Shown here: in pieces, positions 1-64,000 of the stretch
Numbering within the stretch: the first letter of the stretch is position 1
Layout: the number at the start of each line of letters is the position of its first letter
Virus record (IMG/VR): IMGVR_UViG_3300045258_000102
Coordinates: 1-64,000 of that record
Strand: one strand, 5' to 3'
Length of the DNA stretch: 64,000 nt
From: a virus
Notes under the pieces: generated by a model
The model's database searches: none
What the model saw: the letters and a program-made list of their open reading frames with translations, nothing else
Told to the model about the DNA's origin: nothing
Program-made: the position numbers and the translations under genes

Positions 1-2
1 TC

Positions 3-137
3 GCCGTGACTCCGCTTGATCTGCACCACGCACAGTTCGATTTTTACGGAGTCCCAGAGCCATCAACCTGGCTGCTGCTGACCATTGGCGTCGGATTCTG
101 CGTCCTGCGCAAAGTGCCTCTCTTATCGCGCCGGTAA
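3..137 (+). CDS. PEP-CTERM protein, 3' end only
   Basis: Only the last 44 residues are in the window; the reading frame enters from the left edge and stops at TAA 135-137. The tail reads GVPEPSTWLLLTIGVGF followed by a short basic end (LRKVPLLSRR). This is a PEP-CTERM sorting signal: a Pro-Glu-Pro motif, one hydrophobic helix and an Arg-rich tail, which exosortase systems recognise during export to the outer surface. The body of the protein is outside the window, so its activity is unknown. It could be flanking host DNA or another phage cargo gene, since a second PEP-CTERM signal occurs at 61.8 kb. Confidence 0.8.
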   Translation, partial: AVTPLDLHHAQFDFYGVPEPSTWLLLTIGVGFCVLRKVPLLSRR

Positions 138-152
138 TTCTTGCCGGGCGCT

Positions 153-174
153 CTTGCACACTACTGAGCGGCGC
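153..174 (+). repeat. 22-bp repeat, left copy
   Basis: A 22-base stretch starting CTTGCACAC and ending GCGGCGC is found again, exactly, on the opposite strand at 33414-33435. The copies continue as GTA here and ATA there, so 24 of 25 bases match. Here it points toward the HNH gene at 339. It may be a promoter or operator shared with the late block, or the remnant of a recombination site. Confidence 0.7.
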
Positions 175-187
175 GTAGCGTGGGGCC

Positions 188-271
188 TAGTTGAGGCCTT
201 GAAGGTAACGTACGATTCTAGCGACGCTCCTCGGAGTGTCCGCCGGTCCCGTTGCCGTGAGGCCTCAACTA
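188..271. repeat. Nested inverted repeats in the left non-coding stretch
   Basis: An outer perfect inverted repeat of 11 bases (TAGTTGAGGCC at 188-198, GGCCTCAACTA at 261-271) encloses an inner one (GACGCTCC at 223-230, GGAGTGTC at 233-240, one mismatch). Bases 138-338 hold no convincing gene. The shape would suit an RNA structure ahead of the HNH gene or a protein-binding cruciform. Confidence 0.6.
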
Positions 272-338
272 CCCACTTCTTCGGCCGGCGTCTTTTTGCG
301 CTGACCGTGGCACCCAACGGCCCCGGGGAGCAGGTCCA

Positions 339-911
339 ATGTGGATCGGTCAAGAAACCAGAGAGTGCAGGATGTGCCACGGGTTCCTGCCCACGTCCGC
401 ATTCGACGTCGCCAAACAGGGCGGCAGGCTCAAGGTCTTTTGCCGCGGATGCTGCCGCCAACTGTCGAAGCAAAGCAAACTGGCGGCGAGCCGGAAGAAC
501 GGTACTCTCGGACAAAACTATTCCGGGCGCGACGACTGGCTGAGGCTGATGGGGTTCCAAAGTTACCGAGAGTACCTCGCGAGCCCATTATGGTCTGAGG
601 TCCGCAAGCGAGTTTTTTACTTCAAGGGCCGCATTTGTTATTTGTGTGGCAAGGCGGCAACCCAAGTTCATCACACGCGGTACCACAAGAACGACCTTTC
701 AGGCAGGAAGCTCAAGTTTCTTTTTCCAATCTGCGGCGAATGTCACTCGGAAATAGAATTCGATATCGACGGGGAGGGCAGGAAGAAGCTGACCCTTAGG
801 GGCGCGAATTTTAAGTTTAGGACGCGGCACCGCGCTCGGAAGGTTGAGCTAAGACAGCAATCGGTCGGGGAGCCAGCCCTCGACGCCGAGTTCCGCGCGA
901 TCATTGGCTAA
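339..911 (+). CDS. HNH-like endonuclease
   Basis: 190 residues, basic. The N-terminal third has two cysteine pairs (CRMC and CRGC), suggesting a zinc knuckle. The core at about 103-140 reads ICYLCGKAATQVHHTRYH, then FPICGECHSEI, which is the HNH pattern: a CxxC pair, a double His and a second CxxC before the final His. Such proteins nick or cut DNA, often next to packaging or as mobile elements. The start at 339 is preceded by GGGGAGCAGGTCCA. It is transcribed toward the late block and ends 2 bases before the stop of the giant virion gene, with no terminator between. It could be a homing endonuclease or a packaging-associated HNH enzyme. Confidence 0.75.
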   Translation: MWIGQETRECRMCHGFLPTSAFDVAKQGGRLKVFCRGCCRQLSKQSKLAASRKNGTLGQNYSGRDDWLRLMGFQSYREYLASPLWSEVRKRVFYFKGRICYLCGKAATQVHHTRYHKNDLSGRKLKFLFPICGECHSEIEFDIDGEGRKKLTLRGANFKFRTRHRARKVELRQQSVGEPALDAEFRAIIG

Positions 912-913
912 CG

Positions 914-3900
914 CTACTTCGTCGGCCGCGGACCAAGCTCTTCAAGAAACCGTCTCTTGTCCTCATCGCCGAGGTTAGTCGACCGATGAATCTTGGCGTA
1001 GACAGTGGCGTAGATGCTGGCTTTTTCTTCCGGGGTCGCCACGCGATAGACTTTCATCGCGTCCTCAGCAGGGAGATTCTTGAGCGTTCGCTGCAGCGGA
1101 GCCTTGCCAGCGTTCTGAATGATCGCCTTCGCGTCGCTGGGTTTTAGTAGCCCACTGCGTGTGGCCTGCTGGATCTCCGGGGCCGCTGCGGCCTGGCCGG
1201 ATGCGGCAACTTTCTTCGTGAGGCTGCGCTTCAATTCGGATCGATCGCTCTCCTGCTGCGTCCTCGCGGCGGCCGGCATCTGAGACCCGGCAAGATCTTG
1301 GGCCGTGCGTTCGGCGTCGGTTTCCGTGATACGCCTGGTGGCCGGCGTCACGCCGAAATAAGTGCTAATCTTCTCACCTGCTCCGGCGTCATCCTTCTGC
1401 GCCTGCTGAAGATTTCGCAGCCAGAACGGCTCGTACGATTTTGCGACGTACTTGCCGACGTCGGCGCCCTGTTTGTAGAGCGGATCGCCGGGGTGCCGGA
1501 TCTCCGTGCCGTAGTAGTCGCGATTCTGTTTCAGTTCGCTCACCATTGAGATCAGAGGGCTCGTGCCGTTGAGGAGCGTCTGTCCGCTGCTCTGCCAATA
1601 CGAGACGAGGTCACGCATGTATGTCGGCAACAGCCAGCGAGTGTCGTTGCCGTACTCATCCTTGCCGCCGTCCCGGAAGGCGAAGTAGTCCATGCCCTGC
1701 GGTCGTTGCCCTGTGAAAGCGAGTGTCAGCGCGCCGTTGACGGCCGCCACGGTTCCGACTAGCGCCAGCGCGTGAGCAACGCGGTCTGGCAACTCTTTCG
1801 GCAACTTACCGGTCTTTGCAAACTCGGCAACAAACTTCGCGGCGTCTGGGAACGCGCCGCCGATCTCAGCGACCGTGCCGCCCTTCCATCCTGGAGCGCG
1901 GACAAGGCCTTGAATCACATTCTTCGCCGCGTTGTTCGTGAATAGCCGGTCGTACCGCACTTGCCCGAGACGAGCGTCCACGCGGTTCCATGCTTGGCGA
2001 AACTCCGGCGTCAGTTCCTCGAGCGACTTGCCCGGGTTCTGGTCGATGATGCGGCTCGCGAGATCAGCGAACACGCCCGCCTTTTGACGCGGCACGATCC
2101 AATCCATGATCGGCTTCGACAAGGCCTCGGTGAACGCGACAGGCGATCTTGCTGCGGCGCGAAGCGGTCGGCCGCTGTACCAATCCCTGGCCATCTTCTC
2201 GGTCTGGTCGGTGCGCAGACCTCGCTCCATGGTGAACCCACCGCCGGCTAGTTCGGCGGCTTTGACCACTTGGGCGATCTTCGGATCGATTTGTCCTTCC
2301 GGTTCACGCCAGGCGTTGAGCACCTTGTCGCCGAGCATTGGCGTGCGGACCATTGCCGTCGCCGATCGGCCGAGACTCGTGGTGAGATCGCTGACGTTGC
2401 GGCTGCCGCGCACAACTCCGTAAATATCTTTGATCAGATTCGCGTGGGCGGAGACTTGGGACTCGCCTGCGGTGAACCCAGCATGGAAAGCGCTGCCCAT
2501 TCCTAGCTGGGATTGATTGAGCGAATTCGCCGCGCCCATCCAGCCTTTGTATAGACCGCCGAAGTAGCGATTGTTGTAGAGGTTGCTCGACAGGTAATTG
2601 TTGAGTACGTCGCCGACAGCTTGCGGCACTACGCGATAGCCCACGATCGGTAGACCGACGTACTTCTCGGACGTGAGTTTCTTGGTCGCGAGTCCCGGCT
2701 TGATGTCAGCCAATCCGGCCAATCCCGGCTTGGACTTCACGAAATTGTCGAACCACTTGTAGATGCGCGGCGCGACCTCCTGCATCTTCTCCGGCGTGTG
2801 GATGTACGCTTCGAGGACTTGCGCGATCTTTTCAGGACGCGAGCGGGCGACGGCGCCACGCTCCGTAAGATCGGCGATCGCGCGTAGTTCGGAGCGGCCC
2901 TTCTGAAATCCCTTCCCTTCGCCGCCCTTCGTCCGCAGCAGCGTATTCCAGAGATCGTACTTCACGTCGAGTTGGTGGCCGAGCTCGTGGGCGAGGACGC
3001 TCGTCTCGGTGGCGAACTTGCTTTGGATCTTGTCGCCGCCCTGGTAGCTAAGGCCAAGAGCACCGCGACGCGGCAGTTTCATCAGCCGCTCGTGCGTGAC
3101 ACCCAGTCCCTTGGCGACGTTGAGAAGCCCGTCGTAAACGTCGCGGTCGATATGCTCTTCGACTGTGACGGTCGGCGGCCCGTAGACCGTGCCGTACCTG
3201 TCGGGGACTTTCACCCAACCGTCGGGCGTCTTCTCATAGGGAGTGATGATCTTGAGTTGGCCGTCTTTGGCTCGCTTCTGAAAGAAGGTGTGCGCCATGA
3301 TCGACCGATCCATCTCCGCGTTCTTCAGGTTCACCAGATCGATCGGGTTGTTCGAAATCGGCCGCAATCCAAGCCGCTGAGCCGTCATCGTGTCGTCGAA
3401 CACCTTCGCCTTCTTAAACGACTCGCCGCCGGCCAGTGGCCGCTTAGTGAGATACGGCAGAGCGTCTTTGTCGCTGCCGGTTCCTGCGCCAAGATGTTCG
3501 TCGACGCGCGCCTTGATCCAATCGACCTGCTTCGGCGTCGCGTGGTTGAGATCGGAACCCTCGGGAATGACCTCCGCTTTCACAGCGTCGCCGACCGCGG
3601 CATTGAACGCCAGTCGACTCTCTTGAGTCCAGAGCCCTGGGAAGTAATGCTCGCGGGTCGCTTCCAGCGGCTCGCCGGCCTTCGCGAGCAGTTCCAGGCG
3701 GTCTGAGAAGCCTTTTTGGATTGCGGTCGCCGCCTTTTGCATCCACCCCGTCAGCGATCCGCCCGTGGAGATCGCAGACATAAACTTGGCCCCGGCATTA
3801 TCAGCTGGGTCGACGTCAGCGCGGTCGAGGCCGAGCTTATTGAATTCTTTGCTGAATGGGCGCAGCTCATGCGACGAGGATTCTTGCCGACGGTTCATCG

Positions 3901-6900
3901 AGCCGATCTCCGCGCCGAGATGCTCGGCAGCGCGAAGATGCTCCGGGCTGTTCATCGACGGCAGTAGCAGCGAGGTGATTCCTTGCGTCTTAGATTTCAG
4001 ACCGGTCCCTATCGCGAGTCCGGGTGTGTGCGTGGCGACGACCTTCGCTTGCTCCTCTGGCGTGGCGGCGGTCTCAGGTTTGTCCGCCGTCCTTCGCTCG
4101 GCTCTGCCGCCGAAGCCGAGGACAGCCGCCTTTGATTGTTGCGCTGGCGGGAACTCCTCTTCGTCGAAGATGCTTTTCTGTCCCGGCAGGTTTCCGCGCT
4201 GCAAATCAGGAATCAGATTGGGCTGCGCGGTCTTTGTGCTCTCGAACTTGTCTGGCTGGGCTACCGTTGCAGGAGCGCGTTCGAGTGAGAAGTCTTCCGG
4301 CGGCGCCTCGCTGGCCGACGGCTGGCCGTTGATGTGCCGCATCGCCTCGGCGGTCACGTCAGCGATCGCGTGATCTTCCGGCACGTCGACGAACTGCTTG
4401 AGGCCGCCTCGCATAATGTCGGCGAGGCCGGATTCAAGATCGCCCTGGCCACGCTGCTGAGCGAGCGCCGCCATTTGCGGATAGTCGCCCGATCGGAGCC
4501 GATCGACCAGAACGTCGAATCCCTTCACCTTTGCCATGTCGCCGCCGCGTCGATTGGCGATGTTGGCCTGAAACGAGTGCGAGCGCGAGTCCTTTCCGCT
4601 GATCATCGTCTTATATTCGGTGCGGAGATCCTCAACTTCCTTTTGGGCCACGTCGCGACGCTTGGCTGCTTCCGTTAGCACGCCCTGTAAATCGGCCGGC
4701 CGGCTGCTGGCGAGGAAGTCGAGATCGTCGAGTGTTTCGCGCGGTAATTTGTTCTCGTCCGCCAGCTTATCGACAGTGGCCAAATCTTGTTCGATCGGTC
4801 GGTAGCCGACCGGCTCCTCGGGCGCGTTTTCGCTCGATGCGTGGAATGCTTCGTTTGCCGCGTCCACTGCGGTTTTGCGGAGTAATCCGGAGCGTCGCTT
4901 GGACGGAGCGACGGCTTCTGCTGCCGGCTGCTGGATTTCGGCTGTGCGCTTTTTGGTGAGTCCGATCTTGGTTGTTTGAGCCGGTTTTTCCGCGGCCCCG
5001 TGCCGCTCGATTTTGGCGTAGGTGAGATCAGACAAATCCGCGTTCGGGTCTCTGAGGTCAATGCCCTTTTCTTTAGCGTGCGATTGCAGGGCGGCTAAGT
5101 GTTTGTCGTACTCCCCTTGGAGTTCCTCGGCAGCCTTGGCGTCTGCCGCGGTCAACGGCTCGCCCGGCGGTGGATTCCGTAGCCCGTCGATCACCCCGCC
5201 AGTTCTGTCGAACCAATAGTTGGCCTCCCCGACTGTGTCGAATGGACCACCAGCATCGGCGGCAGGCTTCACTAGTCCGGATCGTGGTCCGCCGAGCATT
5301 TCTCGCGCGTCGGCGCCTGGATTTCTGTTGAGAAAGCCCATCCGACCGATCAGCATTTTCAGCGGCTTGTCCCAGCCATCTTGGCCGATCGACTCGAAAC
5401 TACCGTAGTCGCTAAACAGCTGCTTGCCGATGTCCTTCCAGTCCTTGTAATCAAATTGGTTCCCTTCGCGGTCAATGTGGGAAAGATCACCGGGCTCGGC
5501 GCCGGCATACGCCTTCAGCTTTTTCTGGAAAAACGCCTGCTCTGCTGGTGGAAGTTTGTCGTAGGTCTCGTCGAAAAACTTGTCGACGACCGACTTTGGT
5601 TTCACGCCTTGCTCGTCGAGCGTGTCGAGCATGTCGGATAGGTCTTGTCCGCGTGCTTCGAGTAGCAAACGATCGCGCATCTTCTCGATGCCGGCGTTGA
5701 CTTTGTCATTCGCCGAAACAGGCTGGCCCGCGGGCGTCGATGGCGGTGAGGGCTCAACCGCCGCTTCCGTTGGGCCAGCCGGTTCGATCGGAGCTAGCAG
5801 TTCTTGCTGCTGCCCTTGGACATCTTGCCCGACATTTTGCTCGGCATCTTGCTGCCGCTGCTGCTGGCCTTCGGCTTCTTGTTGGCCTTGGCCGGTTTGC
5901 TCTTGGCTGCCATTGGGAATCACCTCACTTCCAGGGGTTGGTGGTTGAGACTGGACAAAACTACGTTGTTCGGCGCTGTCGGCTAGCAGCTTCGCAATCG
6001 CGCGCCGCACGTCGACGGTTGTCTTGGATGAGTCGATGCCGGCTCGCGCGAGATCGCGGCGGCTGATTGTGCCGCCAGAGTTGAACTTGTCGATGAGCCG
6101 ATTGACGGCGTCGGTCGCTTCGGGCGCTGGTGGGATCGCCGGGTGTGCCTCGGGCTGGATCGCGTCGCCGTAATTCGGCGCGAATTGCTGCGGCGTCTCG
6201 GCTTGTTGGTCTTGGGCGCCGAGCTTCTGAGTAACTTCGTCGCCGAATTGCTGTGCCTGCTGATCACCCTGCGCAGGAGCATTGGACGCGACGCCGGCTT
6301 TCTCGGCAACCTCCTGGGCCGCAGCGTGTCGCTTGCCCAGCGTTTCGATGATGCCGTGGATGCCGCTGGCGAATCCGCCCGTGAGTAAGTCCGTCGGAAG
6401 CTGTTCTTTGAGCTGGTCGTACAGCTGTCCGGAGTCGAAGTCGTGTTTGCCCGCAGCCACGTCGGCCATGTAGTGCGAAATGGTCGTGCCCACGCCGAGC
6501 ACCGCTTGGGCGCCAGCTTCGGTTGTCGCCTTGGCCGCGAGTTCGCCAACCGCTCCGCCGATCGGATATTTCTCGGTAATCCATTGAGCGACTTTTCCGG
6601 CGACGTCCTGGCCACCAGCAGCGCCGAGCCCGGCCAGCTTTTCCGCACCTGCACCGAGGAGCTTTCCGCCGGCCAGTGCGCTGAAGAAGTCGATCGCACC
6701 GTGCGCCGCCGCCGCGCCGTACTTCGCCGGCCCCGTGATCTTGTTTTTGTCGGCCTCAGCGAGCTGGTTGGCGACGGAGTTCGCGGTCATGTAACCGAGG
6801 AAACCGCCGGGCAGCGCCATCGATCCGCCGAGTTCCGTGACATTCGCCACGGCGTCGCCGATCGCCTTGCCGCCAGGCACTTCGGTATCCCCTGCCGAGA

Positions 6901-7540
6901 GCGACTTGGCGGCATTCGAGATAGCGCTGTTGAATTGGTCGCGCGTGCTGGCGACGGCCTGCTGAGCATCGGCCATTCGCTGCTGCTGTGGATACTCCGG
7001 TTTGTCGCCCCAATTATCGAGCGTTTGCTTGAGATCGCTGAGGTGCTGTTCGTTGGCTGCGATCCAGTCCGGGGATGCACCGGCGGCCTTTGCTCGGTCG
7101 AGTCTCTCGGAGAGGGTGTTGATTTCGTCGACACTCGGCTTCTCTCGCTCCGGACTGAGCGATTCTTTCGTTGCGGTAAGTGCAGCGTTGCCGACTCCTC
7201 CGACCAGCTTCACGCCGCCGCGCTCGACGCCACGCGCGGCGATCGCCGGGTTTGCCAGCGCGTACTGCCCGTAGGCTTGATCGTTGATCGCGTTCTGGGC
7301 GTCGGCAGCCGGAATTTGCGACGCGCCGGCGAGGTAGGTGTCGCCGCCTTCCGGATTCCATTGCGGCTGCTCCGCGACCTGCTGAGGAGTGCCAAGCGAT
7401 TGGTCGATGGTTGCCGTCGAGTGCGACGCTGGCATCGCCGGCGCATTATCACTGAAATCTGTGTCCAGCCAGGACTTTGGTGGTTCGGCTACGGCCGTCC
7501 CGCCGCCGCCGAAATCTGTGTCGAGCCAAGATGTGGCCAT
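914..7540 (-). CDS. Giant internal virion protein with zincin motif
   Basis: 2208 residues, the last gene of the late block and the largest in the window. Its place after two other internal-protein candidates matches the large ejection protein of podoviruses, which enters the cell with the DNA. The N-terminus repeats SWLDTDF twice. Residues about 350-650 are Gln/Pro-rich. Near residue 1517 the sequence ETSVLAHELGHQLD holds an HExxH zinc-metalloprotease motif. No lysozyme or transglycosylase motif is obvious, so the HELGH domain may be what helps the genome cross the envelope. The third zinc ligand was not identified. Starts 2 bases after the upstream stop. Polyvalent-protein-type virion genes of this size are common in phages; the domain limits are inferred. 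Confidence 0.7.
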   Translation of the reverse strand: MATSWLDTDFGGGGTAVAEPPKSWLDTDFSDNAPAMPASHSTATIDQSLGTPQQVAEQPQWNPEGGDTYLAGASQIPAADAQNAINDQAYGQYALANPAIAARGVERGGVKLVGGVGNAALTATKESLSPEREKPSVDEINTLSERLDRAKAAGASPDWIAANEQHLSDLKQTLDNWGDKPEYPQQQRMADAQQAVASTRDQFNSAISNAAKSLSAGDTEVPGGKAIGDAVANVTELGGSMALPGGFLGYMTANSVANQLAEADKNKITGPAKYGAAAAHGAIDFFSALAGGKLLGAGAEKLAGLGAAGGQDVAGKVAQWITEKYPIGGAVGELAAKATTEAGAQAVLGVGTTISHYMADVAAGKHDFDSGQLYDQLKEQLPTDLLTGGFASGIHGIIETLGKRHAAAQEVAEKAGVASNAPAQGDQQAQQFGDEVTQKLGAQDQQAETPQQFAPNYGDAIQPEAHPAIPPAPEATDAVNRLIDKFNSGGTISRRDLARAGIDSSKTTVDVRRAIAKLLADSAEQRSFVQSQPPTPGSEVIPNGSQEQTGQGQQEAEGQQQRQQDAEQNVGQDVQGQQQELLAPIEPAGPTEAAVEPSPPSTPAGQPVSANDKVNAGIEKMRDRLLLEARGQDLSDMLDTLDEQGVKPKSVVDKFFDETYDKLPPAEQAFFQKKLKAYAGAEPGDLSHIDREGNQFDYKDWKDIGKQLFSDYGSFESIGQDGWDKPLKMLIGRMGFLNRNPGADAREMLGGPRSGLVKPAADAGGPFDTVGEANYWFDRTGGVIDGLRNPPPGEPLTAADAKAAEELQGEYDKHLAALQSHAKEKGIDLRDPNADLSDLTYAKIERHGAAEKPAQTTKIGLTKKRTAEIQQPAAEAVAPSKRRSGLLRKTAVDAANEAFHASSENAPEEPVGYRPIEQDLATVDKLADENKLPRETLDDLDFLASSRPADLQGVLTEAAKRRDVAQKEVEDLRTEYKTMISGKDSRSHSFQANIANRRGGDMAKVKGFDVLVDRLRSGDYPQMAALAQQRGQGDLESGLADIMRGGLKQFVDVPEDHAIADVTAEAMRHINGQPSASEAPPEDFSLERAPATVAQPDKFESTKTAQPNLIPDLQRGNLPGQKSIFDEEEFPPAQQSKAAVLGFGGRAERRTADKPETAATPEEQAKVVATHTPGLAIGTGLKSKTQGITSLLLPSMNSPEHLRAAEHLGAEIGSMNRRQESSSHELRPFSKEFNKLGLDRADVDPADNAGAKFMSAISTGGSLTGWMQKAATAIQKGFSDRLELLAKAGEPLEATREHYFPGLWTQESRLAFNAAVGDAVKAEVIPEGSDLNHATPKQVDWIKARVDEHLGAGTGSDKDALPYLTKRPLAGGESFKKAKVFDDTMTAQRLGLRPISNNPIDLVNLKNAEMDRSIMAHTFFQKRAKDGQLKIITPYEKTPDGWVKVPDRYGTVYGPPTVTVEEHIDRDVYDGLLNVAKGLGVTHERLMKLPRRGALGLSYQGGDKIQSKFATETSVLAHELGHQLDVKYDLWNTLLRTKGGEGKGFQKGRSELRAIADLTERGAVARSRPEKIAQVLEAYIHTPEKMQEVAPRIYKWFDNFVKSKPGLAGLADIKPGLATKKLTSEKYVGLPIVGYRVVPQAVGDVLNNYLSSNLYNNRYFGGLYKGWMGAANSLNQSQLGMGSAFHAGFTAGESQVSAHANLIKDIYGVVRGSRNVSDLTTSLGRSATAMVRTPMLGDKVLNAWREPEGQIDPKIAQVVKAAELAGGGFTMERGLRTDQTEKMARDWYSGRPLRAAARSPVAFTEALSKPIMDWIVPRQKAGVFADLASRIIDQNPGKSLEELTPEFRQAWNRVDARLGQVRYDRLFTNNAAKNVIQGLVRAPGWKGGTVAEIGGAFPDAAKFVAEFAKTGKLPKELPDRVAHALALVGTVAAVNGALTLAFTGQRPQGMDYFAFRDGGKDEYGNDTRWLLPTYMRDLVSYWQSSGQTLLNGTSPLISMVSELKQNRDYYGTEIRHPGDPLYKQGADVGKYVAKSYEPFWLRNLQQAQKDDAGAGEKISTYFGVTPATRRITETDAERTAQDLAGSQMPAAARTQQESDRSELKRSLTKKVAASGQAAAAPEIQQATRSGLLKPSDAKAIIQNAGKAPLQRTLKNLPAEDAMKVYRVATPEEKASIYATVYAKIHRSTNLGDEDKRRFLEELGPRPTK

Positions 7541-7541
7541 A

Positions 7542-9023
7542 CTAACTTCCAGCGGCCTGAATATCGTCGGGCGTGAGTTGGCGCGTGCCGCGAGGCGTTT
7601 GCACCCAATCGCCGACCTTCAGCCGATGCGATTTGATGTCGGCCACGACTTGATCGCGGGTGCTGTATGTCGCCACAGGAGGCGGTGTCTGGGCCGACTG
7701 CTGCTGGGCCTGCGGCGCTGCGGGCGGCGGATTCGCGCCACCGCCGAGATGATCGACGAGCCAATTTCCGGCCGTAACGTCGACGGACTGTTGCGGGGGT
7801 GGCTCCGTGTACTTCTCACCGCTGAGGGCTGCGGCGGCCGCGTCCATGTTGTCCCACCGCGGCGGCGCTGGTGGCGGTTGCGGTGTGGCCTGTTGAGGAG
7901 AGCCGCTGTACAGCGCGCCTTGGGTCGCGTCGGCCATGCCTGGACCAGGTGGTGGGGCGACGTCCGTCCTCGGCGGTTGCTGGATCGGCTTCCCATCGAT
8001 GCCGGGCTCCTTGAACTCCCACTGCTCGCGAGCACGCTCGTACGCTTCGGTGTCGGTCGTGCCGAGATCGTTCTTGTAGTCGTTCGGGCTCGGCTTCTTG
8101 GCTCTCCATACGTCGATCGCATGTCGGCGAGCTGTCTCAGCCTGCTTCTCCGAGGCTGCGGCCTGACGCTCCTGCTCCTTGGCGGCAGCCTTTGCATTTT
8201 CTTGCGCAATCGCGTGTGACGCCTTCAGGTCAGCTTCCTTCTGCCGGTACTCGCTCTGAAGCGCCTCCTTGCTCTGATCATCTAGCACCGGTCTGCCGCT
8301 ACGGTCCAAAACGTACATCAGAGGTGTCCCGCCGGGTGACGTGCCGCCTGTAAGTTGCTTACTCTTGAGCACCTCTTCGGGGCTCGGCGGCACTTCGTCG
8401 GCCGGCACCTGCATCGGCCGCATCGTGTTCAGCCGCTGCGTGAACTGCGCGTGAGCTTGAGCGCGTTGTTCCGGTGAAAGTGTCGGGTCGCCGTCGGCGC
8501 GGTGCATCGCGTCTTGCAGCTGGGCCTGCTCCTGCTTCTGCTGAGGTGACCAGCGGAGCGTACCGGTTTTGAGTCCCTGAAGAATCTGGGCCTGTTGGTC
8601 GCGATCGTCCAGTAGGGCTTGCTGCTGCTGGAAGAGCGCCTGCTGGCGTTGATCCTGTTCGGCCTGGGCCCGGTGCTGCGTGTCGGCGCCGATGAGTTTC
8701 CCGGCTAGGCCGGCGTAGAGGCTGTTGCTGTGCGCCGACTGCGAGGCGCGAATCTGATTCTGTTGGTCAATGGACGTCAGCGACTGCTGATCGGCTTCGA
8801 GTTGTGCTCGCTGGCGCGCTTCATCAGCTTGGTTTTGGGTGGCCTGCTTTTGCTGATCGAGGGCCTGCTTGCGGAGTGCAAACTCATTGTCGAGTTGGTC
8901 GTGTGCCTGTTGCCGCGCTAGTTCTAGCTGGCGCTGCTGCTCGTCGTGCTGCGCCTGACCGGTGAGGTAGGAAATACCGCCGGTGAGGATTGGACTCAGT
9001 GGGTTCTGGACATCAAAGCCCAT
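7542..9023 (-). CDS. Putative internal virion protein, Gln-rich coiled coil
   Basis: 493 residues. Residues about 20-330 are dominated by Gln, Ala, Glu, Arg and Lys in long helical stretches (for example DEARQRAQLEADQQ), predicting extended coiled coils. The C-terminal third is Pro-rich with a final basic segment. No enzyme motif is seen. It sits between two other internal-protein candidates, as in podovirus ejection modules of three consecutive genes. Composition plus position are the only grounds for the call. Confidence 0.6.
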   Translation of the reverse strand: MGFDVQNPLSPILTGGISYLTGQAQHDEQQRQLELARQQAHDQLDNEFALRKQALDQQKQATQNQADEARQRAQLEADQQSLTSIDQQNQIRASQSAHSNSLYAGLAGKLIGADTQHRAQAEQDQRQQALFQQQQALLDDRDQQAQILQGLKTGTLRWSPQQKQEQAQLQDAMHRADGDPTLSPEQRAQAHAQFTQRLNTMRPMQVPADEVPPSPEEVLKSKQLTGGTSPGGTPLMYVLDRSGRPVLDDQSKEALQSEYRQKEADLKASHAIAQENAKAAAKEQERQAAASEKQAETARRHAIDVWRAKKPSPNDYKNDLGTTDTEAYERAREQWEFKEPGIDGKPIQQPPRTDVAPPPGPGMADATQGALYSGSPQQATPQPPPAPPRWDNMDAAAAALSGEKYTEPPPQQSVDVTAGNWLVDHLGGGANPPPAAPQAQQQSAQTPPPVATYSTRDQVVADIKSHRLKVGDWVQTPRGTRQLTPDDIQAAGS

Positions 9024-9052
9024 TGCACGACTCGGCTAGATTTGGGGTTCGA

Positions 9053-10501
9053 CTACATTCCGGCGTAAGCGGGATTGCTCATAAACCCGCCACGCGTCGA
9101 CATTCCAGACCAGTAAGGCGAGAGGTAACTCAGAGGGCTGTCAAATGCCGTTGGGTGATTCGACATCGGATAGGTGCCGGTTGGCCCCTGCCCAGCATAG
9201 CCCGGTACAAACGCGTCCATTGGGCTTCCATAATACGGCTTGGTCGGATCGGTTGTCGTGCCGACCGCGAAGTTCTGCCCTGGCCTGTGGTTGATATTCT
9301 TCAGGTAGCCGTTCGGTCCGGCAGATGGAATCACCCTCGTGTCGATCGAGGGCGAACCGTAGCCGCCACCGTAACCAGTTCCGTAACCACCGCCGTAGTT
9401 CTGAATCATCCGGCCGAGCAGTCCCTGAATGAATGGATCCGAGCCGTAGCCGCCTCCCGGTGGCGCCGCATATTGGGCGGTGCCTTGCACAACGCGAGTC
9501 CCGGCCGGCGGCGGACTCGTGACGTACTGGCTGTGCAGCGTCGACTGCGAACCACTCGGGTCGATCTGGCCGCTGAGCGGACCGGTGCCCGGTCGCACGT
9601 AGCTGCCGCCGCCAACGGGTGTGTAGCCTTGGCCGACCATCTGCGCCTCTTGCGACGGCGCCGCTCCCGGTCGGAAGACTGACGCGTTTGCTTTGTACCA
9701 CGCGTCGGTGCCCGGTTGAGGACCGGCAATTGCCGGACGCGATGGAGTCGGAGCCGACGAGCTCGCCTGTGGCAAGCCGATAGCACCGTAGCCGCCGTTG
9801 GTCGATACCGGTGATGTCACGGCACCAGCCGTAGCTGCCGGCGGCATTGTTGCGACTGGCGTGCCTCCGGTGGTTCCGCTCAATTGGCCCGATGGATGAT
9901 TGTTGTCGAGCGAGGTGAATAGTCCCGGCAGGTTGTAGCCCGGGTTGCCTGCCGATGCGCCTCCGCCAATCGCTCCTACTCCGGCCTGGCCTGCGCCAAG
10001 CATGAGTTGGTTGAGTCCGCCGAGATCCGGATAGCCGTCGGTGCGTCGCTCCATGACGCCAGCGATCGGAGCCGCTGTCGACGCCCGCGTGTTGATGCGG
10101 TTTTGCAGCAGCGAGTCGTTGACATTGGTCAGAGCCGCTTGCCGCTGCGTCTCCGTGTCGCGCTGCCGAGCTTGGTTGAACGACGTGCCGGTGAGCCCCT
10201 GATTGGCTGCGGCGACCTTCTGGCTGCCGGCGAGCTTGTTGAACGCCTTGTTGACGTCGGCGACGCGAGATGCGCCAACATTGGCGACGTCGGCGAGAGA
10301 GGCGTTTCGGTCTAAACCGAGTAGGTTTAACGTGTCGTAATACCGATTCAGGCTGTCGGTGCGGGCCTGCCCTTCTTTGTTCTGGGCATCTTTGAGCAGG
10401 TTGAGGATCAGCGACACGGCCGAGTTCGGACCGGTTTGTTGCTGCTGTTGCCAGTTGGCGAGCTGGGATTGGTAAACGGCGTCAGCGTACGGATCGGACA
10501 T
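9053..10501 (-). CDS. Putative internal virion protein, Gly/Ser/Pro-rich
   Basis: 482 residues. The first 130 residues are helical and Gln/Asn/Ala-rich with repeated patterns such as NKAFNKLAGSQKVAAANQ. The rest is Gly-, Ser-, Pro- and Tyr-rich, with GGGYG-type repeats near residues 340-380, and is likely disordered. No catalytic motif. First of the three putative ejection proteins by transcription order. Helical N-termini of this sort occur in the smaller internal proteins of T7-like and other podoviruses, but no homologue can be named. Confidence 0.55.
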   Translation of the reverse strand: MSDPYADAVYQSQLANWQQQQQTGPNSAVSLILNLLKDAQNKEGQARTDSLNRYYDTLNLLGLDRNASLADVANVGASRVADVNKAFNKLAGSQKVAAANQGLTGTSFNQARQRDTETQRQAALTNVNDSLLQNRINTRASTAAPIAGVMERRTDGYPDLGGLNQLMLGAGQAGVGAIGGGASAGNPGYNLPGLFTSLDNNHPSGQLSGTTGGTPVATMPPAATAGAVTSPVSTNGGYGAIGLPQASSSAPTPSRPAIAGPQPGTDAWYKANASVFRPGAAPSQEAQMVGQGYTPVGGGSYVRPGTGPLSGQIDPSGSQSTLHSQYVTSPPPAGTRVVQGTAQYAAPPGGGYGSDPFIQGLLGRMIQNYGGGYGTGYGGGYGSPSIDTRVIPSAGPNGYLKNINHRPGQNFAVGTTTDPTKPYYGSPMDAFVPGYAGQGPTGTYPMSNHPTAFDSPLSYLSPYWSGMSTRGGFMSNPAYAGM

Positions 10502-10549
10502 GGCTTGGTCTCCTGGCTGGATTCAACGTAAACACTACCCGGCTAAAGA

Positions 10550-10891
10550 TCAAAGTGGCCCTGCCGCGTTTCGGCTGCCCAGCCACGCCGAGAACTTCCC
10601 GATCGCGTCGTTGATGCCGAATCGCTCGCCGAACGCGTTGAGAGCTTCCTGGCGCTTCTCACAGCCGCAGTTAGGGTCGAGGTTGAGTTCTGCTTTGAGG
10701 GCGACGTAGCGCTCTTTGGTGACGCCGAAAGTGGCGAAGAAGGATTCGGCGAGGTCGCCCAGTCCGACGCTGTCGCTGGTCTCGCCGCACGCGCGGTAGT
10801 AATTTCCCACCGCGTCGATCGGAATTGGCAGCCCGCAATCTGGGCAGATGGTGCCCTTCGGTGAGTCAGACGGTATCTGGCAGTTCTTCAT
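10550..10891 (-). CDS. Small Cys-containing late protein
   Basis: 113 residues from ATG 10891, which overlaps the stop of the upstream gene (ATGA); a longer in-frame start exists but would overlap that gene by 85 bases. Cysteines sit in ICPDCG, YRACG and NCGCEK, suggesting one zinc site. The C-terminal half is helical. No known family recognised. Placed between tail genes and internal proteins, so either a minor virion part or an assembly factor. Confidence 0.6.
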   Translation of the reverse strand: MKNCQIPSDSPKGTICPDCGLPIPIDAVGNYYRACGETSDSVGLGDLAESFFATFGVTKERYVALKAELNLDPNCGCEKRQEALNAFGERFGINDAIGKFSAWLGSRNAAGPL

Positions 10892-11382
10892 ACGAGATGG
10901 ACCGTGACGCTTGACGGCGGTGTGCAATCGCTGGTGAGGCAAGTCTGGCGCGGAACGACCAGCGGGCTGCATAGGTCGGCAAGGTCGGTTCCCCTAACAG
11001 CCCAGTAGCCAACCGATCCGCCAGATAGCGTGGCGATGTCGATACAGCCGACCTCGACCGTGTACCCAGTGGGTCCGTACGACAAGCAAATGCCGACGCC
11101 CGGAGGCGCCGGGCTGCAAAATCCGGTGGCCACTGACCAAGCAAAACTGCAAGGACCAGGAAATCTGGTGAATCCGCAGAACGAGCCGCCGCAGGTGCTG
11201 GCCGCAAGCGTGAACGTCCCCTGGAACACGCTGCAAGCGCAGCCGGTGGTTCGGCTGCCGCTCCACGCCCCGATAACAACCGAAGGCGTTGCGTTGAGCA
11301 CGCACGCGAGCGTCGTGCCGCAAACCAGCAGCTTATCATCAAAGATGCCCAGCTTTCCCGAGCAGATTCGCAGCGTGGTCAT
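10888..11382 (-). CDS. Cys/Gly-rich late protein
   Basis: 164 residues with about 16 cysteines in a Ser/Thr/Gly/Val background (TTGCACSVFQGTFTL, GSFCGFTRFPGPC). This resembles the disulfide-rich beta proteins often seen in planctomycete genomes. No signal peptide. Both ends overlap neighbours by ATGA (11379-11382 and 10888-10891), so it is translated as part of the tail-gene string. Perhaps a small beta-rich virion decoration. Function unknown. Confidence 0.6.
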   Translation of the reverse strand: MTTLRICSGKLGIFDDKLLVCGTTLACVLNATPSVVIGAWSGSRTTGCACSVFQGTFTLAASTCGGSFCGFTRFPGPCSFAWSVATGFCSPAPPGVGICLSYGPTGYTVEVGCIDIATLSGGSVGYWAVRGTDLADLCSPLVVPRQTCLTSDCTPPSSVTVHLV

Positions 11383-12368
11383 GGGCAGCTCGTGGTCGCC
11401 GCCACCGAACTCGCAATCGTGCCCGATGTGCCTGGGTCCACGGCGTAGACTTGGTAGTTGTGGTAGGTGAGAGTGACCGTGAGTAGCGTGCTCGACAGTG
11501 TGAGCGTAAGTCCAGTGACGCTGCGGATCGTCGTATTGACCGCGGCCCGGAAGTCGTTGCCTACGAGCTGCACGCCGGCGCTCGCCGTGTAAACTGGCAC
11601 CGTCGAGTTGATGATCGTCGTGATCGACGAGGCCGGCACCCAGGCGGTAAGGTTTCCGCTCACCTCGTCGAACTTCACGTCGACGTCGCTGCCGCCCTTT
11701 GTCGCAACCGGGCTCACCTTGTCGATCGCGAAACCTTCCGCGTCGGATCCGTCGTGCTTGACCTTGAACTTCTTCGTGTCAATTCCAGTACCGCCGAGGT
11801 CGTCGACCTGGAAGAAGAATCGCTCGGTCCCGTCGCCGTTGTCCTCGTGCTGGACGAGCCGCATCGTGCCGGCGTCGTACGCGCCAGGATTGGCGATCTT
11901 TGCTTCGAGGTAGTCGGCGCCGCCGCCCATGTTGTCGGCCGAGTTGAGCGCGACCTTGTGGTCTGAACCGCCGCCTCCACCGCCGCCGCTCGTGTTGCCG
12001 ACGGTATCGACTTCGTAACGAGTGGTTCCGTCTGGCAGCCTGAACGCCTTGGCGTAGCCCATGTCGCCAGCCACGGCCGTCGGCTGGAATCGCTGCAGGA
12101 GATCCGTGATCGTCACCGGGATCGTCGTCGCGTTGCCGTCGTTGTCGAGCGCCAACGCCGGCGCTTCGAACGATGTGCCGTCGAACGAGTCAGTGAGCGC
12201 GAACCGCAGCCAGCTCACGTGTGAGGTCTCGTACGGCGCTTGGTACGGTCCCGGCCGCCCCAGCGTGTCGTGGAGCGTCACGGCCGCGCGCGCGTTGTGG
12301 TTCTGGTCCGACTCGCTGCCGATCGTCTTGCGAAAGAGGTTGCCGCCCTGGTTCTTGGAGATGGCCAC
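11379..12368 (-). CDS. Putative tail-associated beta-rich protein
   Basis: 329 residues from GTG 12368, which shares one base with the TAG of the upstream gene; the open frame extends further upstream but lies inside that gene. A run of seven glycines near residue 130 splits an N-terminal part (with LGRPGPYQAPYETSHV) from a Ser/Thr/Val-rich C-terminal half that alternates like beta strands. Follows the tail-tubular-B-like gene, so a tail-tip or fibre-attachment part is plausible. Confidence 0.55.
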   Translation of the reverse strand: MAISKNQGGNLFRKTIGSESDQNHNARAAVTLHDTLGRPGPYQAPYETSHVSWLRFALTDSFDGTSFEAPALALDNDGNATTIPVTITDLLQRFQPTAVAGDMGYAKAFRLPDGTTRYEVDTVGNTSGGGGGGGSDHKVALNSADNMGGGADYLEAKIANPGAYDAGTMRLVQHEDNGDGTERFFFQVDDLGGTGIDTKKFKVKHDGSDAEGFAIDKVSPVATKGGSDVDVKFDEVSGNLTAWVPASSITTIINSTVPVYTASAGVQLVGNDFRAAVNTTIRSVTGLTLTLSSTLLTVTLTYHNYQVYAVDPGTSGTIASSVAATTSCP

Positions 12369-13882
12369 TAGAGATACCTCTCGCTGCCGCCGGGCTTGAT
12401 GATCAGGTCGATCTCCTCGATGGACCAGAAGCTCGTGTACGGGATGGCGACCTTCGCCATCACCACCGCGCCGCGTAGGCCCGGGTGGCAGCGCCAATGG
12501 TTTTCCTTCAGTGCTCGGACGTTCGTCGTCCAGAGGCGGTCTTCGTCGCCCGCGTCCATTGCGGCTTTACAACTGTCGGCGTCGCCGGCCGTCACAAAAC
12601 TGATCGTTGCCGACTGCGTGTCGTCGTCGGTGTTCTCGCTGAACTTGACGACAGCTTGCTGCAACTGGCCCTGAGTGCTTACGCCATTACCCATCGCCAC
12701 CGGTCCGATGACCACGTAGTTCTCGAAAATCTCTCCGTCGTCGATGTCGGCTTGAAAGCGATTCAGGCCACTGCCGCCCATCAGCACCGGCGAATAGTCG
12801 TCGGTTTCCAGTGGACCGAACGTATAGGCGCACATTGGCCGAATGTCATCCGTGAACTTCATGGGCCAGAAGCCGCGTCCGCTCCAATCGATCTTCCACT
12901 GCTGATCTAGCGTCGAGTCGGTCTTGTGCGTGGCGACGACGTAGACGCAGTCGAACCGTGGATCAAAAGCGAGGCAGGCGTCGTACTTTGTGCTCGTGAT
13001 GCCAAGCATTTCATTGGGTAGCGGTCGCTTCGAGAGCGGTTCCGCCGCGCCGCCGGCGCCAGCAATCACGTAGACGCCATCTTGCGAGAGGAAAACGAAC
13101 TCGTTGCCGGGCCCGAAGCAGTAGGCGCCGCGCGTGACGGGTCCGAACTTTTGGCAGAATGTGCCGAGGCTCGCGCCTTCCGCCGTCGGGTCGCCACGGA
13201 GAATGTAAATCTGATCCTGGCAGGCAAAGAGCAGCGTGTCGTCGCCATAGGGGATCGGCGCCGTGATTGGCGCACCGATCTTGCCGCCGAGGAAGTCGCT
13301 CCCCTGGATCGCGATACCGGGAATGAATGGCCCGAAATCCCAGCCGAGCGGGTTGTCGGTGTCGCTCATAAACCATTCTTCGTCTTTGACGAGCACGATG
13401 CGCCCGAGGTAAACGCAGCCATTGGTGCAACCGGTCGGGATGGTGCCGGGCGAGTCGGCGGTCCAGGTGTGCACGGTGTCGTCCGAGAAGTCGTAGTATT
13501 TGTACGAAGAGTCGAGGATGTAGAGCTGGTTGCCGTAGGGGATGAGGCCGATCGGCGCGTTGGCGGTGAATCCGCTCGCGACGCTCGTAAACGACGTGCC
13601 GGCCGAGGACTTGTAGAGGTGGCCGCCAACCATCGCCATCAACTGGCGGTTGTACGTCGAACCGATGGCGACGCGGACTTCCGAGATCCCGCTGACGTAA
13701 CCGGTCGTTCCGACGCCGACCAGCGGCGGCCGCCGGGCGCCTCGCTTACGACCGGTCTTGAAGTCGGTCGGCCAGACGTTGAGGCAATCACACGTCGTGT
13801 ATGGCGGCTGCGACTGGAAAGCCAGCGAGCGGTTGAGGCCGCCGATCGGGAAGATGACGCGCTTGGTAAACGTGCCCGGCAT
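12368..13882 (-). CDS. Tail tubular protein B-like / stabilisation protein
   Basis: 504 residues from ATG 13882, preceded by CTAGGAGACTCA. The N-terminus (FPIGGLNRSLAF, then CDCLNVWPTDFKTGRKRG) follows the pattern of podovirus tail nozzle proteins, where an early NVxP motif and an Arg/Lys/Gly string open a beta-propeller. Near residue 170 MSDTDNPLGWDFGPF matches the NPLxW segment typical of that family. Many Gly-Asp-Tyr turns follow. In the virion it would form the lower tail tube below the adaptor ring. Family assignment is by eye. Confidence 0.65.
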   Translation of the reverse strand: MPGTFTKRVIFPIGGLNRSLAFQSQPPYTTCDCLNVWPTDFKTGRKRGARRPPLVGVGTTGYVSGISEVRVAIGSTYNRQLMAMVGGHLYKSSAGTSFTSVASGFTANAPIGLIPYGNQLYILDSSYKYYDFSDDTVHTWTADSPGTIPTGCTNGCVYLGRIVLVKDEEWFMSDTDNPLGWDFGPFIPGIAIQGSDFLGGKIGAPITAPIPYGDDTLLFACQDQIYILRGDPTAEGASLGTFCQKFGPVTRGAYCFGPGNEFVFLSQDGVYVIAGAGGAAEPLSKRPLPNEMLGITSTKYDACLAFDPRFDCVYVVATHKTDSTLDQQWKIDWSGRGFWPMKFTDDIRPMCAYTFGPLETDDYSPVLMGGSGLNRFQADIDDGEIFENYVVIGPVAMGNGVSTQGQLQQAVVKFSENTDDDTQSATISFVTAGDADSCKAAMDAGDEDRLWTTNVRALKENHWRCHPGLRGAVVMAKVAIPYTSFWSIEEIDLIIKPGGSERYL

Positions 13883-13890
13883 TGAGTCTC

Positions 13891-14286
13891 CTAGCCCAAG
13901 ACGTACGTCACATAGACATGCGATCCTGTGCGCACCGTCCTCAGCAACGCGGAGGTTGCGATCGCCACTACCGGGTTTCCGACGATCGTGTGGTCGGTGT
14001 TCGCCGTCAGCGTGATCGCGCCGGAAGACGTGTTGCGGTTGATGAGAGACCAGTTGAAGCCCTCGCCCGTGCAGATTCCCAAGGGTAGGCACAGCGTGTC
14101 GAGATTCGAGCCGGTGTCGAGGTTGCCGACGATGGCGCCGGTCTGCCCGCTGGCGTTGATGATGCCGCCCAGCGTCTCGGCAGCGGTGTACGTGTGCGGG
14201 CTCGCGCCGGTCTCAGCGTCGACCGTCGTCGCCACAAACAGCGCGTTGCCGATCGAGAGGTTCGGAATTGTATTGATTGAGCCCAT
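13891..14286 (-). CDS. Small late structural protein
   Basis: 131 residues from ATG 14286, preceded by TAGGAAAACCGCTAGC. Ser/Thr/Ala/Gly-rich with alternating hydrophobics, suggesting a beta-sandwich; it includes TSSGAITLTANTDHTIVG, a motif style common in phage decoration and fibre proteins. No family name can be given. Lies 8 bases upstream of the tail-tubular-B-like gene. Confidence 0.6.
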   Translation of the reverse strand: MGSINTIPNLSIGNALFVATTVDAETGASPHTYTAAETLGGIINASGQTGAIVGNLDTGSNLDTLCLPLGICTGEGFNWSLINRNTSSGAITLTANTDHTIVGNPVVAIATSALLRTVRTGSHVYVTYVLG

Positions 14287-14299
14287 GCTAGCGGTTTTC

Positions 14300-15049
14300 C
14301 TACAGGTAGCAGAGCGCGGCCAGATGGACCTCGCTAATGATCGCGTTGATGTTGGCACCGGCGTCGCCGTTGTCTGTAACGGTGGTCCCCAGGCGGATGT
14401 CTAGTAGGTCGCCAGGCACGAGGTTTGTGGCTGTGAGCGCCATGGTGATATTCGAAAGCGTGAGTGAGTCAATGTCGGCAGGGGTGCCGAAGAGGTCCAC
14501 GGTCGGTGCAGCCGCTCTGTAGACGTTAGCCGTAAGCGTTGCCGCCGTGTCGGCTAGCGTCTGCATCCCGGCTTTGACAACCAAGGAAATAGCTCCGCCA
14601 GGCACGTAGCGATCCGGCACGGGCACGATTTTTCTGGCGTATTGGGTTACGCCGCCGCTGCCGCCGACGTCGGAACCCTTGAGCGTCGGCGCGCTAGTGC
14701 CGTAGGTTCCGGGCGTGAAGATCAGATCGTCGGCCGAGAGCGCAGTCAAACCAAGCGGCGTTAGCGGCGCGTCCCAAACCTTCCAGTTGTCCAGCGGAAT
14801 CGAGAACGTCTGCGTTCCGGTGACGGTCGTGGCGAGCGCTGTAAGTGACACGAATGCGCACGAGGCCGGCGACCCCGTGTTGACGTACATCGCGTCGAGC
14901 GCCGTCGTGCCGAGCGCCTTGGTCCAGATTGCACCGTGCTGCCAGCCAATGACGCCGTCGGAGGGAACAGTCGGTCCGGTGCCGAAATCCAAGCCGTAGT
15001 CCGACTTGATGGCTTCGCCGGTGGCCGGAACGTGAATTGTGTCGGACAT
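14300..15049 (-). CDS. Putative virion beta-rich protein
   Basis: 249 residues. Mostly beta-type composition (Thr, Ser, Ala, Val, Gly). The middle reads FSIPLDNWKVWDAPLT, and the end ANINAIISEVHLAALCYL resembles the closing strand of jelly-roll-like domains. The N-terminus GEAIKSDYGLDFGTGP is polar. Its place among small tail genes suggests a head-tail or fibre part. No recognised family. Confidence 0.55.
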   Translation of the reverse strand: MSDTIHVPATGEAIKSDYGLDFGTGPTVPSDGVIGWQHGAIWTKALGTTALDAMYVNTGSPASCAFVSLTALATTVTGTQTFSIPLDNWKVWDAPLTPLGLTALSADDLIFTPGTYGTSAPTLKGSDVGGSGGVTQYARKIVPVPDRYVPGGAISLVVKAGMQTLADTAATLTANVYRAAAPTVDLFGTPADIDSLTLSNITMALTATNLVPGDLLDIRLGTTVTDNGDAGANINAIISEVHLAALCYL

Positions 15050-15093
15050 GGTCGAGGCTCCTGGATTGCTGCGAGTGGTGCAAAAACGGTCGA

Positions 15094-15315
15094 CTACGAC
15101 TCGGATCCGACGATCGTCCAGACTGCCGAAGCCAAAGTCCCGGTATTCTGATAGAGTTTCACGGTTCCGGTTATCGTGAGTACGCAGCCGGGTGCATAAC
15201 CCGCCCCGCCGTCGGAAGGCAGTGTCGCGAGTCGAGCAAAATAAGTGCCCTCGCCCGGTAGCGAAATCAAAGCGCCGCCGGCCTCTGTAGCATGGATAGT
15301 TGCTGGCTTAGTCAT
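15094..15315 (-). CDS. Small late structural protein
   Basis: 73 residues, well started by AAAGGAGTTTTGAA before ATG 15315. A single small beta domain is likely (VLTITGTVKLYQNTGTLA). Sits between the adaptor-like gene and the 249-residue virion protein. No known family. Confidence 0.55.
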   Translation of the reverse strand: MTKPATIHATEAGGALISLPGEGTYFARLATLPSDGGAGYAPGCVLTITGTVKLYQNTGTLASAVWTIVGSES

Positions 15316-15327
15316 TTCAAAACTCCT

Positions 15328-16149
15328 TTAGGGAACTGGTGTGTAAGTGAGTCCGGTAGCGCGTGGGCCGCGATCGTACAAGTTGCCGCTGTGGTTGCCG
15401 TTGTATCCAAACGACCGCGGCGTCGTGAGGCTGCGATCGAAGTCAACGCTCGCGATCAAGAGTTCGAGGAATCGCGCAGCGTGCGGGCCGCGCTCGTCGT
15501 TGATACGAAGCTCGGCGGCTGCGAGCATCGATTCCAAGAGCGAGTCTGAATGCGGCTGGCCACCGAGCGGATAGGGCGTGTCGTCGGAGATCGCGTGCGG
15601 AGCCGACCAATAGCGACCGTAGAGCGTCGCATTGCTCGAGGGCGTCGGGTAAACCATCAGCTGCTGACGCTGGCCGCTCGTGCCGTCGTTCGCCAGCGGG
15701 CAAACGGCCGCGAACTTCGGCATTGAGCCGAGCACTGAGGTCGTGCCGCGCTCGCGGAGTTTGAGGATCTCGCCGACTTTTGTTAGCGCGACTCCTTCGC
15801 ACTGGCTGTCCGTCGGGCTGTAATAGAGCTTGGGGCCGATGAAACCACCGAAGTCCGCCGGCAGCGTGTAATCTTTCGTGTCGGCCACTAACGCCTGAGT
15901 CAGCATTGGCTTCAGGAAGCTCCACACGTGCGACGAGCGCTCGCCCGGCAAGCGCTGGCACTTGTAGAAGCCGTTCTCGCCCGACTTGATCCAGGCGTCG
16001 ACGTCGGCGAGCTGCTCGCTCGTCTTGGTGCCGGTCGCCGAGAGGCCGGCGTAGCGGTAGAGGGCGCGTGTGGCGACCGAACGCGTGAGCACGAGCCCGC
16101 TTTCGCCGCCCGCTCCGCTTGCTGCCGTCGTTGTGAATGAGTTTCCCAT
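15328..16149 (-). CDS. Head-tail adaptor-like (tail tubular A-type) protein
   Basis: 273 residues. The N-terminal helical part (RYAGLSATGTKTSEQLADV) is followed by a central beta segment (DTKDYTLPADFGGF, LYYSPTDSQCEGVALTKV) and a helical C-terminus (DSLLESMLAAAELRINDERG). This order, with a LPADF/LPxD motif and a long final helix, is what podovirus adaptor proteins below the portal show. It lies a few genes after capsid and before the tail-tubular-B-like gene, as expected. Alternative: another ring connector protein. Confidence 0.6.
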   Translation of the reverse strand: MGNSFTTTAASGAGGESGLVLTRSVATRALYRYAGLSATGTKTSEQLADVDAWIKSGENGFYKCQRLPGERSSHVWSFLKPMLTQALVADTKDYTLPADFGGFIGPKLYYSPTDSQCEGVALTKVGEILKLRERGTTSVLGSMPKFAAVCPLANDGTSGQRQQLMVYPTPSSNATLYGRYWSAPHAISDDTPYPLGGQPHSDSLLESMLAAAELRINDERGPHAARFLELLIASVDFDRSLTTPRSFGYNGNHSGNLYDRGPRATGLTYTPVP

Positions 16150-16151
16150 GA

Positions 16152-16820
16152 TTAGTCAGCCACCGCCACAAAGGATTGGCCGTTGATCGAGTTTTCCCCA
16201 GATTTTTGCATCCAGAGCCAATAGGTCAATCCAGCATTGAGCAGGAAGGTGGCCTGGCCGTCGTCGTTCGTATCTTTGGTCCCGGCCACCACATCGTCTC
16301 CCTCTGCGTCCGTGGTAATCCAGACGCGAGCGTTGGCCACCGGATCGCCGAGATCCGTGATCGTCATGGTGCAGGTATCGGCGCCGGCCCCAGGCGTCGC
16401 GACCCCGGCGAATTGATCGAGCGCACCGGGGCTGAATAGCACGGTCTGCACGCCGTCGATGAGCGTCGAACCGTCCCAGTACACAAGCCCGCTGCTGTTG
16501 AGCGAGAGGGCTGCACTGGTCGGTCCCGGCGACAAATTGCTGGGCGTCGCGACGTCGTAGGGTGCCATCAAATAGAACGCCGCCGGGAGCCCAGAAGGGA
16601 ACGCGCTGCACTTGTACCTGCCGATTCCAGTACCGGTGCTTGTCCTGATCTCAGTCGCCGTTCGCCTGCCGGTTGCGAACGCGCTGTCGGCCACACCGGA
16701 GATCGCCGACATGGCCGATCCGCTGACGTAAATCGACTGCTGATCCTGCGAGAAGATCAACACCGCCAGATTTGCCTCGCGGCCGCTCGTGTAGCCAAAT
16801 GCAAATTGGGTGTAAGCCAT
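16152..16820 (-). CDS. Fibre or appendage protein with prealbumin-like domain
   Basis: 222 residues. The last 80 residues (CTMTITDLGDPVANARVWIT, then TKDTNDDGQATFLLNAGLTY) match the carboxypeptidase-regulatory / prealbumin-like beta fold, in which a ligand-bearing sandwich follows a D-DGxAxF pattern. The first part is Ser/Gly-rich beta. ATG 16820 overlaps the tailspike stop (TGATG), so the two are made together and may be partners in one appendage. Confidence 0.6.
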   Translation of the reverse strand: MAYTQFAFGYTSGREANLAVLIFSQDQQSIYVSGSAMSAISGVADSAFATGRRTATEIRTSTGTGIGRYKCSAFPSGLPAAFYLMAPYDVATPSNLSPGPTSAALSLNSSGLVYWDGSTLIDGVQTVLFSPGALDQFAGVATPGAGADTCTMTITDLGDPVANARVWITTDAEGDDVVAGTKDTNDDGQATFLLNAGLTYWLWMQKSGENSINGQSFVAVAD

Positions 16821-18397
16821 CAGTACGTGTAGATTTCGATTTGATTGGAGGTGCGCACGCCGGACGGGATATTCGGCGAGCCCAGCGTTCCAGTCGTGCC
16901 GTCGGCCCAGCGCGTCGGGCGGCTCGAAGCGCCACGGAGGGTGATCCTATTCGCGGTCAGCGCGATGCCGTCTTCGACGTAAAAGCCGTTGGTGTGACTG
17001 TCGTCGAGGACTACGTTGAGGTGCGTCCCGGCGAGGTGGCCAGCAACGTGGCAGGCGTGTGTCCCGCTGCCGCCGACTCGGGCGTTGATTTGCTGGCACT
17101 GCAACGTGTCGGAGGCGTTGCTTCCGATCAGCAAGCCGTTGCCGGACGTAGTGTCGATATAGGCCGATGGTAGGTCGAGCCGGTCGGCGTAGGTGCCGAT
17201 GACCACCGAGTAGCCAGTCGGATTGGGGTCGCCGCCGTCGGCAGTCGTCGTGCTGTTGTTGATGTGGATGGCCGCGACGTAGCAGTTAGGGGCCATGATC
17301 CGCGCATCGCAGTGGCTGTTGCTGAAGGCCCGTACCGAGGCGCCGATAATACTTCCCGCAGCCGTTTCAGCGACATCCAAGCCGATACCGGAATTTTCGA
17401 GCTCCCAATTCCCGTCGCCGATAGTTCCGGCCCCTGACAGCAGCATGGCCGCGATTCCGCAGCCGAAGTTGTGATTTTTTCCGACCTGGATGGCGTTGCC
17501 GAGTAGCAACATGCCGTAGTCTCGGCAGCCCTGTGAGGTGTGGTTATCGGTTACCGCATCGGTCGCCGCGATCGTCAAGCCGCACAAGGAATGGCGAACC
17601 GTAGTATTCTCAATATGTATTTTTTCATGGTCCAGCGGCGCGAAGTTGGCCGATTGCGTGGCGGGGTCCAGCGCGTAACTGGCGTAGATTCCGTGCCCCG
17701 GAAAGCCGGTCAAAATGAGGTTCTGGATGAGCGCCGCCGACGCCTCGAATGCCAGCCCATCGCACGCATACTTGCGTGTCGTCTCAAACGCAAAGTTGGA
17801 GCTAATTCTAGGATTCGGGTCGGCGCAGAGCAGCCAGTTCCGAACCGTCGGACAGCAAATGCCACCCTGCGGAAAGTACCCGTTGGCGTTGATCGCCACG
17901 TCCGAGCTAACGACCGCGACATCGTTGTAGAGCCGCGACAGTGCCAGCGATGTTGCGCCAGCGGCAGCGGCAGCGGTTAGCACAAGGTAGCCGGCGGGAA
18001 ACTTGATCTGGAAACCGGCCGGAAGAGCGCGGTCGATCGCGGAGACCGCCAGCGTGGCCGTCGGAGCGCCAGCAGTGAACGTGTGCGAGGCGCCGGCTGT
18101 GACCAAGAGATTGTAGTAGCCGTCCTTGATGAGCGCGTTGGGCGAGGGAACCATGCAGCCGCCATCGACAGATGGGGGCGTGCACATCGACTCGCTGGCG
18201 ATGAGGATGGAGTTGAAGCCGGCGCTGCCTTCGATCAGGCAGCCGGACTCCATGGGGATCGGGGACGTACGGTAGTCTGAGAGGGCTTGGAGATTGGCCC
18301 GCAGCGTCGCGTCGTCGATCCCGTGGAAATTCGTGTTCGGAAACGACGGCCTGATCGTTTTCAGGATTCTGTCGGCGTTGTCTGCGGCATCGAACAC
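16820..18397 (-). CDS. Tailspike-like right-handed beta-helix protein
   Basis: 525 residues from GTG 18397 with TTGGAGATGACTAC ahead of it. The sequence from about 130 to 500 shows regular short beta strands with stacked Asn/Asp turns (for example YALDPATQSANFAPLDHEKI, NGLLIGSNASDTLQCQQI), typical of parallel beta-helix tailspikes and pectate-lyase-like folds that bind or cleave surface glycans. An N-terminal 60-residue piece (DATLRANLQALSDYRTSPIP) would attach it to the virion. No catalytic residues can be assigned. Confidence 0.7.
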   Translation of the reverse strand: MFDAADNADRILKTIRPSFPNTNFHGIDDATLRANLQALSDYRTSPIPMESGCLIEGSAGFNSILIASESMCTPPSVDGGCMVPSPNALIKDGYYNLLVTAGASHTFTAGAPTATLAVSAIDRALPAGFQIKFPAGYLVLTAAAAAGATSLALSRLYNDVAVVSSDVAINANGYFPQGGICCPTVRNWLLCADPNPRISSNFAFETTRKYACDGLAFEASAALIQNLILTGFPGHGIYASYALDPATQSANFAPLDHEKIHIENTTVRHSLCGLTIAATDAVTDNHTSQGCRDYGMLLLGNAIQVGKNHNFGCGIAAMLLSGAGTIGDGNWELENSGIGLDVAETAAGSIIGASVRAFSNSHCDARIMAPNCYVAAIHINNSTTTADGGDPNPTGYSVVIGTYADRLDLPSAYIDTTSGNGLLIGSNASDTLQCQQINARVGGSGTHACHVAGHLAGTHLNVVLDDSHTNGFYVEDGIALTANRITLRGASSRPTRWADGTTGTLGSPNIPSGVRTSNQIEIYTY

Positions 18398-18442
18398 GTA
18401 GTCATCTCCAAGCCATAGGCCCAGTCGCCGCGGCGTGGCCGA

Positions 18443-18865
18443 CTACGCGCTGGCAAGAGCGTGCTCAGGCACTGAGACATCGGCTGGCGGCACCTTCCGC
18501 TCCTCCGCCTCGCCGTCGAGCAAAACCACCGCTTCCCCGCCACCACCGACGCCTTTGAAGAACGCCTCGGTCGGCGTCCCGCGCCAGTTGACGGTTACGA
18601 TATCGTCGAGCTTGAGCTTTTTGGCTCGATAGAGCTCAACAACTGTTGGCGGCAATAGCTCGTGCTTAATCGGCTCGCCGTGGCCCTCAGAAAACGCGAC
18701 GATCACCAGATCGTGGTCCCGCATCGGTTCGCCAATGCGATCGCACAGCCGCTTGAACCGCCAGTAAGCCTCGACGATCGCCGCCGGTAGCGCTGCGTGC
18801 TCATCGAGCAGCAGTATGTCTCGCATCTTCTGGACGATCGGCCTGGCAATCTCTCGCGTTTCCAT
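18443..18865 (-). CDS. Hypothetical late protein
   Basis: 140 residues, soluble. An N-terminal helical part (ARPIVQKMRDILLLDEHAAL) is followed by a beta segment (DHDLVIVAFSEG) and a Gly-rich loop (KGVGGGGEAVVLLDGEAE). No match to a known family. It lies between the terminator after the 285-residue capsid-region protein and the tailspike gene, so it may be a tail assembly helper. Confidence 0.55.
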   Translation of the reverse strand: METREIARPIVQKMRDILLLDEHAALPAAIVEAYWRFKRLCDRIGEPMRDHDLVIVAFSEGHGEPIKHELLPPTVVELYRAKKLKLDDIVTVNWRGTPTEAFFKGVGGGGEAVVLLDGEAEERKVPPADVSVPEHALASA

Positions 18866-18885
18866 CGTGTGCCTTTCAGCGGGCC

Positions 18886-18915
18886 AAAAAATCCCGAGCC
18901 CGCAGTGGGCCCGGG
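18886..18915 (-). terminator. Intrinsic terminator after the 285-residue gene
   Basis: On the minus strand a stem CCCGGGCCC / GGGCTCGGG (bases 18893-18915, one mismatch, 5-base loop) is followed by ATTTTTT (T run at 18886-18891). It lies in the 70-base gap before the 140-residue gene and would lower expression of the tail genes relative to the capsid genes. Confidence 0.75.
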
Positions 18916-18935
18916 AGCAAAGTTCAACAATCGAC

Positions 18936-19793
18936 CTATGGAGCGAGCTGGGCCCAGCGCCACTTGTCGATCGTGCAGCCGGCAGCCGCCGCCAAGGCTC
19001 CGTTCATCCAGCCGATGATCGGGCCCATCTGGACGTCGTCGGGGAAGTCCGTGCCGGCCGTTGCCGAACCGACCGTGTGGGTGGCGACCGGGATGCCGTC
19101 GACGAAATAGGTCAGCACGTCGGCTTGGTGGTCGTACTTCATGCCGAGGTTCAGGTAGGTGTCGGCCACCGAAGTTGCAACTGCTGTCGTTCCCGTGACA
19201 GTTGTTTGGGTCGTGCCGTTAATTCCCACCGGTGCCACGCCGTTGGCCTGATACATGGCCTTCCAGGTGGCGGCCGACCCGATCTTGAGGAAGCCGAGGA
19301 AGTTCTGGGTCGTGATGATCACGTCGCCGGTCGTGAGCGGAAGGCCCACAATCAGCGTTCCAGCGTCCATCAGTCCCACGCAGCAAGAGCCCGCGGTCGC
19401 AGCAGCCGAAGGAATGCAGAGCCGCGCTTCGCCCCAGAACTTGCCGACATTCGCGAGCTTGCTGATCCGGAAAGGCGTGACCAGCGTGCGGAGCGAGATC
19501 GAGAGGTCAGCCGTCGTCGTGGGCGACATCTTGAGTGCCCCGAACAGACCGGCTGTCGAATCGCTGACGTCCGTGAAGGCACCGCCCGCGGAACTGAAGC
19601 CGACGTAGCTGCCATAGTCGGCCGCGGTTGTCGGATCGGTCGTGGGCTTGGTCAAAAAGTCGCTCTCGAGCAAGCAGCCGCGCAGCGATCCATCGCGGAG
19701 CCGATTGACTTCGCAGTCGTACCAGATGCTGTTGCTGTAAGCGCCGGACGGCGCCTCGTTCTTATAGATCGAGTTTTGAGTCTGATTGGACAT
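18936..19793 (-). CDS. Putative capsid decoration or head fibre protein
   Basis: 285 residues, the first gene after the major capsid protein. Beta-rich, with a segment (ADVLTYFVDGIPVATHTVG) like the LamG / concanavalin-type strand that ends in a displayed loop. Near residue 120 it has GKFWGEARLCIPSAA. A terminator-like hairpin lies on each side, so its level is set apart from capsid and tail. Decoration or head-fibre roles are the usual finds at this locus; the call is positional. Confidence 0.5.
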   Translation of the reverse strand: MSNQTQNSIYKNEAPSGAYSNSIWYDCEVNRLRDGSLRGCLLESDFLTKPTTDPTTAADYGSYVGFSSAGGAFTDVSDSTAGLFGALKMSPTTTADLSISLRTLVTPFRISKLANVGKFWGEARLCIPSAAATAGSCCVGLMDAGTLIVGLPLTTGDVIITTQNFLGFLKIGSAATWKAMYQANGVAPVGINGTTQTTVTGTTAVATSVADTYLNLGMKYDHQADVLTYFVDGIPVATHTVGSATAGTDFPDDVQMGPIIGWMNGALAAAAGCTIDKWRWAQLAP

Positions 19794-19804
19794 GGAAGAT
19801 TCCT

Positions 19805-19837
19805 AAAAAAGCGTCTGGCGGCACGCCCCTGTGCCGC
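19805..19837 (-). terminator. Terminator-like hairpin after the capsid gene
   Basis: On the minus strand GCGGCAC and GTGCCGC (7 bp, 6-base loop, bases 19818-19837) are followed, 7 bases on, by TTTTTT (19805-19810). The 139-base gap between the capsid and decoration genes also has two GC-rich dyads (near 19860-19875 and 19902-19914), one of them CCCGGC-TT-GCCGGG. Confidence 0.55.
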
Positions 19838-19932
19838 TGGTTCGGATCACCGGCCACATAGCCGGCGAGCCTGGGCCCCGTGCCCCCACGGTTCTGTTCG
19901 CCCCGGCAAGCCGGGACAGGGGACGCAAACCG

Positions 19933-20991
19933 CTACAGCGACGCAACGCCGTTACGGCGCCGATCGATGCAGAGATAGTTGTGGCGCAGGTCCGTGTAGA
20001 CCGCGTACTTGTTGTGCATTCCCGCCACCTTTTCAGCCTCATGCTCGTACAGGTACACGCCTTCCAGCACCGGTGTGATGAACGTGTCGGTATTGAAGAA
20101 GTACACCGGGTTCGTCGTGTCGGCATCCAGCGCCTGACACACGCGGAACGGGCTGCCGTTGAACGTGAGCGGGCCGCCCTGATTTCCACCCATCGGGTAG
20201 ATATCGCGGCCGAGGTTCTCGTTCTGCGACTCGCCGATTTCCTCGATCGTGCTCATCGTCGGCCGATTGAGCAGAATCCGATAACTGGTGAGGATGCTAG
20301 CCGACGTGTAGCTGTCGACCGCGATCGGCGTCTTGAACTTGGTGTAGAACGCCATGTCGCGAAGCTTCTTGATTAGGTCGCCCTTCGTGACGCTGACGTA
20401 CTTGACGTTGTAATTCTTATAATTCGAATTACCCGGCTTCGAGAGGTCGACGCCGGCCGCGGTCGTGAAGCCGGATGCGTACCCGCCGTTGAAGCCCGCC
20501 GTCCCTGCGCCCGTGTACTTCACGAGCCAATACTGAAGGCCCCACGGGACCGTGGGATCTGCAGCGTCCGGAGCGGCGAAGAACTTGTCTTCGAGCTTCT
20601 CAACCAGCGAGAGCAGCGCGCCATAGCGCTTGGCCTTCATCAAGTCGAAGACCTGTGCCTTACCGCGGTTGACCAGCATGTCGCGGCGGTCCCACGTGTA
20701 GTTCGTGGTCACGTCGCACCAACTGACGGAGATTTGCTCCATCAGGTCTTCGAAGTTCGGCGAGTCGACGTCCATGTAGCCGACGTACTTCGCCGCGTCG
20801 GGCGTCCGCGTCATCAAATTGCGCTGAACGCCACGTCCCGACTGGAACATGATCTTGTCCTTCTTGAACAAGATCGGGAACACTTCGTAGTCGACGAACT
20901 TCTGCGAGAGCGGCTGAAAACTGGGCGGACCGAGGTCGAGCTGTGTGCTCTTGGCCAAGTCCAAGTACGAATCGGCCATCATGGTGGTCAT
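19933..20991 (-). CDS. Major capsid protein
   Basis: 352 residues. Upstream is the acidic scaffold-like gene; downstream a terminator, as for the most abundant virion gene. Features fit an HK97-fold coat protein of the podovirus type: an N-terminal part with FQSGRGVQRNLMTRTPD, a long helix with LVEKLEDKFFAAPDAADPT, then PWGLQYWLVKYTG and a C-terminal beta end (KYAVYTDLRHNYLCIDRR). AGGA lies upstream of ATG 20991. Size agrees with single-domain coat proteins (about 320-430 residues). Confidence 0.85.
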   Translation of the reverse strand: MTTMMADSYLDLAKSTQLDLGPPSFQPLSQKFVDYEVFPILFKKDKIMFQSGRGVQRNLMTRTPDAAKYVGYMDVDSPNFEDLMEQISVSWCDVTTNYTWDRRDMLVNRGKAQVFDLMKAKRYGALLSLVEKLEDKFFAAPDAADPTVPWGLQYWLVKYTGAGTAGFNGGYASGFTTAAGVDLSKPGNSNYKNYNVKYVSVTKGDLIKKLRDMAFYTKFKTPIAVDSYTSASILTSYRILLNRPTMSTIEEIGESQNENLGRDIYPMGGNQGGPLTFNGSPFRVCQALDADTTNPVYFFNTDTFITPVLEGVYLYEHEAEKVAGMHNKYAVYTDLRHNYLCIDRRRNGVASL

Positions 20992-21019
20992 GGGTCGCGT
21001 TTCCTATGCTGGCCTGGAA

Positions 21020-22153
21020 CTACAGATAGTCGCCACCGGTGTCTTTTGGGCGCGTGCTGCCGATTTTGTCTGCGATGGCCGACTCGCGAGCGACTGCGCG
21101 CTCACGAGGGCCATCCTTCACAGGGCCGCGGCCTGTTGGCTTCGCGAGCGACTGTCGGTTGCGCTTCTGGACTTCGGCACGGACTTCGTTCCGGGCGGTT
21201 GTTTTAAGGATGTCGTGGTGCAGAGCCGCCAAAGCGCGGGCCTGCCTGTCGGCAATGGGTGAAACAGGCCGACCATTCGCTCGGTCGATCTGCTCACGCA
21301 ACATCGTCTCCTGCGCCAGCTTGATCCGATTCGCTCGTTGTGGGCTGTCGGCCGGGAGATCGTAAATCTCGCCCTTGCCGTATAGCTCGCGGAGCTCTTC
21401 GGGGACTGAGTTGCAGAAGGTATCCATGTCCCGCGTGAAGCGGGCAGCATCTTCAGCCTGAACGCGGCTGGTGAATTGGTTTTGTTGCTCGCGCAACTGG
21501 GCGTTTTCCGCCTCGACTCGATTCAGCTTGGTGACGATTGGATCAAAGAGACCGCTAATCGCCTCGATGGCTGACGGCTCGAAGATTTCCGGATCGAGTA
21601 GCTTGGCCTTGATCGCTTCGAATTCGGCGACCTCGGCGGAAGTCGGCTGCGCGGCCGAGACCTGCGCCGGTGCAGCCGGTTGCTGTGCTGGCGGCGCGGC
21701 TTGCTCGGCTGGCTGCGCCTCCTGCCCGCCCATGCTCGCTTTGAAAGCGGCGACTTCACGAGCGTCGATCACCCGCAGCGTTTGCTCGAGATTGGCTCGG
21801 CTGCCGAAGCCCTTGGCCTCTTCCGGCGTGATTTCGTAGCGACTGGCGCGAGCGAGGATCTCGGCGTCGAATTCGTCGGCTTCCGGCGTTTCGGCAACAG
21901 CTGCGGCTTCTGGCTCGGCGGGGGCTTCGGCGGCTTCGGCTTCCGGTGCCGCAGCATCTTCGACCGGAGTTTCCTCGGCAGCGTCATCGACCGGAGCGTC
22001 GTCGATCGGCTGATCGTCGAGATCATCAACCGGCGGCTGGCCGTAATTCGGATCGACCGCGTCGTACTGGTTTTCAGCCGGCGCGTTCTGCGTGGTCGAG
22101 GGATCGGCTTCGGCGACTGCGCTGCCGGGTTGGTCGCTGGTGGCTGTTGACAT
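21020..22153 (-). CDS. Scaffold protein
   Basis: 377 residues from ATG 22153; a longer open frame would run through the terminator hairpin just upstream and is unlikely. The first 120 residues are very acidic and Ala/Pro/Glu-rich (EAEAAEAPAEPEAAAVAE), the middle is a helical charged coil (VEAENAQLREQQNQF) and the end is basic. An acidic disordered head plus coiled coil directly before the coat gene is the standard phage scaffold layout. It guides procapsid assembly and leaves before maturation. Confidence 0.8.
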   Translation of the reverse strand: MSTATSDQPGSAVAEADPSTTQNAPAENQYDAVDPNYGQPPVDDLDDQPIDDAPVDDAAEETPVEDAAAPEAEAAEAPAEPEAAAVAETPEADEFDAEILARASRYEITPEEAKGFGSRANLEQTLRVIDAREVAAFKASMGGQEAQPAEQAAPPAQQPAAPAQVSAAQPTSAEVAEFEAIKAKLLDPEIFEPSAIEAISGLFDPIVTKLNRVEAENAQLREQQNQFTSRVQAEDAARFTRDMDTFCNSVPEELRELYGKGEIYDLPADSPQRANRIKLAQETMLREQIDRANGRPVSPIADRQARALAALHHDILKTTARNEVRAEVQKRNRQSLAKPTGRGPVKDGPRERAVARESAIADKIGSTRPKDTGGDYL

Positions 22154-22165
22154 GACGTGCCAATG

Positions 22166-22201
22166 AAAAAGGGGACCGGCGATTTTTGAATCGCGGTCCC
22201 C
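22166..22201 (-). terminator. Intrinsic terminator just ahead of the scaffold gene
   Basis: On the minus strand GGGGACC / GGTCCCC plus an inner GCGAT / ATCGC (12 bp in total, one bulge, bases 22171-22201) is followed at once by TTTTT (22166-22170), 12 bases before the scaffold ATG. Strong and well formed. It would cut off terminase/portal transcription or act as an RNA stop and processing point, which implies a separate start for capsid transcription. Confidence 0.8.
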
Positions 22202-22206
22202 CTTCA

Positions 22207-22290
22207 AGGGCCGTCGTGAAGGCGACACAGCGGGGAGCTTATTCCCACCGTCGCCCTATTCAGGTTGGCCGCGGTTCAAAACCCGCGGTC
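22207..22290. other. Structured intergenic stretch with two more hairpins
   Basis: Between the terminator and the next gene stop are two further dyads: GGCGACGGTGGG / CCCCGCTGTGTCGCC around 22214-22254, and CCGCGG / CCGCGG around 22270-22290. Neither is followed by a T run. With the terminator this makes three hairpins in about 120 bases. Confidence 0.55.
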
Positions 22291-22300
22291 CCATGGATTG

Positions 22301-22534
22301 TTACACCAGTTGTGTAATTTGGATGTCTCGTTCGCGAAGGATTGGCTTGCCGTTGCAGGTCATCTGCTCAGTGAGTCCCGGGTGCAAGTCGCGGCCGATG
22401 ACGGCGTTTTGCCGTTTCTGCAAGTCTTCCAGCTCGTAGTAAAGCTGATCGCTGACCACGAAGTGGGTCACCCCGCGCGCCGCGAGCGTCCGCATGGCTC
22501 CGACGATCTGCTTCTCTCTTTCGGTTCGTTCCAT
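22301..22534 (-). CDS. Hypothetical small late protein
   Basis: 77 residues from ATG 22534 (a TTG 36 bases upstream would add 12). Charged and helical at first (ERTEREKQIVGAMRTLAARG), then a short strand (THFVVSDQLYYELEDLQKRQ). No known family. It sits between the portal-side genes and the scaffold and is followed by the three-hairpin stretch. Confidence 0.55.
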   Translation of the reverse strand: MERTEREKQIVGAMRTLAARGVTHFVVSDQLYYELEDLQKRQNAVIGRDLHPGLTEQMTCNGKPILRERDIQITQLV

Positions 22535-22594
22535 AGTGGCATCTTGGAAACTATTCCCGCGATTTGTCAAATGGGGCTGGCGCGGTTTGTGGGG

Positions 22595-22981
22595 CTAGAC
22601 GTCGACGTACCGCTGTGGTGAAGCGTCGCCGTAGCCGCCGGATCGGTCGAAAAATCCGAACACCTGACAATGTTTTTTGCGGTGTGCCCTGTCGCGGAAG
22701 ATGGCGCGGCCGTCGGGCGTGTACTCGGTGTTAATCCCATGCTGCCGAGCAAGCGCCTTGGCCTCTTCGATTTGGTCAGGGTGGACGCCGGCGGCATTTG
22801 AGTAGATTGGCCACTTGGGAATCGACCGCCGCAGCCCCTTGCCGTTCGGCAGTTGGCCCTGCAGTTCCTCTCGGAATCGCTCGGCGTCGGCGCTGATTTC
22901 AGCGCAGATTGCTTGCTCGGTTTCCGGCGTGACCTCGACGACCTTTGTGCCGTCGTGGATGAATTTGCGTTTGTGTGCCAT
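22595..22981 (-). CDS. Hypothetical late protein
   Basis: 128 residues. The N-terminus (KRKFIHDGTKVVEVTPETEQ) looks like a beta hairpin followed by helices; the C-terminus reads HRKKHCQVFGFFDRSGGYGD. Similar small proteins of unknown role are common next to phage portals. The stop of the portal-side gene is two bases away. Confidence 0.6.
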   Translation of the reverse strand: MAHKRKFIHDGTKVVEVTPETEQAICAEISADAERFREELQGQLPNGKGLRRSIPKWPIYSNAAGVHPDQIEEAKALARQHGINTEYTPDGRAIFRDRAHRKKHCQVFGFFDRSGGYGDASPQRYVDV

Positions 22982-22983
22982 CG

Positions 22984-24777
22984 CTACGCCCCTGCCGCCG
23001 GCGCGGCGGTCGCCTGCAATTCGGCCGGCTGCTGCGTCAAACCCATTAAGTGGCTAATTAAGACTTTGCTCTTTCCAGCTTCTGTCGCGCCAGAAGTGTT
23101 CACGCGGTTGTACGTCCGCGTCGTGTTCTGCGGCATCGCCGGCGGGTCAACTGGTCCGCGCTCGGGGTACTGCTCGCCTTGGGTGTAAACATTGATCCGC
23201 GCGATTTCCGGCGTGTGTAGGTAACGCGCGCATGTCTTGTCAAAGAATTCCCAATCAACCGTCTGGCCTTGCTGCATTCGCATTGGCAACGACGGCATGA
23301 GCACTTGCTCGACCCACTGGATGAGCGACTGTGCTTTCTCCGTTGGCGACCGCGCCGGCTCAGAGAACGGATTGACTTTGAAGTTGTAGTCGAAGAAGCG
23401 GCCCTTCTTTTGGTCTTGCGTAAACCGAATCGGAATCGAGTACGGCGTCCCTTCGATACTCTTGAGCAAGTTGTAATCTGATAGCGGGTCTGTCCACAGC
23501 CACCAGGCCATGCTTTGCAGTGCACCGGTGCGGAACTCCGACACGGTCTCTTGCATATCACGCACTTGGCTACTCGCGCTATTGGCGAGTAGCTCATCCT
23601 GGCCGACAGTCCGACTCTGCGCTCCGAGTCCGGCAAGAGAGCTGAGGTTGCCGCCGAAGTAGTCGGCGAGCGCTTTGGCCTGTAGCGCCATCGCGAGCGT
23701 TTTATCGTTCGCGCCGCCGTACGTGTATTCCTCACATTTGCCGTTTCCCTCGATGTAGATTGCCTGCCCATCTTCCGACTCGACAATTCTCTCACCGTCG
23801 TCCGCTGCGCTGCCCGGGACCGCCAGGATCGACTTCTGCCGATCGGCTTGCTGCGACGCCTTCACAAAATTTCGGTTCGTGATGTCGTGCAAATCCATCA
23901 GGCCGCCGATGAACCCAGTCGGGATGACGTTGCCCGGCACTCGCCCGATGCAACAGTCGTGATAAGGCCCGCGATCGGGACCTTCCCAGTTGAAATCATC
24001 GAGCGGGAGCCACGGCTGGTTGTCGACGCGAACAATAATTCGGTTTTCGAATGGCAGCCACAACTCCTGCAAAATCAAGTCGTCCTCGTAGTCATCGACG
24101 CGCGGGGTGTTGCCTTGGCTGAGCGACTCCGCGTGCCGGTCCATCGAATCTCCGGGCCGCCAATTAAAGTCTTGGCCGGCGGACTTCGGGATTTTGTCGC
24201 GAATTGCTTTGCTGAATGTTTTGTTGTAGACGACCCACTCGCGCGGAACTGAGTAGCGATGACCGATGTAACGCTGCTCCTGCCAGCTTTTAGCCCGCAT
24301 GTCGAGAATCGCGTCGGCCAGCAGTACTCGCTGGGCAAAAATATGGCCGGCACTGCGCAGGTAATCCTCTCCGCCGTCTGGCGTATCTTTGACGGTAATC
24401 CCGACTTTCATAATGCCCATCTTCAGGAGGGAGTCTAGGATCGTGCCGTTGGAAGAATCTTCAAAGCTGGTGCGGCGAATTTCTTCGTTGAGCGCCAGTT
24501 CCATGTCAGCCGCGCAGGGCTGCAGGTCTTTGTACGGGGTGTCGCACATGGATTGCAGGCCATGCGAACTTAGCTCCCGGTGAATGATCCGCAGCGCTAG
24601 CTCGGCCATGTTGATCGGCGTTGGCGTCGAAGAGCCGTCGTCGCCGTACTGCTGGCCGACAATCTGCTTGATATGCGAAACGACTTGCTTTTCGTGAGGC
24701 CGTTTTCTCTCGTCGCTCCACTGAATGGACTGGTCGAGCTTGGCCAAGTCTTGCAGATTTTGCGGATCGAACGGCAT
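22984..24777 (-). CDS. Portal protein
   Basis: 597 residues, within the usual portal range. It follows TerL by 52 bases and precedes scaffold and coat, the normal order. Features agree: an N-terminal helical region with repeated Asp/Gln positions, a middle segment EEIRRTSFEDSSNGTILD followed by GIMKVGITVKD (portal stem region), then a long helix-rich clip part and a Pro-rich, disordered tail (PERGPVDPPAMPQNTT). Forms the 12-subunit ring for DNA entry and tail joining. Confidence 0.8.
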   Translation of the reverse strand: MPFDPQNLQDLAKLDQSIQWSDERKRPHEKQVVSHIKQIVGQQYGDDGSSTPTPINMAELALRIIHRELSSHGLQSMCDTPYKDLQPCAADMELALNEEIRRTSFEDSSNGTILDSLLKMGIMKVGITVKDTPDGGEDYLRSAGHIFAQRVLLADAILDMRAKSWQEQRYIGHRYSVPREWVVYNKTFSKAIRDKIPKSAGQDFNWRPGDSMDRHAESLSQGNTPRVDDYEDDLILQELWLPFENRIIVRVDNQPWLPLDDFNWEGPDRGPYHDCCIGRVPGNVIPTGFIGGLMDLHDITNRNFVKASQQADRQKSILAVPGSAADDGERIVESEDGQAIYIEGNGKCEEYTYGGANDKTLAMALQAKALADYFGGNLSSLAGLGAQSRTVGQDELLANSASSQVRDMQETVSEFRTGALQSMAWWLWTDPLSDYNLLKSIEGTPYSIPIRFTQDQKKGRFFDYNFKVNPFSEPARSPTEKAQSLIQWVEQVLMPSLPMRMQQGQTVDWEFFDKTCARYLHTPEIARINVYTQGEQYPERGPVDPPAMPQNTTRTYNRVNTSGATEAGKSKVLISHLMGLTQQPAELQATAAPAAGA

Positions 24778-24829
24778 GTATTACTCGCTTTCGGTTCGGA
24801 GCGCATCGTGGTCGCTACTGGTGAATTTT

Positions 24830-26656
24830 TCAAGTTGGCCAGATGCCGATGGGGCGTTCGCCGCCCTGCTTCATTAGCTTTTGCGCCTTCTGTCGTCGCC
24901 ACTCAAACGAACCCTCGGGCGGCTTCCGATCTTCCTTCTCGCTCCGCTTGCGGATCTCACTGAACGCGCGCACGGCGAGCGCGTCGGCAATCACCATGTC
25001 GCCGTGGTTCTCGCCTTTGGCCGACGGGTCGGGAGTGCTTTTGCTGCGAGCGTGGATAATGCTGCCGTCCGTGTCGGTCACGTACTGCAGGCATTCACGC
25101 AGCGCAGCCTCGGAGCGGTTGAAGATCGATTGCTGCTTGAGCGCGACGAGGTACGAGTCGATGAGCGTCCGCTTCGTGTCTTTGTTGGTCCAGAAACCAG
25201 GCCGGTTGGTGCGTTCTTTGGCGTAGTCGGTCTCGTCCGACCGGCGGTAGAAGAAGCGGCGGTAGCCGCTGTCGACGATGACTTTGCCAAACGCGGCGCC
25301 TGGCCCGTTGGCCTCCCAGATGATAAACGCGTCGCCGAGCCAATAGGCCATGGCGAGCACGTACTGCGCGAAGTCAGCCGGAAACACCGCATTGGACGTG
25401 AACTGGGCGATTTTCTGGCCGGTGCTGACCTGCCAGGCGGCCGCGACCGAGTTGCTCGACTTTTCGGTGCCGCCGCCCTGCGCGATGTCGGCGCCAATCA
25501 CGATGTCCGACCAGTGCGAACGCGGACCGCGGTCGGGATCCGGGTCAAACCAAATCTGAAAATGCCCATCTGGCCGCTCAATCCATTCCGGTTTCTTCCA
25601 GCCGTCGGGGAAGACGAGCTCGCCGGTGTCTTTCGGCTTCGGCTTGATGGCGTATTTCTTGATCTGCGTTTCGATGACGTCGACCGGGAAGTACTGCCAG
25701 CCGCTCTTGAGATAGCCGATGTTCCAATTCCGCGCCATGTACTGCGGGTTCGGCGCGTCAACTTCGGCCGCGTCGTAGGCTGGGCTGCGCGTCTCGCCGT
25801 CGAGGATGAACTTGTAGCTGCGCGGGAACTTGTATTCTTTGTCGATGACGTCGAGCACGTAGCCGCCGCCTTCGTCGTCGTGCACTGACCGGTACATTCC
25901 GGCGCCTTTGATCGGGTGATCGTGCCAGTGCAACCGAATCACGCGGTCCGGACTATTGGCCATCAGCTTTTCGCGGATGTCGTAGTACGCGCCGCTGGCG
26001 CCTTCCGGCGTGCCGCCGAGGATTAGACAGTCGGTTGCCTCGGCGCAGGCGTCGATGATCGCGTAGTCGTCTTCGATCGCCGGGAACTCGTCGATAAAGA
26101 TAGCGGTTCGGCGACCACCGCGGCCGAAATCGGTGTTGGTCGACTCGCCGTCGATCTTCGAGTTGTTCGTGAGATTCTCGAAATGCAGATTCTTGCGTCC
26201 TATCGGCGGCACCATCCATTTCGGTAGCCGCGCGAGCAGGTAGTCGATCTTCGAGAACAGCGAATCATCGTCGCCTTCGACCGCCTTTTCCTTGCGGCTG
26301 CCGCACAGGAAGGTCCGATTCGAACGGAACAAAAAGTACCAAACAAAGACCGCTAGGATCAGCCAGGTCATTCCCATCGTCCTGGACTTTTCCAGCAGCA
26401 GTCGGTGCTTTCCGATCGCGCTGATGATCTTGAGCGCGGCGCGCTCTTGTGCTGGCCACAAAACGAAGAGCCGATTGGGGTTGTCTGGATAGCTCTTCGG
26501 ATTGAAAGTCCAGCAGTACGTGTTGATAAAATACACCGGATCGCGCGAGCACCTGATCCATTGCTCCTCTTGGAAGTCGACGTCGTGCTCCGCCCGCTCG
26601 AGGATCGCACGGCGATAGCGAGAATTCTTTTGCAGATTTGAGGGCGCGGCAATCAT
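24830..26656 (-). CDS. terL: Terminase large subunit
   Basis: 608 residues. ATPase domain: a Walker A-like LLEKSRTMGMTW at 87-98, Walker B AIFIDEFPA with Asp189-Glu190, and a coupling motif LILGGTPEGASG at 211-221. Nuclease domain: VIGADIAQGGG with Asp390 as first metal ligand. The enzyme cuts concatemers and drives DNA through the portal. ATG overlaps the upstream stop (ATGA). Length and motif order are normal for the family. Confidence 0.92.
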   Translation of the reverse strand: MIAAPSNLQKNSRYRRAILERAEHDVDFQEEQWIRCSRDPVYFINTYCWTFNPKSYPDNPNRLFVLWPAQERAALKIISAIGKHRLLLEKSRTMGMTWLILAVFVWYFLFRSNRTFLCGSRKEKAVEGDDDSLFSKIDYLLARLPKWMVPPIGRKNLHFENLTNNSKIDGESTNTDFGRGGRRTAIFIDEFPAIEDDYAIIDACAEATDCLILGGTPEGASGAYYDIREKLMANSPDRVIRLHWHDHPIKGAGMYRSVHDDEGGGYVLDVIDKEYKFPRSYKFILDGETRSPAYDAAEVDAPNPQYMARNWNIGYLKSGWQYFPVDVIETQIKKYAIKPKPKDTGELVFPDGWKKPEWIERPDGHFQIWFDPDPDRGPRSHWSDIVIGADIAQGGGTEKSSNSVAAAWQVSTGQKIAQFTSNAVFPADFAQYVLAMAYWLGDAFIIWEANGPGAAFGKVIVDSGYRRFFYRRSDETDYAKERTNRPGFWTNKDTKRTLIDSYLVALKQQSIFNRSEAALRECLQYVTDTDGSIIHARSKSTPDPSAKGENHGDMVIADALAVRAFSEIRKRSEKEDRKPPEGSFEWRRQKAQKLMKQGGERPIGIWPT

Positions 26657-27558
26657 GCGACGTCTGAGTCCAGCTCGGCGATTTTCTCGGCCTCTTCAAA
26701 TTCCCGATCGAAGGAATTCAGCATTTCCATCTGCCGCCGACCATCGTCGGCATAGAGCGCCGCCTGCTCCATCAGTTTCTTGTCAGGGATCGTCTTCGAG
26801 ATGAACGTCGTGAGCATCCCGGCGTAGTTGCCGTCGCTCGCGCGGGCGTGACGCAACATGCGAAGCGCCGAGCGACCTGGGACATCGTCGGGCACGATCT
26901 CGGCCAGTGGCGTGTCGCCCATGTTGAACGCCCAGAGTGCGGCCTCGATCGGGCTGCACTTCTTGTCGATTGGAACTTGCGCTGTCAGTTCTTCGAAGGC
27001 GCGTCGCTCAGGATTCGGCTGAGCCTGGTTCTTTTTGATTTCCCTTGGATCCGGCCCGGGCTTCGGGATTGACGGCGGCGTCGGTTCCGGCTCGACCCCG
27101 GGAATATCGCCGTTGCGCTTCGCCTGCTCAGCGATGTACTTGGCCCAGGCGGCGGTCGAGTCGAACTCGAGCGGATCGCCATTGAGTGGCTTCATCTGCA
27201 TCCAGGCGAATCTTGGGCACCAGTTGCTGTCGTACCCTTCATCGAGCAGTTTCTGCCGGAGCGCGAGGTACTCGTCGTAGCGACCCTCCGCGTGCAGGCG
27301 TTTGTTGATCGCCGTCCGCCAATCCCGCTTTTTGAATCCTACTTTTTCCTTCGGAGCTTCCCCAGCGTTTTCGCCAGGTTGGCCTCGCGCTTGGTCTTCG
27401 TGCTCGCCGTCGAGCCCTCGGCTGTCACTTTGTTTGCGTACGCTGCGGTGGACATTCCCGCCGCGGCTGCCTTCTTTCGGAACGCGCCCTTGTTCTTGGT
27501 CGCTCCCGCGATCCAGTTTCTGGCCATCGAACTTCTCCTCGGGGTTGAGTGTGGACAT
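26653..27558 (-). CDS. Terminase-proximal protein, possible small terminase
   Basis: 301 residues if started at ATG 27558, the only ATG/GTG/TTG before the conserved part. Residues 76-125 (RDWRTAINKRLHAEGRYDEY) resemble the end of the next gene upstream (PKWHATRRLKAEGRYEDFRK), so the two share a helical module. The rest is helical with a Pro-rich linker near 155-170. Residues 1-72 read like a shadow of the gene nested inside in another frame (27339-27527), and ATG 27558 has no clear ribosome site. The real protein may instead start at 27527 and shift -1 at GAAAAAG. Ends ATGA onto terL; a small-terminase role is inferred from place only. Confidence 0.55.
   Translation of the reverse strand: MSTLNPEEKFDGQKLDRGSDQEQGRVPKEGSRGGNVHRSVRKQSDSRGLDGEHEDQARGQPGENAGEAPKEKVGFKKRDWRTAINKRLHAEGRYDEYLALRQKLLDEGYDSNWCPRFAWMQMKPLNGDPLEFDSTAAWAKYIAEQAKRNGDIPGVEPEPTPPSIPKPGPDPREIKKNQAQPNPERRAFEELTAQVPIDKKCSPIEAALWAFNMGDTPLAEIVPDDVPGRSALRMLRHARASDGNYAGMLTTFISKTIPDKKLMEQAALYADDGRRQMEMLNSFDREFEEAEKIAELDSDVA
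27339..27527 (-). CDS. Small basic protein nested in another frame
   Basis: 62 residues, very basic (MARNWIAGATKNKGAFRKKA at the start, LAKTLGKLRRKK at the end). Proteins opening with M-A-x-x-W-I-x-G-A are a widespread short phage and bacterial family of unknown role. It has the best ribosome site nearby (CGAGGAGAAGTTCG before ATG 27527), unlike the overlapping 301-residue frame. Its last sense codons are AAA AAG followed by TAG, and the downstream terminase-side protein continues in the -1 frame from exactly here. Confidence 0.75.
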   Translation of the reverse strand: MARNWIAGATKNKGAFRKKAAAAGMSTAAYANKVTAEGSTASTKTKREANLAKTLGKLRRKK

Positions 27559-27574
27559 GATTTGTTTTCGTGGG

Positions 27575-28042
27575 CTAATTGGCCACAGTTTCCAGTGGCG
27601 CGAAATCAGCCAGCGCTCTGTAGAACGCGGTGTCGCGATCGATGCCGCCCTTCAATAGTCTCCACTTGGCTTTGCGGAAGTCTTCGTAACGTCCCTCGGC
27701 CTTGAGCCGTCGCGTTGCGTGCCACTTCGGCTCTCGTTCGAGATCGCCGGGCTTCCATTTGCAGGTCTTCTCCCAAGGCTTGAGCTTGAGCGGTGGCTCT
27801 TCGACGATGGGCTCAGGCTCGGGCTCCGGTTCAGCAGCTACCGCGGCAGCCGCCCGCTCGAGATTGTCCTTGTACTTCCGCACAGGTGTCGTGATTGCCC
27901 GCTCCCAATCCCAGCCTTGCTTGTTGACACGGTGCAGCACGCACGCCTGCGAAATGCCGTACTCCTTGCACCACTCGAAGAGCCGCATCTCGATGTCGTC
28001 GATTTTGACGAGGCGCGCGTTGACTGGGACTGCTGTCGGCAT
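27575..28042 (-). CDS. HTH protein, candidate small terminase subunit
   Basis: 155 residues from ATG 28042 (GAGGCGACC ahead). The N-terminal domain reads LFEWCKEYGISQACVLHRVN, then KQGWDWERAITTPV, a helix-turn-helix form seen in phage proteins that bind DNA, with the typical GW-x-x-E-x-A-x-x-x-P end. A Glu/Pro linker (EPEPEPEPIVEEPP) follows, then a C-terminal module shared with the next gene. DNA binding plus position two genes before TerL makes it the better small-terminase candidate. Confidence 0.6.
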   Translation of the reverse strand: MPTAVPVNARLVKIDDIEMRLFEWCKEYGISQACVLHRVNKQGWDWERAITTPVRKYKDNLERAAAAVAAEPEPEPEPIVEEPPLKLKPWEKTCKWKPGDLEREPKWHATRRLKAEGRYEDFRKAKWRLLKGGIDRDTAFYRALADFAPLETVAN

Positions 28043-28056
28043 GGTCGCCTCGACGA

Positions 28057-28539
28057 CTAAGAAATCTCTTCGACGATACAGTTTCCCGAGCATGTGATCG
28101 CGTCGGCCGGCGCAGACACCGAGACGATGAGTGCCTCTCCACGGCCGAAGACCGGTCGATCCTCGCCAAGTGGTAAAAATAAATATCCAGCCTGCTCGTT
28201 CATCGCCTCTGCGCGGATTGTCGTCAGCGTGCCGCCCCCAGCCGTCGCCTGCGCCGTATTCATCGTCGTCGCGGTAAGAACGGATGGCGGATCGATCGAG
28301 CTGTGCGGCGCGGGCGTCACAGCCGTGCCGCCCGATCCAGCCGTGTGACCAACGCCACGCTTGAGCAGCAAGTTGAGTCCCTCAGCCGCAGCGTCGCCCA
28401 CGTCGGACGACTGCCCCAGCGTAATCTCGTGCACGATGAAGGAGTAACCTCCGACTGCCGGAGACTTGATTTCAAAGGCGTCGAACGCCGCCGCAGGACT
28501 GACAACGGCGGTGAACGGAATCGAGTATTTGCGTCCCAT
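28057..28539 (-). CDS. Late structural protein
   Basis: 160 residues, beta-rich with Ala/Gly/Thr loops. Segments GYSFIVHEITLGQSSDVGDA and GYLFLPLGEDRPVFGRGEAL, and a final CSGNCIVEEIS strand, look like a small jelly-roll or head-fibre-type domain. The 170-residue protein two genes upstream has a similar plan, so these may be related. Located in the adsorption cluster. Confidence 0.6.
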   Translation of the reverse strand: MGRKYSIPFTAVVSPAAAFDAFEIKSPAVGGYSFIVHEITLGQSSDVGDAAAEGLNLLLKRGVGHTAGSGGTAVTPAPHSSIDPPSVLTATTMNTAQATAGGGTLTTIRAEAMNEQAGYLFLPLGEDRPVFGRGEALIVSVSAPADAITCSGNCIVEEIS

Positions 28540-28543
28540 AGTT

Positions 28544-29809
28544 TTATATTCCTCGTGCTAAAAGTTTGCGCCGTAGCATCCGTGGTCCGCCCAACGCTGC
28601 GCCAGATCCTGGCGTCTCGACCACACCCAGCGCATAAACTGTAGGCGCCTCGCCTGCCGTTGCTAGAATTGTCGTGATTTCAGGCAGATAGAAGCCGAGA
28701 TTTGGGCAACTGTTATCATCCTTCACGCACCCTAGCAAAATTGAGTGTCCATCAATCACCATCATTACCGGCGTCGCACTGTCGCCAGATATGATCCGTT
28801 CGGATGGGTCTGCCGCTGGTGTATAGCCTACGCCGACATCGTTATCCGTCTGGTCCGAGTCGATGATTTGGCCCTTGAAGACGCGGGATTGGCTGATCTC
28901 AACAGCTAGAAGTCCACGCACGCTCGACGGATTCGACAGGATTCCGGCTGGTGCCACCGTAGTTACTGGCGAGCTGAGCTTATAAATCAAGATGTCGCGA
29001 AACTGATCGCCCACGAACCACATGGTTTGGTTTGGGATGCAAGAGCAGGTGCGAGTGACGCGGTTGCCGTCCGGCTGCATGAACTCGATAGTTGTGGACG
29101 CCAATTGAAAATGATTAGAGCCAACACAGAAGCTCGGCGAGATCAGCGAAGGACAGTCGAGGTTTTGGCGTGGATTAACGCCGAGCGTTACGCCCGTGGA
29201 GAAAAACCCAAAGTCGATGCTCGCTAGCGGTCCAGTGCCGTGCCAATGCGGCGGATCGGGCATCTCCTGCTGTGTGTCGTCCAGGTGTTCCGTGAATAGA
29301 TCGAGTCCACGGATGGCCGTGAGGTCTTGAACGGTCGTAAGAGCCGTCGCACTCGGAGCCGACACCGGGGTTAAAATATCCAAATAACCGGGGCTGATAA
29401 CCCACGGGTGCGAGTTGTCAACTTCTAGCCAATGGTTGTAGGAGCTCGGTTGCAGGTCCGCTCTGACTGTTGTTGACAAACCACCGTTCGTGGCGGTGAC
29501 CATGCAGGTGATCACTTTGCCAACGTCGGCGGCCTGAACTGCGTAGTTGTAGGGATCGGTGCTGACTAACACGGAGTTAGTTCCAGAATGATCGTCGGCC
29601 CGATACCAGGCTTTCGTGATGGTTCCAACCGATGGCTGTCCGTCGCTGCAAAATAATGTGTGGATAATCGTATCGACGTTGCTCGCGGCTCGACTAGGAA
29701 AGCCAAATCCCTGCAATTTTGGGGTAACAGGCCACGACGGTGCCCGTAGCGTTATTTGAAACGCTAGGATGTGCGGCCTAAATGCTTGTCTGCGTCCGAA
29801 GCGTGCCAT
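28544..29809 (-). CDS. Virion-region protein with Ig-like and trypsin-like domains
   Basis: 421 residues. Residues about 55-118 form an Ig-like domain: AWYRADDH, then YNYAVQAADVGKVITCMVTA. Residues about 160-400 fit a trypsin-like serine peptidase with all three active residues in order: His233 in LISPSFCVGSNHF, Asp272 in FRDILIYKLSSPV, Ser344 in ISGDSATPVMMV followed by DGHSILLGCV. The usual GDSGGP is GDSATP here. No signal peptide. It lies between two structural genes 4 bases apart, so it is probably a virion part that cuts host surface or virion proteins. A dead protease fold used for binding is possible. Confidence 0.7.
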   Translation of the reverse strand: MARFGRRQAFRPHILAFQITLRAPSWPVTPKLQGFGFPSRAASNVDTIIHTLFCSDGQPSVGTITKAWYRADDHSGTNSVLVSTDPYNYAVQAADVGKVITCMVTATNGGLSTTVRADLQPSSYNHWLEVDNSHPWVISPGYLDILTPVSAPSATALTTVQDLTAIRGLDLFTEHLDDTQQEMPDPPHWHGTGPLASIDFGFFSTGVTLGVNPRQNLDCPSLISPSFCVGSNHFQLASTTIEFMQPDGNRVTRTCSCIPNQTMWFVGDQFRDILIYKLSSPVTTVAPAGILSNPSSVRGLLAVEISQSRVFKGQIIDSDQTDNDVGVGYTPAADPSERIISGDSATPVMMVIDGHSILLGCVKDDNSCPNLGFYLPEITTILATAGEAPTVYALGVVETPGSGAALGGPRMLRRKLLARGI

Positions 29810-29812
29810 CGC

Positions 29813-30325
29813 TTATGCCTGCACAACCATGTAGCAATATGCGTTCACCGTCACTGGGGCCGTGACGCGGATACGCCCGAACTTGCTGATCGCAATGACC
29901 GGCTCGCGGCCTAGTGGAAATTGCTTGACGTACTGATTTGTGGGAGCAATGAGCTGAACGTCAAACATCCGAACCGCTGTGATCGACCCTTCGCCGCTCG
30001 CTGTGTAGCCGGTGGAAGTCGTGCCGACTGGAATGATGTTGGTCGTTTGGTCGCCGGTTTGGGCGAGCGCCAGTGGGTCCAGCTTAGTAATGTCGGCCGC
30101 AGCCGCCGCGGTCACGGTGGCGGCGACGTCGGTTTCCAATAGTTCGCACTTGATAGGCACTGCCGCCGCTGAGCCGTCGAATGAGATGCCCCATTCCACG
30201 ATGAGGAGCGGATTGGTCGCCGATGCTTTGACCTGCAAAAGCGTCTTAATGGATGTTCCGGTGGCGACTGGAACTTGCGCCGCAGTCGTTGGCATTGGGC
30301 CGTTTGCTATCAAATAGAGAGCCAT
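29813..30325 (-). CDS. Late structural protein
   Basis: 170 residues, a single beta-type domain. LLIVEWGISFDGSAAAVPIK, then PVIAISKFGRIRVTAPVTVN near the end, is a pattern seen in many uncharacterised phage proteins next to fibres. No Cys pairs or catalytic motif. The spacing to both neighbours is under 10 bases. Confidence 0.65.
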   Translation of the reverse strand: MALYLIANGPMPTTAAQVPVATGTSIKTLLQVKASATNPLLIVEWGISFDGSAAAVPIKCELLETDVAATVTAAAAADITKLDPLALAQTGDQTTNIIPVGTTSTGYTASGEGSITAVRMFDVQLIAPTNQYVKQFPLGREPVIAISKFGRIRVTAPVTVNAYCYMVVQA

Positions 30326-30332
30326 TTTTTCC

Positions 30333-32720
30333 TCAGTAAGTTGAGCCGGCCATCACCGCTCTCGATGCGCCGACGGGAACGTGAGTAATTGTGATTTGGT
30401 TTGGAGTCCAGCCATTCCAGAATGTCGTTTGACTGCCCTGCGTGTAGTCGTAGGCAATCTGCGCAGAAGTTAAGACGACGTTGTAGAGCTGTACGTCGCT
30501 CAGTCGCCCAGCAAAAAGAGTGTCGTTACCACTACGCGCTGCGACCGCCACGCCGAGCTTCGTAATGCCAGATGGCGTGATAGAAGTTGTTTCCGCGCTA
30601 CCAGCCACGCCCTCGAAATACGCTGTGCGACTGGCCACTGCGCTCGTGAGTCCGGCTGCGTGATACCAAGTATTCGCCGCAAATGTTCCGGTGTCCGCAT
30701 TGGCTGCGGTGCCGTTGCGGGTTGTCATTCGCGCCGGCTTGCCGCCGACACTTCCAGCCGCGAATAAACCGAAATAGTTATCTGTGACCGTGGGATCGGC
30801 GAGCGAAAGAATCGTTTGGAACGCGGCGGCGTTCGTAGAATTAAAATGCCCCATGATCGTCAACGGAACGGCGGTAATAATGCTCGCGCTGGCAATTCCA
30901 TATTGGGTCGTGCCGTTGTAGCCATAGGTCGTATTGCTCCACGGGCCTGTGGATGCGGTTGTGCTAGGACTGCCCGTCATCGTGAGGTTGTTGACGCTGC
31001 GAGTGCGGTCGTTGCCGCCGCCCGTGAAGTAGTAGGCGCGGAGCTGATAGGGATAGGCGTTGAACTGGCCAAAGCTAGCCGTGGTGCTGTAGGCGGATGC
31101 GCCCGAGTTGCCTGCATAGACGCGCAGCGCCGGGCCGCCCGTCGTCAGCAGGTCGCCGGGGTACTTCACCTTGAGGACCGCATAGTTGCCCGCGTAATTG
31201 AATTCAACCGCGTCAAAGCAGCACTCTTGCCCGGCAACCGTGGAAACGCGAATGTCCTTGCCGTCCGAGGCGACTGCCGCCCACCAAGCGGTGTTCGTAT
31301 TGTCGATGACAACCGTAAGTAGCGGAGCCCACAGATTCGCCGTTGGCGCATCTCCGGTCGCCTGGATGTAATTTGTCCAACTGCCAAAACTACTAACGGT
31401 GGCAGCCGTGCCCTCAAGTGGCACAAACGATTGAAACTTTCCGTTGTGCGCCCACTGGTAGACATCGTGGTTCATCCCGATATCCGTCCCGGTGCCGTCA
31501 GCATAGCCCACGTCGGCGGTGATAAGATTCGTCAGCGTCCACGCGCTGCCCCAGGATGAACCGGCCGAGATGTAGGCATTGACGCCCGTGCCAACTGCTG
31601 TGCCACCATCATTAGCAAACACCACGCTGATCTGGTCGCTGCCGTCGATCACGCAATCTAGGTGGTCGGGGTATTTCCACTCGTAGGAAGCGGAGTCGGG
31701 GCTGATCGCGGCAATCGACCAGCTTGAGCCGTTCCAGGTGTAGTGATAGAGCCTGGAGTTGCCGCTGCCTGCGTCCTTGCGCCCGTGGAAAGCGTGAGGG
31801 TGGCCGGATGAATCGACACAAAAACAATCGTGCCCGCTGAGGTTTGTTGTCGTGCCGGAGCTGTCAACAATCTCACAGTTGGCTAAGGTGGCGGGAATGG
31901 TTTGCGCGCCGGTCGTTTTCGTGAACGTCGAGCCATTCCAGCGCATGACACTTACGTCATGCTGTTCAAAGACTCCGCCGCCCTGCTGCCGCCAGGTCCA
32001 CATAAACCAGGCAAAGCCAGTTCCTGCACCATCAAAGTTGGATGTGAACTGCGGAGGGCCGTCGAGGTAGGCATTCTGCGTCGGGCTGCTCGCGGTGCCT
32101 TGGATGATGAGGCCACCACTGCCAGAGCCAGCCGCCGCCGCCCATGTCTGGCCGCTCTCGGTGTACTTGTAAAAATACTGATCGCCGTTGCCGCTCGCAC
32201 CGTTGCGGAAGGTGAAGTAGAGCTTGCCGACCGGATCAACACAGAAGCGCGGATAGGTAACTAAGTCCTCATTCGTGCCCACCATCGAGAGTGTGCCGGT
32301 GAGCGTCCCCGAAAAGCTAGCCAGCGCCGTCGTGGTGCGCCGATACAACAGCGCGTTGGCGTGCATGTTGTAGCAGATGTGCAAATAGCCATCGGCGTCG
32401 ATGGCGAGCGCGACCGTGTTGTGATTGTCCACCGTGCGCGTGATGGAGGGCGAATTGGTCACGCCGTCATAGATGTAGAACGACCACGCGCCGCCGTTCT
32501 GTCGAATGGCCAACTCTAAAACTTCACTGGCCCCCGCCCACCACGCGGCTACCTGCCATTCCGTGCCGCTAATGTTGCGACTAACAAGCGGGGCCGCGCC
32601 GTTGCGGTTGTAGTTGGCATTCGTAGCTACGTCGCCGGAGGCGGTAATAGACAGCGCACGGACGGGGACTGGCGAACTGCCCGGCGTCCAATCCATGATT
32701 CCAACTGGAAGTGCTGCCAT
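30333..32720 (-). CDS. Tail fibre with BNR-repeat and LamG-like domains
   Basis: 795 residues. Residues 20 to about 460 match the BNR_4 seven-bladed propeller: DNHNTVALAIDADGYLHI (His100) followed by NMHANALLYRR (His120), then NEDLVTYPRFCVDPVGKLYF. In known members this fold binds or cleaves acidic polysaccharides (ulvan-lyase-like). Residues about 480-580 look like a DUF2341-type domain (LRVYAGNSG) and about 590-770 like a LamG/concanavalin domain (NTWYHAAGLTSAVASRTAYF, GRLSDVQLYNVVLT). No phage chaperone or collagen repeats. First large gene of the late block, so likely the main receptor-binding or depolymerase protein. Confidence 0.75.
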   Translation of the reverse strand: MAALPVGIMDWTPGSSPVPVRALSITASGDVATNANYNRNGAAPLVSRNISGTEWQVAAWWAGASEVLELAIRQNGGAWSFYIYDGVTNSPSITRTVDNHNTVALAIDADGYLHICYNMHANALLYRRTTTALASFSGTLTGTLSMVGTNEDLVTYPRFCVDPVGKLYFTFRNGASGNGDQYFYKYTESGQTWAAAAGSGSGGLIIQGTASSPTQNAYLDGPPQFTSNFDGAGTGFAWFMWTWRQQGGGVFEQHDVSVMRWNGSTFTKTTGAQTIPATLANCEIVDSSGTTTNLSGHDCFCVDSSGHPHAFHGRKDAGSGNSRLYHYTWNGSSWSIAAISPDSASYEWKYPDHLDCVIDGSDQISVVFANDGGTAVGTGVNAYISAGSSWGSAWTLTNLITADVGYADGTGTDIGMNHDVYQWAHNGKFQSFVPLEGTAATVSSFGSWTNYIQATGDAPTANLWAPLLTVVIDNTNTAWWAAVASDGKDIRVSTVAGQECCFDAVEFNYAGNYAVLKVKYPGDLLTTGGPALRVYAGNSGASAYSTTASFGQFNAYPYQLRAYYFTGGGNDRTRSVNNLTMTGSPSTTASTGPWSNTTYGYNGTTQYGIASASIITAVPLTIMGHFNSTNAAAFQTILSLADPTVTDNYFGLFAAGSVGGKPARMTTRNGTAANADTGTFAANTWYHAAGLTSAVASRTAYFEGVAGSAETTSITPSGITKLGVAVAARSGNDTLFAGRLSDVQLYNVVLTSAQIAYDYTQGSQTTFWNGWTPNQITITHVPVGASRAVMAGSTY

Positions 32721-32740
32721 GCCCGCTACCTAGCCCCCGT

Positions 32741-32786
32741 GCCTGCGAAAAAGCCGCGCCGCGAAGAACGCAGGCAGCGGCTTGGT
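32741..32786 (-). terminator. Weak terminator-like dyads before the fibre gene
   Basis: On the minus strand AAGCCGC / GCGGCTT (32751-32783) is followed by TTT, and an overlapping alternative stem pairs GCCTGCG (32741-32747) with CGCAGGC (32769-32775). The two cannot form together. It lies in the 81-base gap between the 109-residue gene and the fibre gene. Confidence 0.4.
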
Positions 32787-32801
32787 GGAATCGACGGCGA
32801 G

Positions 32802-33131
32802 CTAGACTACCGGCACGACCGGTGCATTCGGGTCGACAACCGGCGGAGCGTTGGGATCCACGACCGGAGCCGGCTCCGGCGTCGGTTCCGGCGCCGGATC
32901 GGCAGGCTCGACGGCAGCATCCTCGGTCTCTTGGTTCGCAGCCGCCACCAGTGCGTTGCGTGCGTCACCGAGCGCCGCAGCCTTATCGGTAACTGCCTGA
33001 TCGGTGATGTTAAACGCGGCAATCGCGTCGTCTTTGATCTTTCGAGCGGCCTTGCGATCGAGAATTGCGGCCTTGAGCTCGGCGTCCTTGGCGTCAAAAT
33101 CCTGTTCGGCTAACTGAAGTACTGAGGGCAT
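32802..33131 (-). CDS. Small coiled-coil protein with Pro-rich tail
   Basis: 109 residues, AAGGAGCCCTCTC before ATG 33131. Residues 5-75 are Ala/Asp/Lys/Glu-rich and helical (DAKDAELKAAILDRKAARK); residues 76-109 are a Pro/Val repeat (PEPTPEPAPVV, VVDPNAP twice). Such a rod with a flexible tail would suit a head or fibre accessory. Second gene of the late block. Confidence 0.6.
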   Translation of the reverse strand: MPSVLQLAEQDFDAKDAELKAAILDRKAARKIKDDAIAAFNITDQAVTDKAAALGDARNALVAAANQETEDAAVEPADPAPEPTPEPAPVVDPNAPPVVDPNAPVVPVV

Positions 33132-33142
33132 GAGAGGGCTCC

Positions 33143-33358
33143 TTAGCCGTGCGAGTATTCGGCGACAAACTCGCCGTCAGCGACACGGAGGTGGTAATTG
33201 GCGAACTCAATCACGTCGTCCTCGGCGTTATGCCGGAAAAACCGGATGATGCCATTCGGTGGCCACTGATGAAGTATCAAGCCGCCGCTGTCCAATGGCC
33301 CATCGACGAGCCGGACGTGTTTCTGCGTCTCGAACTTCTGGCTATCAGACTTCGGCAT
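33143..33358 (-). CDS. Hypothetical protein, first gene of the late block
   Basis: 71 residues, soluble, mixed (LILHQWPPNGIIRFF, then DDVIEFANYHLRVADGEFVA). No family recognised and no strong ribosome site. Its start lies 56 bases downstream of the right copy of the 22-bp repeat, so it is probably the first gene read from that point. Confidence 0.5.
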   Translation of the reverse strand: MPKSDSQKFETQKHVRLVDGPLDSGGLILHQWPPNGIIRFFRHNAEDDVIEFANYHLRVADGEFVAEYSHG

Positions 33359-33413
33359 GGATCGAGCGAGCCTGAGAAATCTTAATTGAGCGAACGTGCT
33401 CCTCGCACTTTAT

Positions 33414-33435
33414 GCGCCGCTCAGTAGTGTGCAAG
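33414..33435 (-). promoter_or_regulatory. 22-bp repeat, right copy; possible late promoter
   Basis: Identical, in opposite orientation, to 153-174. On the minus strand it reads TTGCAC, a 16-base spacer, then TAAAGT, a loose match to a -35/-10 pair, ahead of the late block. The two copies bracket the whole structural module. Could be a phage promoter, an operator or a recombination footprint. Confidence 0.5.
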
Positions 33436-33493
33436 CGGATTTGGGCGGAGTAAGATCCTGGGCAACATAAGAATCTGGCGATAAGGTGATGCC

Positions 33494-33697
33494 ATGAAAC
33501 TTTATGCAATCGTGAATTACGAGGAACCGAAGGACATTCTCGTAAGCGGCGGTGGCGAAGCTGAGATGCTTATTTTTGGCAGCAAAACTGCCGCTGATGC
33601 GTGGCTCGCTGAATCGGTCGATTACAATGAAATTTGGTGCAGCTGCACGGTTGCCCGCGTCACGCCAGAAATGCTTTCTCGAATCGACTGCGAATGA
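33494..33697 (+). CDS. Hypothetical small protein
   Basis: 67 residues. AAGGTGATGCC precedes ATG 33494. Mixed alpha/beta (KLYAIVNYEEPKDILVSGGG) with two Cys (IWCSCTVARV). No known family. Transcribed away from the late block; its stop overlaps the next start (ATGA). Confidence 0.6.
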   Translation: MKLYAIVNYEEPKDILVSGGGEAEMLIFGSKTAADAWLAESVDYNEIWCSCTVARVTPEMLSRIDCE

Positions 33698-33831
33698 CCC
33701 GTCTAATCCACGAACTGGTACTGGCCGTGGCCCTTTGCCTAGCCAACATCCTGTTCGCCATCTTCGGCCGCTTCCTCACGACCAAGCAACTTATCGCGAT
33801 CCACCGCTGGGCGAGTAGGCATTCTCGGTGA
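33694..33831 (+). CDS. Small membrane peptide
   Basis: 45 residues from ATG 33694, overlapping the upstream stop. A single hydrophobic segment (LVLAVALCLANILFAIFG) followed by a basic end (HRWASRHSR) predicts one membrane span with the C-terminus inside. A longer upstream start lies inside the previous gene and is unlikely. Role unknown. Confidence 0.55.
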   Translation: MTRLIHELVLAVALCLANILFAIFGRFLTTKQLIAIHRWASRHSR

Positions 33832-33957
33832 CGCACAGAATTGCGCCGTGACACGCTCGCTGCGTCAGCCAGACTCATCCGATCAACAGGAGCAGCTGAG
33901 GTGCTTTGCGCCAGCGGGCGTTGTCGTGCGTTTGAGGAGGGGAGTTAAGATTGTGGC

Positions 33958-34254
33958 TCAGCACGTCTTGAAAACGCCATCCGTGAGGAAGCCGTGCCAC
34001 TTGCATCCGCCGGTTCGCTGAATACTCGGCGTCAGCGTCGGCTTAACTTTGTCGCCGTTCCATTTCCACTTCGGGCTCGCTTGATTCGGGTCACCGGTGT
34101 CGAAGAAAATGCCACCAGTTGCACCGCAGCCGCACGGGCACATCTCGATCATGCCCCAGATCTTGCCGTCTTTGTCCGTGCTGAAGATGAAATCACCAGG
34201 GTTCTTCATGTCGTCCCACGACTTCACTTCGTTCGCTGGTACTTCGGTTGACAT
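33958..34254 (-). CDS. DUF6527 family protein, copy 1
   Basis: 98 residues. Diagnostic pieces in order: MCPCGCGATGGIFF, WKWNGDKVKPTLTPSI, then CKWHGFLTDGVF. The Cys cluster and Cys-x-His likely bind one metal. Members are small phage-associated proteins of unknown function. A second, longer copy lies at 35803-36231 in the same orientation. Confidence 0.8.
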   Translation of the reverse strand: MSTEVPANEVKSWDDMKNPGDFIFSTDKDGKIWGMIEMCPCGCGATGGIFFDTGDPNQASPKWKWNGDKVKPTLTPSIQRTGGCKWHGFLTDGVFKTC

Positions 34255-34834
34255 TGCACTTCTCCGGTGAGAGTTAAGATTTGTAAACCCTTACTGGGCA
34301 TGGCAGATAGCAACTACTCCACACCGCCGTGAGGCCGGCGGGTGTGGTTCAAATTCCCGGAGGCCGTGGGTCCCATCGGCCCCTCAAGCCCCTCAATTCC
34401 TGGCCCATCTGTACCGCACCGCCCCCGGCGGCACACCGAATACGTCGAATTACCACGTATTCCGCTGGTTTCGCAGCTGTTGAGCTCGCGCGGCTCCGCA
34501 CGTTTTGGCCCTCCTTCGGATCGCAGGTATTGACCGGCCAGGCGTTGGAGGAATACGCGGGACGGGTGATTTCGGGATGATGCCAAGATGCCGGCCCCCT
34601 CAATCCTCTCCCTCTCTGATTCACAATGGAGAGCGTGGCGAAGCGTGGCTACTCGATGACAGAGCCGAATGACGGAATGGTGAGGCATCGCGTTTCCAAG
34701 TGCCAAGAGCTTCCCCTCAGAAGGTGCCTGAGCGGCGGGCTATTTGATCGCCAATCGTGTGCCGTTGAGGCGGCGGGCCTTCAACGACTTTCGCACCGGC
34801 CTTGCGGCTAGTGGTCCCGGCCAGGGGCACCGGG
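34255..34834. other. Non-coding stretch, about 580 bases
   Basis: No reading frame here has both a plausible start and protein-like composition; the long frames on each strand are Arg/Pro/Ser-rich shadows. Bases about 34600-34640 hold a CCTCTCCCTCTCTGA tract. The stretch may be remnant host-type intergenic sequence at the boundary between late and early regions. Confidence 0.45.
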
Positions 34835-34995
34835 TTATCGCAGTTCTTGCGTCTCGGCGTCGAAGCGGCTGAGCGCTTCCGCACCGTCGAGTGGGGAGAC
34901 ATACGCTGCGTACAATCGGTTGGCGTTCGATCTGATGCCGAGCAGGGGCGATTTAACGTGCCGCTAGATCGAGTGCGGCAGCTGGTTTGCGTCAT
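34835..34995 (-). pseudogene. Frame-disrupted small gene
   Basis: ATG 34995 overlaps the zinc-ribbon stop (ATGA), but its frame soon becomes unprotein-like. The frame one base back carries a convincing 42-residue end with IRSNANRLYAAYVSPLDG and ALSRFDAETQELR, stopping at TAA 34835. That frame has a TAG at 34964-34966 and no start of its own. A single indel near 34960-34985 would join the two parts into a protein of about 52 residues. Confidence 0.45.
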
Positions 34996-35189
34996 AGGCT
35001 GGCCCTCGTGGGACGAGGTGCGAAGCGTGACCGGACCACTTTGCCGCCGCATCGTTCGCAGCGACAGCCTGCGGCCTTGAGCAGCATTCCTACAGCTTCC
35101 TTGCGTCCGGCTTCGATAGTGTGACCGCAGCTGCAACAGGTCAGCTTGACCTTACTTGGTGGTCGGCGTTTCTTGCGTCGTTTGCTCAC
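34992..35189 (-). CDS. Zinc-ribbon protein
   Basis: 65 residues from GTG 35189; the longer frame upstream is a shadow. Basic head (SKRRKKRRPPSKVK), then CCSCGHTI and CRCERCGGK spaced 22 residues apart, a four-Cys zinc ribbon. AGGCGAAGGC precedes the start and GTGA overlaps the upstream stop. The only intact member of a three-gene set. Role unknown; nucleic-acid binding is likely from charge. Confidence 0.65.
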   Translation of the reverse strand: MSKRRKKRRPPSKVKLTCCSCGHTIEAGRKEAVGMLLKAAGCRCERCGGKVVRSRFAPRPTRASL

Positions 35190-35518
35190 GCCTTCGCCTC
35201 GCCCCTCACCGCCTTGATCGCGGAGGCCATCGAGCCGGCCCCGACAATGAACCCGAGGAAGAACACGAAGGCGAGCACACAGCAGATTCCCGCGGCCCCG
35301 CCTGCGATTCTTGCATGATCGCCCGAGGTGTTGCCGGCGAAGACGGAGAGCCCGAGTGCTGCGGCTAGCGAAAAGCCGAACAGCCCGGCGAATAAAGCCG
35401 AGATGCCGGCCGCCGTGTTGATGAGTTCTAACTCGCCGTCGTAGACCTAGTGCACGCGCACGTTTCGCGTCGCGGTGATCGTTACGACTGACGGCGGATC
35501 GAGCCTGGTCTCGTTCAT
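35186..35518 (-). pseudogene. Membrane-protein gene split by an in-frame TAG
   Basis: From ATG 35518 the frame reads 23 codons (MNETRLDPPSVVTITATRN, then VRVH), a TAG at 35447-35449, then 86 sense codons (VYDGELELINTAAG onward) to TGA 35186. The second part has two hydrophobic spans (ISALFAGLFGFSLAAALGL and ICCVLAFVFFLGFIVG) and no ATG, GTG or TTG at its head, so it depends on the first part. Reading through gives a natural 110-residue protein with two membrane spans. This is a recent nonsense change, a suppressed stop or a sequence error. Confidence 0.65.
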
Positions 35519-35802
35519 AGCGCGTGGAACTGCCGGTTGTGTTTTGCATTGAGAGCCATGCACCGACAGCCCCGAGAGTTCGGGTTGAGACGCGATAGCT
35601 CCCAGCAAAACACAAACGCCACGTTAAAACTACTCGCGCCTTTGTCAAATCCACCCCAGCAAGAATTTTGTGGCGAAGAGTGTCAAACGGCCTGTTTCAA
35701 GCCAATTTGCCAAAAATGGCAGGCACAGGATGCCCCAGGAATTGCGCCGAGCACCTCGGTCGACCTCTGATAGGTCCGAATTTGGGCACTGACGCACTTA
35801 AC

Positions 35803-36231
35803 TCAACGTCGTACTTCCCCGCTAGTAATAAACCCGTGCCAGCATTCCGGCTCGCCAACGGCTACGCTCGGCGCCAGTGTCAAGTCATTCAATCCGTTTC
35901 CGCTGACGGTCCATCGCGGGCGCGTTTTCCCGTCACGAGACTTGGGGCCAAAATCCGCTGGCGGAATTATTCCACATGGCGGATTAGCAAAGACGATCAG
36001 AACGCCATGCGGTCTCCCGAGGTTTAACGAGAGATCGAGCGGATAGCGTTCCTTGCCGTTTTCATCGAGCAGCCCGTACCCGCACGGACACCAAAAAGCG
36101 ACGCCCTGTGACTGCGAAAGGGAGTATGGACATCCGCTCTCGGAATGCGCGCGATAACTCCCATCGCTGCCGACTTCTGCAATGAAGTGGGCCTCGAACC
36201 AGACATCATCAAGTCTTGCCGGCAGGTTCAT
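35803..36231 (-). CDS. DUF6527 family protein, copy 2
   Basis: 142 residues. VAFWCPCGYG, then RPRWTVSGNGLNDLTLAPSV, then CWHGFITSGEV follow the same order as copy 1 at 33958, with an extra 45-residue insert between the Cys cluster and the Trp motif. Identity between copies is low outside these motifs, so they are not a recent duplication. The 284 bases downstream of it (35519-35802) hold no convincing gene. Confidence 0.8.
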   Translation of the reverse strand: MNLPARLDDVWFEAHFIAEVGSDGSYRAHSESGCPYSLSQSQGVAFWCPCGYGLLDENGKERYPLDLSLNLGRPHGVLIVFANPPCGIIPPADFGPKSRDGKTRPRWTVSGNGLNDLTLAPSVAVGEPECWHGFITSGEVRR

Positions 36232-36286
36232 TGTCGGTTACATGCGGTGTCATCAAACTATTTCCCAGATTCTTGCTTATCCCGGA

Positions 36287-36314
36287 TTGACGGGACCGAT
36301 TGACACTGTATAAT
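36287..36314 (+). promoter_or_regulatory. Sigma70-like promoter of the early plus-strand operon
   Basis: TTGACG (36287-36292), a 16-base spacer, then TATAAT (36309-36314): a near-consensus pair. Expected start near 36321, about 90 bases ahead of the first gene. Best promoter seen in the window. Confidence 0.8.
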
Positions 36315-36351
36315 GACCAGCGTTGCGGAGAAATACCGCAGTTAAATAGTC

Positions 36352-36386
36352 GGGCCGGTAGCCTGTTATCAGCAAGCTACCAGCCC
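36352..36386 (+). promoter_or_regulatory. Leader stem-loop of the early operon
   Basis: GGGC-C-GGTAGC pairs with GCTACC-A-GCCC (10 bp, one internal mismatch, 13-base loop) inside the untranslated leader. A smaller GCGG / CCGC hairpin precedes it near 36324-36338. No T run follows, so it is not a simple terminator; RNA stability or an anti-termination-type role is possible. Confidence 0.5.
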
Positions 36387-36412
36387 TAACAAGCAAGTGG
36401 AGGTTACCCACA

Positions 36413-36649
36413 ATGCAAGCTATCCGCCATTCTGGCTGCAATTCTCCTGATCGGCAACCCGGCTCAATTCTCGGCCGCGTGTTCGTTGTCGATCCACGTT
36501 CTACCTACTTCGGTCACACGGGCCACGTGCTGGGCCGCTTCACTCTTTCCACGGGTGAAGTGCTGATCGAGGCGGCAATTGATGATGGGCCTGCCTCGTG
36601 GCTCTTGGGGCTGCGGCAAGTGGCCGTGTCGAAAGGTGGTGGGCGATGA
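36413..36649 (+). CDS. Small early protein
   Basis: 78 residues. GTGGAGGTTACCCACA before ATG 36413 gives a strong ribosome site. Beta-type sequence (GSILGRVFVVDPRSTYFG, then GEVLIEAAIDDGPASWL). No known family. First gene behind the promoter at 36287; the stop overlaps the next start (ATGA). Confidence 0.65.
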   Translation: MQAIRHSGCNSPDRQPGSILGRVFVVDPRSTYFGHTGHVLGRFTLSTGEVLIEAAIDDGPASWLLGLRQVAVSKGGGR

Positions 36650-36954
36650 TCACCATGCGTAGAACCGACATCGGCAGCCTTGCGGCTATGAAACGGGCCA
36701 TTCGTCCAGGCGTGGTTATCTACGTGCCGAAGCACTGGCAGCCGCAACTAGTCGAGACGACGCGAGTTGTAGAGTCCGTGCAAGGCAATGGCTACTACTT
36801 CATGGGCCAGACCGCCAAGGGTGAGACTAAGAGGATGTGGGCGCCGTATCCAAAGCGCTCGGAGTTGGCGTTTGGAGAGAACGGCGATATCACGTTTTAC
36901 CCGGGCTGCGAGCGCTCTTGGACCATCGTCATCGGGAGGGATCAGTCATGCTAG
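36646..36954 (+). CDS. Hypothetical early protein
   Basis: 102 residues from ATG 36646, overlapping the upstream stop. PGVVIYVPKHWQPQLVETTR opens a beta barrel-like stretch, and YYFMGQTAKGETKRMW follows. Net basic, no Cys motif. Role unknown. Confidence 0.6.
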   Translation: MITMRRTDIGSLAAMKRAIRPGVVIYVPKHWQPQLVETTRVVESVQGNGYYFMGQTAKGETKRMWAPYPKRSELAFGENGDITFYPGCERSWTIVIGRDQSC

Positions 36955-37193
36955 CCTGCGACCATTGCGGCGTCCGCATCGAACCAGCCGACAAATTCAG
37001 CTACCGCGGCCGCGAGTTGTGCATTCGCTGCGTGAAGCAAATCAGCAACGCGGATTTAGGGTACGTCGATACGCCGAAGTATCGGAAACACGCCGGCAGC
37101 TGCTCGAGCGCTGCCAAGATGATTGCGAGAAGCCAACGGGCATTTATTGAGGGGCGAGATTGTTTGCCCGGCCAAACCGACCTTTTTTCATAG
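36948..37193 (+). CDS. Early zinc-finger protein
   Basis: 81 residues from ATG 36948 (GAGGGATCAGTC ahead). CDHCG at residues 4-8 and CIRC 20 residues later make a four-Cys zinc site at the N-terminus; the C-terminal half is helical and basic. Overlaps the upstream gene by 7 bases. One of several small zinc ribbons in this operon. Confidence 0.65.
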   Translation: MLACDHCGVRIEPADKFSYRGRELCIRCVKQISNADLGYVDTPKYRKHAGSCSSAAKMIARSQRAFIEGRDCLPGQTDLFS

Positions 37194-37204
37194 GGGAATT
37201 AGCG

Positions 37205-37399
37205 ATGTTATCGAGGATTGAAAAACTAGTTGAAGCGGTTTGCGACGTCATCAACGACGACAACGACGGGATGAGCGCCAATGAACGAGCGGCCGAAGTG
37301 ATCGCGACATTTAATGGCCGTGGCTACGACAACGAGCTAGGCGAGTTCCTTGCGTGGTTCACGACGGACGATGACGGCCAAGTGATCGTCGATGAGTAA
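37205..37399 (+). CDS. Small acidic early protein
   Basis: 64 residues from ATG 37205 (AGGGGAATTAGCG ahead). Helical and acidic (AVCDVINDDNDGMSANERAA, then FTTDDDGQVIVDE). No known family. Acidic small early proteins often mimic DNA or bind host enzymes, but nothing here proves it. Confidence 0.6.
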   Translation: MLSRIEKLVEAVCDVINDDNDGMSANERAAEVIATFNGRGYDNELGEFLAWFTTDDDGQVIVDE

Positions 37400-37474
37400 C
37401 CGGCCCCGATTAACCGGGCTGGACCGCCAACAGCCCGAGCGTCGCGGCCGATTACCAACAACCACCCCGAGGAA

Positions 37475-37780
37475 ATGACGATGACAACGCAACACACTCC
37501 TGGACCGTGGAGCATAAACAACTGGCAACAGCGAGACGCGGAAATTCGCATCGGCGCGGCCGGAACACCGCTTATAGCTACTGTGCAACTTGAGCATGTT
37601 TCTATTAACGAACAGCGCGACAACGCCCACAAAAGGACGAAACCAGATGAACGCCACCCAGGCCAGAATGACCATCGACGAAGCGATCACCGAATACGTG
37701 GCCAAGCTGACGCGGGCCGCGGTCGACCACTACAGCCGCGAATATGCGGCCCATTTCGCCAACGTCGACGTGTTCTATGA
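37475..37780 (+). CDS. HTPGPW-type early protein, probably truncated
   Basis: 101 residues as open frame. The N-terminal 55 residues carry HTPGPWSINNWQQRD and GTPLIATVQLEHV, the opening of a frequent phage family whose members then continue with N-A-R-L-I-A-A-A-P. Here INEQRDNA is followed by an Arg/His-rich run that lies over the start of the next gene in another frame, so the usual end is lost. A truncated remnant or a shortened but live protein. Confidence 0.55.
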   Translation: MTMTTQHTPGPWSINNWQQRDAEIRIGAAGTPLIATVQLEHVSINEQRDNAHKRTKPDERHPGQNDHRRSDHRIRGQADAGRGRPLQPRICGPFRQRRRVL

Positions 37781-37991
37781 AATTGGACCCGGCAAGGTGT
37801 ATAACCGGATCGCGCGCTGCGAGCGCATTCGCAAGACTGGGGAGATTATCACGCGGAGCGCCCATGCGTTTGTTAAACGCGAGGATGGCACGATCTGGAA
37901 GCCGGCCGGCTGGAAGGGACCGGCGAAGAACTTCGCCCGCGGCAATGTGTACGAGCTGGCCGACGAAATCCGCTTTACGCACGGCCTATAG
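37647..37991 (+). CDS. Hypothetical early protein
   Basis: 114 residues from ATG 37647 (AAAGGACGAAACCAG ahead). Residues 8-35 are helical (IDEAITEYVAKLTRAAVDHY); the rest is a compact beta sheet (KVYNRIARCERIRKTGEIIT, then FVKREDGTIWKPAGWKGP). This beta part resembles the small basic folds of phage nucleic-acid binding proteins. No firm family. Confidence 0.65.
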   Translation: MNATQARMTIDEAITEYVAKLTRAAVDHYSREYAAHFANVDVFYEIGPGKVYNRIARCERIRKTGEIITRSAHAFVKREDGTIWKPAGWKGPAKNFARGNVYELADEIRFTHGL

Positions 37992-38074
37992 CTGACCCGT
38001 CGCCACCCGCAGGACATCGACTGCGGGACACGACGCGCCAGCAATTCGCCGGCCTCAACACGAAAGGGAGAGCG

Positions 38075-38257
38075 ATGAACACAGCACCAGCGAAGATAGC
38101 AAAACCCCCATATTCGCGCGACGGAAAACTACAGCTTTGCAGCAAGTGCAACAAGTATTGCAGTCGGACTCTAAATCTCTGTCCGCATTGTCCCCAGCCA
38201 GAATTCCAGCGACAGCCGGACGGCACTTGGCAAGCGCCACCGCGCAACGGAGTCTGA
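38075..38257 (+). CDS. Early zinc-ribbon protein
   Basis: 60 residues with AAGGGAGAGCG before ATG 38075. QLCSKCNKYCSRTLNLCPHC gives two CxxC knuckles 11 residues apart. Short Pro-rich tail. Small zinc ribbons of this shape are frequent in phage early operons; target unknown. Confidence 0.6.
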   Translation: MNTAPAKIAKPPYSRDGKLQLCSKCNKYCSRTLNLCPHCPQPEFQRQPDGTWQAPPRNGV

Positions 38258-38298
38258 CACAGCGCACGCCAGCCGGCGAATTTTTGGAGGATCGAACG

Positions 38299-38502
38299 AT
38301 GGCAAGTGAAACGAAATGCGAACATAACCCGCACCGCGTGACTGCCGACATCCTTGAGGGCGAGAACCCACGATACCACGTTCAGTGGTGCCAAGTCTGC
38401 GGCGCGTGGCGATTTGCTTTCAGGGACGCGGATGGCGAAGCGTTTAACCACAGCGATTGGCGTGAGCCAGAGCGGCGAGCAGTCGCGAGGTCGGAGTCAT
38501 GA
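38299..38502 (+). CDS. Early Cys-rich protein
   Basis: 67 residues from ATG 38299 (TTGGAGGATCGAACG ahead). KCEHNPHRVTADILEGENPR and WCQVCGAWRF suggest a zinc site built from C-x-H and CxxC. Ends ATGA onto the next gene. Function unknown. Confidence 0.6.
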   Translation: MASETKCEHNPHRVTADILEGENPRYHVQWCQVCGAWRFAFRDADGEAFNHSDWREPERRAVARSES

Positions 38503-38666
38503 CTAGACCACCGTGGGGCCACGTCTCTCGGCATTGCATCTACTGCGGAGGCGTAGGTCCGCGAACTATCGTTGCGTTCGGATGGGCGCACAAGTATTGC
38601 ATTCCTAAAGAAGAAAAGTCCCTTCGACGCATCAAGCGTCCGGAAACCACCAAGGAGAAAAAATGA
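38499..38666 (+). CDS. Very small early zinc-binding protein
   Basis: 55 residues, overlapping both neighbours by ATGA (38499-38502 and 38663-38666). RHCIYCGGVGPRTIVAFGWA then HKYC give a CxxC plus His/Cys set that could hold one zinc; the tail is basic (RRIKRPETTKEKK). Strict start-stop coupling on both sides argues that it is real. Confidence 0.65.
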   Translation: MTRPPWGHVSRHCIYCGGVGPRTIVAFGWAHKYCIPKEEKSLRRIKRPETTKEKK

Positions 38667-38878
38667 TGGACGGCACATGCAAGGTTTGCGGTAACGAGGA
38701 TTTGTACTCGGCGGTCACTGGCGACGGCGTTTGCGCGATCTGCACAATGAAATTCTTCGGCGGAATAAAGCCTAACCAGCAGTCAATTGCGAGCGTGCGC
38801 GCGAAACTAGGCGTAGCTGACGGCGAGTTTTTCAAGCAGGATTGCGGCGCAGAAGCGCGGAGGATTCTTGGACGATGA
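38663..38878 (+). CDS. Early zinc-ribbon protein
   Basis: 71 residues. CKVCGNEDLY and CAICTMKFFG (CxxC pairs 15 residues apart) form a treble-clef or ribbon; a helical tail follows (SIASVRAKLGVADGEF). AAGGAG precedes the start. Coupled to both neighbours. Confidence 0.65.
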   Translation: MMDGTCKVCGNEDLYSAVTGDGVCAICTMKFFGGIKPNQQSIASVRAKLGVADGEFFKQDCGAEARRILGR

Positions 38879-39099
38879 TTAAATCATGTGACGGCTGTAA
38901 ATTCTGGTCAGAGTTGATAGCGCGTGCGATCGGCGGCGGGCCGCTGCAAGCCATCTGCCTCAGCCACGAATCCGGGCACTACGGCGCCTATGTACATCGC
39001 GGCTGCGAGTCATTCAGTGCGGGCCGAGCGATTGACGATCCATCACCAACCGCTGACGAAATCAACCGATGGGCTGCCCCATCAATGGAGGACGAATAA
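38875..39099 (+). CDS. Early Cys-containing protein
   Basis: 74 residues from ATG 38875 (ATGA overlap). Opens SCDGCKFWSELIARAIGGGP and continues with ICLSHESGHYG and GCESFSAGRAIDDPS. This C-D-G-C-K-F-W pattern ending in G-x-x-I-D-x-P occurs in a recurrent family of short phage proteins. Four cysteines, probably one zinc. Function unknown. Confidence 0.65.
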   Translation: MIKSCDGCKFWSELIARAIGGGPLQAICLSHESGHYGAYVHRGCESFSAGRAIDDPSPTADEINRWAAPSMEDE

Positions 39100-39100
39100 C

Positions 39101-39343
39101 ATGCCTGGACCAATGAGCGATAGCTACGATCCTGAGTTTAGCACCGGTGAAAATTGTGCGGAAATCTGCGAAGCGCTGGACGCCGTTTATCAGCGCGTGT
39201 GCGTGGTGCTCAAGCAGTCGGAACCGATCTATATTCTCGATTTGGTGCGCACGCCATTTCCCAAAAAGATATCCGCCTTGCTCACAGAGAAGCAGTGGCG
39301 GTTGATCCGCTTCGCGTTGGAACGGGCCAAGGATTCGATTTAA
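39101..39343 (+). CDS. Conserved small phage protein
   Basis: 80 residues from ATG 39101 (GGAGGACGAATAAC ahead). SDSYDPEFSTGENCAEICEA, then ILDLVRTPF, and the ending EKQWRLIRFALERAKDSI match a common phage family of unknown role, recognisable by the final E-x-x-W-R-x-I-R-F-A-L-E-R-A. All-helical and likely dimeric. Confidence 0.65.
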   Translation: MPGPMSDSYDPEFSTGENCAEICEALDAVYQRVCVVLKQSEPIYILDLVRTPFPKKISALLTEKQWRLIRFALERAKDSI

Positions 39344-39357
39344 CGGAGCATCCAACT

Positions 39358-39576
39358 ATGAAGCGTAAACCCCTCTCCACCACCCTCGTCGAGCTGCGCA
39401 CCAAGCACGGCCTAACCCAAGCCGAGCTGGCCGAGCGAAGCGGGGTGACGAAAAGAACCATTGAGGACGTGGAGCAAGGGCGCAGCGAAGACCCAAAGTG
39501 TGCCACGCTCGCAGCATTGGCCACGGCACTCGGAATCACGATGCAAGAATTGTGGTTCGGCACTCGCAGGAAGTAG
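39358..39576 (+). CDS. XRE-family transcriptional regulator
   Basis: 72 residues from ATG 39358 (AACGGAGCATCCAACT ahead). A full Cro/C1-type helix-turn-helix: VELRTKHGLTQAELAERSGV, then RTIEDVEQGRS, then LAALATALGITMQELW. No effector domain. Its place shortly before the serine recombinase fits a lysogeny or excision regulator. It lies within the early operon, so it may be a Cro-like early repressor rather than the main repressor. Confidence 0.85.
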   Translation: MKRKPLSTTLVELRTKHGLTQAELAERSGVTKRTIEDVEQGRSEDPKCATLAALATALGITMQELWFGTRRK

Positions 39577-39582
39577 TGTCTT

Positions 39583-39649
39583 TTGCTAGAATGCGAGCGG
39601 CCAGAGGTGTTCAGACCACTGGCCGCTCTAACCACCGCAACCCTAGCAA
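39583..39649 (+). promoter_or_regulatory. Long stem-loop ahead of the HNH gene
   Basis: TTGCTAG (39583-39589) pairs with CTAGCAA (39643-39649), and inside it GAGCGGCCAG (39595-39604) pairs with CTGGCCGCTC (39619-39628): two nested perfect stems of 7 and 10 bp. It occupies the leader of the NUMOD4-HNH gene, and may terminate or tune transcription into it. Confidence 0.6.
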
Positions 39650-39659
39650 GAGGGCTCCA

Positions 39660-40280
39660 ATGGCTGAGGCCAATTCTATTGAGCGCGTGCCGGAACCGGA
39701 AGCCGAGGAATGGCGAGACATTCCAGGCTATGAAGGCTATCAAGCAAGCAGCATCGGCCGCGTGCGATCAAATTTCCTGCTAGGCGGCCACGGACGGCGC
39801 GGAGCGTGGCGCGTCAGAAAGTTGTGTAAAATGTCGAGCGGCTACCCAAGCCTTTCCGTTGTCGTCGGTGGGACGCGATCGTCGCCGGCCGTCCATTGGT
39901 TGGTTGCGGCGGCTTTTTTGGGGCCTCGGCCGGCTGGATTTGAGATCAACCACATCGATGGCGTGAAGAGCAATAATCGCGTTGGAAACCTAGAGTACGT
40001 GACGGTTTCAGAAAACAAGAGGCACGCCATACGGCTCGGACTGATGCCGGGACCTCCACATTATTTCGGCGAGAAGCATCACAACGCGAAGCTCACGCAG
40101 ATTCAAGCCGACGAAATACGACGCATCCATGCGACTGGCCGGCATTTGCAAAAAACGATTGCCAAGAAGTTCGGCGTGAGTCCCTACGTCGTCAGCGATA
40201 TCGTGACCGGGAAGACCTACAAATCGATCGACGCCATTGAGCCCGAGGAAGCGAAGCAAGAAACCTTTGACGAGAACTAA
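39660..40280 (+). CDS. NUMOD4-HNH homing endonuclease
   Basis: 206 residues from ATG 39660 (AGAGGGCTCCA ahead). NUMOD4 start (EEWRDIPGYEGYQASSIGRV), HNH core (VHWLVAAAFLGPRPAGF, then NHIDGVKSNNRVGNLEYV) and a C-terminal DNA-reading part (TQIQADEIRRIHATGRHLQK, KKFGVSPYVVSDIVTGKTY). These are mobile endonucleases that spread by cutting empty sites. Sits alone in its slot between regulator and recombinase. A related gene lies at 46020-46532. Confidence 0.9.
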   Translation: MAEANSIERVPEPEAEEWRDIPGYEGYQASSIGRVRSNFLLGGHGRRGAWRVRKLCKMSSGYPSLSVVVGGTRSSPAVHWLVAAAFLGPRPAGFEINHIDGVKSNNRVGNLEYVTVSENKRHAIRLGLMPGPPHYFGEKHHNAKLTQIQADEIRRIHATGRHLQKTIAKKFGVSPYVVSDIVTGKTYKSIDAIEPEEAKQETFDEN

Positions 40281-40281
40281 C

Positions 40282-41004
40282 GTGACCAAGGCAACGATCT
40301 ACTGCCGCTACAGCGACAGGCCGGGAGCCGACACGTGCGAATCAAACGCCGTGCAGCTGGCGGCGTGCCAAGCCTATTGTCAGGCTCGCGACTACGAAGT
40401 GCTGGCCGTCTTCGAGGACGCCGCGATCTCCGGGAAGAACGAAGATCGGCCGCTGCTCTGGCAAGCGGTAGAAACGCTGCGCAGGGGTTCGGTGCTCGTG
40501 GCGTACCGTGCCGATCGCCTAGCGAGGGGTGTGTATCTCTCCGAGGTGCTGCATCGCACAGTGGCCAAGAAGCGGGCCAAGATCGAAGTCTGCGAAGGAA
40601 GCAACAACGGAGACAGCGACCACGACGTGCTAGTAAGGCAGATTCTGGCGGCCGTGGCTGAGCTCGAACGCAAGGTGATTGCCGCAAGGACGAAAGCCGC
40701 GATGAAGCATTACCAGAAAAATGGATTGCTCATGGGGAGAGACCCACACTATGGGACCAAGCGCGGACCAGACAAGATCACCAAAAAGGCCGACGGCACG
40801 ACGCGCATCCAAAAGACCATCGTCGACAACCCCGCGGAGATGCTAGTAGTCGAGCGTGTGCTGGCCGCTCACGCCAGCGGACTCAATTCACGCCAGATTG
40901 CTCGCGCGCTCACTGAGGACTGCGTAGAGCCCCGTGGTAGGCGCTGGAATCATTCGGCGATCGTCCGCATTGTGAAGCGGTACGGCTCACCAGCCGACGG
41001 CTGA
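40282..41004 (+). CDS. Serine recombinase (integrase or invertase type)
   Basis: 240 residues from GTG 40282, one base after the HNH stop; the ATG at 40237 overlaps that gene and is less likely. Resolvase domain: ATIYCRYSDRPGADTCESNA with catalytic Ser near residue 10, then FEDAAISGKNEDRPLLWQAV, RADRLARGVYLSEVLHR and AELERKVIAARTKAAMKHYQ. The C-terminal part has a recombinase HTH (LNSRQIARALTEDC). Mid-size, without the long coiled coil of large integrases. Probable function is integration/excision; the site is not identified. Its 3' end overlaps the convergent gene by 18 bases. Confidence 0.85.
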   Translation: MTKATIYCRYSDRPGADTCESNAVQLAACQAYCQARDYEVLAVFEDAAISGKNEDRPLLWQAVETLRRGSVLVAYRADRLARGVYLSEVLHRTVAKKRAKIEVCEGSNNGDSDHDVLVRQILAAVAELERKVIAARTKAAMKHYQKNGLLMGRDPHYGTKRGPDKITKKADGTTRIQKTIVDNPAEMLVVERVLAAHASGLNSRQIARALTEDCVEPRGRRWNHSAIVRIVKRYGSPADG

Positions 41005-41304
41005 GGGGTATTCCATCGGGTCGGGCGCAGGTTTGTCGATGAACGACCAGAGGCGCTCACGATCGGCGAAATAAAGTGGCGTGCCGTCGGGGACATTGGA
41101 GACGCCGCCCGAAAGAATGGCGCAGCCCTCGTATGAATCAGGTGGCGGGACTGGAACGTCGCCGCGGAGCACCAGCGAGTGGACGTCGCGAGGATGCAGC
41201 TTCACCTTCGGCCGACGTCGGACCCTGATCTCATCCCGCACCAGCAGCCAGCAGAGGGCCAGTGCGAAGGCACCGGCGATCACGAGGTAGGTCACGGTTC
41301 GCAT
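40987..41304 (-). CDS. Single-span membrane protein
   Basis: 105 residues. AAGGGAGTCTTTGAA precedes ATG 41304. One hydrophobic helix at 4-22 (TYLVIAGAFALALCWLLV), then a basic stretch (RVRRRPKVK) and a soluble domain ending PDPMEYPSAVGW. Last gene of the minus-strand right block, in the region of small membrane proteins. Function unknown. Confidence 0.6.
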   Translation of the reverse strand: MRTVTYLVIAGAFALALCWLLVRDEIRVRRRPKVKLHPRDVHSLVLRGDVPVPPPDSYEGCAILSGGVSNVPDGTPLYFADRERLWSFIDKPAPDPMEYPSAVGW

Positions 41305-41317
41305 TTCAAAGACTCCC

Positions 41318-41842
41318 TTACGTTGGCCGGAGGTGCATCAACGCCGACATGACACCGATCGCGGCCAGCACGATCCCTGACATCACGCCGAGCACGGCGA
41401 TAATCAGGCCACGGCTCTCGGTAACGCCGGTCGTCTTCCCCTCGCCGGTGGTGATTCGAGATTTGACGTCGTCGATCTTCTCGTTCAGGCCATCGAGCTG
41501 CTTGGTAACTGCCTTCTCGCTCTTGTCGATCGCCAGCGCGCTGCTCTTGTTTTGTTCGGCGTTGGCTTCCTTGACGGCTTGCAGTGCGTCCTCGACCGCC
41601 TTCTCGCTGTTGTCGAATCGCTTGTCCGTGCTGCGAAAGCGTTCGTCGAAAATCTTCTCGAGGTTCTGTATGGCAAGGTCAACTGAGGCGTGGCGCAACT
41701 CGATGGCCTTGTCCATGCCATCCAAGCGGGCGAAGACGACGTCGCGAAGCGCGCCAACCGCCACTTTCAACTGCTCGGTGGCCAGGACCGTGGGGTCCGG
41801 CTTGACCACCGCCGCCGCAGATTCCCGACCGTCGCCCTCCAT
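41318..41842 (-). CDS. Coiled-coil protein with C-terminal membrane anchor
   Basis: 174 residues. Residues 25-130 are long charged helices (VVFARLDGMDKAIELRHASV, DALQAVKEANAEQNKSSA), and residues 146-168 are a hydrophobic span (LIIAVLGVMSGIVLAAIGVM). A tail-anchored coiled coil in the lysis region could be a spanin-like or holin-partner protein. The LRDVVFARLDGMDKA motif recurs in uncharacterised phage proteins. Confidence 0.6.
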   Translation of the reverse strand: MEGDGRESAAAVVKPDPTVLATEQLKVAVGALRDVVFARLDGMDKAIELRHASVDLAIQNLEKIFDERFRSTDKRFDNSEKAVEDALQAVKEANAEQNKSSALAIDKSEKAVTKQLDGLNEKIDDVKSRITTGEGKTTGVTESRGLIIAVLGVMSGIVLAAIGVMSALMHLRPT

Positions 41843-41857
41843 CGGCCCACCCCCGGA

Positions 41858-42085
41858 TCAGTGAATGACGACGCCACCGCCGCGGTTCCAGCCGCCGAAG
41901 ACTGGGAAGCCGCCGCCCTGTAGCAACCCCAGAAACACGAGCAGCAGAATGAGTCCGATGATCAACCAAACAATCTGCTTGATCGGATCAGGGATCGGAA
42001 GTTGCGCCATGATCAAACGCACCACCCAAATCACAATCAAAAGAACGACGCAGCCGATTAAAAACGCGATAAGCCACGAGATCAT
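41858..42085 (-). CDS. Two-span small membrane protein, holin-like
   Basis: 75 residues, two strong hydrophobic spans (ISWLIAFLIGCVVLLIVIWV and IVWLIIGLILLLVFLGL) joined by PIPDPIKQ, then a Gly-rich end. This plan recurs in a widespread small phage membrane family. With its place among lysis-region genes it is the best holin candidate here; that role is inferred. Confidence 0.6.
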   Translation of the reverse strand: MISWLIAFLIGCVVLLIVIWVVRLIMAQLPIPDPIKQIVWLIIGLILLLVFLGLLQGGGFPVFGGWNRGGGVVIH

Positions 42086-42114
42086 TGTTCTACCCTCTGT
42101 TTGTTTGAGCGGTT

Positions 42115-42591
42115 CTATCTGGGCGCCGGCGCTTCAGGCGCGGCAGCTGGGAAAACAACCGGCTGCACCGGCTGAATCGCTTTGTTTTCGTTAATCTTCT
42201 CGAGCGTGGTCGCGATCGAGCGCAGCAGGTCGTTGTTCTCGGTCTTCTTCTCAGCCACGGCCTGCAGCTCGTGCGTGTTCTGATCGAGCGACCGGACTAA
42301 GACATCGTGCTGCTGAGACACGTCGTGGAGCGCCAGTGTGTTCGCCTGGACGACGTCGGTCAACTTTTCTCGAACGAACCTCTCGCCTTCGGCCACGCGG
42401 GTATCCAGCTTGTTGAACTGCAGCGTGCCGACGTAGATGAAGAAGATGGCAATGCCTGCGAACAGACCCCAGCGCTTCGCAACTTCCAGTAGCATGGCGG
42501 CCTGATGCTCCTTCGTGCTGACGATGTCCGAGAGGATGCCGCCGCGACCAGATGTTTCCTCGGTAACATTTAGTTTTGATTTGGTCGTCAT
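42115..42591 (-). CDS. Membrane-anchored coiled-coil protein
   Basis: 158 residues from ATG 42591 (ATGA overlap). One hydrophobic span at about 41-58 (WGLFAGIAIFFIYVGTL), then a periplasmic-type helix to about 140 (NTLALHDVSQQHDVLVRSLD) and a Pro/Ala tail (APEAPAPR). No enzyme motif. With its neighbours it may bridge the membranes. Confidence 0.6.
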   Translation of the reverse strand: MTTKSKLNVTEETSGRGGILSDIVSTKEHQAAMLLEVAKRWGLFAGIAIFFIYVGTLQFNKLDTRVAEGERFVREKLTDVVQANTLALHDVSQQHDVLVRSLDQNTHELQAVAEKKTENNDLLRSIATTLEKINENKAIQPVQPVVFPAAAPEAPAPR

Positions 42592-42920
42592 TCGCCGTAC
42601 CCTCCATCCTCCATCGGCTTCTGCGGCGGATGCTTGCTGGCGGTGATCGCCTTCGCGGATGCCAACTTGTCTTCCATGCCGGCGACAATTGCGCGAGCTT
42701 CCCGAACGCCTGGGCCCGGATGCCCGTCGCCACGCTCGAGCTGATCGCGGAGCTTCACCATGTCGTCTTGCAGATCGCTCAGCTTCTTGTCGACTCTGCT
42801 GCGCTGGTCGATGTACCAACGGGTCACGTGGTACGCGGTCGCGAACAGCCCGAGGACTGCGATGATCCACGCGGGCACAGAATCCACCCAAGTACCTAAG
42901 ATCCGGAACGGGCTAGCCAT
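42588..42920 (-). CDS. Small membrane protein
   Basis: 110 residues from ATG 42920, which overlaps the upstream stop in ATGGCTAG; earlier in-frame starts at 42932 (ATG) and 42953 (TTG) are possible. One span at about 15-32 (VPAWIIAVLGLFATAYHV), then a charged coil (VDKKLSDLQDDMVKLRDQ) and a Gly/Pro-rich end. Translated with the two genes around it. Confidence 0.6.
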   Translation of the reverse strand: MASPFRILGTWVDSVPAWIIAVLGLFATAYHVTRWYIDQRSRVDKKLSDLQDDMVKLRDQLERGDGHPGPGVREARAIVAGMEDKLASAKAITASKHPPQKPMEDGGYGE

Positions 42921-43119
42921 TGTGCGGTTCATATCGTTCAAGTCGGCGATCAATGAGTCGCTCGAGATTCTCTACGGCGTGGCCTTCGCTGAAACCCTCG
43001 GCGCTAAGTGCGTCGAGGCTGAAATAATCGTTCTCCTGAGAGGCTGTCGCGACAACTGGCATGGCTACGTCGTGCTGCGGCCTGACTTCGATGTTGTAGC
43101 CGCGATAAGGTATCCCCAC
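42913..43119 (-). CDS. Hypothetical small protein
   Basis: 68 residues from GTG 43119, preceded by TGGGGGCGGACC; an ATG-led frame exists upstream but adds a Cys/Arg-rich shadow. PYRGYNIEVRPQHDVAMPVV is a compact beta opening found in many small phage proteins; a helical end follows (GHAVENLERLIDRRLERYE). Soluble. Confidence 0.55.
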   Translation of the reverse strand: MGIPYRGYNIEVRPQHDVAMPVVATASQENDYFSLDALSAEGFSEGHAVENLERLIDRRLERYEPHNG

Positions 43120-43201
43120 GGTCCGCCCCCAACAGGCCGGCCGACGTGCTGAGCAGGCGATACGCAACACGTCGACCGGATTCGGTTGGCTCAGGGAGTG
43201 T

Positions 43202-43798
43202 CTACTGCTCGGTCACAGGGCCGGCCGAAATCTCGATGGTCGCCGCTGCTCCGGCCGTAACGTCCACCTCCTCGCTGCCGGCGAAGTCGACACCGCCGAT
43301 TGTGGCCTTGACGGAGACCATCGCGGCACCGATCGGGGCAACGGCCGAAACTTCGCAGTTCATGCCGTCAGCCGTGACGGCCAGCGCGATCATCTCGGTG
43401 TTGTCGGCAAACCATTCCGGCGGTGCATCCGGCGTGGCTGTCGTGGGTTGGCCCTTGGCGTCCTTGAACGCGAGGGACAGGGTAACTTTTTGCGAGTCGG
43501 TGATTGTGATGACGCCCATGATTTCTCCTTGAAATGAGGATTGGTACTGAGGTGTTAAAGTGACGGGTGATTTCAATTGACTGATCGGTCCAGCGCGGAA
43601 GTAAATGCCGAGCTCGTCCGTGTTGCCGCAAGACTCTTCGATCTTGGCAATGACCGCGGCTTGGTTCTTGCCGGCCTGTTCGCCAAGATCGGTGATTCCT
43701 TGAGCCGTCTTAGTCGACGACGCGTTGACCGCCTTCGTCAGCTGGTTGACCGCCTTCAGGATGTCCGAGTTGGAAACAAGCATGTTGAAGAGTCCCAT
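43202..43798 (-). CDS. Coiled-coil plus Ig-like protein, perhaps two genes in one frame
   Basis: 198 residues open. Residues 1-58 are a helical coil (NQLTKAVNASSTKTAQGITD). Residues 95-198 are a small Ig-like domain (ITITDSQKVTLSLAFKDAKG, then GMNCEVSAVAPIGAAMVSV). Between them lies a stretch with little character, and a strong ribosome site (AAGGAGAAATC) sits before an in-frame ATG at 43519. The Ig part may be made alone from 43519 (105 residues) as well as fused. Beta domains of this type occur on virions and in secreted proteins. Confidence 0.6.
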   Translation of the reverse strand: MGLFNMLVSNSDILKAVNQLTKAVNASSTKTAQGITDLGEQAGKNQAAVIAKIEESCGNTDELGIYFRAGPISQLKSPVTLTPQYQSSFQGEIMGVITITDSQKVTLSLAFKDAKGQPTTATPDAPPEWFADNTEMIALAVTADGMNCEVSAVAPIGAAMVSVKATIGGVDFAGSEEVDVTAGAAATIEISAGPVTEQ

Positions 43799-43820
43799 AG
43801 TTACTGAAAGTTTTGAGGGA

Positions 43821-44636
43821 TTACTTGCCGGCCGGTCGCTTATCGAGGCCCTTTTCCTTGAGCAGCGCCGCCACGTCGTCTACGTGGAGACAATCGCACA
43901 TGCAGGCTCCTGTCCGTGCCTCTTGGATCGGTGCGATGACGCCGTTGCAGTAGTCATTGCCAGGTGCTGCGCTGTGAAGCACGCCGGCTGCTGTGATTTG
44001 TCCGTCGTTGCCAAGTTGCACGATCTTGTCGCCGTTCTTAGCTTCACGGCCGTTTCGGTAGTGCATGTTCTTGTTCCTTGTGGTTGTCGTAAGAAGGCCG
44101 CCGCGTCCGCTCGTGACAGTCGCGACGGCCGGGGGAGGAGAGTTAAAGTTCAGTCTTGCAAATTCTCCATGAAGCTCCTTTGCTGCCAGGTCGTAGGCAG
44201 CGCCTGCCTCTTCGGCGGAGTCGAAATATCCAATGCACCTACGCGTGCCATTGGCACCGATTCGGGCCGCCCATTTTTTCTGATACTTGTGGTAGTCGAC
44301 TCCCCTAAATCCAGACGTGTTTTTGTTGCAAAGTCTCGAGTTTTGCCGATTCTCTGAGTAGGTTGCGCGGCGTAGATTGTTGAGCCTGTTATCCAGGCCA
44401 GATCCGTTTTTGTGGTCGGTGTTCTTGCTCGGTTCAATACCAGCCAGCTTGAGAATCTCCCTGTGCATCCTAACGGTCCCTCGTCGACCGTTTTGCGTCC
44501 TGAGGTTTCGGGTTGCGTAGTACACGTACCCATTCCGCTGGCGAGTCGCGTACCATTTGTATTTATTTAATTCCTCGTAAAATTCGTCATCGACGATGGC
44601 CTGCTTGCCCTGTGTCAATTCGATATACTTTGTCAC
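43821..44636 (-). CDS. HNH-AP2 homing endonuclease fused to a phage protein
   Basis: 271 residues open from GTG 44636 (AAAAAGGAGAACTCAAC ahead). Residues 1-100 are an HNH homing enzyme (RMHREILKLAGIEPSKNTDH, then NRLNNLRRATYSENRQNSR); residues 108-162 are an AP2 DNA-binding domain (GFRGVDYHKYQKKWAARIG, then GEFARLNF). From residue 191 a different, usually free-standing phage protein begins (MHYRNGREAKNGDKIVQLGN, ending EKGLDKRPAGK), with its own start at 44066 and AAGGAACAAGAAC ahead. No stop lies between. Either the endonuclease was inserted in frame, or translation restarts at 44066 to give the 81-residue protein. Confidence 0.8.
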   Translation of the reverse strand: MTKYIELTQGKQAIVDDEFYEELNKYKWYATRQRNGYVYYATRNLRTQNGRRGTVRMHREILKLAGIEPSKNTDHKNGSGLDNRLNNLRRATYSENRQNSRLCNKNTSGFRGVDYHKYQKKWAARIGANGTRRCIGYFDSAEEAGAAYDLAAKELHGEFARLNFNSPPPAVATVTSGRGGLLTTTTRNKNMHYRNGREAKNGDKIVQLGNDGQITAAGVLHSAAPGNDYCNGVIAPIQEARTGACMCDCLHVDDVAALLKEKGLDKRPAGK

Positions 44637-44666
44637 GTTGAGTTCTCCTTTTTAGAACTTGACCAC

Positions 44667-44695
44667 GGCCCCGGACGTTGCCACGTCGCGGGGCC
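44667..44695 (-). promoter_or_regulatory. Strong hairpin ahead of the HNH-AP2 gene
   Basis: GGCCCCG / CGGGGCC plus inner GACGT / ACGTC (12 bp with one unpaired base, 4-base loop) lies 30 bases upstream of GTG 44636. No T run follows. It may limit endonuclease expression or be the end of the upstream Cys-rich gene transcript. Confidence 0.45.
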
Positions 44696-44709
44696 ATTTT
44701 CTTTCATCC

Positions 44710-45180
44710 TTATTGTCGCGAGGCGGCAACTGAGCCTGGATTCGGCTCGAGATCAGGGGCCAGTCGCCGCACGGTAACAATCGCCGGGTGACCGACATGC
44801 CTAGCCACTGGATCTGACGGCCGGTCGTTCTGGCTCGACTTCGGAGCCTCGCCAGCTGCGCATCCGCACGAAGGCTCGCTTTCAATCCCGCATGAGGGCT
44901 CAACTCCGCAGCTCGCTTCGCCACAACTAGCCTCGGACGACGCTGGATGCAGTCGAGCGCGAATCCTGGCGAGGATGCCTAAGCCGGCGCCACCGCGTGC
45001 CCCGCGGAAGCCGACCTGCCAATTTGGGTTGTACATCGGGCCACTAATGCCGCCGTGATCGACGCCGCAGCTGCCGCTCGAGCATTGGCCGCCCGAGCAG
45101 GCGATCGCAGGCGTTGTCACGAAGCAGCACACGGCGAGGAGCGCCACGGCCGCAAATAAGATGCACGAAAGTCTACACAT
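44710..45180 (-). CDS. Secreted Cys-rich protein
   Basis: 156 residues. Signal peptide at 1-27 (LSCILFAAVALLAVCCFVTT, cleavage near PAIAC, which could also be a lipobox-like site). Residues 29-115 have about 12 cysteines, with short repeats built on S-C-G-x-E (ASCGEASCGVEPSCG). Such Ser-Cys-Gly tails are common in planctomycete exported proteins. Located directly behind the thioredoxin-like gene, whose CxxC could act on its disulfides. Confidence 0.65.
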   Translation of the reverse strand: MCRLSCILFAAVALLAVCCFVTTPAIACSGGQCSSGSCGVDHGGISGPMYNPNWQVGFRGARGGAGLGILARIRARLHPASSEASCGEASCGVEPSCGIESEPSCGCAAGEAPKSSQNDRPSDPVARHVGHPAIVTVRRLAPDLEPNPGSVAASRQ

Positions 45181-45195
45181 GAGAATCTCCTTTGT

Positions 45196-46023
45196 TCACA
45201 AGGACTTGAGGGTTGCGAGAAAATCGTTTGGATTGGCCGGTGGGCGAAAGCCTGGAACGCTGGATTTGCCCGGCTCAAAGACGAAGGCGACCGGGATCCG
45301 GCTCGCGCCAAACTGCCTGGCCGTCTGCGGGTACTGGTCGACATCGATCAGACAGAAAACCAGATTGTCGGCGATGTACTGCTTGAGCGTCGGATCGGCC
45401 AGCGTCTGGTTCTCGATTGGCTTGCACCAGCTGCACCACGTGGCCGTGAAGAGTAGCAGCACCTTACGCCCACTCATCTTCGCGGCAGCCGTGGCTGAAG
45501 CTAGGTCGTCGTACCGCTCGCGCAGCTGCGGCTCTGGTGGCTTCTCAGCGGCCTTGGTTTCGTAGCTGGCGAGCTGGGCTTTGAGTTCGACGTTCTCTTG
45601 TTTGACGATCTTGTAGGCCGCCGACAGCGAATTATCCATCAGTTCGAGCTGATTGTACTGAGCTTGGAGCTCGGCCAGCTGTTTCTTAATGTCGGCGTTT
45701 TGCTGCTTTAAGTCATCCATTTCCTTGGTATTGAAATCTATAGCCCCCAGCCGCAACCGCCACTCGGTACGGGCTTGCGTCGGTGCTCCCGCCGTCTCGG
45801 TCTGCTTGTTTCCCAGTGGGCCAACGTAGTCCCCGGGTCCCCAGCCGCCGTCCGGACTCCATGCGTGTGTTGGCGCGTAAGTATGCTCGCCGGCCGGCGC
45901 TGCTGGTTGGTCGACGACTTGGTCACCAACGAGCGGCACGGGAGCCAGCGGCAGCGGGAACAGCAGGTGCGCGGCGACGAATGCGATGCAGGCAGCCAGG
46001 GCGGTGTTGAGCGCGAGTTTCAT
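45196..46023 (-). CDS. Membrane-anchored thioredoxin-like protein
   Basis: 275 residues. N-terminal signal anchor at 4-25 (ALNTALAACIAFVAAHLLFP), a long linker, a coiled coil at about 100-152 (MDDLKQQNADIKKQLAELQA) and a thioredoxin fold at 165-275 with LLFTATWCSWCKP (Cys197, Cys200) and cis-Pro in SRIPVAFVFEPG. The domain would face the periplasm and make or break disulfides. ATGA overlap with the upstream HNH gene. Thioredoxins in phages are usually cytosolic; an anchored one next to a papain-like enzyme is unusual. Confidence 0.75.
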   Translation of the reverse strand: MKLALNTALAACIAFVAAHLLFPLPLAPVPLVGDQVVDQPAAPAGEHTYAPTHAWSPDGGWGPGDYVGPLGNKQTETAGAPTQARTEWRLRLGAIDFNTKEMDDLKQQNADIKKQLAELQAQYNQLELMDNSLSAAYKIVKQENVELKAQLASYETKAAEKPPEPQLRERYDDLASATAAAKMSGRKVLLLFTATWCSWCKPIENQTLADPTLKQYIADNLVFCLIDVDQYPQTARQFGASRIPVAFVFEPGKSSVPGFRPPANPNDFLATLKSL

Positions 46024-46532
46024 GCTGCAAACCTCCGCTTGCGATTGGCAATCCGCCAGATCGTGGTTTTGGCGACGCCATATTTCTCAGCGAGGTCTTT
46101 CCGAAGCTCGCCGGCTGCAAGGGCTGCGCGGACTTCGTCGACCTGAGCATCCGTAAGTTTCGCCGTTGGGTGCGACTCGCCACGTGGCATTACACCGAGC
46201 CGCCGGTTGTCGGCGTAGTTTTCTGCCGGCGTCCCCCACTTCAGGTTCTCGAGACGACAATCTGTTTTCTTGCCGTTCAGGTGGCGGCATTGCATTCCTT
46301 CTGGACAAGGCCCGGCGAACGACGTCAGCACCAAGCGATGTACGCGGAAGGTTTTGTATTTGCACGGCTCCGTCGAGAGATTGACGCTAAGGTAGCCTTT
46401 CTCGTTCACAGCTGGCTTCTTGATCTTCCAGGGGATCGGACGACGCCGCGTTGAGATGCAGGTCCAGACGCTGCCGTCGTTGCCTACGCGGTAACCGGGG
46501 TGGCCAGGGATGTCGCGGTATTCAACGTCCAT
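46020..46532 (-). CDS. NUMOD4-HNH homing endonuclease
   Basis: 170 residues. YRDIPGHPGYRVGNDGSVWT is NUMOD4, FRVHRLVLTSFAGPCPEGMQ plus CRHLNGKKTDCRLENLKWG is the HNH core, and TDAQVDEVRAALAAGELRKD with AEKYGVAKTTIWRIANRKR is a C-terminal DNA-reading HTH. Same architecture as 39660-40280 but shorter. Its stop overlaps the thioredoxin start, so it sits tightly inside the protease-thioredoxin string, most likely as an invader. Confidence 0.9.
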   Translation of the reverse strand: MDVEYRDIPGHPGYRVGNDGSVWTCISTRRRPIPWKIKKPAVNEKGYLSVNLSTEPCKYKTFRVHRLVLTSFAGPCPEGMQCRHLNGKKTDCRLENLKWGTPAENYADNRRLGVMPRGESHPTAKLTDAQVDEVRAALAAGELRKDLAEKYGVAKTTIWRIANRKRRFAA

Positions 46533-46540
46533 CTGCTTAT

Positions 46541-47329
46541 TTACGCAACGCTATTTTCAATGGCAGCGACCCTGCCGGCCTCGTCGAACTTGGAATACGC
46601 GTCGCTGAGAATGAAGTATCCGTTCACACCGTAGCTGCTTCCCCAACTATTGCGCCCCTTATAGACCCAGCGCTTCTTTGCGTCGTCCCACGCCAATCCG
46701 ACAAGGATAATTTCATGTTGCCAACGCGGAATTCCGACGGTGACCGCTTGGTTCTGCACCAGCGACGATCTGATCAGCTGGTGGTCATCCGGCTCGAATT
46801 CTTCGTAGGTCGTGATCCGGTGAAGGCTGGCGTTTTGGACGATTTCTGGTGTAGCAACGCCTTTGAATTGCATCGGCGGCCACATCGCCTCGACGCATGT
46901 GCCATTCTCGGCGCACCACTTCACGTCTTGGATACCGGAGCCGCCTTCGTTTCTTCCGTGCTTGATTTGAGAGCATGGGTAGAACGACGAGAGAATCTTT
47001 ACTGGCGCGCCAGTTTCGACAATAGCTAGTTCCATGCCGTGCACCGGCGCATGACCCCAGCAATATGAACTCGATTTTTGGTCCTTGGGCGGCAGGCCGG
47101 CGCGGTCGGCGATGTCGCACATCCACGACTTATTCGTCGTCTTATCCTTGGCTGCCTCATCGATTTCCTTGTCAGTCAGCCGCTTGATCGTCGGCGCCTG
47201 CGCACACTTCAATCCATTGAGCGGGAACGCTTGGTAGTCGCGCTCGACGTATCCTGTGCCGTGATCCCTGAGCTCGGCCGGCCGGGCGTAGGCTTCGTCA
47301 ACGACTGGCAGTCCGTCGATAGTCTTCAT
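46541..47329 (-). CDS. Papain-like (C1-type) cysteine peptidase
   Basis: 262 residues from ATG 47329 (ATGA overlap; a longer frame upstream lies inside the next gene). Active-site pattern in order: Gln84 and Cys90 in QKSSSYCWGHAP, His205 in RWQHEIILVGLAWDD, Asn227 in VYKGRNSWGSSYG, and the closing YFILSDAYSKF. A complete papain core without a signal peptide or long propeptide. In a phage such an enzyme could act on host protein or peptide cross-links at lysis, or on virion proteins. Its extra cysteines (Cys42, Cys71, Cys119, Cys139, Cys145) suggest disulfides. Confidence 0.85.
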   Translation of the reverse strand: MKTIDGLPVVDEAYARPAELRDHGTGYVERDYQAFPLNGLKCAQAPTIKRLTDKEIDEAAKDKTTNKSWMCDIADRAGLPPKDQKSSSYCWGHAPVHGMELAIVETGAPVKILSSFYPCSQIKHGRNEGGSGIQDVKWCAENGTCVEAMWPPMQFKGVATPEIVQNASLHRITTYEEFEPDDHQLIRSSLVQNQAVTVGIPRWQHEIILVGLAWDDAKKRWVYKGRNSWGSSYGVNGYFILSDAYSKFDEAGRVAAIENSVA

Positions 47330-47724
47330 CTTGCGTACTTTCGAATAAGTGCCTCGGCCGATTTCTCGTCCGCCGGCAACGCCGCTGAACCGGTGATCTT
47401 TTTTGCCGTGCCGACGGTCAGCCAATCCGGGGACTTGCGGCCAGGGTCATCCATCAGGGCTTTGAATTCTGGTTGGTCGTCGTTGAATGTGGCCACCGAA
47501 CTAACGATTCGATAGCGCCCCTTGCCGATCTCCGCGTCGCATACGTCGAGGAACGCCTGGTTGTCCAGAAACTTCGGCTTGTCGTCCACGTCGTAGGTTA
47601 CGACGGCGCTCGGCTTGCCGAAGATTGTTCCGTTCGGAGGGGTGGCGCCGTGCGGCTGCAGGATGTGCACCAGCCCCACAAAGATGACCGCGAGAGCGAT
47701 TTGAACGCGCAAGAGCTTCAGCAT
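47326..47724 (-). CDS. Single-span membrane protein
   Basis: 132 residues. A signal anchor at 5-24 (LRVQIALAVIFVGLVHILQ) precedes a small soluble domain (SAVVTYDVDDKPKFLDNQAF, then DWLTVGTAKKITGS). Translationally coupled to the papain-like gene through ATGA. It may hold or deliver that enzyme. No known family. Confidence 0.6.
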   Translation of the reverse strand: MLKLLRVQIALAVIFVGLVHILQPHGATPPNGTIFGKPSAVVTYDVDDKPKFLDNQAFLDVCDAEIGKGRYRIVSSVATFNDDQPEFKALMDDPGRKSPDWLTVGTAKKITGSAALPADEKSAEALIRKYAR

Positions 47725-47731
47725 GTGGCAC

Positions 47732-47812
47732 CTATTGTTGCACCGTGTCGAAGTGCTGGATGATCTTCACGAGCACTACGATGATCAGGATGCTTGTGAC
47801 GAATCCGAACAT
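47732..47812 (-). CDS. 26-residue membrane peptide
   Basis: MFGFVTSILIIVVLVKIIQH plus FDTVQQ: a single hydrophobic helix. TGAGGCAAATATC before ATG 47812 is a fair ribosome site, and it fills the gap between two genes at 7 and 10 bases. Very short but well placed. Could be an antiholin or regulatory peptide. Confidence 0.55.
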   Translation of the reverse strand: MFGFVTSILIIVVLVKIIQHFDTVQQ

Positions 47813-47822
47813 GATATTTGCC

Positions 47823-48002
47823 TCAGCAACAGAAATAGATCACGGCTCCGATGACGCTGACCACGATCAGCACAACGGAGCCGATCAAGTACCACTTGGC
47901 GCCGCGGCCCGGGTCGTCGGCCGGATTGTGGACAAAGCGACCTGTCGCCGGGTCGTGGAGCGGAGCGCTATGTTCGGGGTGTGGGTGTTGTTCGGCGGTC
48001 AT
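47823..48002 (-). CDS. Small membrane protein
   Basis: 59 residues from ATG 48002 (GGGGTAAAGCC ahead). A His/Pro/Asp-rich N-terminal half (EQHPHPEHSAPLHDPATG), then one span (WYLIGSVVLIVVSVIGAVIY) ending CC. His-rich and terminal Cys-Cys features could bind metal. Starts 4 bases after the NlpC/P60 stop. Confidence 0.6.
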   Translation of the reverse strand: MTAEQHPHPEHSAPLHDPATGRFVHNPADDPGRGAKWYLIGSVVLIVVSVIGAVIYFCC

Positions 48003-48006
48003 GGCT

Positions 48007-48804
48007 TTACCCCGGGTAAATGGCGACTTTGATCGGCGAATAGAGCAGTGACTCGAACATGTCGGCCGGCGTGGTGAGGTATGGCGATCGACTCGGCACG
48101 GGATCGCAACCGCCGGCAACATCCCATTGCTTCTGGGCGTCGGAGCAGTACGGCGGGTACTTGGCAAAGTAGGCGTCGACGTCCTTGCGCTTGCGGAGCC
48201 AGATGAAATACGCCAGTTCTCGGAAGCCGACAATATGCGTGAGGGCCTCGAAGCCGACGGCCAGCCGACCATAGGGCGTCCCGACCAACGCCAGCGCGGC
48301 GTCGACAGCTTTCCGCGTGTCGAACTCGGGGAACTTGGCGTGGTTGATCGGCGCCACGTAGTACTTTCCCGGGTTGTCGCCGACCTCGTCCTCGAAGTTC
48401 TTGTTCCGGCCCCCGTGGAATTCGACGACATCAAGCAAGCGGATCTCGCCGCTGCGTCTCCGCTGCAGCATTCCCGCGTGCGACACGCCGGAAAATGTGC
48501 CAATTCGTATTGCGTACGAATGGAAGGCGGTGCCGGCGTACCACATTCCCCAGGCTGAAGTAATCGACGGCGCGATGTCGCTATAGCGCGCGGCGTAATG
48601 GGTTGGCGCGTCTGGGTGCCAATTTGGCCCGACGCGAAACTTGTCGGCCAGCACGCCGTAGTCCTCGAACAGTCGCTCGTGTGAGAACACGCTCTCACTC
48701 GACGCTTCGAGCGGCAGCCGTGGCAAACTCGCGAAGTGGTCGGTGCCGATCATGCTGTTGGCGGCGATCCAAAGCCTGGCGAAGAGGAGTGCGCGGGAGT
48801 TCAT
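48007..48804 (-). CDS. YiiX-like NlpC/P60 cysteine peptidase
   Basis: 265 residues. Permuted NlpC/P60 order: His109 in GVSHAGML, an acidic or polar partner in LLDVVEFHGG, and Cys220 in PPYCSDAQKQW, as in YiiX/YebB enzymes. N-terminal helix 4-17 is weakly hydrophobic and is not a clear signal peptide. These enzymes cut peptide or acyl bonds in peptidoglycan or modify lipids. Best endolysin candidate in the window by position, but the permuted family also has other roles. Confidence 0.65.
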   Translation of the reverse strand: MNSRALLFARLWIAANSMIGTDHFASLPRLPLEASSESVFSHERLFEDYGVLADKFRVGPNWHPDAPTHYAARYSDIAPSITSAWGMWYAGTAFHSYAIRIGTFSGVSHAGMLQRRRSGEIRLLDVVEFHGGRNKNFEDEVGDNPGKYYVAPINHAKFPEFDTRKAVDAALALVGTPYGRLAVGFEALTHIVGFRELAYFIWLRKRKDVDAYFAKYPPYCSDAQKQWDVAGGCDPVPSRSPYLTTPADMFESLLYSPIKVAIYPG

Positions 48805-49307
48805 TACACCCCGACTGGTCGAGGCGCCGCCGAACTTGGCGTCGCTGGTGCCGGAATAAGCGGCGAGTTGATCGGTTGCTGGGCGAGGCCCGTCACGCCG
48901 ACGCTTTGGCCGATCTTCGCCTGAATGACCTTGATCGCGGCCGCGACGTCAGGGTCTGCGCCGCCAAGCTGGCGTTGCATGACCATCGTCACGTCCATCC
49001 AGAAGATACGCTTGACGTCGTCCAGCGTAATTCCCAGCTGCTGGGCGACTTCGCTGCTGTTGAGCTTGTAAAGCAGGGCGTCGACGTCGGCGATCCCGGT
49101 CACGGCTGGCGGAGTGGTGCCATCGGACGCCGTTGCCGACTTCGACGCGACAGCGTCGGTTGCCGGCACCGCGGCCTTATTCTTCTTGTAAGCCATGAAG
49201 CCCAGGAAAGCGGCAGCAGCAACAATCGCCCAGGTGACGGGGTTCGTCAGGATCGCGCTGTCGAGCACCAATTCGGCGGGGCTGGGGACGAGAATCAAGG
49301 AAGGCAT
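48804..49307 (-). CDS. Single-span membrane protein
   Basis: 167 residues. One span at about 22-41 (NPVTWAIVAAAAFLGFMAY), an Ala/Ser/Thr linker, then a helical soluble domain (ALLYKLNSSEVAQQLGITLD). TAATG overlap with the NlpC/P60 gene, so the pair is coupled. Possibly an anchor or holin partner for that enzyme. Confidence 0.6.
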   Translation of the reverse strand: MPSLILVPSPAELVLDSAILTNPVTWAIVAAAAFLGFMAYKKNKAAVPATDAVASKSATASDGTTPPAVTGIADVDALLYKLNSSEVAQQLGITLDDVKRIFWMDVTMVMQRQLGGADPDVAAAIKVIQAKIGQSVGVTGLAQQPINSPLIPAPATPSSAAPRPVGV

Positions 49308-49317
49308 GACGGCTCCT

Positions 49318-49560
49318 TTAGCTTGAGAGTAGTTTCTTCACTTCGACCTCGATCGCCCGATCGTTCTTCGGCTTGAAGACGCCGGCAATCTCCCGCTCCA
49401 CGAGGTTGCTGGCCGCGTCGTCGAGCGCTTTCTGGCCAAGTTTCTGCAAGAAGGCGATCAATTCTTCCGGCGTGTGGCCCAGGTCGATGACCATTTTGAG
49501 CGCGTGGCCCAGGGCAGATTCGATGTTGACGGCGGCGTCTTTTGGTGGATTCCCGGACAT
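49318..49560 (-). CDS. Hypothetical helical protein
   Basis: 80 residues from ATG 49560. All-helical and acidic-basic mixed (ALGHALKMVIDLGHTPEELI, then AIEVEVKKLLSS). No family recognised. Lies directly before the membrane/NlpC pair. Confidence 0.55.
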   Translation of the reverse strand: MSGNPPKDAAVNIESALGHALKMVIDLGHTPEELIAFLQKLGQKALDDAASNLVEREIAGVFKPKNDRAIEVEVKKLLSS

Positions 49561-49638
49561 GGCATCACGACTGCGCTGATACGGGGGGTCAGCTTTCAGC
49601 CTGACGCTACGATTTGGGAGCGTCAAGTTGGGCCATGG

Positions 49639-49902
49639 CTAGCGTGGCTGCGATGCTGCGGTGATGGGCGACCATTCGCCACAAACATCGTTGCCGGCGG
49701 TACAAGGAAAGTGCCAATCAAATGGGCAATCGCCCTCTGGCTCGCTATCCGTGGTCTGTGACACATAGCACATTGGCGGATAACGCTTACACAGCCCTAC
49801 ATTCCCGGAGTCAAAATTCCCAGAGCTGTCCAAGGTATCGTCCTGCGCCCAATGCGCGCATGTATCACATCGCAACGGCGGTTTCGGGGTGTCGTCGTTC
49901 AT
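49639..49902 (-). CDS. Cys-rich small protein
   Basis: 87 residues with cysteines in CDTCAHWAQDD, GLCKRYPPMC, DCPFDWHFPC and VCGEW. The order C-x-x-C-x-x-W, then C-x-R-x-P-P and a final C-G-E-W is a recurrent small zinc-binding family in phages. ATGA overlap with the upstream gene. Function unknown. Confidence 0.65.
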   Translation of the reverse strand: MNDDTPKPPLRCDTCAHWAQDDTLDSSGNFDSGNVGLCKRYPPMCYVSQTTDSEPEGDCPFDWHFPCTAGNDVCGEWSPITAASQPR

Positions 49903-50345
49903 CTCAGTCCTCCGTCGTGCTGGGGCTCATCGGGATGGGAAGGGGCTCGAAGGATCGTGGGTCGCGACTGGGAGTCGTTGTACATTTCTTCTGCGATCAC
50001 CTCAGCGCCGTCGGCGTCAATCGTGCCGTCCTCTCCCATCTCGTCGCTCGATACACCTACGAGGTGTTGAGACATCGCTTTGACGAATTCGTGCTGCCGC
50101 ATTCCAGTGATAATCGCCACGCCCATGCTGTCGGCCCATTTCTCAAACACGAGTGGTTCACAATTGAATTCGCCATCTTGGTACTCTCGGTACAGCGAAT
50201 GCGTTTCGTCGATCTCCTCAATAGAAATTCCTGGCGGCGCATCGCAGCTCGTACAATGGCCGGAAAGCGTAATGATGTACAGCAACTTATCAGGCCCAAG
50301 TAGCCGGTATCGCTCGTCCATCGACGTACATCCACATTCACACAT
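49899..50345 (-). CDS. Hypothetical protein with N-terminal Cys cluster
   Basis: 148 residues. MCECGCTSMDERYRLLGPDK then GHCTSCDAPPGISIEEID give an N-terminal zinc site; the rest is acidic and helical with FVKAMSQHLVGVSSDEMG. No known enzyme motif. Start overlaps the end of a short frame upstream, part of a chain of tiny reading frames. Confidence 0.6.
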   Translation of the reverse strand: MCECGCTSMDERYRLLGPDKLLYIITLSGHCTSCDAPPGISIEEIDETHSLYREYQDGEFNCEPLVFEKWADSMGVAIITGMRQHEFVKAMSQHLVGVSSDEMGEDGTIDADGAEVIAEEMYNDSQSRPTILRAPSHPDEPQHDGGLR

Positions 50346-50491
50346 TTTTCAACCTCACTTTTTCATCAGCAAGAATATAGTTCGATGTGCCACGGCCCTG
50401 AACGATGCCGTTGCGACCACCTGAATCGTTAATTGCTTTTGCTTCGCCATCACTTCCCCTCCCCGGCCGCCGCCTCGTAAATAACGTCCAT
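50346..50491 (-). other. Gap with two short frames, possibly a disrupted small gene
   Basis: A 13-codon frame (MDVIYEAAAGEGK) starts at ATG 50491 (TAATG overlap) and stops near 50450. The frame one base over, without a start, continues as DGEAKAINDSGGRNGIVQGR and SNYILADEKVRLKNV and its TGA overlaps the next gene start. Joining them needs one base change. Another frame gives 31 residues without clear character. Confidence 0.35.
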
Positions 50492-50664
50492 TACCCACCT
50501 CCCTTGCATCGCTGTGCAGTCCAGTCGTGGGCTCGCTGTGCCCACTTCGGCTCCCACGGGAATGCCAACAGCGGGTGAATCAATAGGTTGTGAACGAACT
50601 TCCAAAAGTACCAACTGCCGTTTCTGTTCATGGTGAGTTTGATTGGTGTGATTGGCTTATTCAT
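50491..50664 (-). CDS. Conserved small phage protein
   Basis: 57 residues from ATG 50664, overlapping the 18-codon frame before it (ATGA) and followed by TAATG. NGSWYFWKFVHNLLIHPLLA, then PWEPKWAQRAHDWTAQRC, fits a recurrent short phage family with the H-N-L-x-x-H-P-L-L signature. Weakly membrane-associated helix. GGAGATGAGCA serves as ribosome site. A CATCTGA-TAT-TCAGATG dyad (50677-50693) lies just upstream. Confidence 0.65.
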   Translation of the reverse strand: MNKPITPIKLTMNRNGSWYFWKFVHNLLIHPLLAFPWEPKWAQRAHDWTAQRCKGGG

Positions 50665-50717
50665 TGCTCATCTCCACATCTGATATTCAGATGTTCGGTG
50701 GCTACGCACTCTGTCAT
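50661..50717 (-). CDS. 18-residue peptide
   Basis: MTECVATEHLNIRCGDEQ, with an excellent ribosome site (CAGGAGTTGGAAA before ATG 50717) and a stop that overlaps the next start. Two cysteines. Either a real micro-protein or a leader that couples translation of the 57-residue gene; the dyad at 50677-50693 lies within its codons. Confidence 0.5.
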   Translation of the reverse strand: MTECVATEHLNIRCGDEQ

Positions 50718-50764
50718 TTTCCAACTCCTGGGATATGTTGTTCTAGGGCGCTAACACACTTAAA

Positions 50765-51025
50765 TTACCACGCATAATGAATATACGTCCCGCCCGCGGT
50801 CGAATACCAAAAACTCAAATGGCCGTCATCGCAACCATAATGCCATGAGTACGCAATGCCGCAGTGAAAAGAAGAGCTGTCGCGAATCTTCAGTTCCACG
50901 TATCCGAACCCGCTATCGGCTGACGCCGTTCGCGTCTCGACCTTGAATAAGATCGACAGTGGTGGCGGATTAGGAAACCCGGCCCCGATAGACAAGGCCA
51001 ATAGTAACGACCAAAGGTATGTCAT
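50765..51025 (-). CDS. Small secreted protein
   Basis: 86 residues from ATG 51025 (a GTG at 51034 adds three). Signal peptide at 1-17 (MTYLWSLLLALSIGAGFP); the mature part has two Cys (FHCGIAYSWHYGCDDG) and a Trp/Tyr-rich end. No known family. An exported phage protein of unknown role. Confidence 0.6.
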   Translation of the reverse strand: MTYLWSLLLALSIGAGFPNPPPLSILFKVETRTASADSGFGYVELKIRDSSSFHCGIAYSWHYGCDDGHLSFWYSTAGGTYIHYAW

Positions 51026-51062
51026 AACGCCCACTGTGGCATCATCGCACGGTTAAGACTGC

Positions 51063-51458
51063 TCAATTAAACACTGTTGGCACGCTCAAGTGCAGCGTCA
51101 CGTTCAGCGGAAGAGTTTTTTCCAGTTCCGCTGTGTCCTTGGCGAAGGTCGTCGTGAACCTCTTCGTAGACGATCCCACTCTCGTTTTGTCGCCTGGGCT
51201 AATCGATAATTCCTCAATGCCGTCATGCGGTAACGCGAACACAGCGTAGCCAGTACATGCCGGCACTTCACGGTTTAGTACGAGTGTAAGGTTCATGAGC
51301 TTTGGGCTGACGGGGGTTGTGACGACGTTCTCGATCGCCACGATCTGAAGACCTGCTTCCCTCGTCGGCAAGGCGTGCTCGGTCACAATTGTCTGCATAT
51401 CCTTATCCCAAATGAGCCTGCTATGCCCGGTGCGTCTCTGTTGCCTGTTGTCTGACAT
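51063..51458 (-). CDS. Hypothetical beta-rich protein
   Basis: 131 residues. Strand-like sections (LQIVAIENVVTTPVSP, LPLNVTLHLSVPTVFN) and no Cys pair or signal peptide. Overlaps the gene before it by 38 bases, so expression is linked. Family unknown. Confidence 0.55.
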   Translation of the reverse strand: MSDNRQQRRTGHSRLIWDKDMQTIVTEHALPTREAGLQIVAIENVVTTPVSPKLMNLTLVLNREVPACTGYAVFALPHDGIEELSISPGDKTRVGSSTKRFTTTFAKDTAELEKTLPLNVTLHLSVPTVFN

Positions 51459-51609
51459 ATCGATTCCACGCTTTCTTGGACTCCGTTAGGTTTCTTCCCG
51501 GCTGGCCATTGCGATCATGCTTATCGGCTAGGCATCCAGTCACGAACAGACCGGAGGAGCTCATCGTAGTCGGCTGTTTTCCGCAGATTGGACAGTTATA
51601 AGTTTTCAT
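51421..51609 (-). CDS. Lar-like small zinc protein
   Basis: 62 residues. NCPICGKQPTTMSSSGLFVT with a later Cys (GCLADKHD) and the ending SKKAWNRYVRQQATETHRA recall Lar restriction-alleviation proteins, which have a C-P-x-C-G start and a final A-x-x-x-W-N helix. The second Cys pair is reduced to one Cys. Could modulate host restriction; this is family-based inference. Confidence 0.55.
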   Translation of the reverse strand: MKTYNCPICGKQPTTMSSSGLFVTGCLADKHDRNGQPGRNLTESKKAWNRYVRQQATETHRA

Positions 51610-52846
51610 TGCGATGCGTCAGGTATATAGGTGCCTTCGGATTGGTGTCACGCGAAGCCAAATTGCACTCGACTTGTAGTTTCATCCCTGCTCTCCACGA
51701 GGTGGCGAGGGCGGCTTTCCACTGTTTCAAGGCTTCGCGCGCGGTGAATTGAATCGCGCACCAAACGCAATCAGTCCTATTCGCATTCTGGTCGCATCCA
51801 TGCGTCGCCCCATGCTCGATGATTTCCAACGCCTTGGCCAAGCCCTCCGCCGCCTCTCTCAGTTGTGCCAGTGCTGGGGCTGGGGTGGCAGCACCGTCAC
51901 GATAGCCTGCGTGGTAGAATCCCGGCGCTCCTAATGATCCTGGGTGTTTAGCCTTCCACGCCCTTTCGATTTCTTCTTCGTCTGGTGTCACTGCTGGGGC
52001 TGGGGTGGCTGCTCGTAGCTTCGCCCGTAGTCGTCCGATGTGGTCGATTAGTTGGGCGACATCCTCCTGCGAAATTAAATGGCAGTCGCTATAGAAGTTG
52101 TTGATGACTTCGCTCAACCGTATTTCGGTCAACGGCTCGCTGTGCCAGATAAAGTAAATCGGATCATCTTCTCGGCTTGGCTCCGCATCCTCCGTGGTCG
52201 GCGTGGCTGCTGGGGCTGGCGATGCGAGGGCGGCGGAAACGCTCATCAATAATTGGCCGGCCTCAGACTCGCTACGATGCAATATCGGCTTCAATAGAAA
52301 CGCTTCGATTCGTTCCCTTAGCGATAGCGTATTTGCCGCAGCCGCCCGCAGCGCAACCAGCTCCCTTAACGCGGCGTCGATCATCGTGGCGCATTCTGGC
52401 TGGTATTCCGTCAGTCCAACGCCGCCGAGTATTGCGAACCACTTGGCGTAGTCGGCGGCCCGCTCATCTTGCAGTTGATTGATCCGTTGCTCCCCCGCTT
52501 CCCGCACCCCTGGCGAGCGGAGACTGGCGGCGATGGCTTTCACTCGTTCGCGATCTTTTCGAGCAAAAACCAGAACGTCGGTGAAATGTTCTATCAACCA
52601 CTCGGCGTCTGCGTCCGCATCGGGGGCGGCCGGCAGCGGAAGAGCGCGAACGGCGGCAAGGACTTCGGCAAGGTGTTCCAAAACCAGAGTGGCAATTATC
52701 GGCAGCTCCGGCAGTGCCGTTGCGGTAACAAACGCGTGGTATATGTTCGGATCGCCCTGATACGTGCGAACAAACCAGTCCTTGAACCACGGAGACGGAA
52801 ACCGCAGCTTCAATTGTTCCACGATCTGTTCTTGTAGGTCGCTCAT
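51596..52846 (-). CDS. Helical protein with three Ala/Pro linkers
   Basis: 416 residues from ATG 52846 (GTGGAGGCCGAC ahead; a GTG 12 bases upstream is less likely). Helical blocks are separated by linkers ASPAPAATPTTEDAE, RAATPAPAVTPDEEE and GAATPAPALAQLREA. These come from a repeated 18-base stretch, twice exact (51872, 51992) and once partial (52208). Near the end two Cys sets (HGCDQNANRTDCVWC) may bind zinc. Modular build suggests recombination of phage ORFs. Function unknown. Confidence 0.6.
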   Translation of the reverse strand: MSDLQEQIVEQLKLRFPSPWFKDWFVRTYQGDPNIYHAFVTATALPELPIIATLVLEHLAEVLAAVRALPLPAAPDADADAEWLIEHFTDVLVFARKDRERVKAIAASLRSPGVREAGEQRINQLQDERAADYAKWFAILGGVGLTEYQPECATMIDAALRELVALRAAAANTLSLRERIEAFLLKPILHRSESEAGQLLMSVSAALASPAPAATPTTEDAEPSREDDPIYFIWHSEPLTEIRLSEVINNFYSDCHLISQEDVAQLIDHIGRLRAKLRAATPAPAVTPDEEEIERAWKAKHPGSLGAPGFYHAGYRDGAATPAPALAQLREAAEGLAKALEIIEHGATHGCDQNANRTDCVWCAIQFTAREALKQWKAALATSWRAGMKLQVECNLASRDTNPKAPIYLTHRNENL

Positions 52847-53088
52847 GTCGGCCTCCACTTTTCTAGCATTGCCTTTGCTTCTGTTTGATGATGCTTGTAG
52901 ACGTACTCCTTGGCGCAGAAGTATTCCATTGCACGTTCCACCACTTCCCAGGGGACCATGCGCGCGTGGTTGGCGGCGATCATCCGCAGAGTCTCCCGGT
53001 CGAGTTCGCTCGCCATTCCCGCATCGGCACGGCGATTCATAAACGCAACCTCCAATGCTCTCTGCTCAACTGTCAGTGGGTCGCTCAT
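52843..53088 (-). CDS. Small helical protein
   Basis: 81 residues, ATGA overlaps on both ends. LTVEQRALEVAFMNRRADAG, then MVPWEVVERAMEYFCAKEYV; all-helical. Possibly a partner of the methyltransferase, whose gene ends on its start. Confidence 0.55.
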   Translation of the reverse strand: MSDPLTVEQRALEVAFMNRRADAGMASELDRETLRMIAANHARMVPWEVVERAMEYFCAKEYVYKHHQTEAKAMLEKWRPT

Positions 53089-53726
53089 GCTTGCTCCGTA
53101 AGTGCAAGGGGTGAATTGGCCTCGAAGAATGCTGCGGCGAATCCGGCAGGCGTTTTCTCGCGCTCGCGTTTGTGGCTGCTGGACATGAACGCGATGCGGC
53201 CCTGGGTGCGTCCGTTGGGGGTGCGCCGAGTCGGCTCTGGTTCCACGGGTTCAACCACGGGCGGCTTCTGCGCCGTTCCCCAGATGTAAGTTTGCTTTCC
53301 CCACGGATCGCCGTATTCCCACGGTTGATACTGCCAGGCAGGTGGGCCAAGTTCTGGGACTAACTCGCGGTGCCGGCCCGGCGGATTCTCCATCGCCCAA
53401 AAGCCGGTCGCCATCTTGCACAACCGCAGACAGGCCCGCATGATCGACACGTCCCGTTGCGTCTGGCCCAACAAATCCATCTTAAACCACCAGCGAGCGC
53501 CGGGGCGGCAAAAGCAGGTGCATGGCGGAGCGGCCAGCACTGCCCACGGTCGATGTCCCATCACGAAGTCGCGCACGTCTCCGCCCACCCGCACCACGTT
53601 GCCTACCTGATGCGCTCCAGGCTTGTGGTCCAGGTCCACCATCACGACGCGACAACCGGCCTCAGCGTAGCGGCGCGACCATTCGCCCGAATAATCGCAC
53701 AAACTTAATACGAGTGGGTCGCTCAT
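53085..53726 (-). CDS. Cytosine-5 DNA methyltransferase-like protein
   Basis: 213 residues from ATG 53726 (the longer frame is a shadow). SAM-binding opening (VLSLCDYSGEWSRRYAEAG, VVMVDLDH), the catalytic PPC motif (AVLAAPPCTCFC, Pro67-Pro68-Cys69) and a FWAMENPPGR motif. The usual target-recognition domain is missing, so this is a short type found in phages, or a methylase-like fold with another substrate. It could protect phage DNA from host cutting. Confidence 0.75.
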   Translation of the reverse strand: MSDPLVLSLCDYSGEWSRRYAEAGCRVVMVDLDHKPGAHQVGNVVRVGGDVRDFVMGHRPWAVLAAPPCTCFCRPGARWWFKMDLLGQTQRDVSIMRACLRLCKMATGFWAMENPPGRHRELVPELGPPAWQYQPWEYGDPWGKQTYIWGTAQKPPVVEPVEPEPTRRTPNGRTQGRIAFMSSSHKREREKTPAGFAAAFFEANSPLALTEQA

Positions 53727-53911
53727 GGCCTTACTCCTCGATTCAGAATGGTGGCAGAGTATTCGTGTGGTCTGATTGCATCTCGCTCGTAATACCTCCA
53801 GCGGTCTCGCCTTGGCTGTCGGTGTTCCTGATATTCCTCCAGGGATTCGTAGCAGTAAGGCGGCGGCGTTGCGAGTCGTCGATCCTCGCGGCATTTTGTG
53901 CAATTGCACAT
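53723..53911 (-). CDS. Small basic Cys protein
   Basis: 62 residues from ATG 53911 (TTGAGGACGACT ahead; a TTG 12 bases upstream is possible). CNCTKCREDRR opens the protein; the rest is Arg/Tyr-rich (EHRQPRRDRWRYYERDAIR). Coupled to the methyltransferase by ATGA. Likely nucleic-acid binding. Confidence 0.55.
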   Translation of the reverse strand: MCNCTKCREDRRLATPPPYCYESLEEYQEHRQPRRDRWRYYERDAIRPHEYSATILNRGVRP

Positions 53912-53919
53912 AGTCGTCC

Positions 53920-54438
53920 TCAAACTTCAAAGCCACGGTCTTTCAATATCTTGGCTACTTGAGCCTGAACCTGCGGACTTATCGGAACTACTTCCATGCT
54001 TGAATCGCTTGCGGTCGTTTCCTTCGATCCACAGGGCAGGTTGTTGAAGGTGTAATCGGCCGCAAGTTGATCGCCGTTCAGTCGCAAGAGTTTTGGATTG
54101 TCTATGCCGCAAATGGTTTCGACTTCAATTCGATCATCTCGCAACATTACAAACACGACTTTTGCATGAAACGAGCAATAACGACGCAACAACAAGTCAC
54201 CCGGCCTCAGCGGGCAATCCTTGCCGGTCCACGGCTTGTAGGTGGGCGCGGGCTTCATGGCGTCCGCATTTCCAGTATCACGAATCGCCATGATGAATCT
54301 AATGGCCACTTCCGCTACTTCCGGGTCACGCAATTGGTGCCCCAGTTTGCGCTCGTAAGTGAGCACGCGCTTTCTATTGACGAACAACATCTCGTTGTCT
54401 TCGCTATCCATAATCACTTCGATCTGGGGCGTGGGCAT
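53920..54438 (-). CDS. Hypothetical protein
   Basis: 172 residues from ATG 54438. Head reads IEVIMDSEDNEMLFVNRKRV and TYERKLGHQLRDPEVAEVAI; then a beta segment (CPLRPGDLLLRRYCSFHAKV) and a helical end. No motif of a named family. Lies between the ATPase and the methyltransferase genes. Confidence 0.55.
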   Translation of the reverse strand: MPTPQIEVIMDSEDNEMLFVNRKRVLTYERKLGHQLRDPEVAEVAIRFIMAIRDTGNADAMKPAPTYKPWTGKDCPLRPGDLLLRRYCSFHAKVVFVMLRDDRIEVETICGIDNPKLLRLNGDQLAADYTFNNLPCGSKETTASDSSMEVVPISPQVQAQVAKILKDRGFEV

Positions 54439-54466
54439 GGCCTTACTCCGTGAATGGTGGGGGCGG

Positions 54467-56161
54467 TTACTCAAAAAACACGTCGGCAGCTTTTGTTCCA
54501 CCGTCGCGCTCATAGCCTTCTGCGGCTTCGAGTCCGCGCAGTCTTCCGATGGCATTATTCCAGGTGGAACTTCCCGAAGAATACCCGGATGACTCTGACA
54601 ACTCCGCCGTAGTCATTCGCGACGGATGTGCTTCGCAAAGTGCATCTAGCATGATGTTCTCAGCCTTTCCGAGTCGCGCCCTAAGCCACTCCCTGAGTGT
54701 CTTTCCACTCGGCTTAGGTTCGACACCCCACGACTCTACCTCCGCAATTCCGAGTGGCGTAATAGTCCATCCGCTTAAATGTCGCCGGCGCAAGCGACCC
54801 AGCGCGTTATTCCATGTCGAGCTATTGGAAGCATATCCAGAATAGAAAGACACCTTCGATGGCGTGGCCGTCTCGTCTTTAAGCCAATAAAACGCTCGCA
54901 AAATTGCACGCTCTGATTTTAATAGAATGATATCATCGTCGCCTACAACAGAGGCTATGGGCGCAGCAGGCTTAACGGTTTCGCGTCGTGACGATGTACG
55001 ACCACTCGGCGTTGCAATAGCAATCTTCTCAGTCGGAGCGCTCACCGTCACAATTGCTTCGCCGTTCAAATGGGCCAACTCGGCAATCTTTTTCAGCCGC
55101 GTCACGACTCCACTGTGAGCCTTTTGCAGTTTCGACACTTCTCCCTGCCAGTGCTTATCGCAATCGGCAGCAGCTTTCTCCGCTGCCTTGATGAGCACGT
55201 TTGGATCGACAGCGGCCGGCTCCTTGGACTCCGCTTTCTTTTTCCATTCGGCGATCTGTTTGCGAAGTTCCTTCGGGTCGTTCGCCTTCGCTTCCTCGAC
55301 CACCGATGCCAACTTAGCGCGAATCTCTGACAGATCGACCGACGCCCAGCCCTTGAGCTTTTCCGTCCCACTGTTGGCTTGCGGCGCAAACGAATCGTAA
55401 GTCTTGAAAAGTGGGAAGGTGATTTGCTTTGGGCCGAATCCTATTTCCGGCGACCACACCCAACCCTCGCCACGTTGCATGGATGCCAGTGTATTCAAAA
55501 CGTCGCGGCCCTTTTGTGCATCACCAGCGCCGTCAATCCAATCTTTGATCGCGTCCCGGTCCAGCTTGTGAATCACTCGCATGGCAACCAGCGTTTCGGC
55601 GCACGTCAGAAAATCCTTGTGGACCTTTTGCGGTCGCTGAGATGCCGAGAGGATCGTCAACCCCTTCCCGCGCCCTTCGCTCGCAAGCCGGTTCGCCCAA
55701 TGCAGCATCTTGCCGGCGTCTGGATCGAGCACCTTCCCCTGTGGTGCAAAGTTGTGAACCTCGTCGATGACGATATAGCGATGCCCGCGCGTGGTGCGAA
55801 ACAGCGTCGATGCGAAGTCCACAAAGAACCGAGTCCGCTCGCCCGGCATCCAGCCGCCAAGATTGATAATGCAGGGGCGGTTGCCGGTTGCGATCAGTTC
55901 GGCGACCTGCTGACCAGAGTGCGCGTTGAGTGGCACATCGGCATACTCGCCGCCAAAGATGACGACGGGGTAGCCAGCAGACTTACCACTTGCCGACAGC
56001 TTGAGCCCCCACCAATCACCCTTCGGGTCGATGATGCAAACCGGCTTCTGATCGTCCAACAGCCCTTCGACCATCGAGCGCAGTACCGACGACTTCCCGG
56101 AGCCCGTTTTGCCAAGAACTGCAATATGCTGTCGGAAAATCTCGGCTGGTAGTTTTGCCAT
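54467..56161 (-). CDS. HerA/VirD4-like ATPase
   Basis: 564 residues from ATG 56161, chosen because TAGGAG lies 9 bases upstream; ATG 56170 touches that site. (Residue numbers count from 56170.) Walker A GKTGSGKSS at 20-28, IIDPKGDWWG at 46-55, Walker B YIVIDEVHNF with Asp136-Glu137, and a sensor-like LTILSASQRP: the DNA-pumping ATPase class of HerA, VirD4 and FtsK. After a coiled coil (about 300-400) come two copies of a winged-helix-like unit marked SGYASNSSTWNNALGRLR and SGYSSGSSTWNNAIGRLR. NurA, the usual HerA partner, is not visible. Might move DNA at replication or conjugation-like transfer; target unknown. Confidence 0.8.
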   Translation of the reverse strand: MAKLPAEIFRQHIAVLGKTGSGKSSVLRSMVEGLLDDQKPVCIIDPKGDWWGLKLSASGKSAGYPVVIFGGEYADVPLNAHSGQQVAELIATGNRPCIINLGGWMPGERTRFFVDFASTLFRTTRGHRYIVIDEVHNFAPQGKVLDPDAGKMLHWANRLASEGRGKGLTILSASQRPQKVHKDFLTCAETLVAMRVIHKLDRDAIKDWIDGAGDAQKGRDVLNTLASMQRGEGWVWSPEIGFGPKQITFPLFKTYDSFAPQANSGTEKLKGWASVDLSEIRAKLASVVEEAKANDPKELRKQIAEWKKKAESKEPAAVDPNVLIKAAEKAAADCDKHWQGEVSKLQKAHSGVVTRLKKIAELAHLNGEAIVTVSAPTEKIAIATPSGRTSSRRETVKPAAPIASVVGDDDIILLKSERAILRAFYWLKDETATPSKVSFYSGYASNSSTWNNALGRLRRRHLSGWTITPLGIAEVESWGVEPKPSGKTLREWLRARLGKAENIMLDALCEAHPSRMTTAELSESSGYSSGSSTWNNAIGRLRGLEAAEGYERDGGTKAADVFFE

Positions 56162-56193
56162 CGGGTTCATCTCCTAGTGGGGGCGGGCGGGGG

Positions 56194-56499
56194 TTAGGCT
56201 CGCGGCGCGACCATTCCCAACTCAAGCAACAACTGCGTCGGCGCGAATGCCGAGAACCTTGCCAACGCGCCGAGGTCAACCTTCAGCGGCAACGGCTCCC
56301 CGGATCCTCCGCTGAGTCCCAACGGATCGGCTTCGCGCTTGGCTTCCTCCTCGGCCCGCAGGTACGCGGCTGCGCACAGCCTACCGTAAATCTCCTTGGA
56401 GATTTCCAGCCGCATGAGCTGCAATTGGGCGGACTCCATCTGCTCCCGCTGGCGATTCGCAGCGAGCACGTCTGGTAGTTCTAGGTCTGGCATGGTCAT
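56194..56499 (-). CDS. Hypothetical helical protein
   Basis: 101 residues, ATGA overlap with the upstream gene. LELPDVLAANRQREQMESAQ and KEIYGRLCAAAYLRAEEEAK are charged helices; the end is LLLELGMVAPRA. Perhaps a small partner of the ATPase, whose gene follows directly. Confidence 0.55.
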   Translation of the reverse strand: MTMPDLELPDVLAANRQREQMESAQLQLMRLEISKEIYGRLCAAAYLRAEEEAKREADPLGLSGGSGEPLPLKVDLGALARFSAFAPTQLLLELGMVAPRA

Positions 56500-57464
56500 T
56501 CTCCTTCGTTGACTCGCAGGGCCAACGTGTAGCCTCGCGGTGGGTCGTAATAAAACGCACGCGAATCAAGTACCAGCACCACTAGCGCGTAAGGCAGCCC
56601 GAGCGCTTTGCTGATCGCCGCAGCCGTGATCGGCCCGATGGTGCGGCGCATCAGCCGAGCGATCTTGTTTCTGACGTCCTCGGCACTGGCACCGTGAGCA
56701 GCGCACTCCTCGACTCCTGGCGAGAGCAGCATCAGTCGCGACGTCCGCTTTTTCGAGTTTAGCCGACCGCTGGTCTTGGCACCGCGCATAAACCTTCGGT
56801 CACTGAAGACCTTCTCGATCGAGCCGCTGGGGATGTTGACCGCTCTGGCGATCACGTATTGCGGGTGAGCACCGGGATTGGCCTTGAGCCACTGAATGGC
56901 CCGCTGCGTGTGGCCCTCGAGCACGGCCTTGGGCCGCGGGTGCGGCTCGCGCTGGCGATACTTTGGCGGCTTTTCGACCGGCGCGTGCGGCTCGCGAACG
57001 TACCCCGGCCGAGCCCAATTCAGAAACCGCTCGGACATCTGCGGGCTGATACCGAAGATCGCTTCGAGATCCGTCGACGTGCAGGTCGTCACGTCCAGGC
57101 CGCTCAGCGCGAGTTCGTCCAGCGACTTGGCGATCCGCCGATGGTCGCCCGTCTTCAGCTCGCGCACCAGCTCGAGCAGCCTGTCGTTCTCGGCAGCTCG
57201 CTTCAGGAAGTCGAACGGGGTGTCGGAGCGCCGGCAGCGCGCCAGCAGTCGCCGCGTCGCATCTTCGCCCGAACCGTGGTTGCTGGCCGCGATGATTTCT
57301 TGCACGAGGTAACATTGCATGTCGCGCGTCGTGTGGTGCGCTTCGGGGTCGGAGCCGGTGGGCACGAGCAGTGGCGCAAGCCGCTCCGGCTTCGAGCGCA
57401 TGGCGCCGTCACGCGGCGTGAGCACTTGCCGGTTGTGCGGTCGGCCTTTGTTGTATTGCGACAT
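56496..57464 (-). CDS. Putative DNA-binding protein
   Basis: 322 residues from ATG 57464. A helical N-terminal region (YLVQEIIAASNHGSGEDATR), a helix-hairpin-like piece (IFGISPQMSERFLNWARPG), a basic middle, an HTH-like segment (AHPQYVIARAVNIPSGSIEK) and a second one (GPITAAAISKALGLPYALVV). Several short DNA-reading units suggest a regulator or replication protein. No family name. Confidence 0.55.
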   Translation of the reverse strand: MSQYNKGRPHNRQVLTPRDGAMRSKPERLAPLLVPTGSDPEAHHTTRDMQCYLVQEIIAASNHGSGEDATRRLLARCRRSDTPFDFLKRAAENDRLLELVRELKTGDHRRIAKSLDELALSGLDVTTCTSTDLEAIFGISPQMSERFLNWARPGYVREPHAPVEKPPKYRQREPHPRPKAVLEGHTQRAIQWLKANPGAHPQYVIARAVNIPSGSIEKVFSDRRFMRGAKTSGRLNSKKRTSRLMLLSPGVEECAAHGASAEDVRNKIARLMRRTIGPITAAAISKALGLPYALVVLVLDSRAFYYDPPRGYTLALRVNEGE

Positions 57465-57507
57465 GAGTAGTAATGCGATGAGGAGCATGGGTTACTCGGA
57501 CACGCGA

Positions 57508-57843
57508 TCAATTCGTGTCGCTCGGCCCTTCCTGAAGTGCGACTAGAGCTTTCCGAAGCAAATCGACGCACTGCGAATGCTTACCGCGAAAGACGAGATA
57601 GTTGAGCGGCACCGGTGTCTCGTTGCCGCCACCGACGGAAATGCGCAGAATTCCTTGCTCGTCATCGGGCAACTGGCGGACATGCACGCCGCGGGCCTGC
57701 CATTCGCAAATGATCTCTTCGTTTTTCAGGCCGCCGGTGATTTTTGAACGGCCAGCCAAAAAGTCGTCGCTCGCCCTTTCTTCCAGGCGATCCATGAACT
57801 GTCGTCGTAGGTTGTTAGCGTCCGAATCTTGGTGGGTCTGCAT
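57508..57843 (-). CDS. Hypothetical protein
   Basis: 111 residues. Helical N-terminus (LRRQFMDRLEERASDDFLAG) and beta end (VPLNYLVFRGKHSQCVDLLR). No motif known. Bases 57844-57994 upstream of it hold no convincing gene. Confidence 0.6.
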   Translation of the reverse strand: MQTHQDSDANNLRRQFMDRLEERASDDFLAGRSKITGGLKNEEIICEWQARGVHVRQLPDDEQGILRISVGGGNETPVPLNYLVFRGKHSQCVDLLRKALVALQEGPSDTN

Positions 57844-57994
57844 CGCTTCTCCTTACTGCGAGTTAGGTGAGTTATTGCCAGTGAAAATGCCCCACGGCGG
57901 ACGATCTAATCGTTGCAGCTCGGCGGAATTGGGTTGAATTTATCGACGACATGAAAGCGCCGTCCGCTCTGCCGCCGCCAGGGGCGCGGGACGA

Positions 57995-58420
57995 CTACTC
58001 GTCAGAATCGGTTTCCTCTTCCTCGTCTTCCGGCTTCTCGTCGGGAATGCTGCTGACCTCTTCGATCTTCAGTCGTCCGGCACCGGAACTGAAATGCGCC
58101 AACTCAGCGATGTCGACGTCCTTCAGCGAGAACGTGAGGCCGATGCCGATTTGTTTGGCGTTGGCCGAGAAGCCTTTCACATCGAACACGCCCTTAACAG
58201 TCCTGTCCGTGTCGAACGCGGTCTTCTGGCCGTTGCCGTCCTCTCGCTTGCCGAGTACGACCGAGCCGATCAGTCGCCGATTGCAGAACAGTTTATCGGC
58301 TTGCGATGCGCTGCACACGCCGCGATCGATCTTCACGCCCAGTCGGGCCGTCGTCTCGCCGATACTCACGGTTCCGAAGTTGACTCCGCCATCGAATTCC
58401 TTGAAGGTTTTACCTGCCAT
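57995..58420 (-). CDS. Putative DNA-associated protein with acidic tail
   Basis: 141 residues. A beta-type core (GGVNFGTVSIGETTARLGVK, TVKGVFDVKGFSANAKQIGI) and a very acidic end (EKPEDEEEETDSDE). An acidic tail on a small beta domain beside RusA recalls single-strand binding proteins, but no clear OB-fold signature is visible. Well spaced and translated before RusA's neighbour. Confidence 0.6.
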   Translation of the reverse strand: MAGKTFKEFDGGVNFGTVSIGETTARLGVKIDRGVCSASQADKLFCNRRLIGSVVLGKREDGNGQKTAFDTDRTVKGVFDVKGFSANAKQIGIGLTFSLKDVDIAELAHFSSGAGRLKIEEVSSIPDEKPEDEEEETDSDE

Positions 58421-58434
58421 AAAGTTTTCCTTTG

Positions 58435-59016
58435 CTAAAAGGTGGTTGGTGGTCTAAACATCTCCGCCTGCACCGGCTCGGCCGGCACATCCAGCGGCAC
58501 AATCTCGATCTCGACGCACGGCTGCGTCCCCAGCGGGCAATAGAACTTCTCAACCGGGCCGGTGACCGTCTGCGCGTCGTCGACGTACAAGACGCCCGTG
58601 AGTGCGTCCTCGACGGCACGAGCCAGCTTGAGGCGATCGGGGCGCACGGTGTGCATCGCGTCCGAGTACCGCGCCTTGAGCAGCCCAGCATTCTTGCCAG
58701 TGCCGAAGTGGTAGCCCGGGCGCTCGAGGTAGAACCGAAGTTTCAATTCCAGCGGGCCGGCCAGCGGATCCATGCCCGCGAACTTGGCCTTGGCCTCGCG
58801 AGTGATCTTCTGCATCCAGGGCGTCGAGTTCGGGTTGTCGTCTCGCACGTACTGCATCGGCCTGCCGCTGGCGGTCTTCTTCGGTGTCCGGAACGGCCTA
58901 CCGTCGACGTCGTAGACGACTTTGCCCGTCGCTGGGTCGACGACGTCCTTGTAGACCGTGACCGGGATCTTGGAACCACGTGGCTCGGGTTTTCCTCGAA
59001 CGGTGAGGGCGATCAC
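58435..59016 (-). CDS. RusA-family Holliday junction resolvase
   Basis: 193 residues from GTG 59016 (CAGGGAGGTGCGGC ahead). MIALTVRGKPEPRGSKIPVT at the start and HTVRPDRLKLARAVEDALTG then VLYVDDAQTV give the RusA aspartates (Asp127, Asp137, Asp146/147) that hold metal and cut four-way junctions. Longer than E. coli RusA by about 70 residues at the N-terminal insert. Resolves branched DNA before packaging. The stop of the DUF6475 gene overlaps its start. Confidence 0.88.
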   Translation of the reverse strand: MIALTVRGKPEPRGSKIPVTVYKDVVDPATGKVVYDVDGRPFRTPKKTASGRPMQYVRDDNPNSTPWMQKITREAKAKFAGMDPLAGPLELKLRFYLERPGYHFGTGKNAGLLKARYSDAMHTVRPDRLKLARAVEDALTGVLYVDDAQTVTGPVEKFYCPLGTQPCVEIEIVPLDVPAEPVQAEMFRPPTTF

Positions 59017-59705
59017 GCCGCACCTCCCTGGTCACCTGATTGGTCCGTCAGCTGCTTCACCACGTCGCCAATCGTCTTCGGACCGCCGTCGGCAATCCGT
59101 TCTCGTCGATCGCTGCCGTCAACTGGCGGCGCCAACACTGGCTGCGACGTGCCGATCCGCAGCGTCTCGCCCGTGTAGGCGTTGAGCTTGCCGAGAATCC
59201 GGTCCGGAAACTGGCTGTTGGCGATCTCGGTTCGCCCCGTGAGTGGTCGCCTCAGCTCCTCGGAAATACGACCGGAGTTGCACAGCCGCACGTACGTTTC
59301 CTTGAACGACTTCTTGAGCCACACGAAGTAATCGTCTCCACACTTCTCGCAGCAGTGGATCCAGCCGCCCAAGAGTCGCACAGTGGCGTTGATGATCCCG
59401 TCGTCGAACGTCACCGAGTGATCCGAGCCCTCCATGCTCACAGCCCGATCAAACTCGTGCCACGCGATGTCGGCTCGTGCCTCGAAGGTCGCGCCGCCGG
59501 TCACCGCCGCCTGCCGCAGCTGACCTGGCGTCGGCATAAAGCCGCTCGGAGAGCAAAGTAATCTGGTCGTCGCAGCGTCCAAATCGTCGTCCGAAACGTG
59601 TGACAAAGCGATCTCGTACGCCTTGAAAGTCAAGGCAGTCGGATGGCGGTTGTATGCCTCGCAGAGCGTGCCGACGACGGCTGCGATCTTCGGTTTGCTA
59701 GCCAT
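59013..59705 (-). CDS. DUF6475 replication-associated protein
   Basis: 230 residues from ATG 59705. Helical N-terminus (KIAAVVGTLCEAYNRHPTAL) with PTPGQLRQAAVTGG, then FDDGIINATVRLLGGW, the DUF6475 signature, and helical SFKETYVRLCNSG. Members accompany phage replication initiators as probable helicase loaders. Its start overlaps the DUF1376 stop in ATGGCTAG. The pair resembles initiator-loader couples of lambda O/P type by context. Confidence 0.75.
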   Translation of the reverse strand: MASKPKIAAVVGTLCEAYNRHPTALTFKAYEIALSHVSDDDLDAATTRLLCSPSGFMPTPGQLRQAAVTGGATFEARADIAWHEFDRAVSMEGSDHSVTFDDGIINATVRLLGGWIHCCEKCGDDYFVWLKKSFKETYVRLCNSGRISEELRRPLTGRTEIANSQFPDRILGKLNAYTGETLRIGTSQPVLAPPVDGSDRRERIADGGPKTIGDVVKQLTDQSGDQGGAA

Positions 59706-60507
59706 CGAACCCTCCCAGAAATTGTTCGGCCGCGGTGCGTGTCCCGCGCGGGTCTCGACGCGATCGCTGCCACGTCGCTGGATCGTCGTCGTACTGGCCG
59801 GCGTTGAGCCAAGTTGCCGGGTGTGGAATGTATTGCGTGTCGCCATTCGCCAACTCCGAGGCGGAGAATGCACGCACGCGGTCGAGCAGGAATGCGTGCG
59901 GGTCGTCCGACCCTGGACCGGCCTCGACTGGTCGCGATTTGATCACTCGAACCGCGAGATCGTAGGCTTTTTTGGCACTGCGCTTAGCGATCTTGTTGGG
60001 AACGAACGCCCAGAAACGATCAAATGGAGTTTCAGTTCCATTTTCAGATTCATGTTCATCTTCAGTTACATTTACATCTTCAACCCGCGATGCTATTTTT
60101 TGCCGCTTGCTTTGCGATGCGTCTGCCATAGCAATCGCATTGCCGATGCCATCTGAACTGCCATCGGATTTGCCACCCCAGCGAGATTCAGCGCCGGCCC
60201 TTCCAGCTGATGACCGAACGCGCTTCAGTCGTTTCAGCTCGGAACGTATTTTCTCTAGGCGACCGTTTTTCAGTTGACCGTTTCCAAGGTCCTTGAACTT
60301 TGCCCGAACAGCTGGCCATGCGTCAGACATTTCGGCCGGTGACGCGCCGGCGATCCTGCCCACCTTCACAGCGTCGTCGGGCACCCAGAACTTGTGCCAT
60401 TGGTGACAAAGACAGCGGATGTAGATGCCGACCTCGGTCGGCGACATTTCCAGCGTGCCGGCGGTGAAGTCTTCTGGGTAGAACAGAAAAGCTGGGTACT
60501 CAGCCAT
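59698..60507 (-). CDS. DUF1376 replication protein
   Basis: 269 residues from ATG 60507 (TGATG overlap). N-terminal DUF1376 winged-helix-type domain: YPAFLFYPEDFTAGTLEMSP, TEVGIYIRCLCHQWHKFWV. A Ser/Asp/Glu linker follows, then a C-terminal part (DRFWAFVPNKIAKRSAKKAY, with PHPATWLNAGQYDDDP). This split plan is common among phage replication initiators, the C-terminal part probably meeting the loader. The origin itself is not recognised here. Confidence 0.85.
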   Translation of the reverse strand: MAEYPAFLFYPEDFTAGTLEMSPTEVGIYIRCLCHQWHKFWVPDDAVKVGRIAGASPAEMSDAWPAVRAKFKDLGNGQLKNGRLEKIRSELKRLKRVRSSAGRAGAESRWGGKSDGSSDGIGNAIAMADASQSKRQKIASRVEDVNVTEDEHESENGTETPFDRFWAFVPNKIAKRSAKKAYDLAVRVIKSRPVEAGPGSDDPHAFLLDRVRAFSASELANGDTQYIPHPATWLNAGQYDDDPATWQRSRRDPRGTRTAAEQFLGGFDG

Positions 60508-60710
60508 CAACGCTGCTTCCTTCGCGGGTGTCGTTCGCGTTCTTCCTTTGCCATCGCCGACCGCACCGGGTCGTTGTGGCTGGCCACGATGCCGTCATCC
60601 ACTCCGTCGAAGAAGGCGCCGCATTTTCGGCACTTGAAGATGTCGCCGACCGGTTGCGCATTTTTGCGACCGCACTGCGGGCATTGGGGTGGTTTGTTCT
60701 TACTCGTCAC
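60507..60710 (-). CDS. Small zinc-ribbon protein
   Basis: 67 residues from GTG 60710 (GGAGGGATGCGAA ahead); the longer frame overlaps the upstream gene. QCPQCGRKNAQPVGDIFKC then RKCGAFFDGVDDG is a four-Cys ribbon (CxxC-x13-CxxC). Basic tail. Next to the replication initiator, so it may bind its DNA or a polymerase. Confidence 0.7.
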   Translation of the reverse strand: MTSKNKPPQCPQCGRKNAQPVGDIFKCRKCGAFFDGVDDGIVASHNDPVRSAMAKEERERHPRRKQR

Positions 60711-61146
60711 TTCGCATCCCTCCTTCCACGCAAGCGTCGAGCGCCGCCATAAAGTCAGCGTCGTAGTCAATGTTGCGCTTCCAGTAGTCCATCTTTACGA
60801 GACGCTTTGCGCTAATTCGAATCCCGCGCAGATCGTTGATGTCGGCCAAGTAGCGCACGGACTGATGCGGGTGGCCCTGCGCCATGGCCCAGAGCCTAGC
60901 CTCGTAAACACTCGCCGCCAGCACGTACCAATACCCATCCGGTCCTGGCGACCATTCATCGCGTTCGCGATCTCTTCGAGTCTTCACCGCCTCCACAATC
61001 CGCTCCGCCGGCACCAGCGCCACAGTAAGCTGCTCCGGCGTCGGGTAGTCCTTGCAGAGCTCGCCGTCGAGCTCCATGTGCTGCAGGTCAGTCGCCAGCA
61101 GGATCGCGGCTAGGTCGTATTTATCGAGGTACATATAGTCTTTCAC
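60700..61146 (-). CDS. Hypothetical protein
   Basis: 148 residues from GTG 61146 (GTGA overlap). Helical (DLAAILLATDLQHMELDGEL, ARLWAMAQGHPHQSVRYLAD) and acidic at the ends. No family recognised. Starts the run of tightly coupled genes leading to the replication pair. Confidence 0.55.
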   Translation of the reverse strand: MKDYMYLDKYDLAAILLATDLQHMELDGELCKDYPTPEQLTVALVPAERIVEAVKTRRDRERDEWSPGPDGYWYVLAASVYEARLWAMAQGHPHQSVRYLADINDLRGIRISAKRLVKMDYWKRNIDYDADFMAALDACVEGGMRSDE

Positions 61147-61367
61147 GCGTTGATGAACGATGCTTCGTCGTATGCCATCGAGGCGCCGATCACCTTCCGC
61201 TGGTCGTTCTCGGCTTGCATCCCGTAGATGCGCGCTAGCTTGTCGACGGATCGCTCAAACTGGTTGATCGCCTCGGTGAAGTTCATGCCAGGAAACTGCT
61301 CCATCGCGCTCTTGAGCGAATAGGCAGCACGTTCAAATCTCTCCGAGAGAAGGTTGACGTTGTTCAC
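61143..61367 (-). CDS. Small helical protein
   Basis: 74 residues from GTG 61367, overlapping the stop of the GH10-CAP gene (GTGA). Helical (NLLSERFERAAYSLKSAMEQ, then FERSVDKLARIYGMQAEN). Its start region GGGAGGATGCGAAGTGA is nearly the same as that at 60710. Confidence 0.6.
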   Translation of the reverse strand: MNNVNLLSERFERAAYSLKSAMEQFPGMNFTEAINQFERSVDKLARIYGMQAENDQRKVIGASMAYDEASFINA

Positions 61368-63139
61368 TTCGCATCCTCCCGGCCGAAGACCGCGATCCAG
61401 TTCCGTCCCCGGTGCGCCACACCGACGCGATCGAAATTCATCTCGACCCATCTGTTATTCAGGTTGATCTTGCCCAAAAGCTGCTGCCGATGTCCGAAGC
61501 TCAGCACCCAGCCGTGGACCATTTCACCGACCGACCACGCGCCGGATCCGTCGTCCTGGGCCAGGTCGTCCGTTGCCGTGCCCTTAAAGCCGAAGCGATG
61601 GGCGGAGGCTTCCACGCCACAGCCTTCGGCGAAGTGGTCGTACCACTGAACCCGGTGGCGAGCGCACTGCATCAAGCACGGATCGACGACCAGTGCCGGC
61701 TTAGCGTAGGCGGCCCGCTCGGCGTTGATGCGCGTGACCATCGTTTGCTCGGTGCTTGAGAGCGGCGTCTCGGCCCGCGCCACGGTCGGCAGTAAGCAGA
61801 GCAGCGCGAGCACCACGCGACACCGTCGCTTGAGCATTCGGCCAATCATCGAGTTAAGACCGATGTAGGCGAGAAGAGCGATCAGGGCGAGTATCCACGT
61901 GCGCGGCTCCGGAACTGCCTTGATCGAGAGCCCGGTCGACTTCGTCAGCGTGAACGCCTTGCCGCCGATCGAGTAGTCGCCAAGGTAGCCGGTGAACGAT
62001 ACGAACCCATTCGCGTCGGCCTTCGCCGTCAGGTTGGTCATCACCGACTTGATGAACGCCTGCCACGCGGCACCAGCGGGGGTCTGCGTGTACCTGCCGT
62101 TGCTGAGGTTGTACAGCGCCATCGTCGGCGCCCAATCCTGCGAACTACCGGTGTTGACCCATGTCCAGTCGTAGACGCCTGTGGTCAGCGGATTGCCGTA
62201 CATCATGCGTAGCGTCTGGTTCATCAGGACGTCGGTGTTCTTGAGCCCGGAGAAGCCACCGAGTTCTGTGAGCACGCTTGGCAATCCGAGAGCGTTGAGC
62301 TTGGCGAGGTTGGATGCGATGCTCGACGGCGTCGGCAGGGCTTCGCCCGACCAGCCCAAGTAATCTTCCATGCCGAGCTCACCGACGTAGCCGCCCGCGG
62401 CCTGGATCTCCTTAACGTCGTTCAGGTATGCCGTGGTGAACCTGCCATTGAACAGATGGTCGTTGTTCACGCCGGCCTGCAGGCTCGGCATCTTGACGTG
62501 GATCTGGTTGTAGATGCTGGCGACGTTGCTATATCCGATCGCCTTGACCCAGTCGGTCACGCTGCTGGACTCGTTGAACACGTCCATCTGCGTGTAGTGC
62601 TGGTGCGTATCGTTCAGCACATAGTTCACGCGGCCCTGCAGCCACGTTACCAGTTGTTTCTTGGCGTTGGAGTCGCCGCCCATCGCCTTCTTCTGCAAGG
62701 AGTTGAGCCAGGACGGCTGGCCTTCCTCCGTGTTGTAGGCCAGCGTGTGGAACCGCGTGCTCAGTTTGTTTTTCGTAGCGAAGTCGTTGAACAGGTCGAT
62801 CGCTCCGAAGTCAATCCTGCCCTTCGTCGATTCCATGTCCATCGGGTAACCGCCGCCGCGAGGCGTGATTGAATTGGCGTTTGCCAGGATCAGGGCCGAT
62901 GCTGTCTTGTTCTGCAGTTGGTCGCTTCCGGCGCCGACCCCGAAGTTGAATGCGTTGCGCGTCATGTTGACAGCAACAGATTGGCCAGGCTGAAAGCCAC
63001 CAATTGTCGCTGTCGCAGTTCGATACTTGGCAATGTTGGCATCCGCCGTGGCCAGCGCGGCGCTGTCCGACGACGAGAGCGCCGCTGATGCTGGTGACGC
63101 CAGCAGCAACAGGGTGAGGGTGGTGAGGATTCGGTTCAT
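61364..63139 (-). CDS. GH10 xylanase-like / PEP-CTERM / CAP-domain protein
   Basis: 591 residues with CGAAAGGAAATCGCC before ATG 63139. Signal peptide 1-19. Residues about 50-370 are a GH10 barrel: FNFGVGAGSDQL, DVFNES with Glu190 (acid/base) and SVLTELGGFSG with Glu292 (nucleophile), then GVYDWTWVN. Residues 409-439 are a full PEP-CTERM signal (VPEPRTWILALIALLAYIGL plus basic RMLKRR). It continues without a stop into a second signal-like stretch (RVVLALLCLLPTVARAE) and a CAP domain (MVTRINAERAAYAKPAL, GWVLSFGHRQQLLG). Two exported proteins seem joined in one frame. ATG for LKRR (near 61837) could restart translation but has no clear ribosome site. Exported host-surface enzymes are rare as phage cargo. 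Confidence 0.8.
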   Translation of the reverse strand: MNRILTTLTLLLLASPASAALSSSDSAALATADANIAKYRTATATIGGFQPGQSVAVNMTRNAFNFGVGAGSDQLQNKTASALILANANSITPRGGGYPMDMESTKGRIDFGAIDLFNDFATKNKLSTRFHTLAYNTEEGQPSWLNSLQKKAMGGDSNAKKQLVTWLQGRVNYVLNDTHQHYTQMDVFNESSSVTDWVKAIGYSNVASIYNQIHVKMPSLQAGVNNDHLFNGRFTTAYLNDVKEIQAAGGYVGELGMEDYLGWSGEALPTPSSIASNLAKLNALGLPSVLTELGGFSGLKNTDVLMNQTLRMMYGNPLTTGVYDWTWVNTGSSQDWAPTMALYNLSNGRYTQTPAGAAWQAFIKSVMTNLTAKADANGFVSFTGYLGDYSIGGKAFTLTKSTGLSIKAVPEPRTWILALIALLAYIGLNSMIGRMLKRRCRVVLALLCLLPTVARAETPLSSTEQTMVTRINAERAAYAKPALVVDPCLMQCARHRVQWYDHFAEGCGVEASAHRFGFKGTATDDLAQDDGSGAWSVGEMVHGWVLSFGHRQQLLGKINLNNRWVEMNFDRVGVAHRGRNWIAVFGREDAK

Positions 63140-63154
63140 GGCGATTTCCTTTCG

Positions 63155-63889
63155 TTACAGGGTTCTTGTATCGATCCACCACGCGACCAGAAACGCGAGC
63201 GGGTTCTTTGTCGTGGGATGATAGATTCGTCCGATGACGAGCGGGTCGGCCTTGCGCTGCGCTGGAAGGACGCCAATCTCGTCGAATACTTTGGCCGCCA
63301 GCGCTCGGCAAGTCGCGTCCATGACAATCGGCTGCGCGAGTGAGATTGGGAATTCGATCTCTTGGAATTCCTTGGGGAAATAACGAGTGAGCACCTTCTG
63401 GTCGCCAGCAGCCGGATACTCGCGCTGATAGATGATTGGATTCGGGCTGCGGTTTTCACCCTTCCCGATCGGCGGATTGTTTGAGGACTGGGGAAACGAC
63501 GACCAGCTTGACTCGCTGCTGTCGGCTTTCGGGCGTTTTCTGGTCGTCCTGATGGCGATTACGCTGACCGGGAAGTTCGGCACAATCGCGTAGCCAGCCT
63601 CCACGGCCGCTAGGCATTTCTCGTAGTACTGGACCCGCGCCAATGCGTTGTTTGCCTGTCGCTCGAACGGTCCGAGCTTCCAGCCGGCCTTTGCCGCCGT
63701 CTCGAGGCACTCGCACATTTCTTTTTCGTCGGCACGTACGATCTCGAGCTTGGCGCGAAACCACTCGGCGAGTTTCGTTTGCGCCTCGCGCATTTCGGCC
63801 GGATTCATCGCCACGAGTTGCATCTCGTCGCTGACGTCGCTTACTGTCGTCGAAGGTACTGAGCCTGCTGTCGCTAGTGACGTGGACAT
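63155..63889 (-). CDS. Hypothetical protein
   Basis: 244 residues. Charged helices at the start (TKLAEWFRAKLEIVRADEKE, ERQANNALARVQYYEKCLAA), a Ser-rich linker (SSESSWSSFPQSSNNPP) and a mixed end with WWIDTRTL. The N-terminal half suggests a coiled coil. No family named. First complete gene of the right block in this window. Confidence 0.55.
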   Translation of the reverse strand: MSTSLATAGSVPSTTVSDVSDEMQLVAMNPAEMREAQTKLAEWFRAKLEIVRADEKEMCECLETAAKAGWKLGPFERQANNALARVQYYEKCLAAVEAGYAIVPNFPVSVIAIRTTRKRPKADSSESSWSSFPQSSNNPPIGKGENRSPNPIIYQREYPAAGDQKVLTRYFPKEFQEIEFPISLAQPIVMDATCRALAAKVFDEIGVLPAQRKADPLVIGRIYHPTTKNPLAFLVAWWIDTRTL

Positions 63890-63892
63890 TGA

Positions 63893-64000
63893 TTAGCTCC
63901 TGTTGGTGGCCACTGACAGTGGCACGTACTTCGGGCAACCGTAGACCGCCTTCGGCACGAAGTCGCCCATCGCCTCGTACTTGGCCAGCCGCTTGCGAAT
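63893..64000 (-). CDS. Partial gene at the right edge
   Basis: The last 35 residues of a protein whose start is outside the window (IRKRLAKYEAMGDFVPKAVY, then CPKYVPLSVATNRS); TAA at 63893-63895. Too short for a function. Its stop lies 3 bases before ATG 63889. Confidence 0.6.
   Translation of the reverse strand: MRKRLAKYEAMGDFVPKAVYGCPKYVPLSVATNRS

Follow-up and report, generated by a model that had tools for sequence, protein, structure and literature searches.

Surface sorting by the PEP-CTERM/exosortase system is widespread among environmental bacteria but poorly understood. The residues beyond the PEP-CTERM segment of its substrates number 3 at the median and fewer than 10 in 87% of cases (Haft et al. 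2006, PMC1569441), and the same study suggested that dramatically longer tails may mark segments that do not function (PMC1569441). Our search of the literature on PEP-CTERM in phages and prophages found no title or abstract describing phage-encoded exosortase substrates. Glycoside hydrolases of family GH10 have been annotated in mangrove soil viral contigs as viral auxiliary CAZymes (PMC6460857); in the available part of that source they appear as table entries, without a described tag or fusion, unlike the phage ORF reported here.

The ORF lies on the minus strand at 61364-63139 of a window of 64,000 nucleotides, positions 1 to 64,000 of the IMG/VR record IMGVR_UViG_3300045258_000102, and according to the ORF list and its translation runs for 591 codons without a stop. 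An earlier note had described it as a phage-borne GH10 xylanase, PEP-CTERM anchor and CAP domain in one frame. That it is phage-borne is borne out by the record itself: the first 127 bases of its 72,890 bp are identical to the last 127, and because this terminal repeat is exact we take the genome to be complete and circular at 72,763 bp, with identified phage genes that include a terminase, RusA, primosomal genes, RecT and YqaJ. L003, the relative found for RecT, is a distant phage, and no close relative of the integrase or the terminase was found. The minus strand of the window also carries a HerA/FtsK-like ATPase (54467-56170), whose sole relative in the phage collection is MW202482, a 275-aa phage protein with a thioredoxin-like domain (45196-46023), and a 795-aa protein with BNR_4 (1.9e-42) and Laminin_G_3 domains and no PHROG match (30333-32720), which may serve as a tail or cargo protein that binds glycan.

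The ORF sits on the strand of the replication genes. The start ATG is preceded by a Shine-Dalgarno-like AAAGGA within the upstream sequence GAAAGGAAATCGCC-ATG, and the gene ahead of it (63155-63889, minus strand, no family match) ends 15 bp before this start. At the other end, the stop and a GTG, probably the start codon of the following gene (61143-61451), overlap as GTGA (61364-61367, minus strand). The hydropathy profile peaks three times, at aa 4-20, 416-432 and 440-456. The first agrees with the proposed N-terminal signal peptide (aa 1-20, MNRILTTLTLLLLASPASAA; 63080-63139), and the third with the second signal-peptide-like segment proposed for the middle of the ORF (aa 435-456, MLKRRCRVVLALLCLLPTVARA; 61772-61837), for which Met435 is a possible internal start. 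Profile searches placed both the GH10 and the CAP domain above their curated cut-offs and the PEP-CTERM segment below.

The GH10 domain (aa 60-328; 62156-62962) matched Pfam PF00331 with E 8.3e-15 and 55.2 bits against a cut-off of 22.1, and nearly all PDB sequence matches of the ORF were GH10 xylanases (phmmer E 2.6e-10). With an alignment of three sequences, including two distant relatives, AlphaFold modelled this part with a pLDDT of 74 and a pTM of 0.75, while the single-sequence model reached a pLDDT of 34. All of the top structural matches of the model in the PDB by Foldseek had the GH10 (beta/alpha)8 fold, the best being the XynA structure 7d88 (E 1.8e-19, TM 0.74). The barrel and its catalytic pair, as first proposed, thus hold at the level of profile, modelled fold and alignment: E190 (NE; 62570-62572) and E292 (TE; 62264-62266) align exactly with the XynA catalytic pair (7d88/7d89), falling on positions 202 and 300 of the 7d88 chain, which correspond to E182 and E280 if the numbering is shifted by a constant 20, and it is these two residues that are mutated in the inactive XynA 7d89 (E182A/E280A). 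Behind the domain a beta-rich C-terminal extension reaches to about aa 400, and XynA shares it, down to a DANG motif, together with the fold and the catalytic pair. The identity to XynA is only 18-22%, and the ORF lacks the GH10 subsite motifs ENxxKW and QGH, having GGGYP and EDY in their place in alignment A2; L009 in the same alignment likewise is without ENxxKW. The residues for substrate binding at subsites -2/-1 are lost, so that, judged from the alignment, the catalytic machinery is kept and the sugar-binding subsites are rewritten. Because these motifs are missing, the label xylanase is too precise and the substrate part of the original reading is not established. Two further differences from XynA are the tag and CAP domain that follow and the phage-borne location.

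The segment behind the hydrolase (aa 409-439, VPEPRTWILALIALLAYIGLNSMIGRMLKRR; 61823-61915, minus strand) is laid out as a PEP-CTERM tag, with the PEP motif, the helix and the basic cluster all present. In the ORF the order runs from VPEP through the helix to RMLKRR, then CRVVLALLCLLPTVARA and the CAP domain, the basic cluster belonging both to the tail of the tag and to the beginning of the second signal-like segment. Many viral PEP-CTERM proteins carry tags that can be aligned with this mid-protein PEP-CTERM-like segment, in several cases through aa 436-447, with a best E of 5e-4 in a small set. The claim that the mid-protein signal is complete is therefore upheld by its layout and by the viral tag alignment but not by the Pfam score, which for PF07589 (aa 408-422) is 12.2 bits, below the cut-off of 20.7. 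The position of the tag is unusual: 159 residues lie C-terminal of the 24-residue tag region. In a control scan of viral contigs with the pattern VPEPxTWxL, which was found in at least 118 viral stretches, some of them perhaps unsorted host flanks of proviruses, the matches listed included 84 ORFs with a hydrophobic tail, and in these the residues beyond the 24-residue tag numbered 7 at the median and 43 at most. That such signals normally end a protein is supported by these ORFs. A tag so far from the C-terminus raises the possibility that it has decayed or is unused, and that the ORF encodes an uncut two-domain envelope protein in which the two hydrophobic stretches make a membrane hairpin and keep the GH10 and CAP domains on the outer side of the inner membrane. 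The suggestion of Haft et al. on much longer tails (PMC1569441) and the score below the Pfam cut-off both fit such a protein. The complete arrangement of PEP, helix and KRR, its alignment with normally placed viral tags and the presence of an ordinary tag on another protein of the same phage count against it, and we consider it unlikely.

The CAP domain proposed for the second half (aa 469-555; 61475-61735, minus strand) is likewise found, matching PF00188 with E 4.4e-5 within the full ORF and, when the region was searched alone, with E 8.7e-6 and 27 bits against a cut-off of 21.1. A sequence search of solved structures returned no relative of it. Like the bacterial CAP/SCP proteins of the YkwD type (TIGR02909), it is a small, presumably exported CAP domain with the W..SxGHR..LL motif; as to the His/Glu residues conserved in the CAP cavity, SAHR and GHRQQLL are legible by eye. 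It differs from them in that its match is far under the TIGR02909 cut-off and no GEN motif, usual in such proteins, could be seen. With a signal-like segment directly ahead of this domain, the polypeptide could be a precursor of two products, cut by exosortase at PEP and by signal peptidase after VARA-456 into a GH10 enzyme bound to the surface and a CAP protein that is set free. The two processing signals are intact and lie side by side within a single open frame. Such a precursor is unprecedented among the 84 tagged viral ORFs of the matches listed, has no conserved relatives and competes with simpler alternatives, and strikes us as rather improbable. The sorting event releasing two products, which the earlier note had entertained, thus stays conceivable and has no positive evidence. 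It is a still more doubtful proposition that a working mid-protein PEP-CTERM would have host exosortase and signal peptidase cut at neighbouring sites and so deliver, in a fixed ratio, a surface-sorted hydrolase and a CAP protein that is released.

The DNA between the two halves hints at how they came together. Two internal ATGs lie near the join, at 61849 (Met431) and 61837 (Met435), and three-frame translation shows that each of the other two frames meets a stop at Met431 or at most 10 bp ahead of it, by a TAA at 61856-61854 and a TGA at 61848-61846, the latter overlapping the Met431 codon as ATGA; we mark 61846-61856 (minus strand) as a putative ancestral gene boundary. Among 181 internal ATGs taken from 20 long phage ORFs, 8 have stops equally close in both other frames, Met431 itself probably being one of them, and this post hoc statistic suggests a former gene boundary. 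Several genes of the operon meet by 4-nt overlaps, as the end of the ORF does, and because of these overlaps and the close stops we read the join as such a boundary. The proposed restart near 61837 has its ATG, Met435, with Met431 as a second candidate, but no Shine-Dalgarno motif precedes either.

The same stops could mean that the fusion is an artefact of assembly or sequencing, in which an erroneous indel or base call deleted the stop between two genes. Besides the stops lying right at the join in both other frames, a frameshift also breaks the integrase-like gene of this contig, so the sequence does contain indels, whether real or false. On the other side, 127 bp is a common assembler k-mer, so that the terminal repeat probably points to a short-read assembly with k=127, in which consensus indels would be few and a sequencing indel therefore unlikely, and the observed frame keeps the alignment with viral PEP-CTERM tags as far as KRR. 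We hold an artefact to be quite improbable. The frame 0 coding signal stays above zero over the entire ORF, with its minimum across the join (aa 421-460), and third-position G+C is equal in its halves (0.82 and 0.81).

The interpretation that we favour, at about even chances, is that two cargo genes, one for a surface GH10 glycan enzyme and one for an exported CAP protein, were joined in frame. It can be envisioned that two neighbouring genes became one frame when a stop was lost or a small indel arose, and the join may be an accidental fusion. The host Sec pathway would export the GH10 part, which the tag helix and basic cluster would anchor in the membrane until a host exosortase cuts at PEP and the enzyme is passed on to trim glycan at the cell surface or in the exopolysaccharide. 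The CAP part could be exported by its own signal-like segment within the same polypeptide, as a helical hairpin with signal peptidase acting after VARA, or could be made as a separate protein from Met431 or Met435. In favour of joined cargo are the circular phage, a second tagged protein, a phage PEP-CTERM family elsewhere and the complete tag layout; against it are the tag score below the Pfam cut-off, the missing relatives, the missing Shine-Dalgarno motif and the post hoc nature of the statistic. The fusion of two cargo genes, as first suggested, is thus favoured by the tag layout, the CAP domain's own signal-like segment, the stops before Met431 and the 4-nt overlaps of the operon, but no separate-gene relative was found in the viral, phage, plasmid and genome collections searched.

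Exactly two ORFs of the phage genome have PEP followed by a hydrophobic stretch. The second encodes a protein of 188 aa (plus strand) that runs from contig position 72334 across the circle junction to window position 137 (L002:18335-18891), as read by translation over the 127-bp repeat, with its C-terminal end at window 1-137. It has a signal peptide, no other known domain and a C-terminal tag of 21.9 bits, above the Pfam PEP-CTERM cut-off. Lying at the contig end, this gene was considered as host flank, which the terminal repeat ruled out; it is phage-encoded. It adjoins an integrase-like gene (L002:17342-18224, contig about 71341-72223, plus strand), so named because of sequence motifs and without a Pfam match, that is split over two frames by a break near L002 17990 (contig about 71,990), either decay or a sequence indel. 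Reading by eye also revealed a tRNA-Ser (CGA)-like 3' half without an encoded CCA (L002:17157-17215, contig 71,156-71,214, minus strand), a possible attachment site (attP); Rfam returned only tRNA-Sec there, sub-threshold at 19 bits, and the host search found no tRNA genes in the phage. From the integrase style and the tRNA-like piece without encoded CCA, we considered Planctomycetota as a possible host.

Together the fused gene and the second tagged gene suggest, as far as sequence can tell, that phages use the exosortase system of their hosts. That lysogens gain a surface glycan enzyme, as had been inferred, is made plausible by two presumably exported tagged proteins, the tRNA-Ser-like piece and the integrase-like gene, although the frame of that gene is broken. 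The enzyme might instead act in the lytic phase, as an exported depolymerase that loosens host capsule or exopolysaccharide for the escape or spread of progeny, the tag providing only the route to the surface. A gene that shares its strand with the replication genes, follows its neighbour after 15 bp and is in no separate cargo position would suit this role; no lysis genes were identified beside the ORF, however, and the second tagged gene adjoins the integrase-like gene, a usual place of lysogeny cargo. We regard a lytic role as very unlikely.

The search for the same fusion in phage databases, which the earlier note had proposed, found no relative. In viral contigs there was no close relative of the full protein, of query A1, of the CAP domain alone or of the 188-aa PEP-CTERM protein, and in the phage collection no match for the full protein or CAP. 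Plasmids gave only Streptomyces GH10 matches (22-25% identity), and genome scans only GH10 at about 21% identity; 10 of the 399 genomes scanned from the phylum of G002 had matches, with 22-31% identity among the matches listed. Neither a GH10-tag-CAP fusion nor its two genes apart occurred in viral contigs, phages, plasmids or genomes, and because no separate or fused relative was found, it is the layout that argues for a two-gene origin. PEP-CTERM genes do recur in other viruses, with a cluster of at least 10 loci (L012, L013, L046, L049, L071, L077, L095, L096, L098 and L115), which in L046 lies with terminase and portal genes and in L077 with a major head protein; the L077 member had no match among INPHARED phages.

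If the sorting proposed here is true, tagged phage genes would mean that phages depend on host machinery to alter the host surface. Such genes would be natural, separable substrates for exosortase tests, and the fused ORF would be a test case for whether the tag must be C-terminal. With the phage PEP-CTERM family of IMG/VR (L012, L046, L077 and L098) the ORF shares residence in a phage and a signal peptide with a tag, the members of that family lying near terminase, portal or head genes; it differs from them in that theirs is a tag at the extreme C-terminus, with no GH10 or CAP domain. With the substrates of the EpsH-type exosortase (PMC1569441) it shares the signal peptide, the PEP motif, the transmembrane helix and the basic cluster, and unlike them it is phage-encoded and carries its tag 159 residues from the C-terminus.
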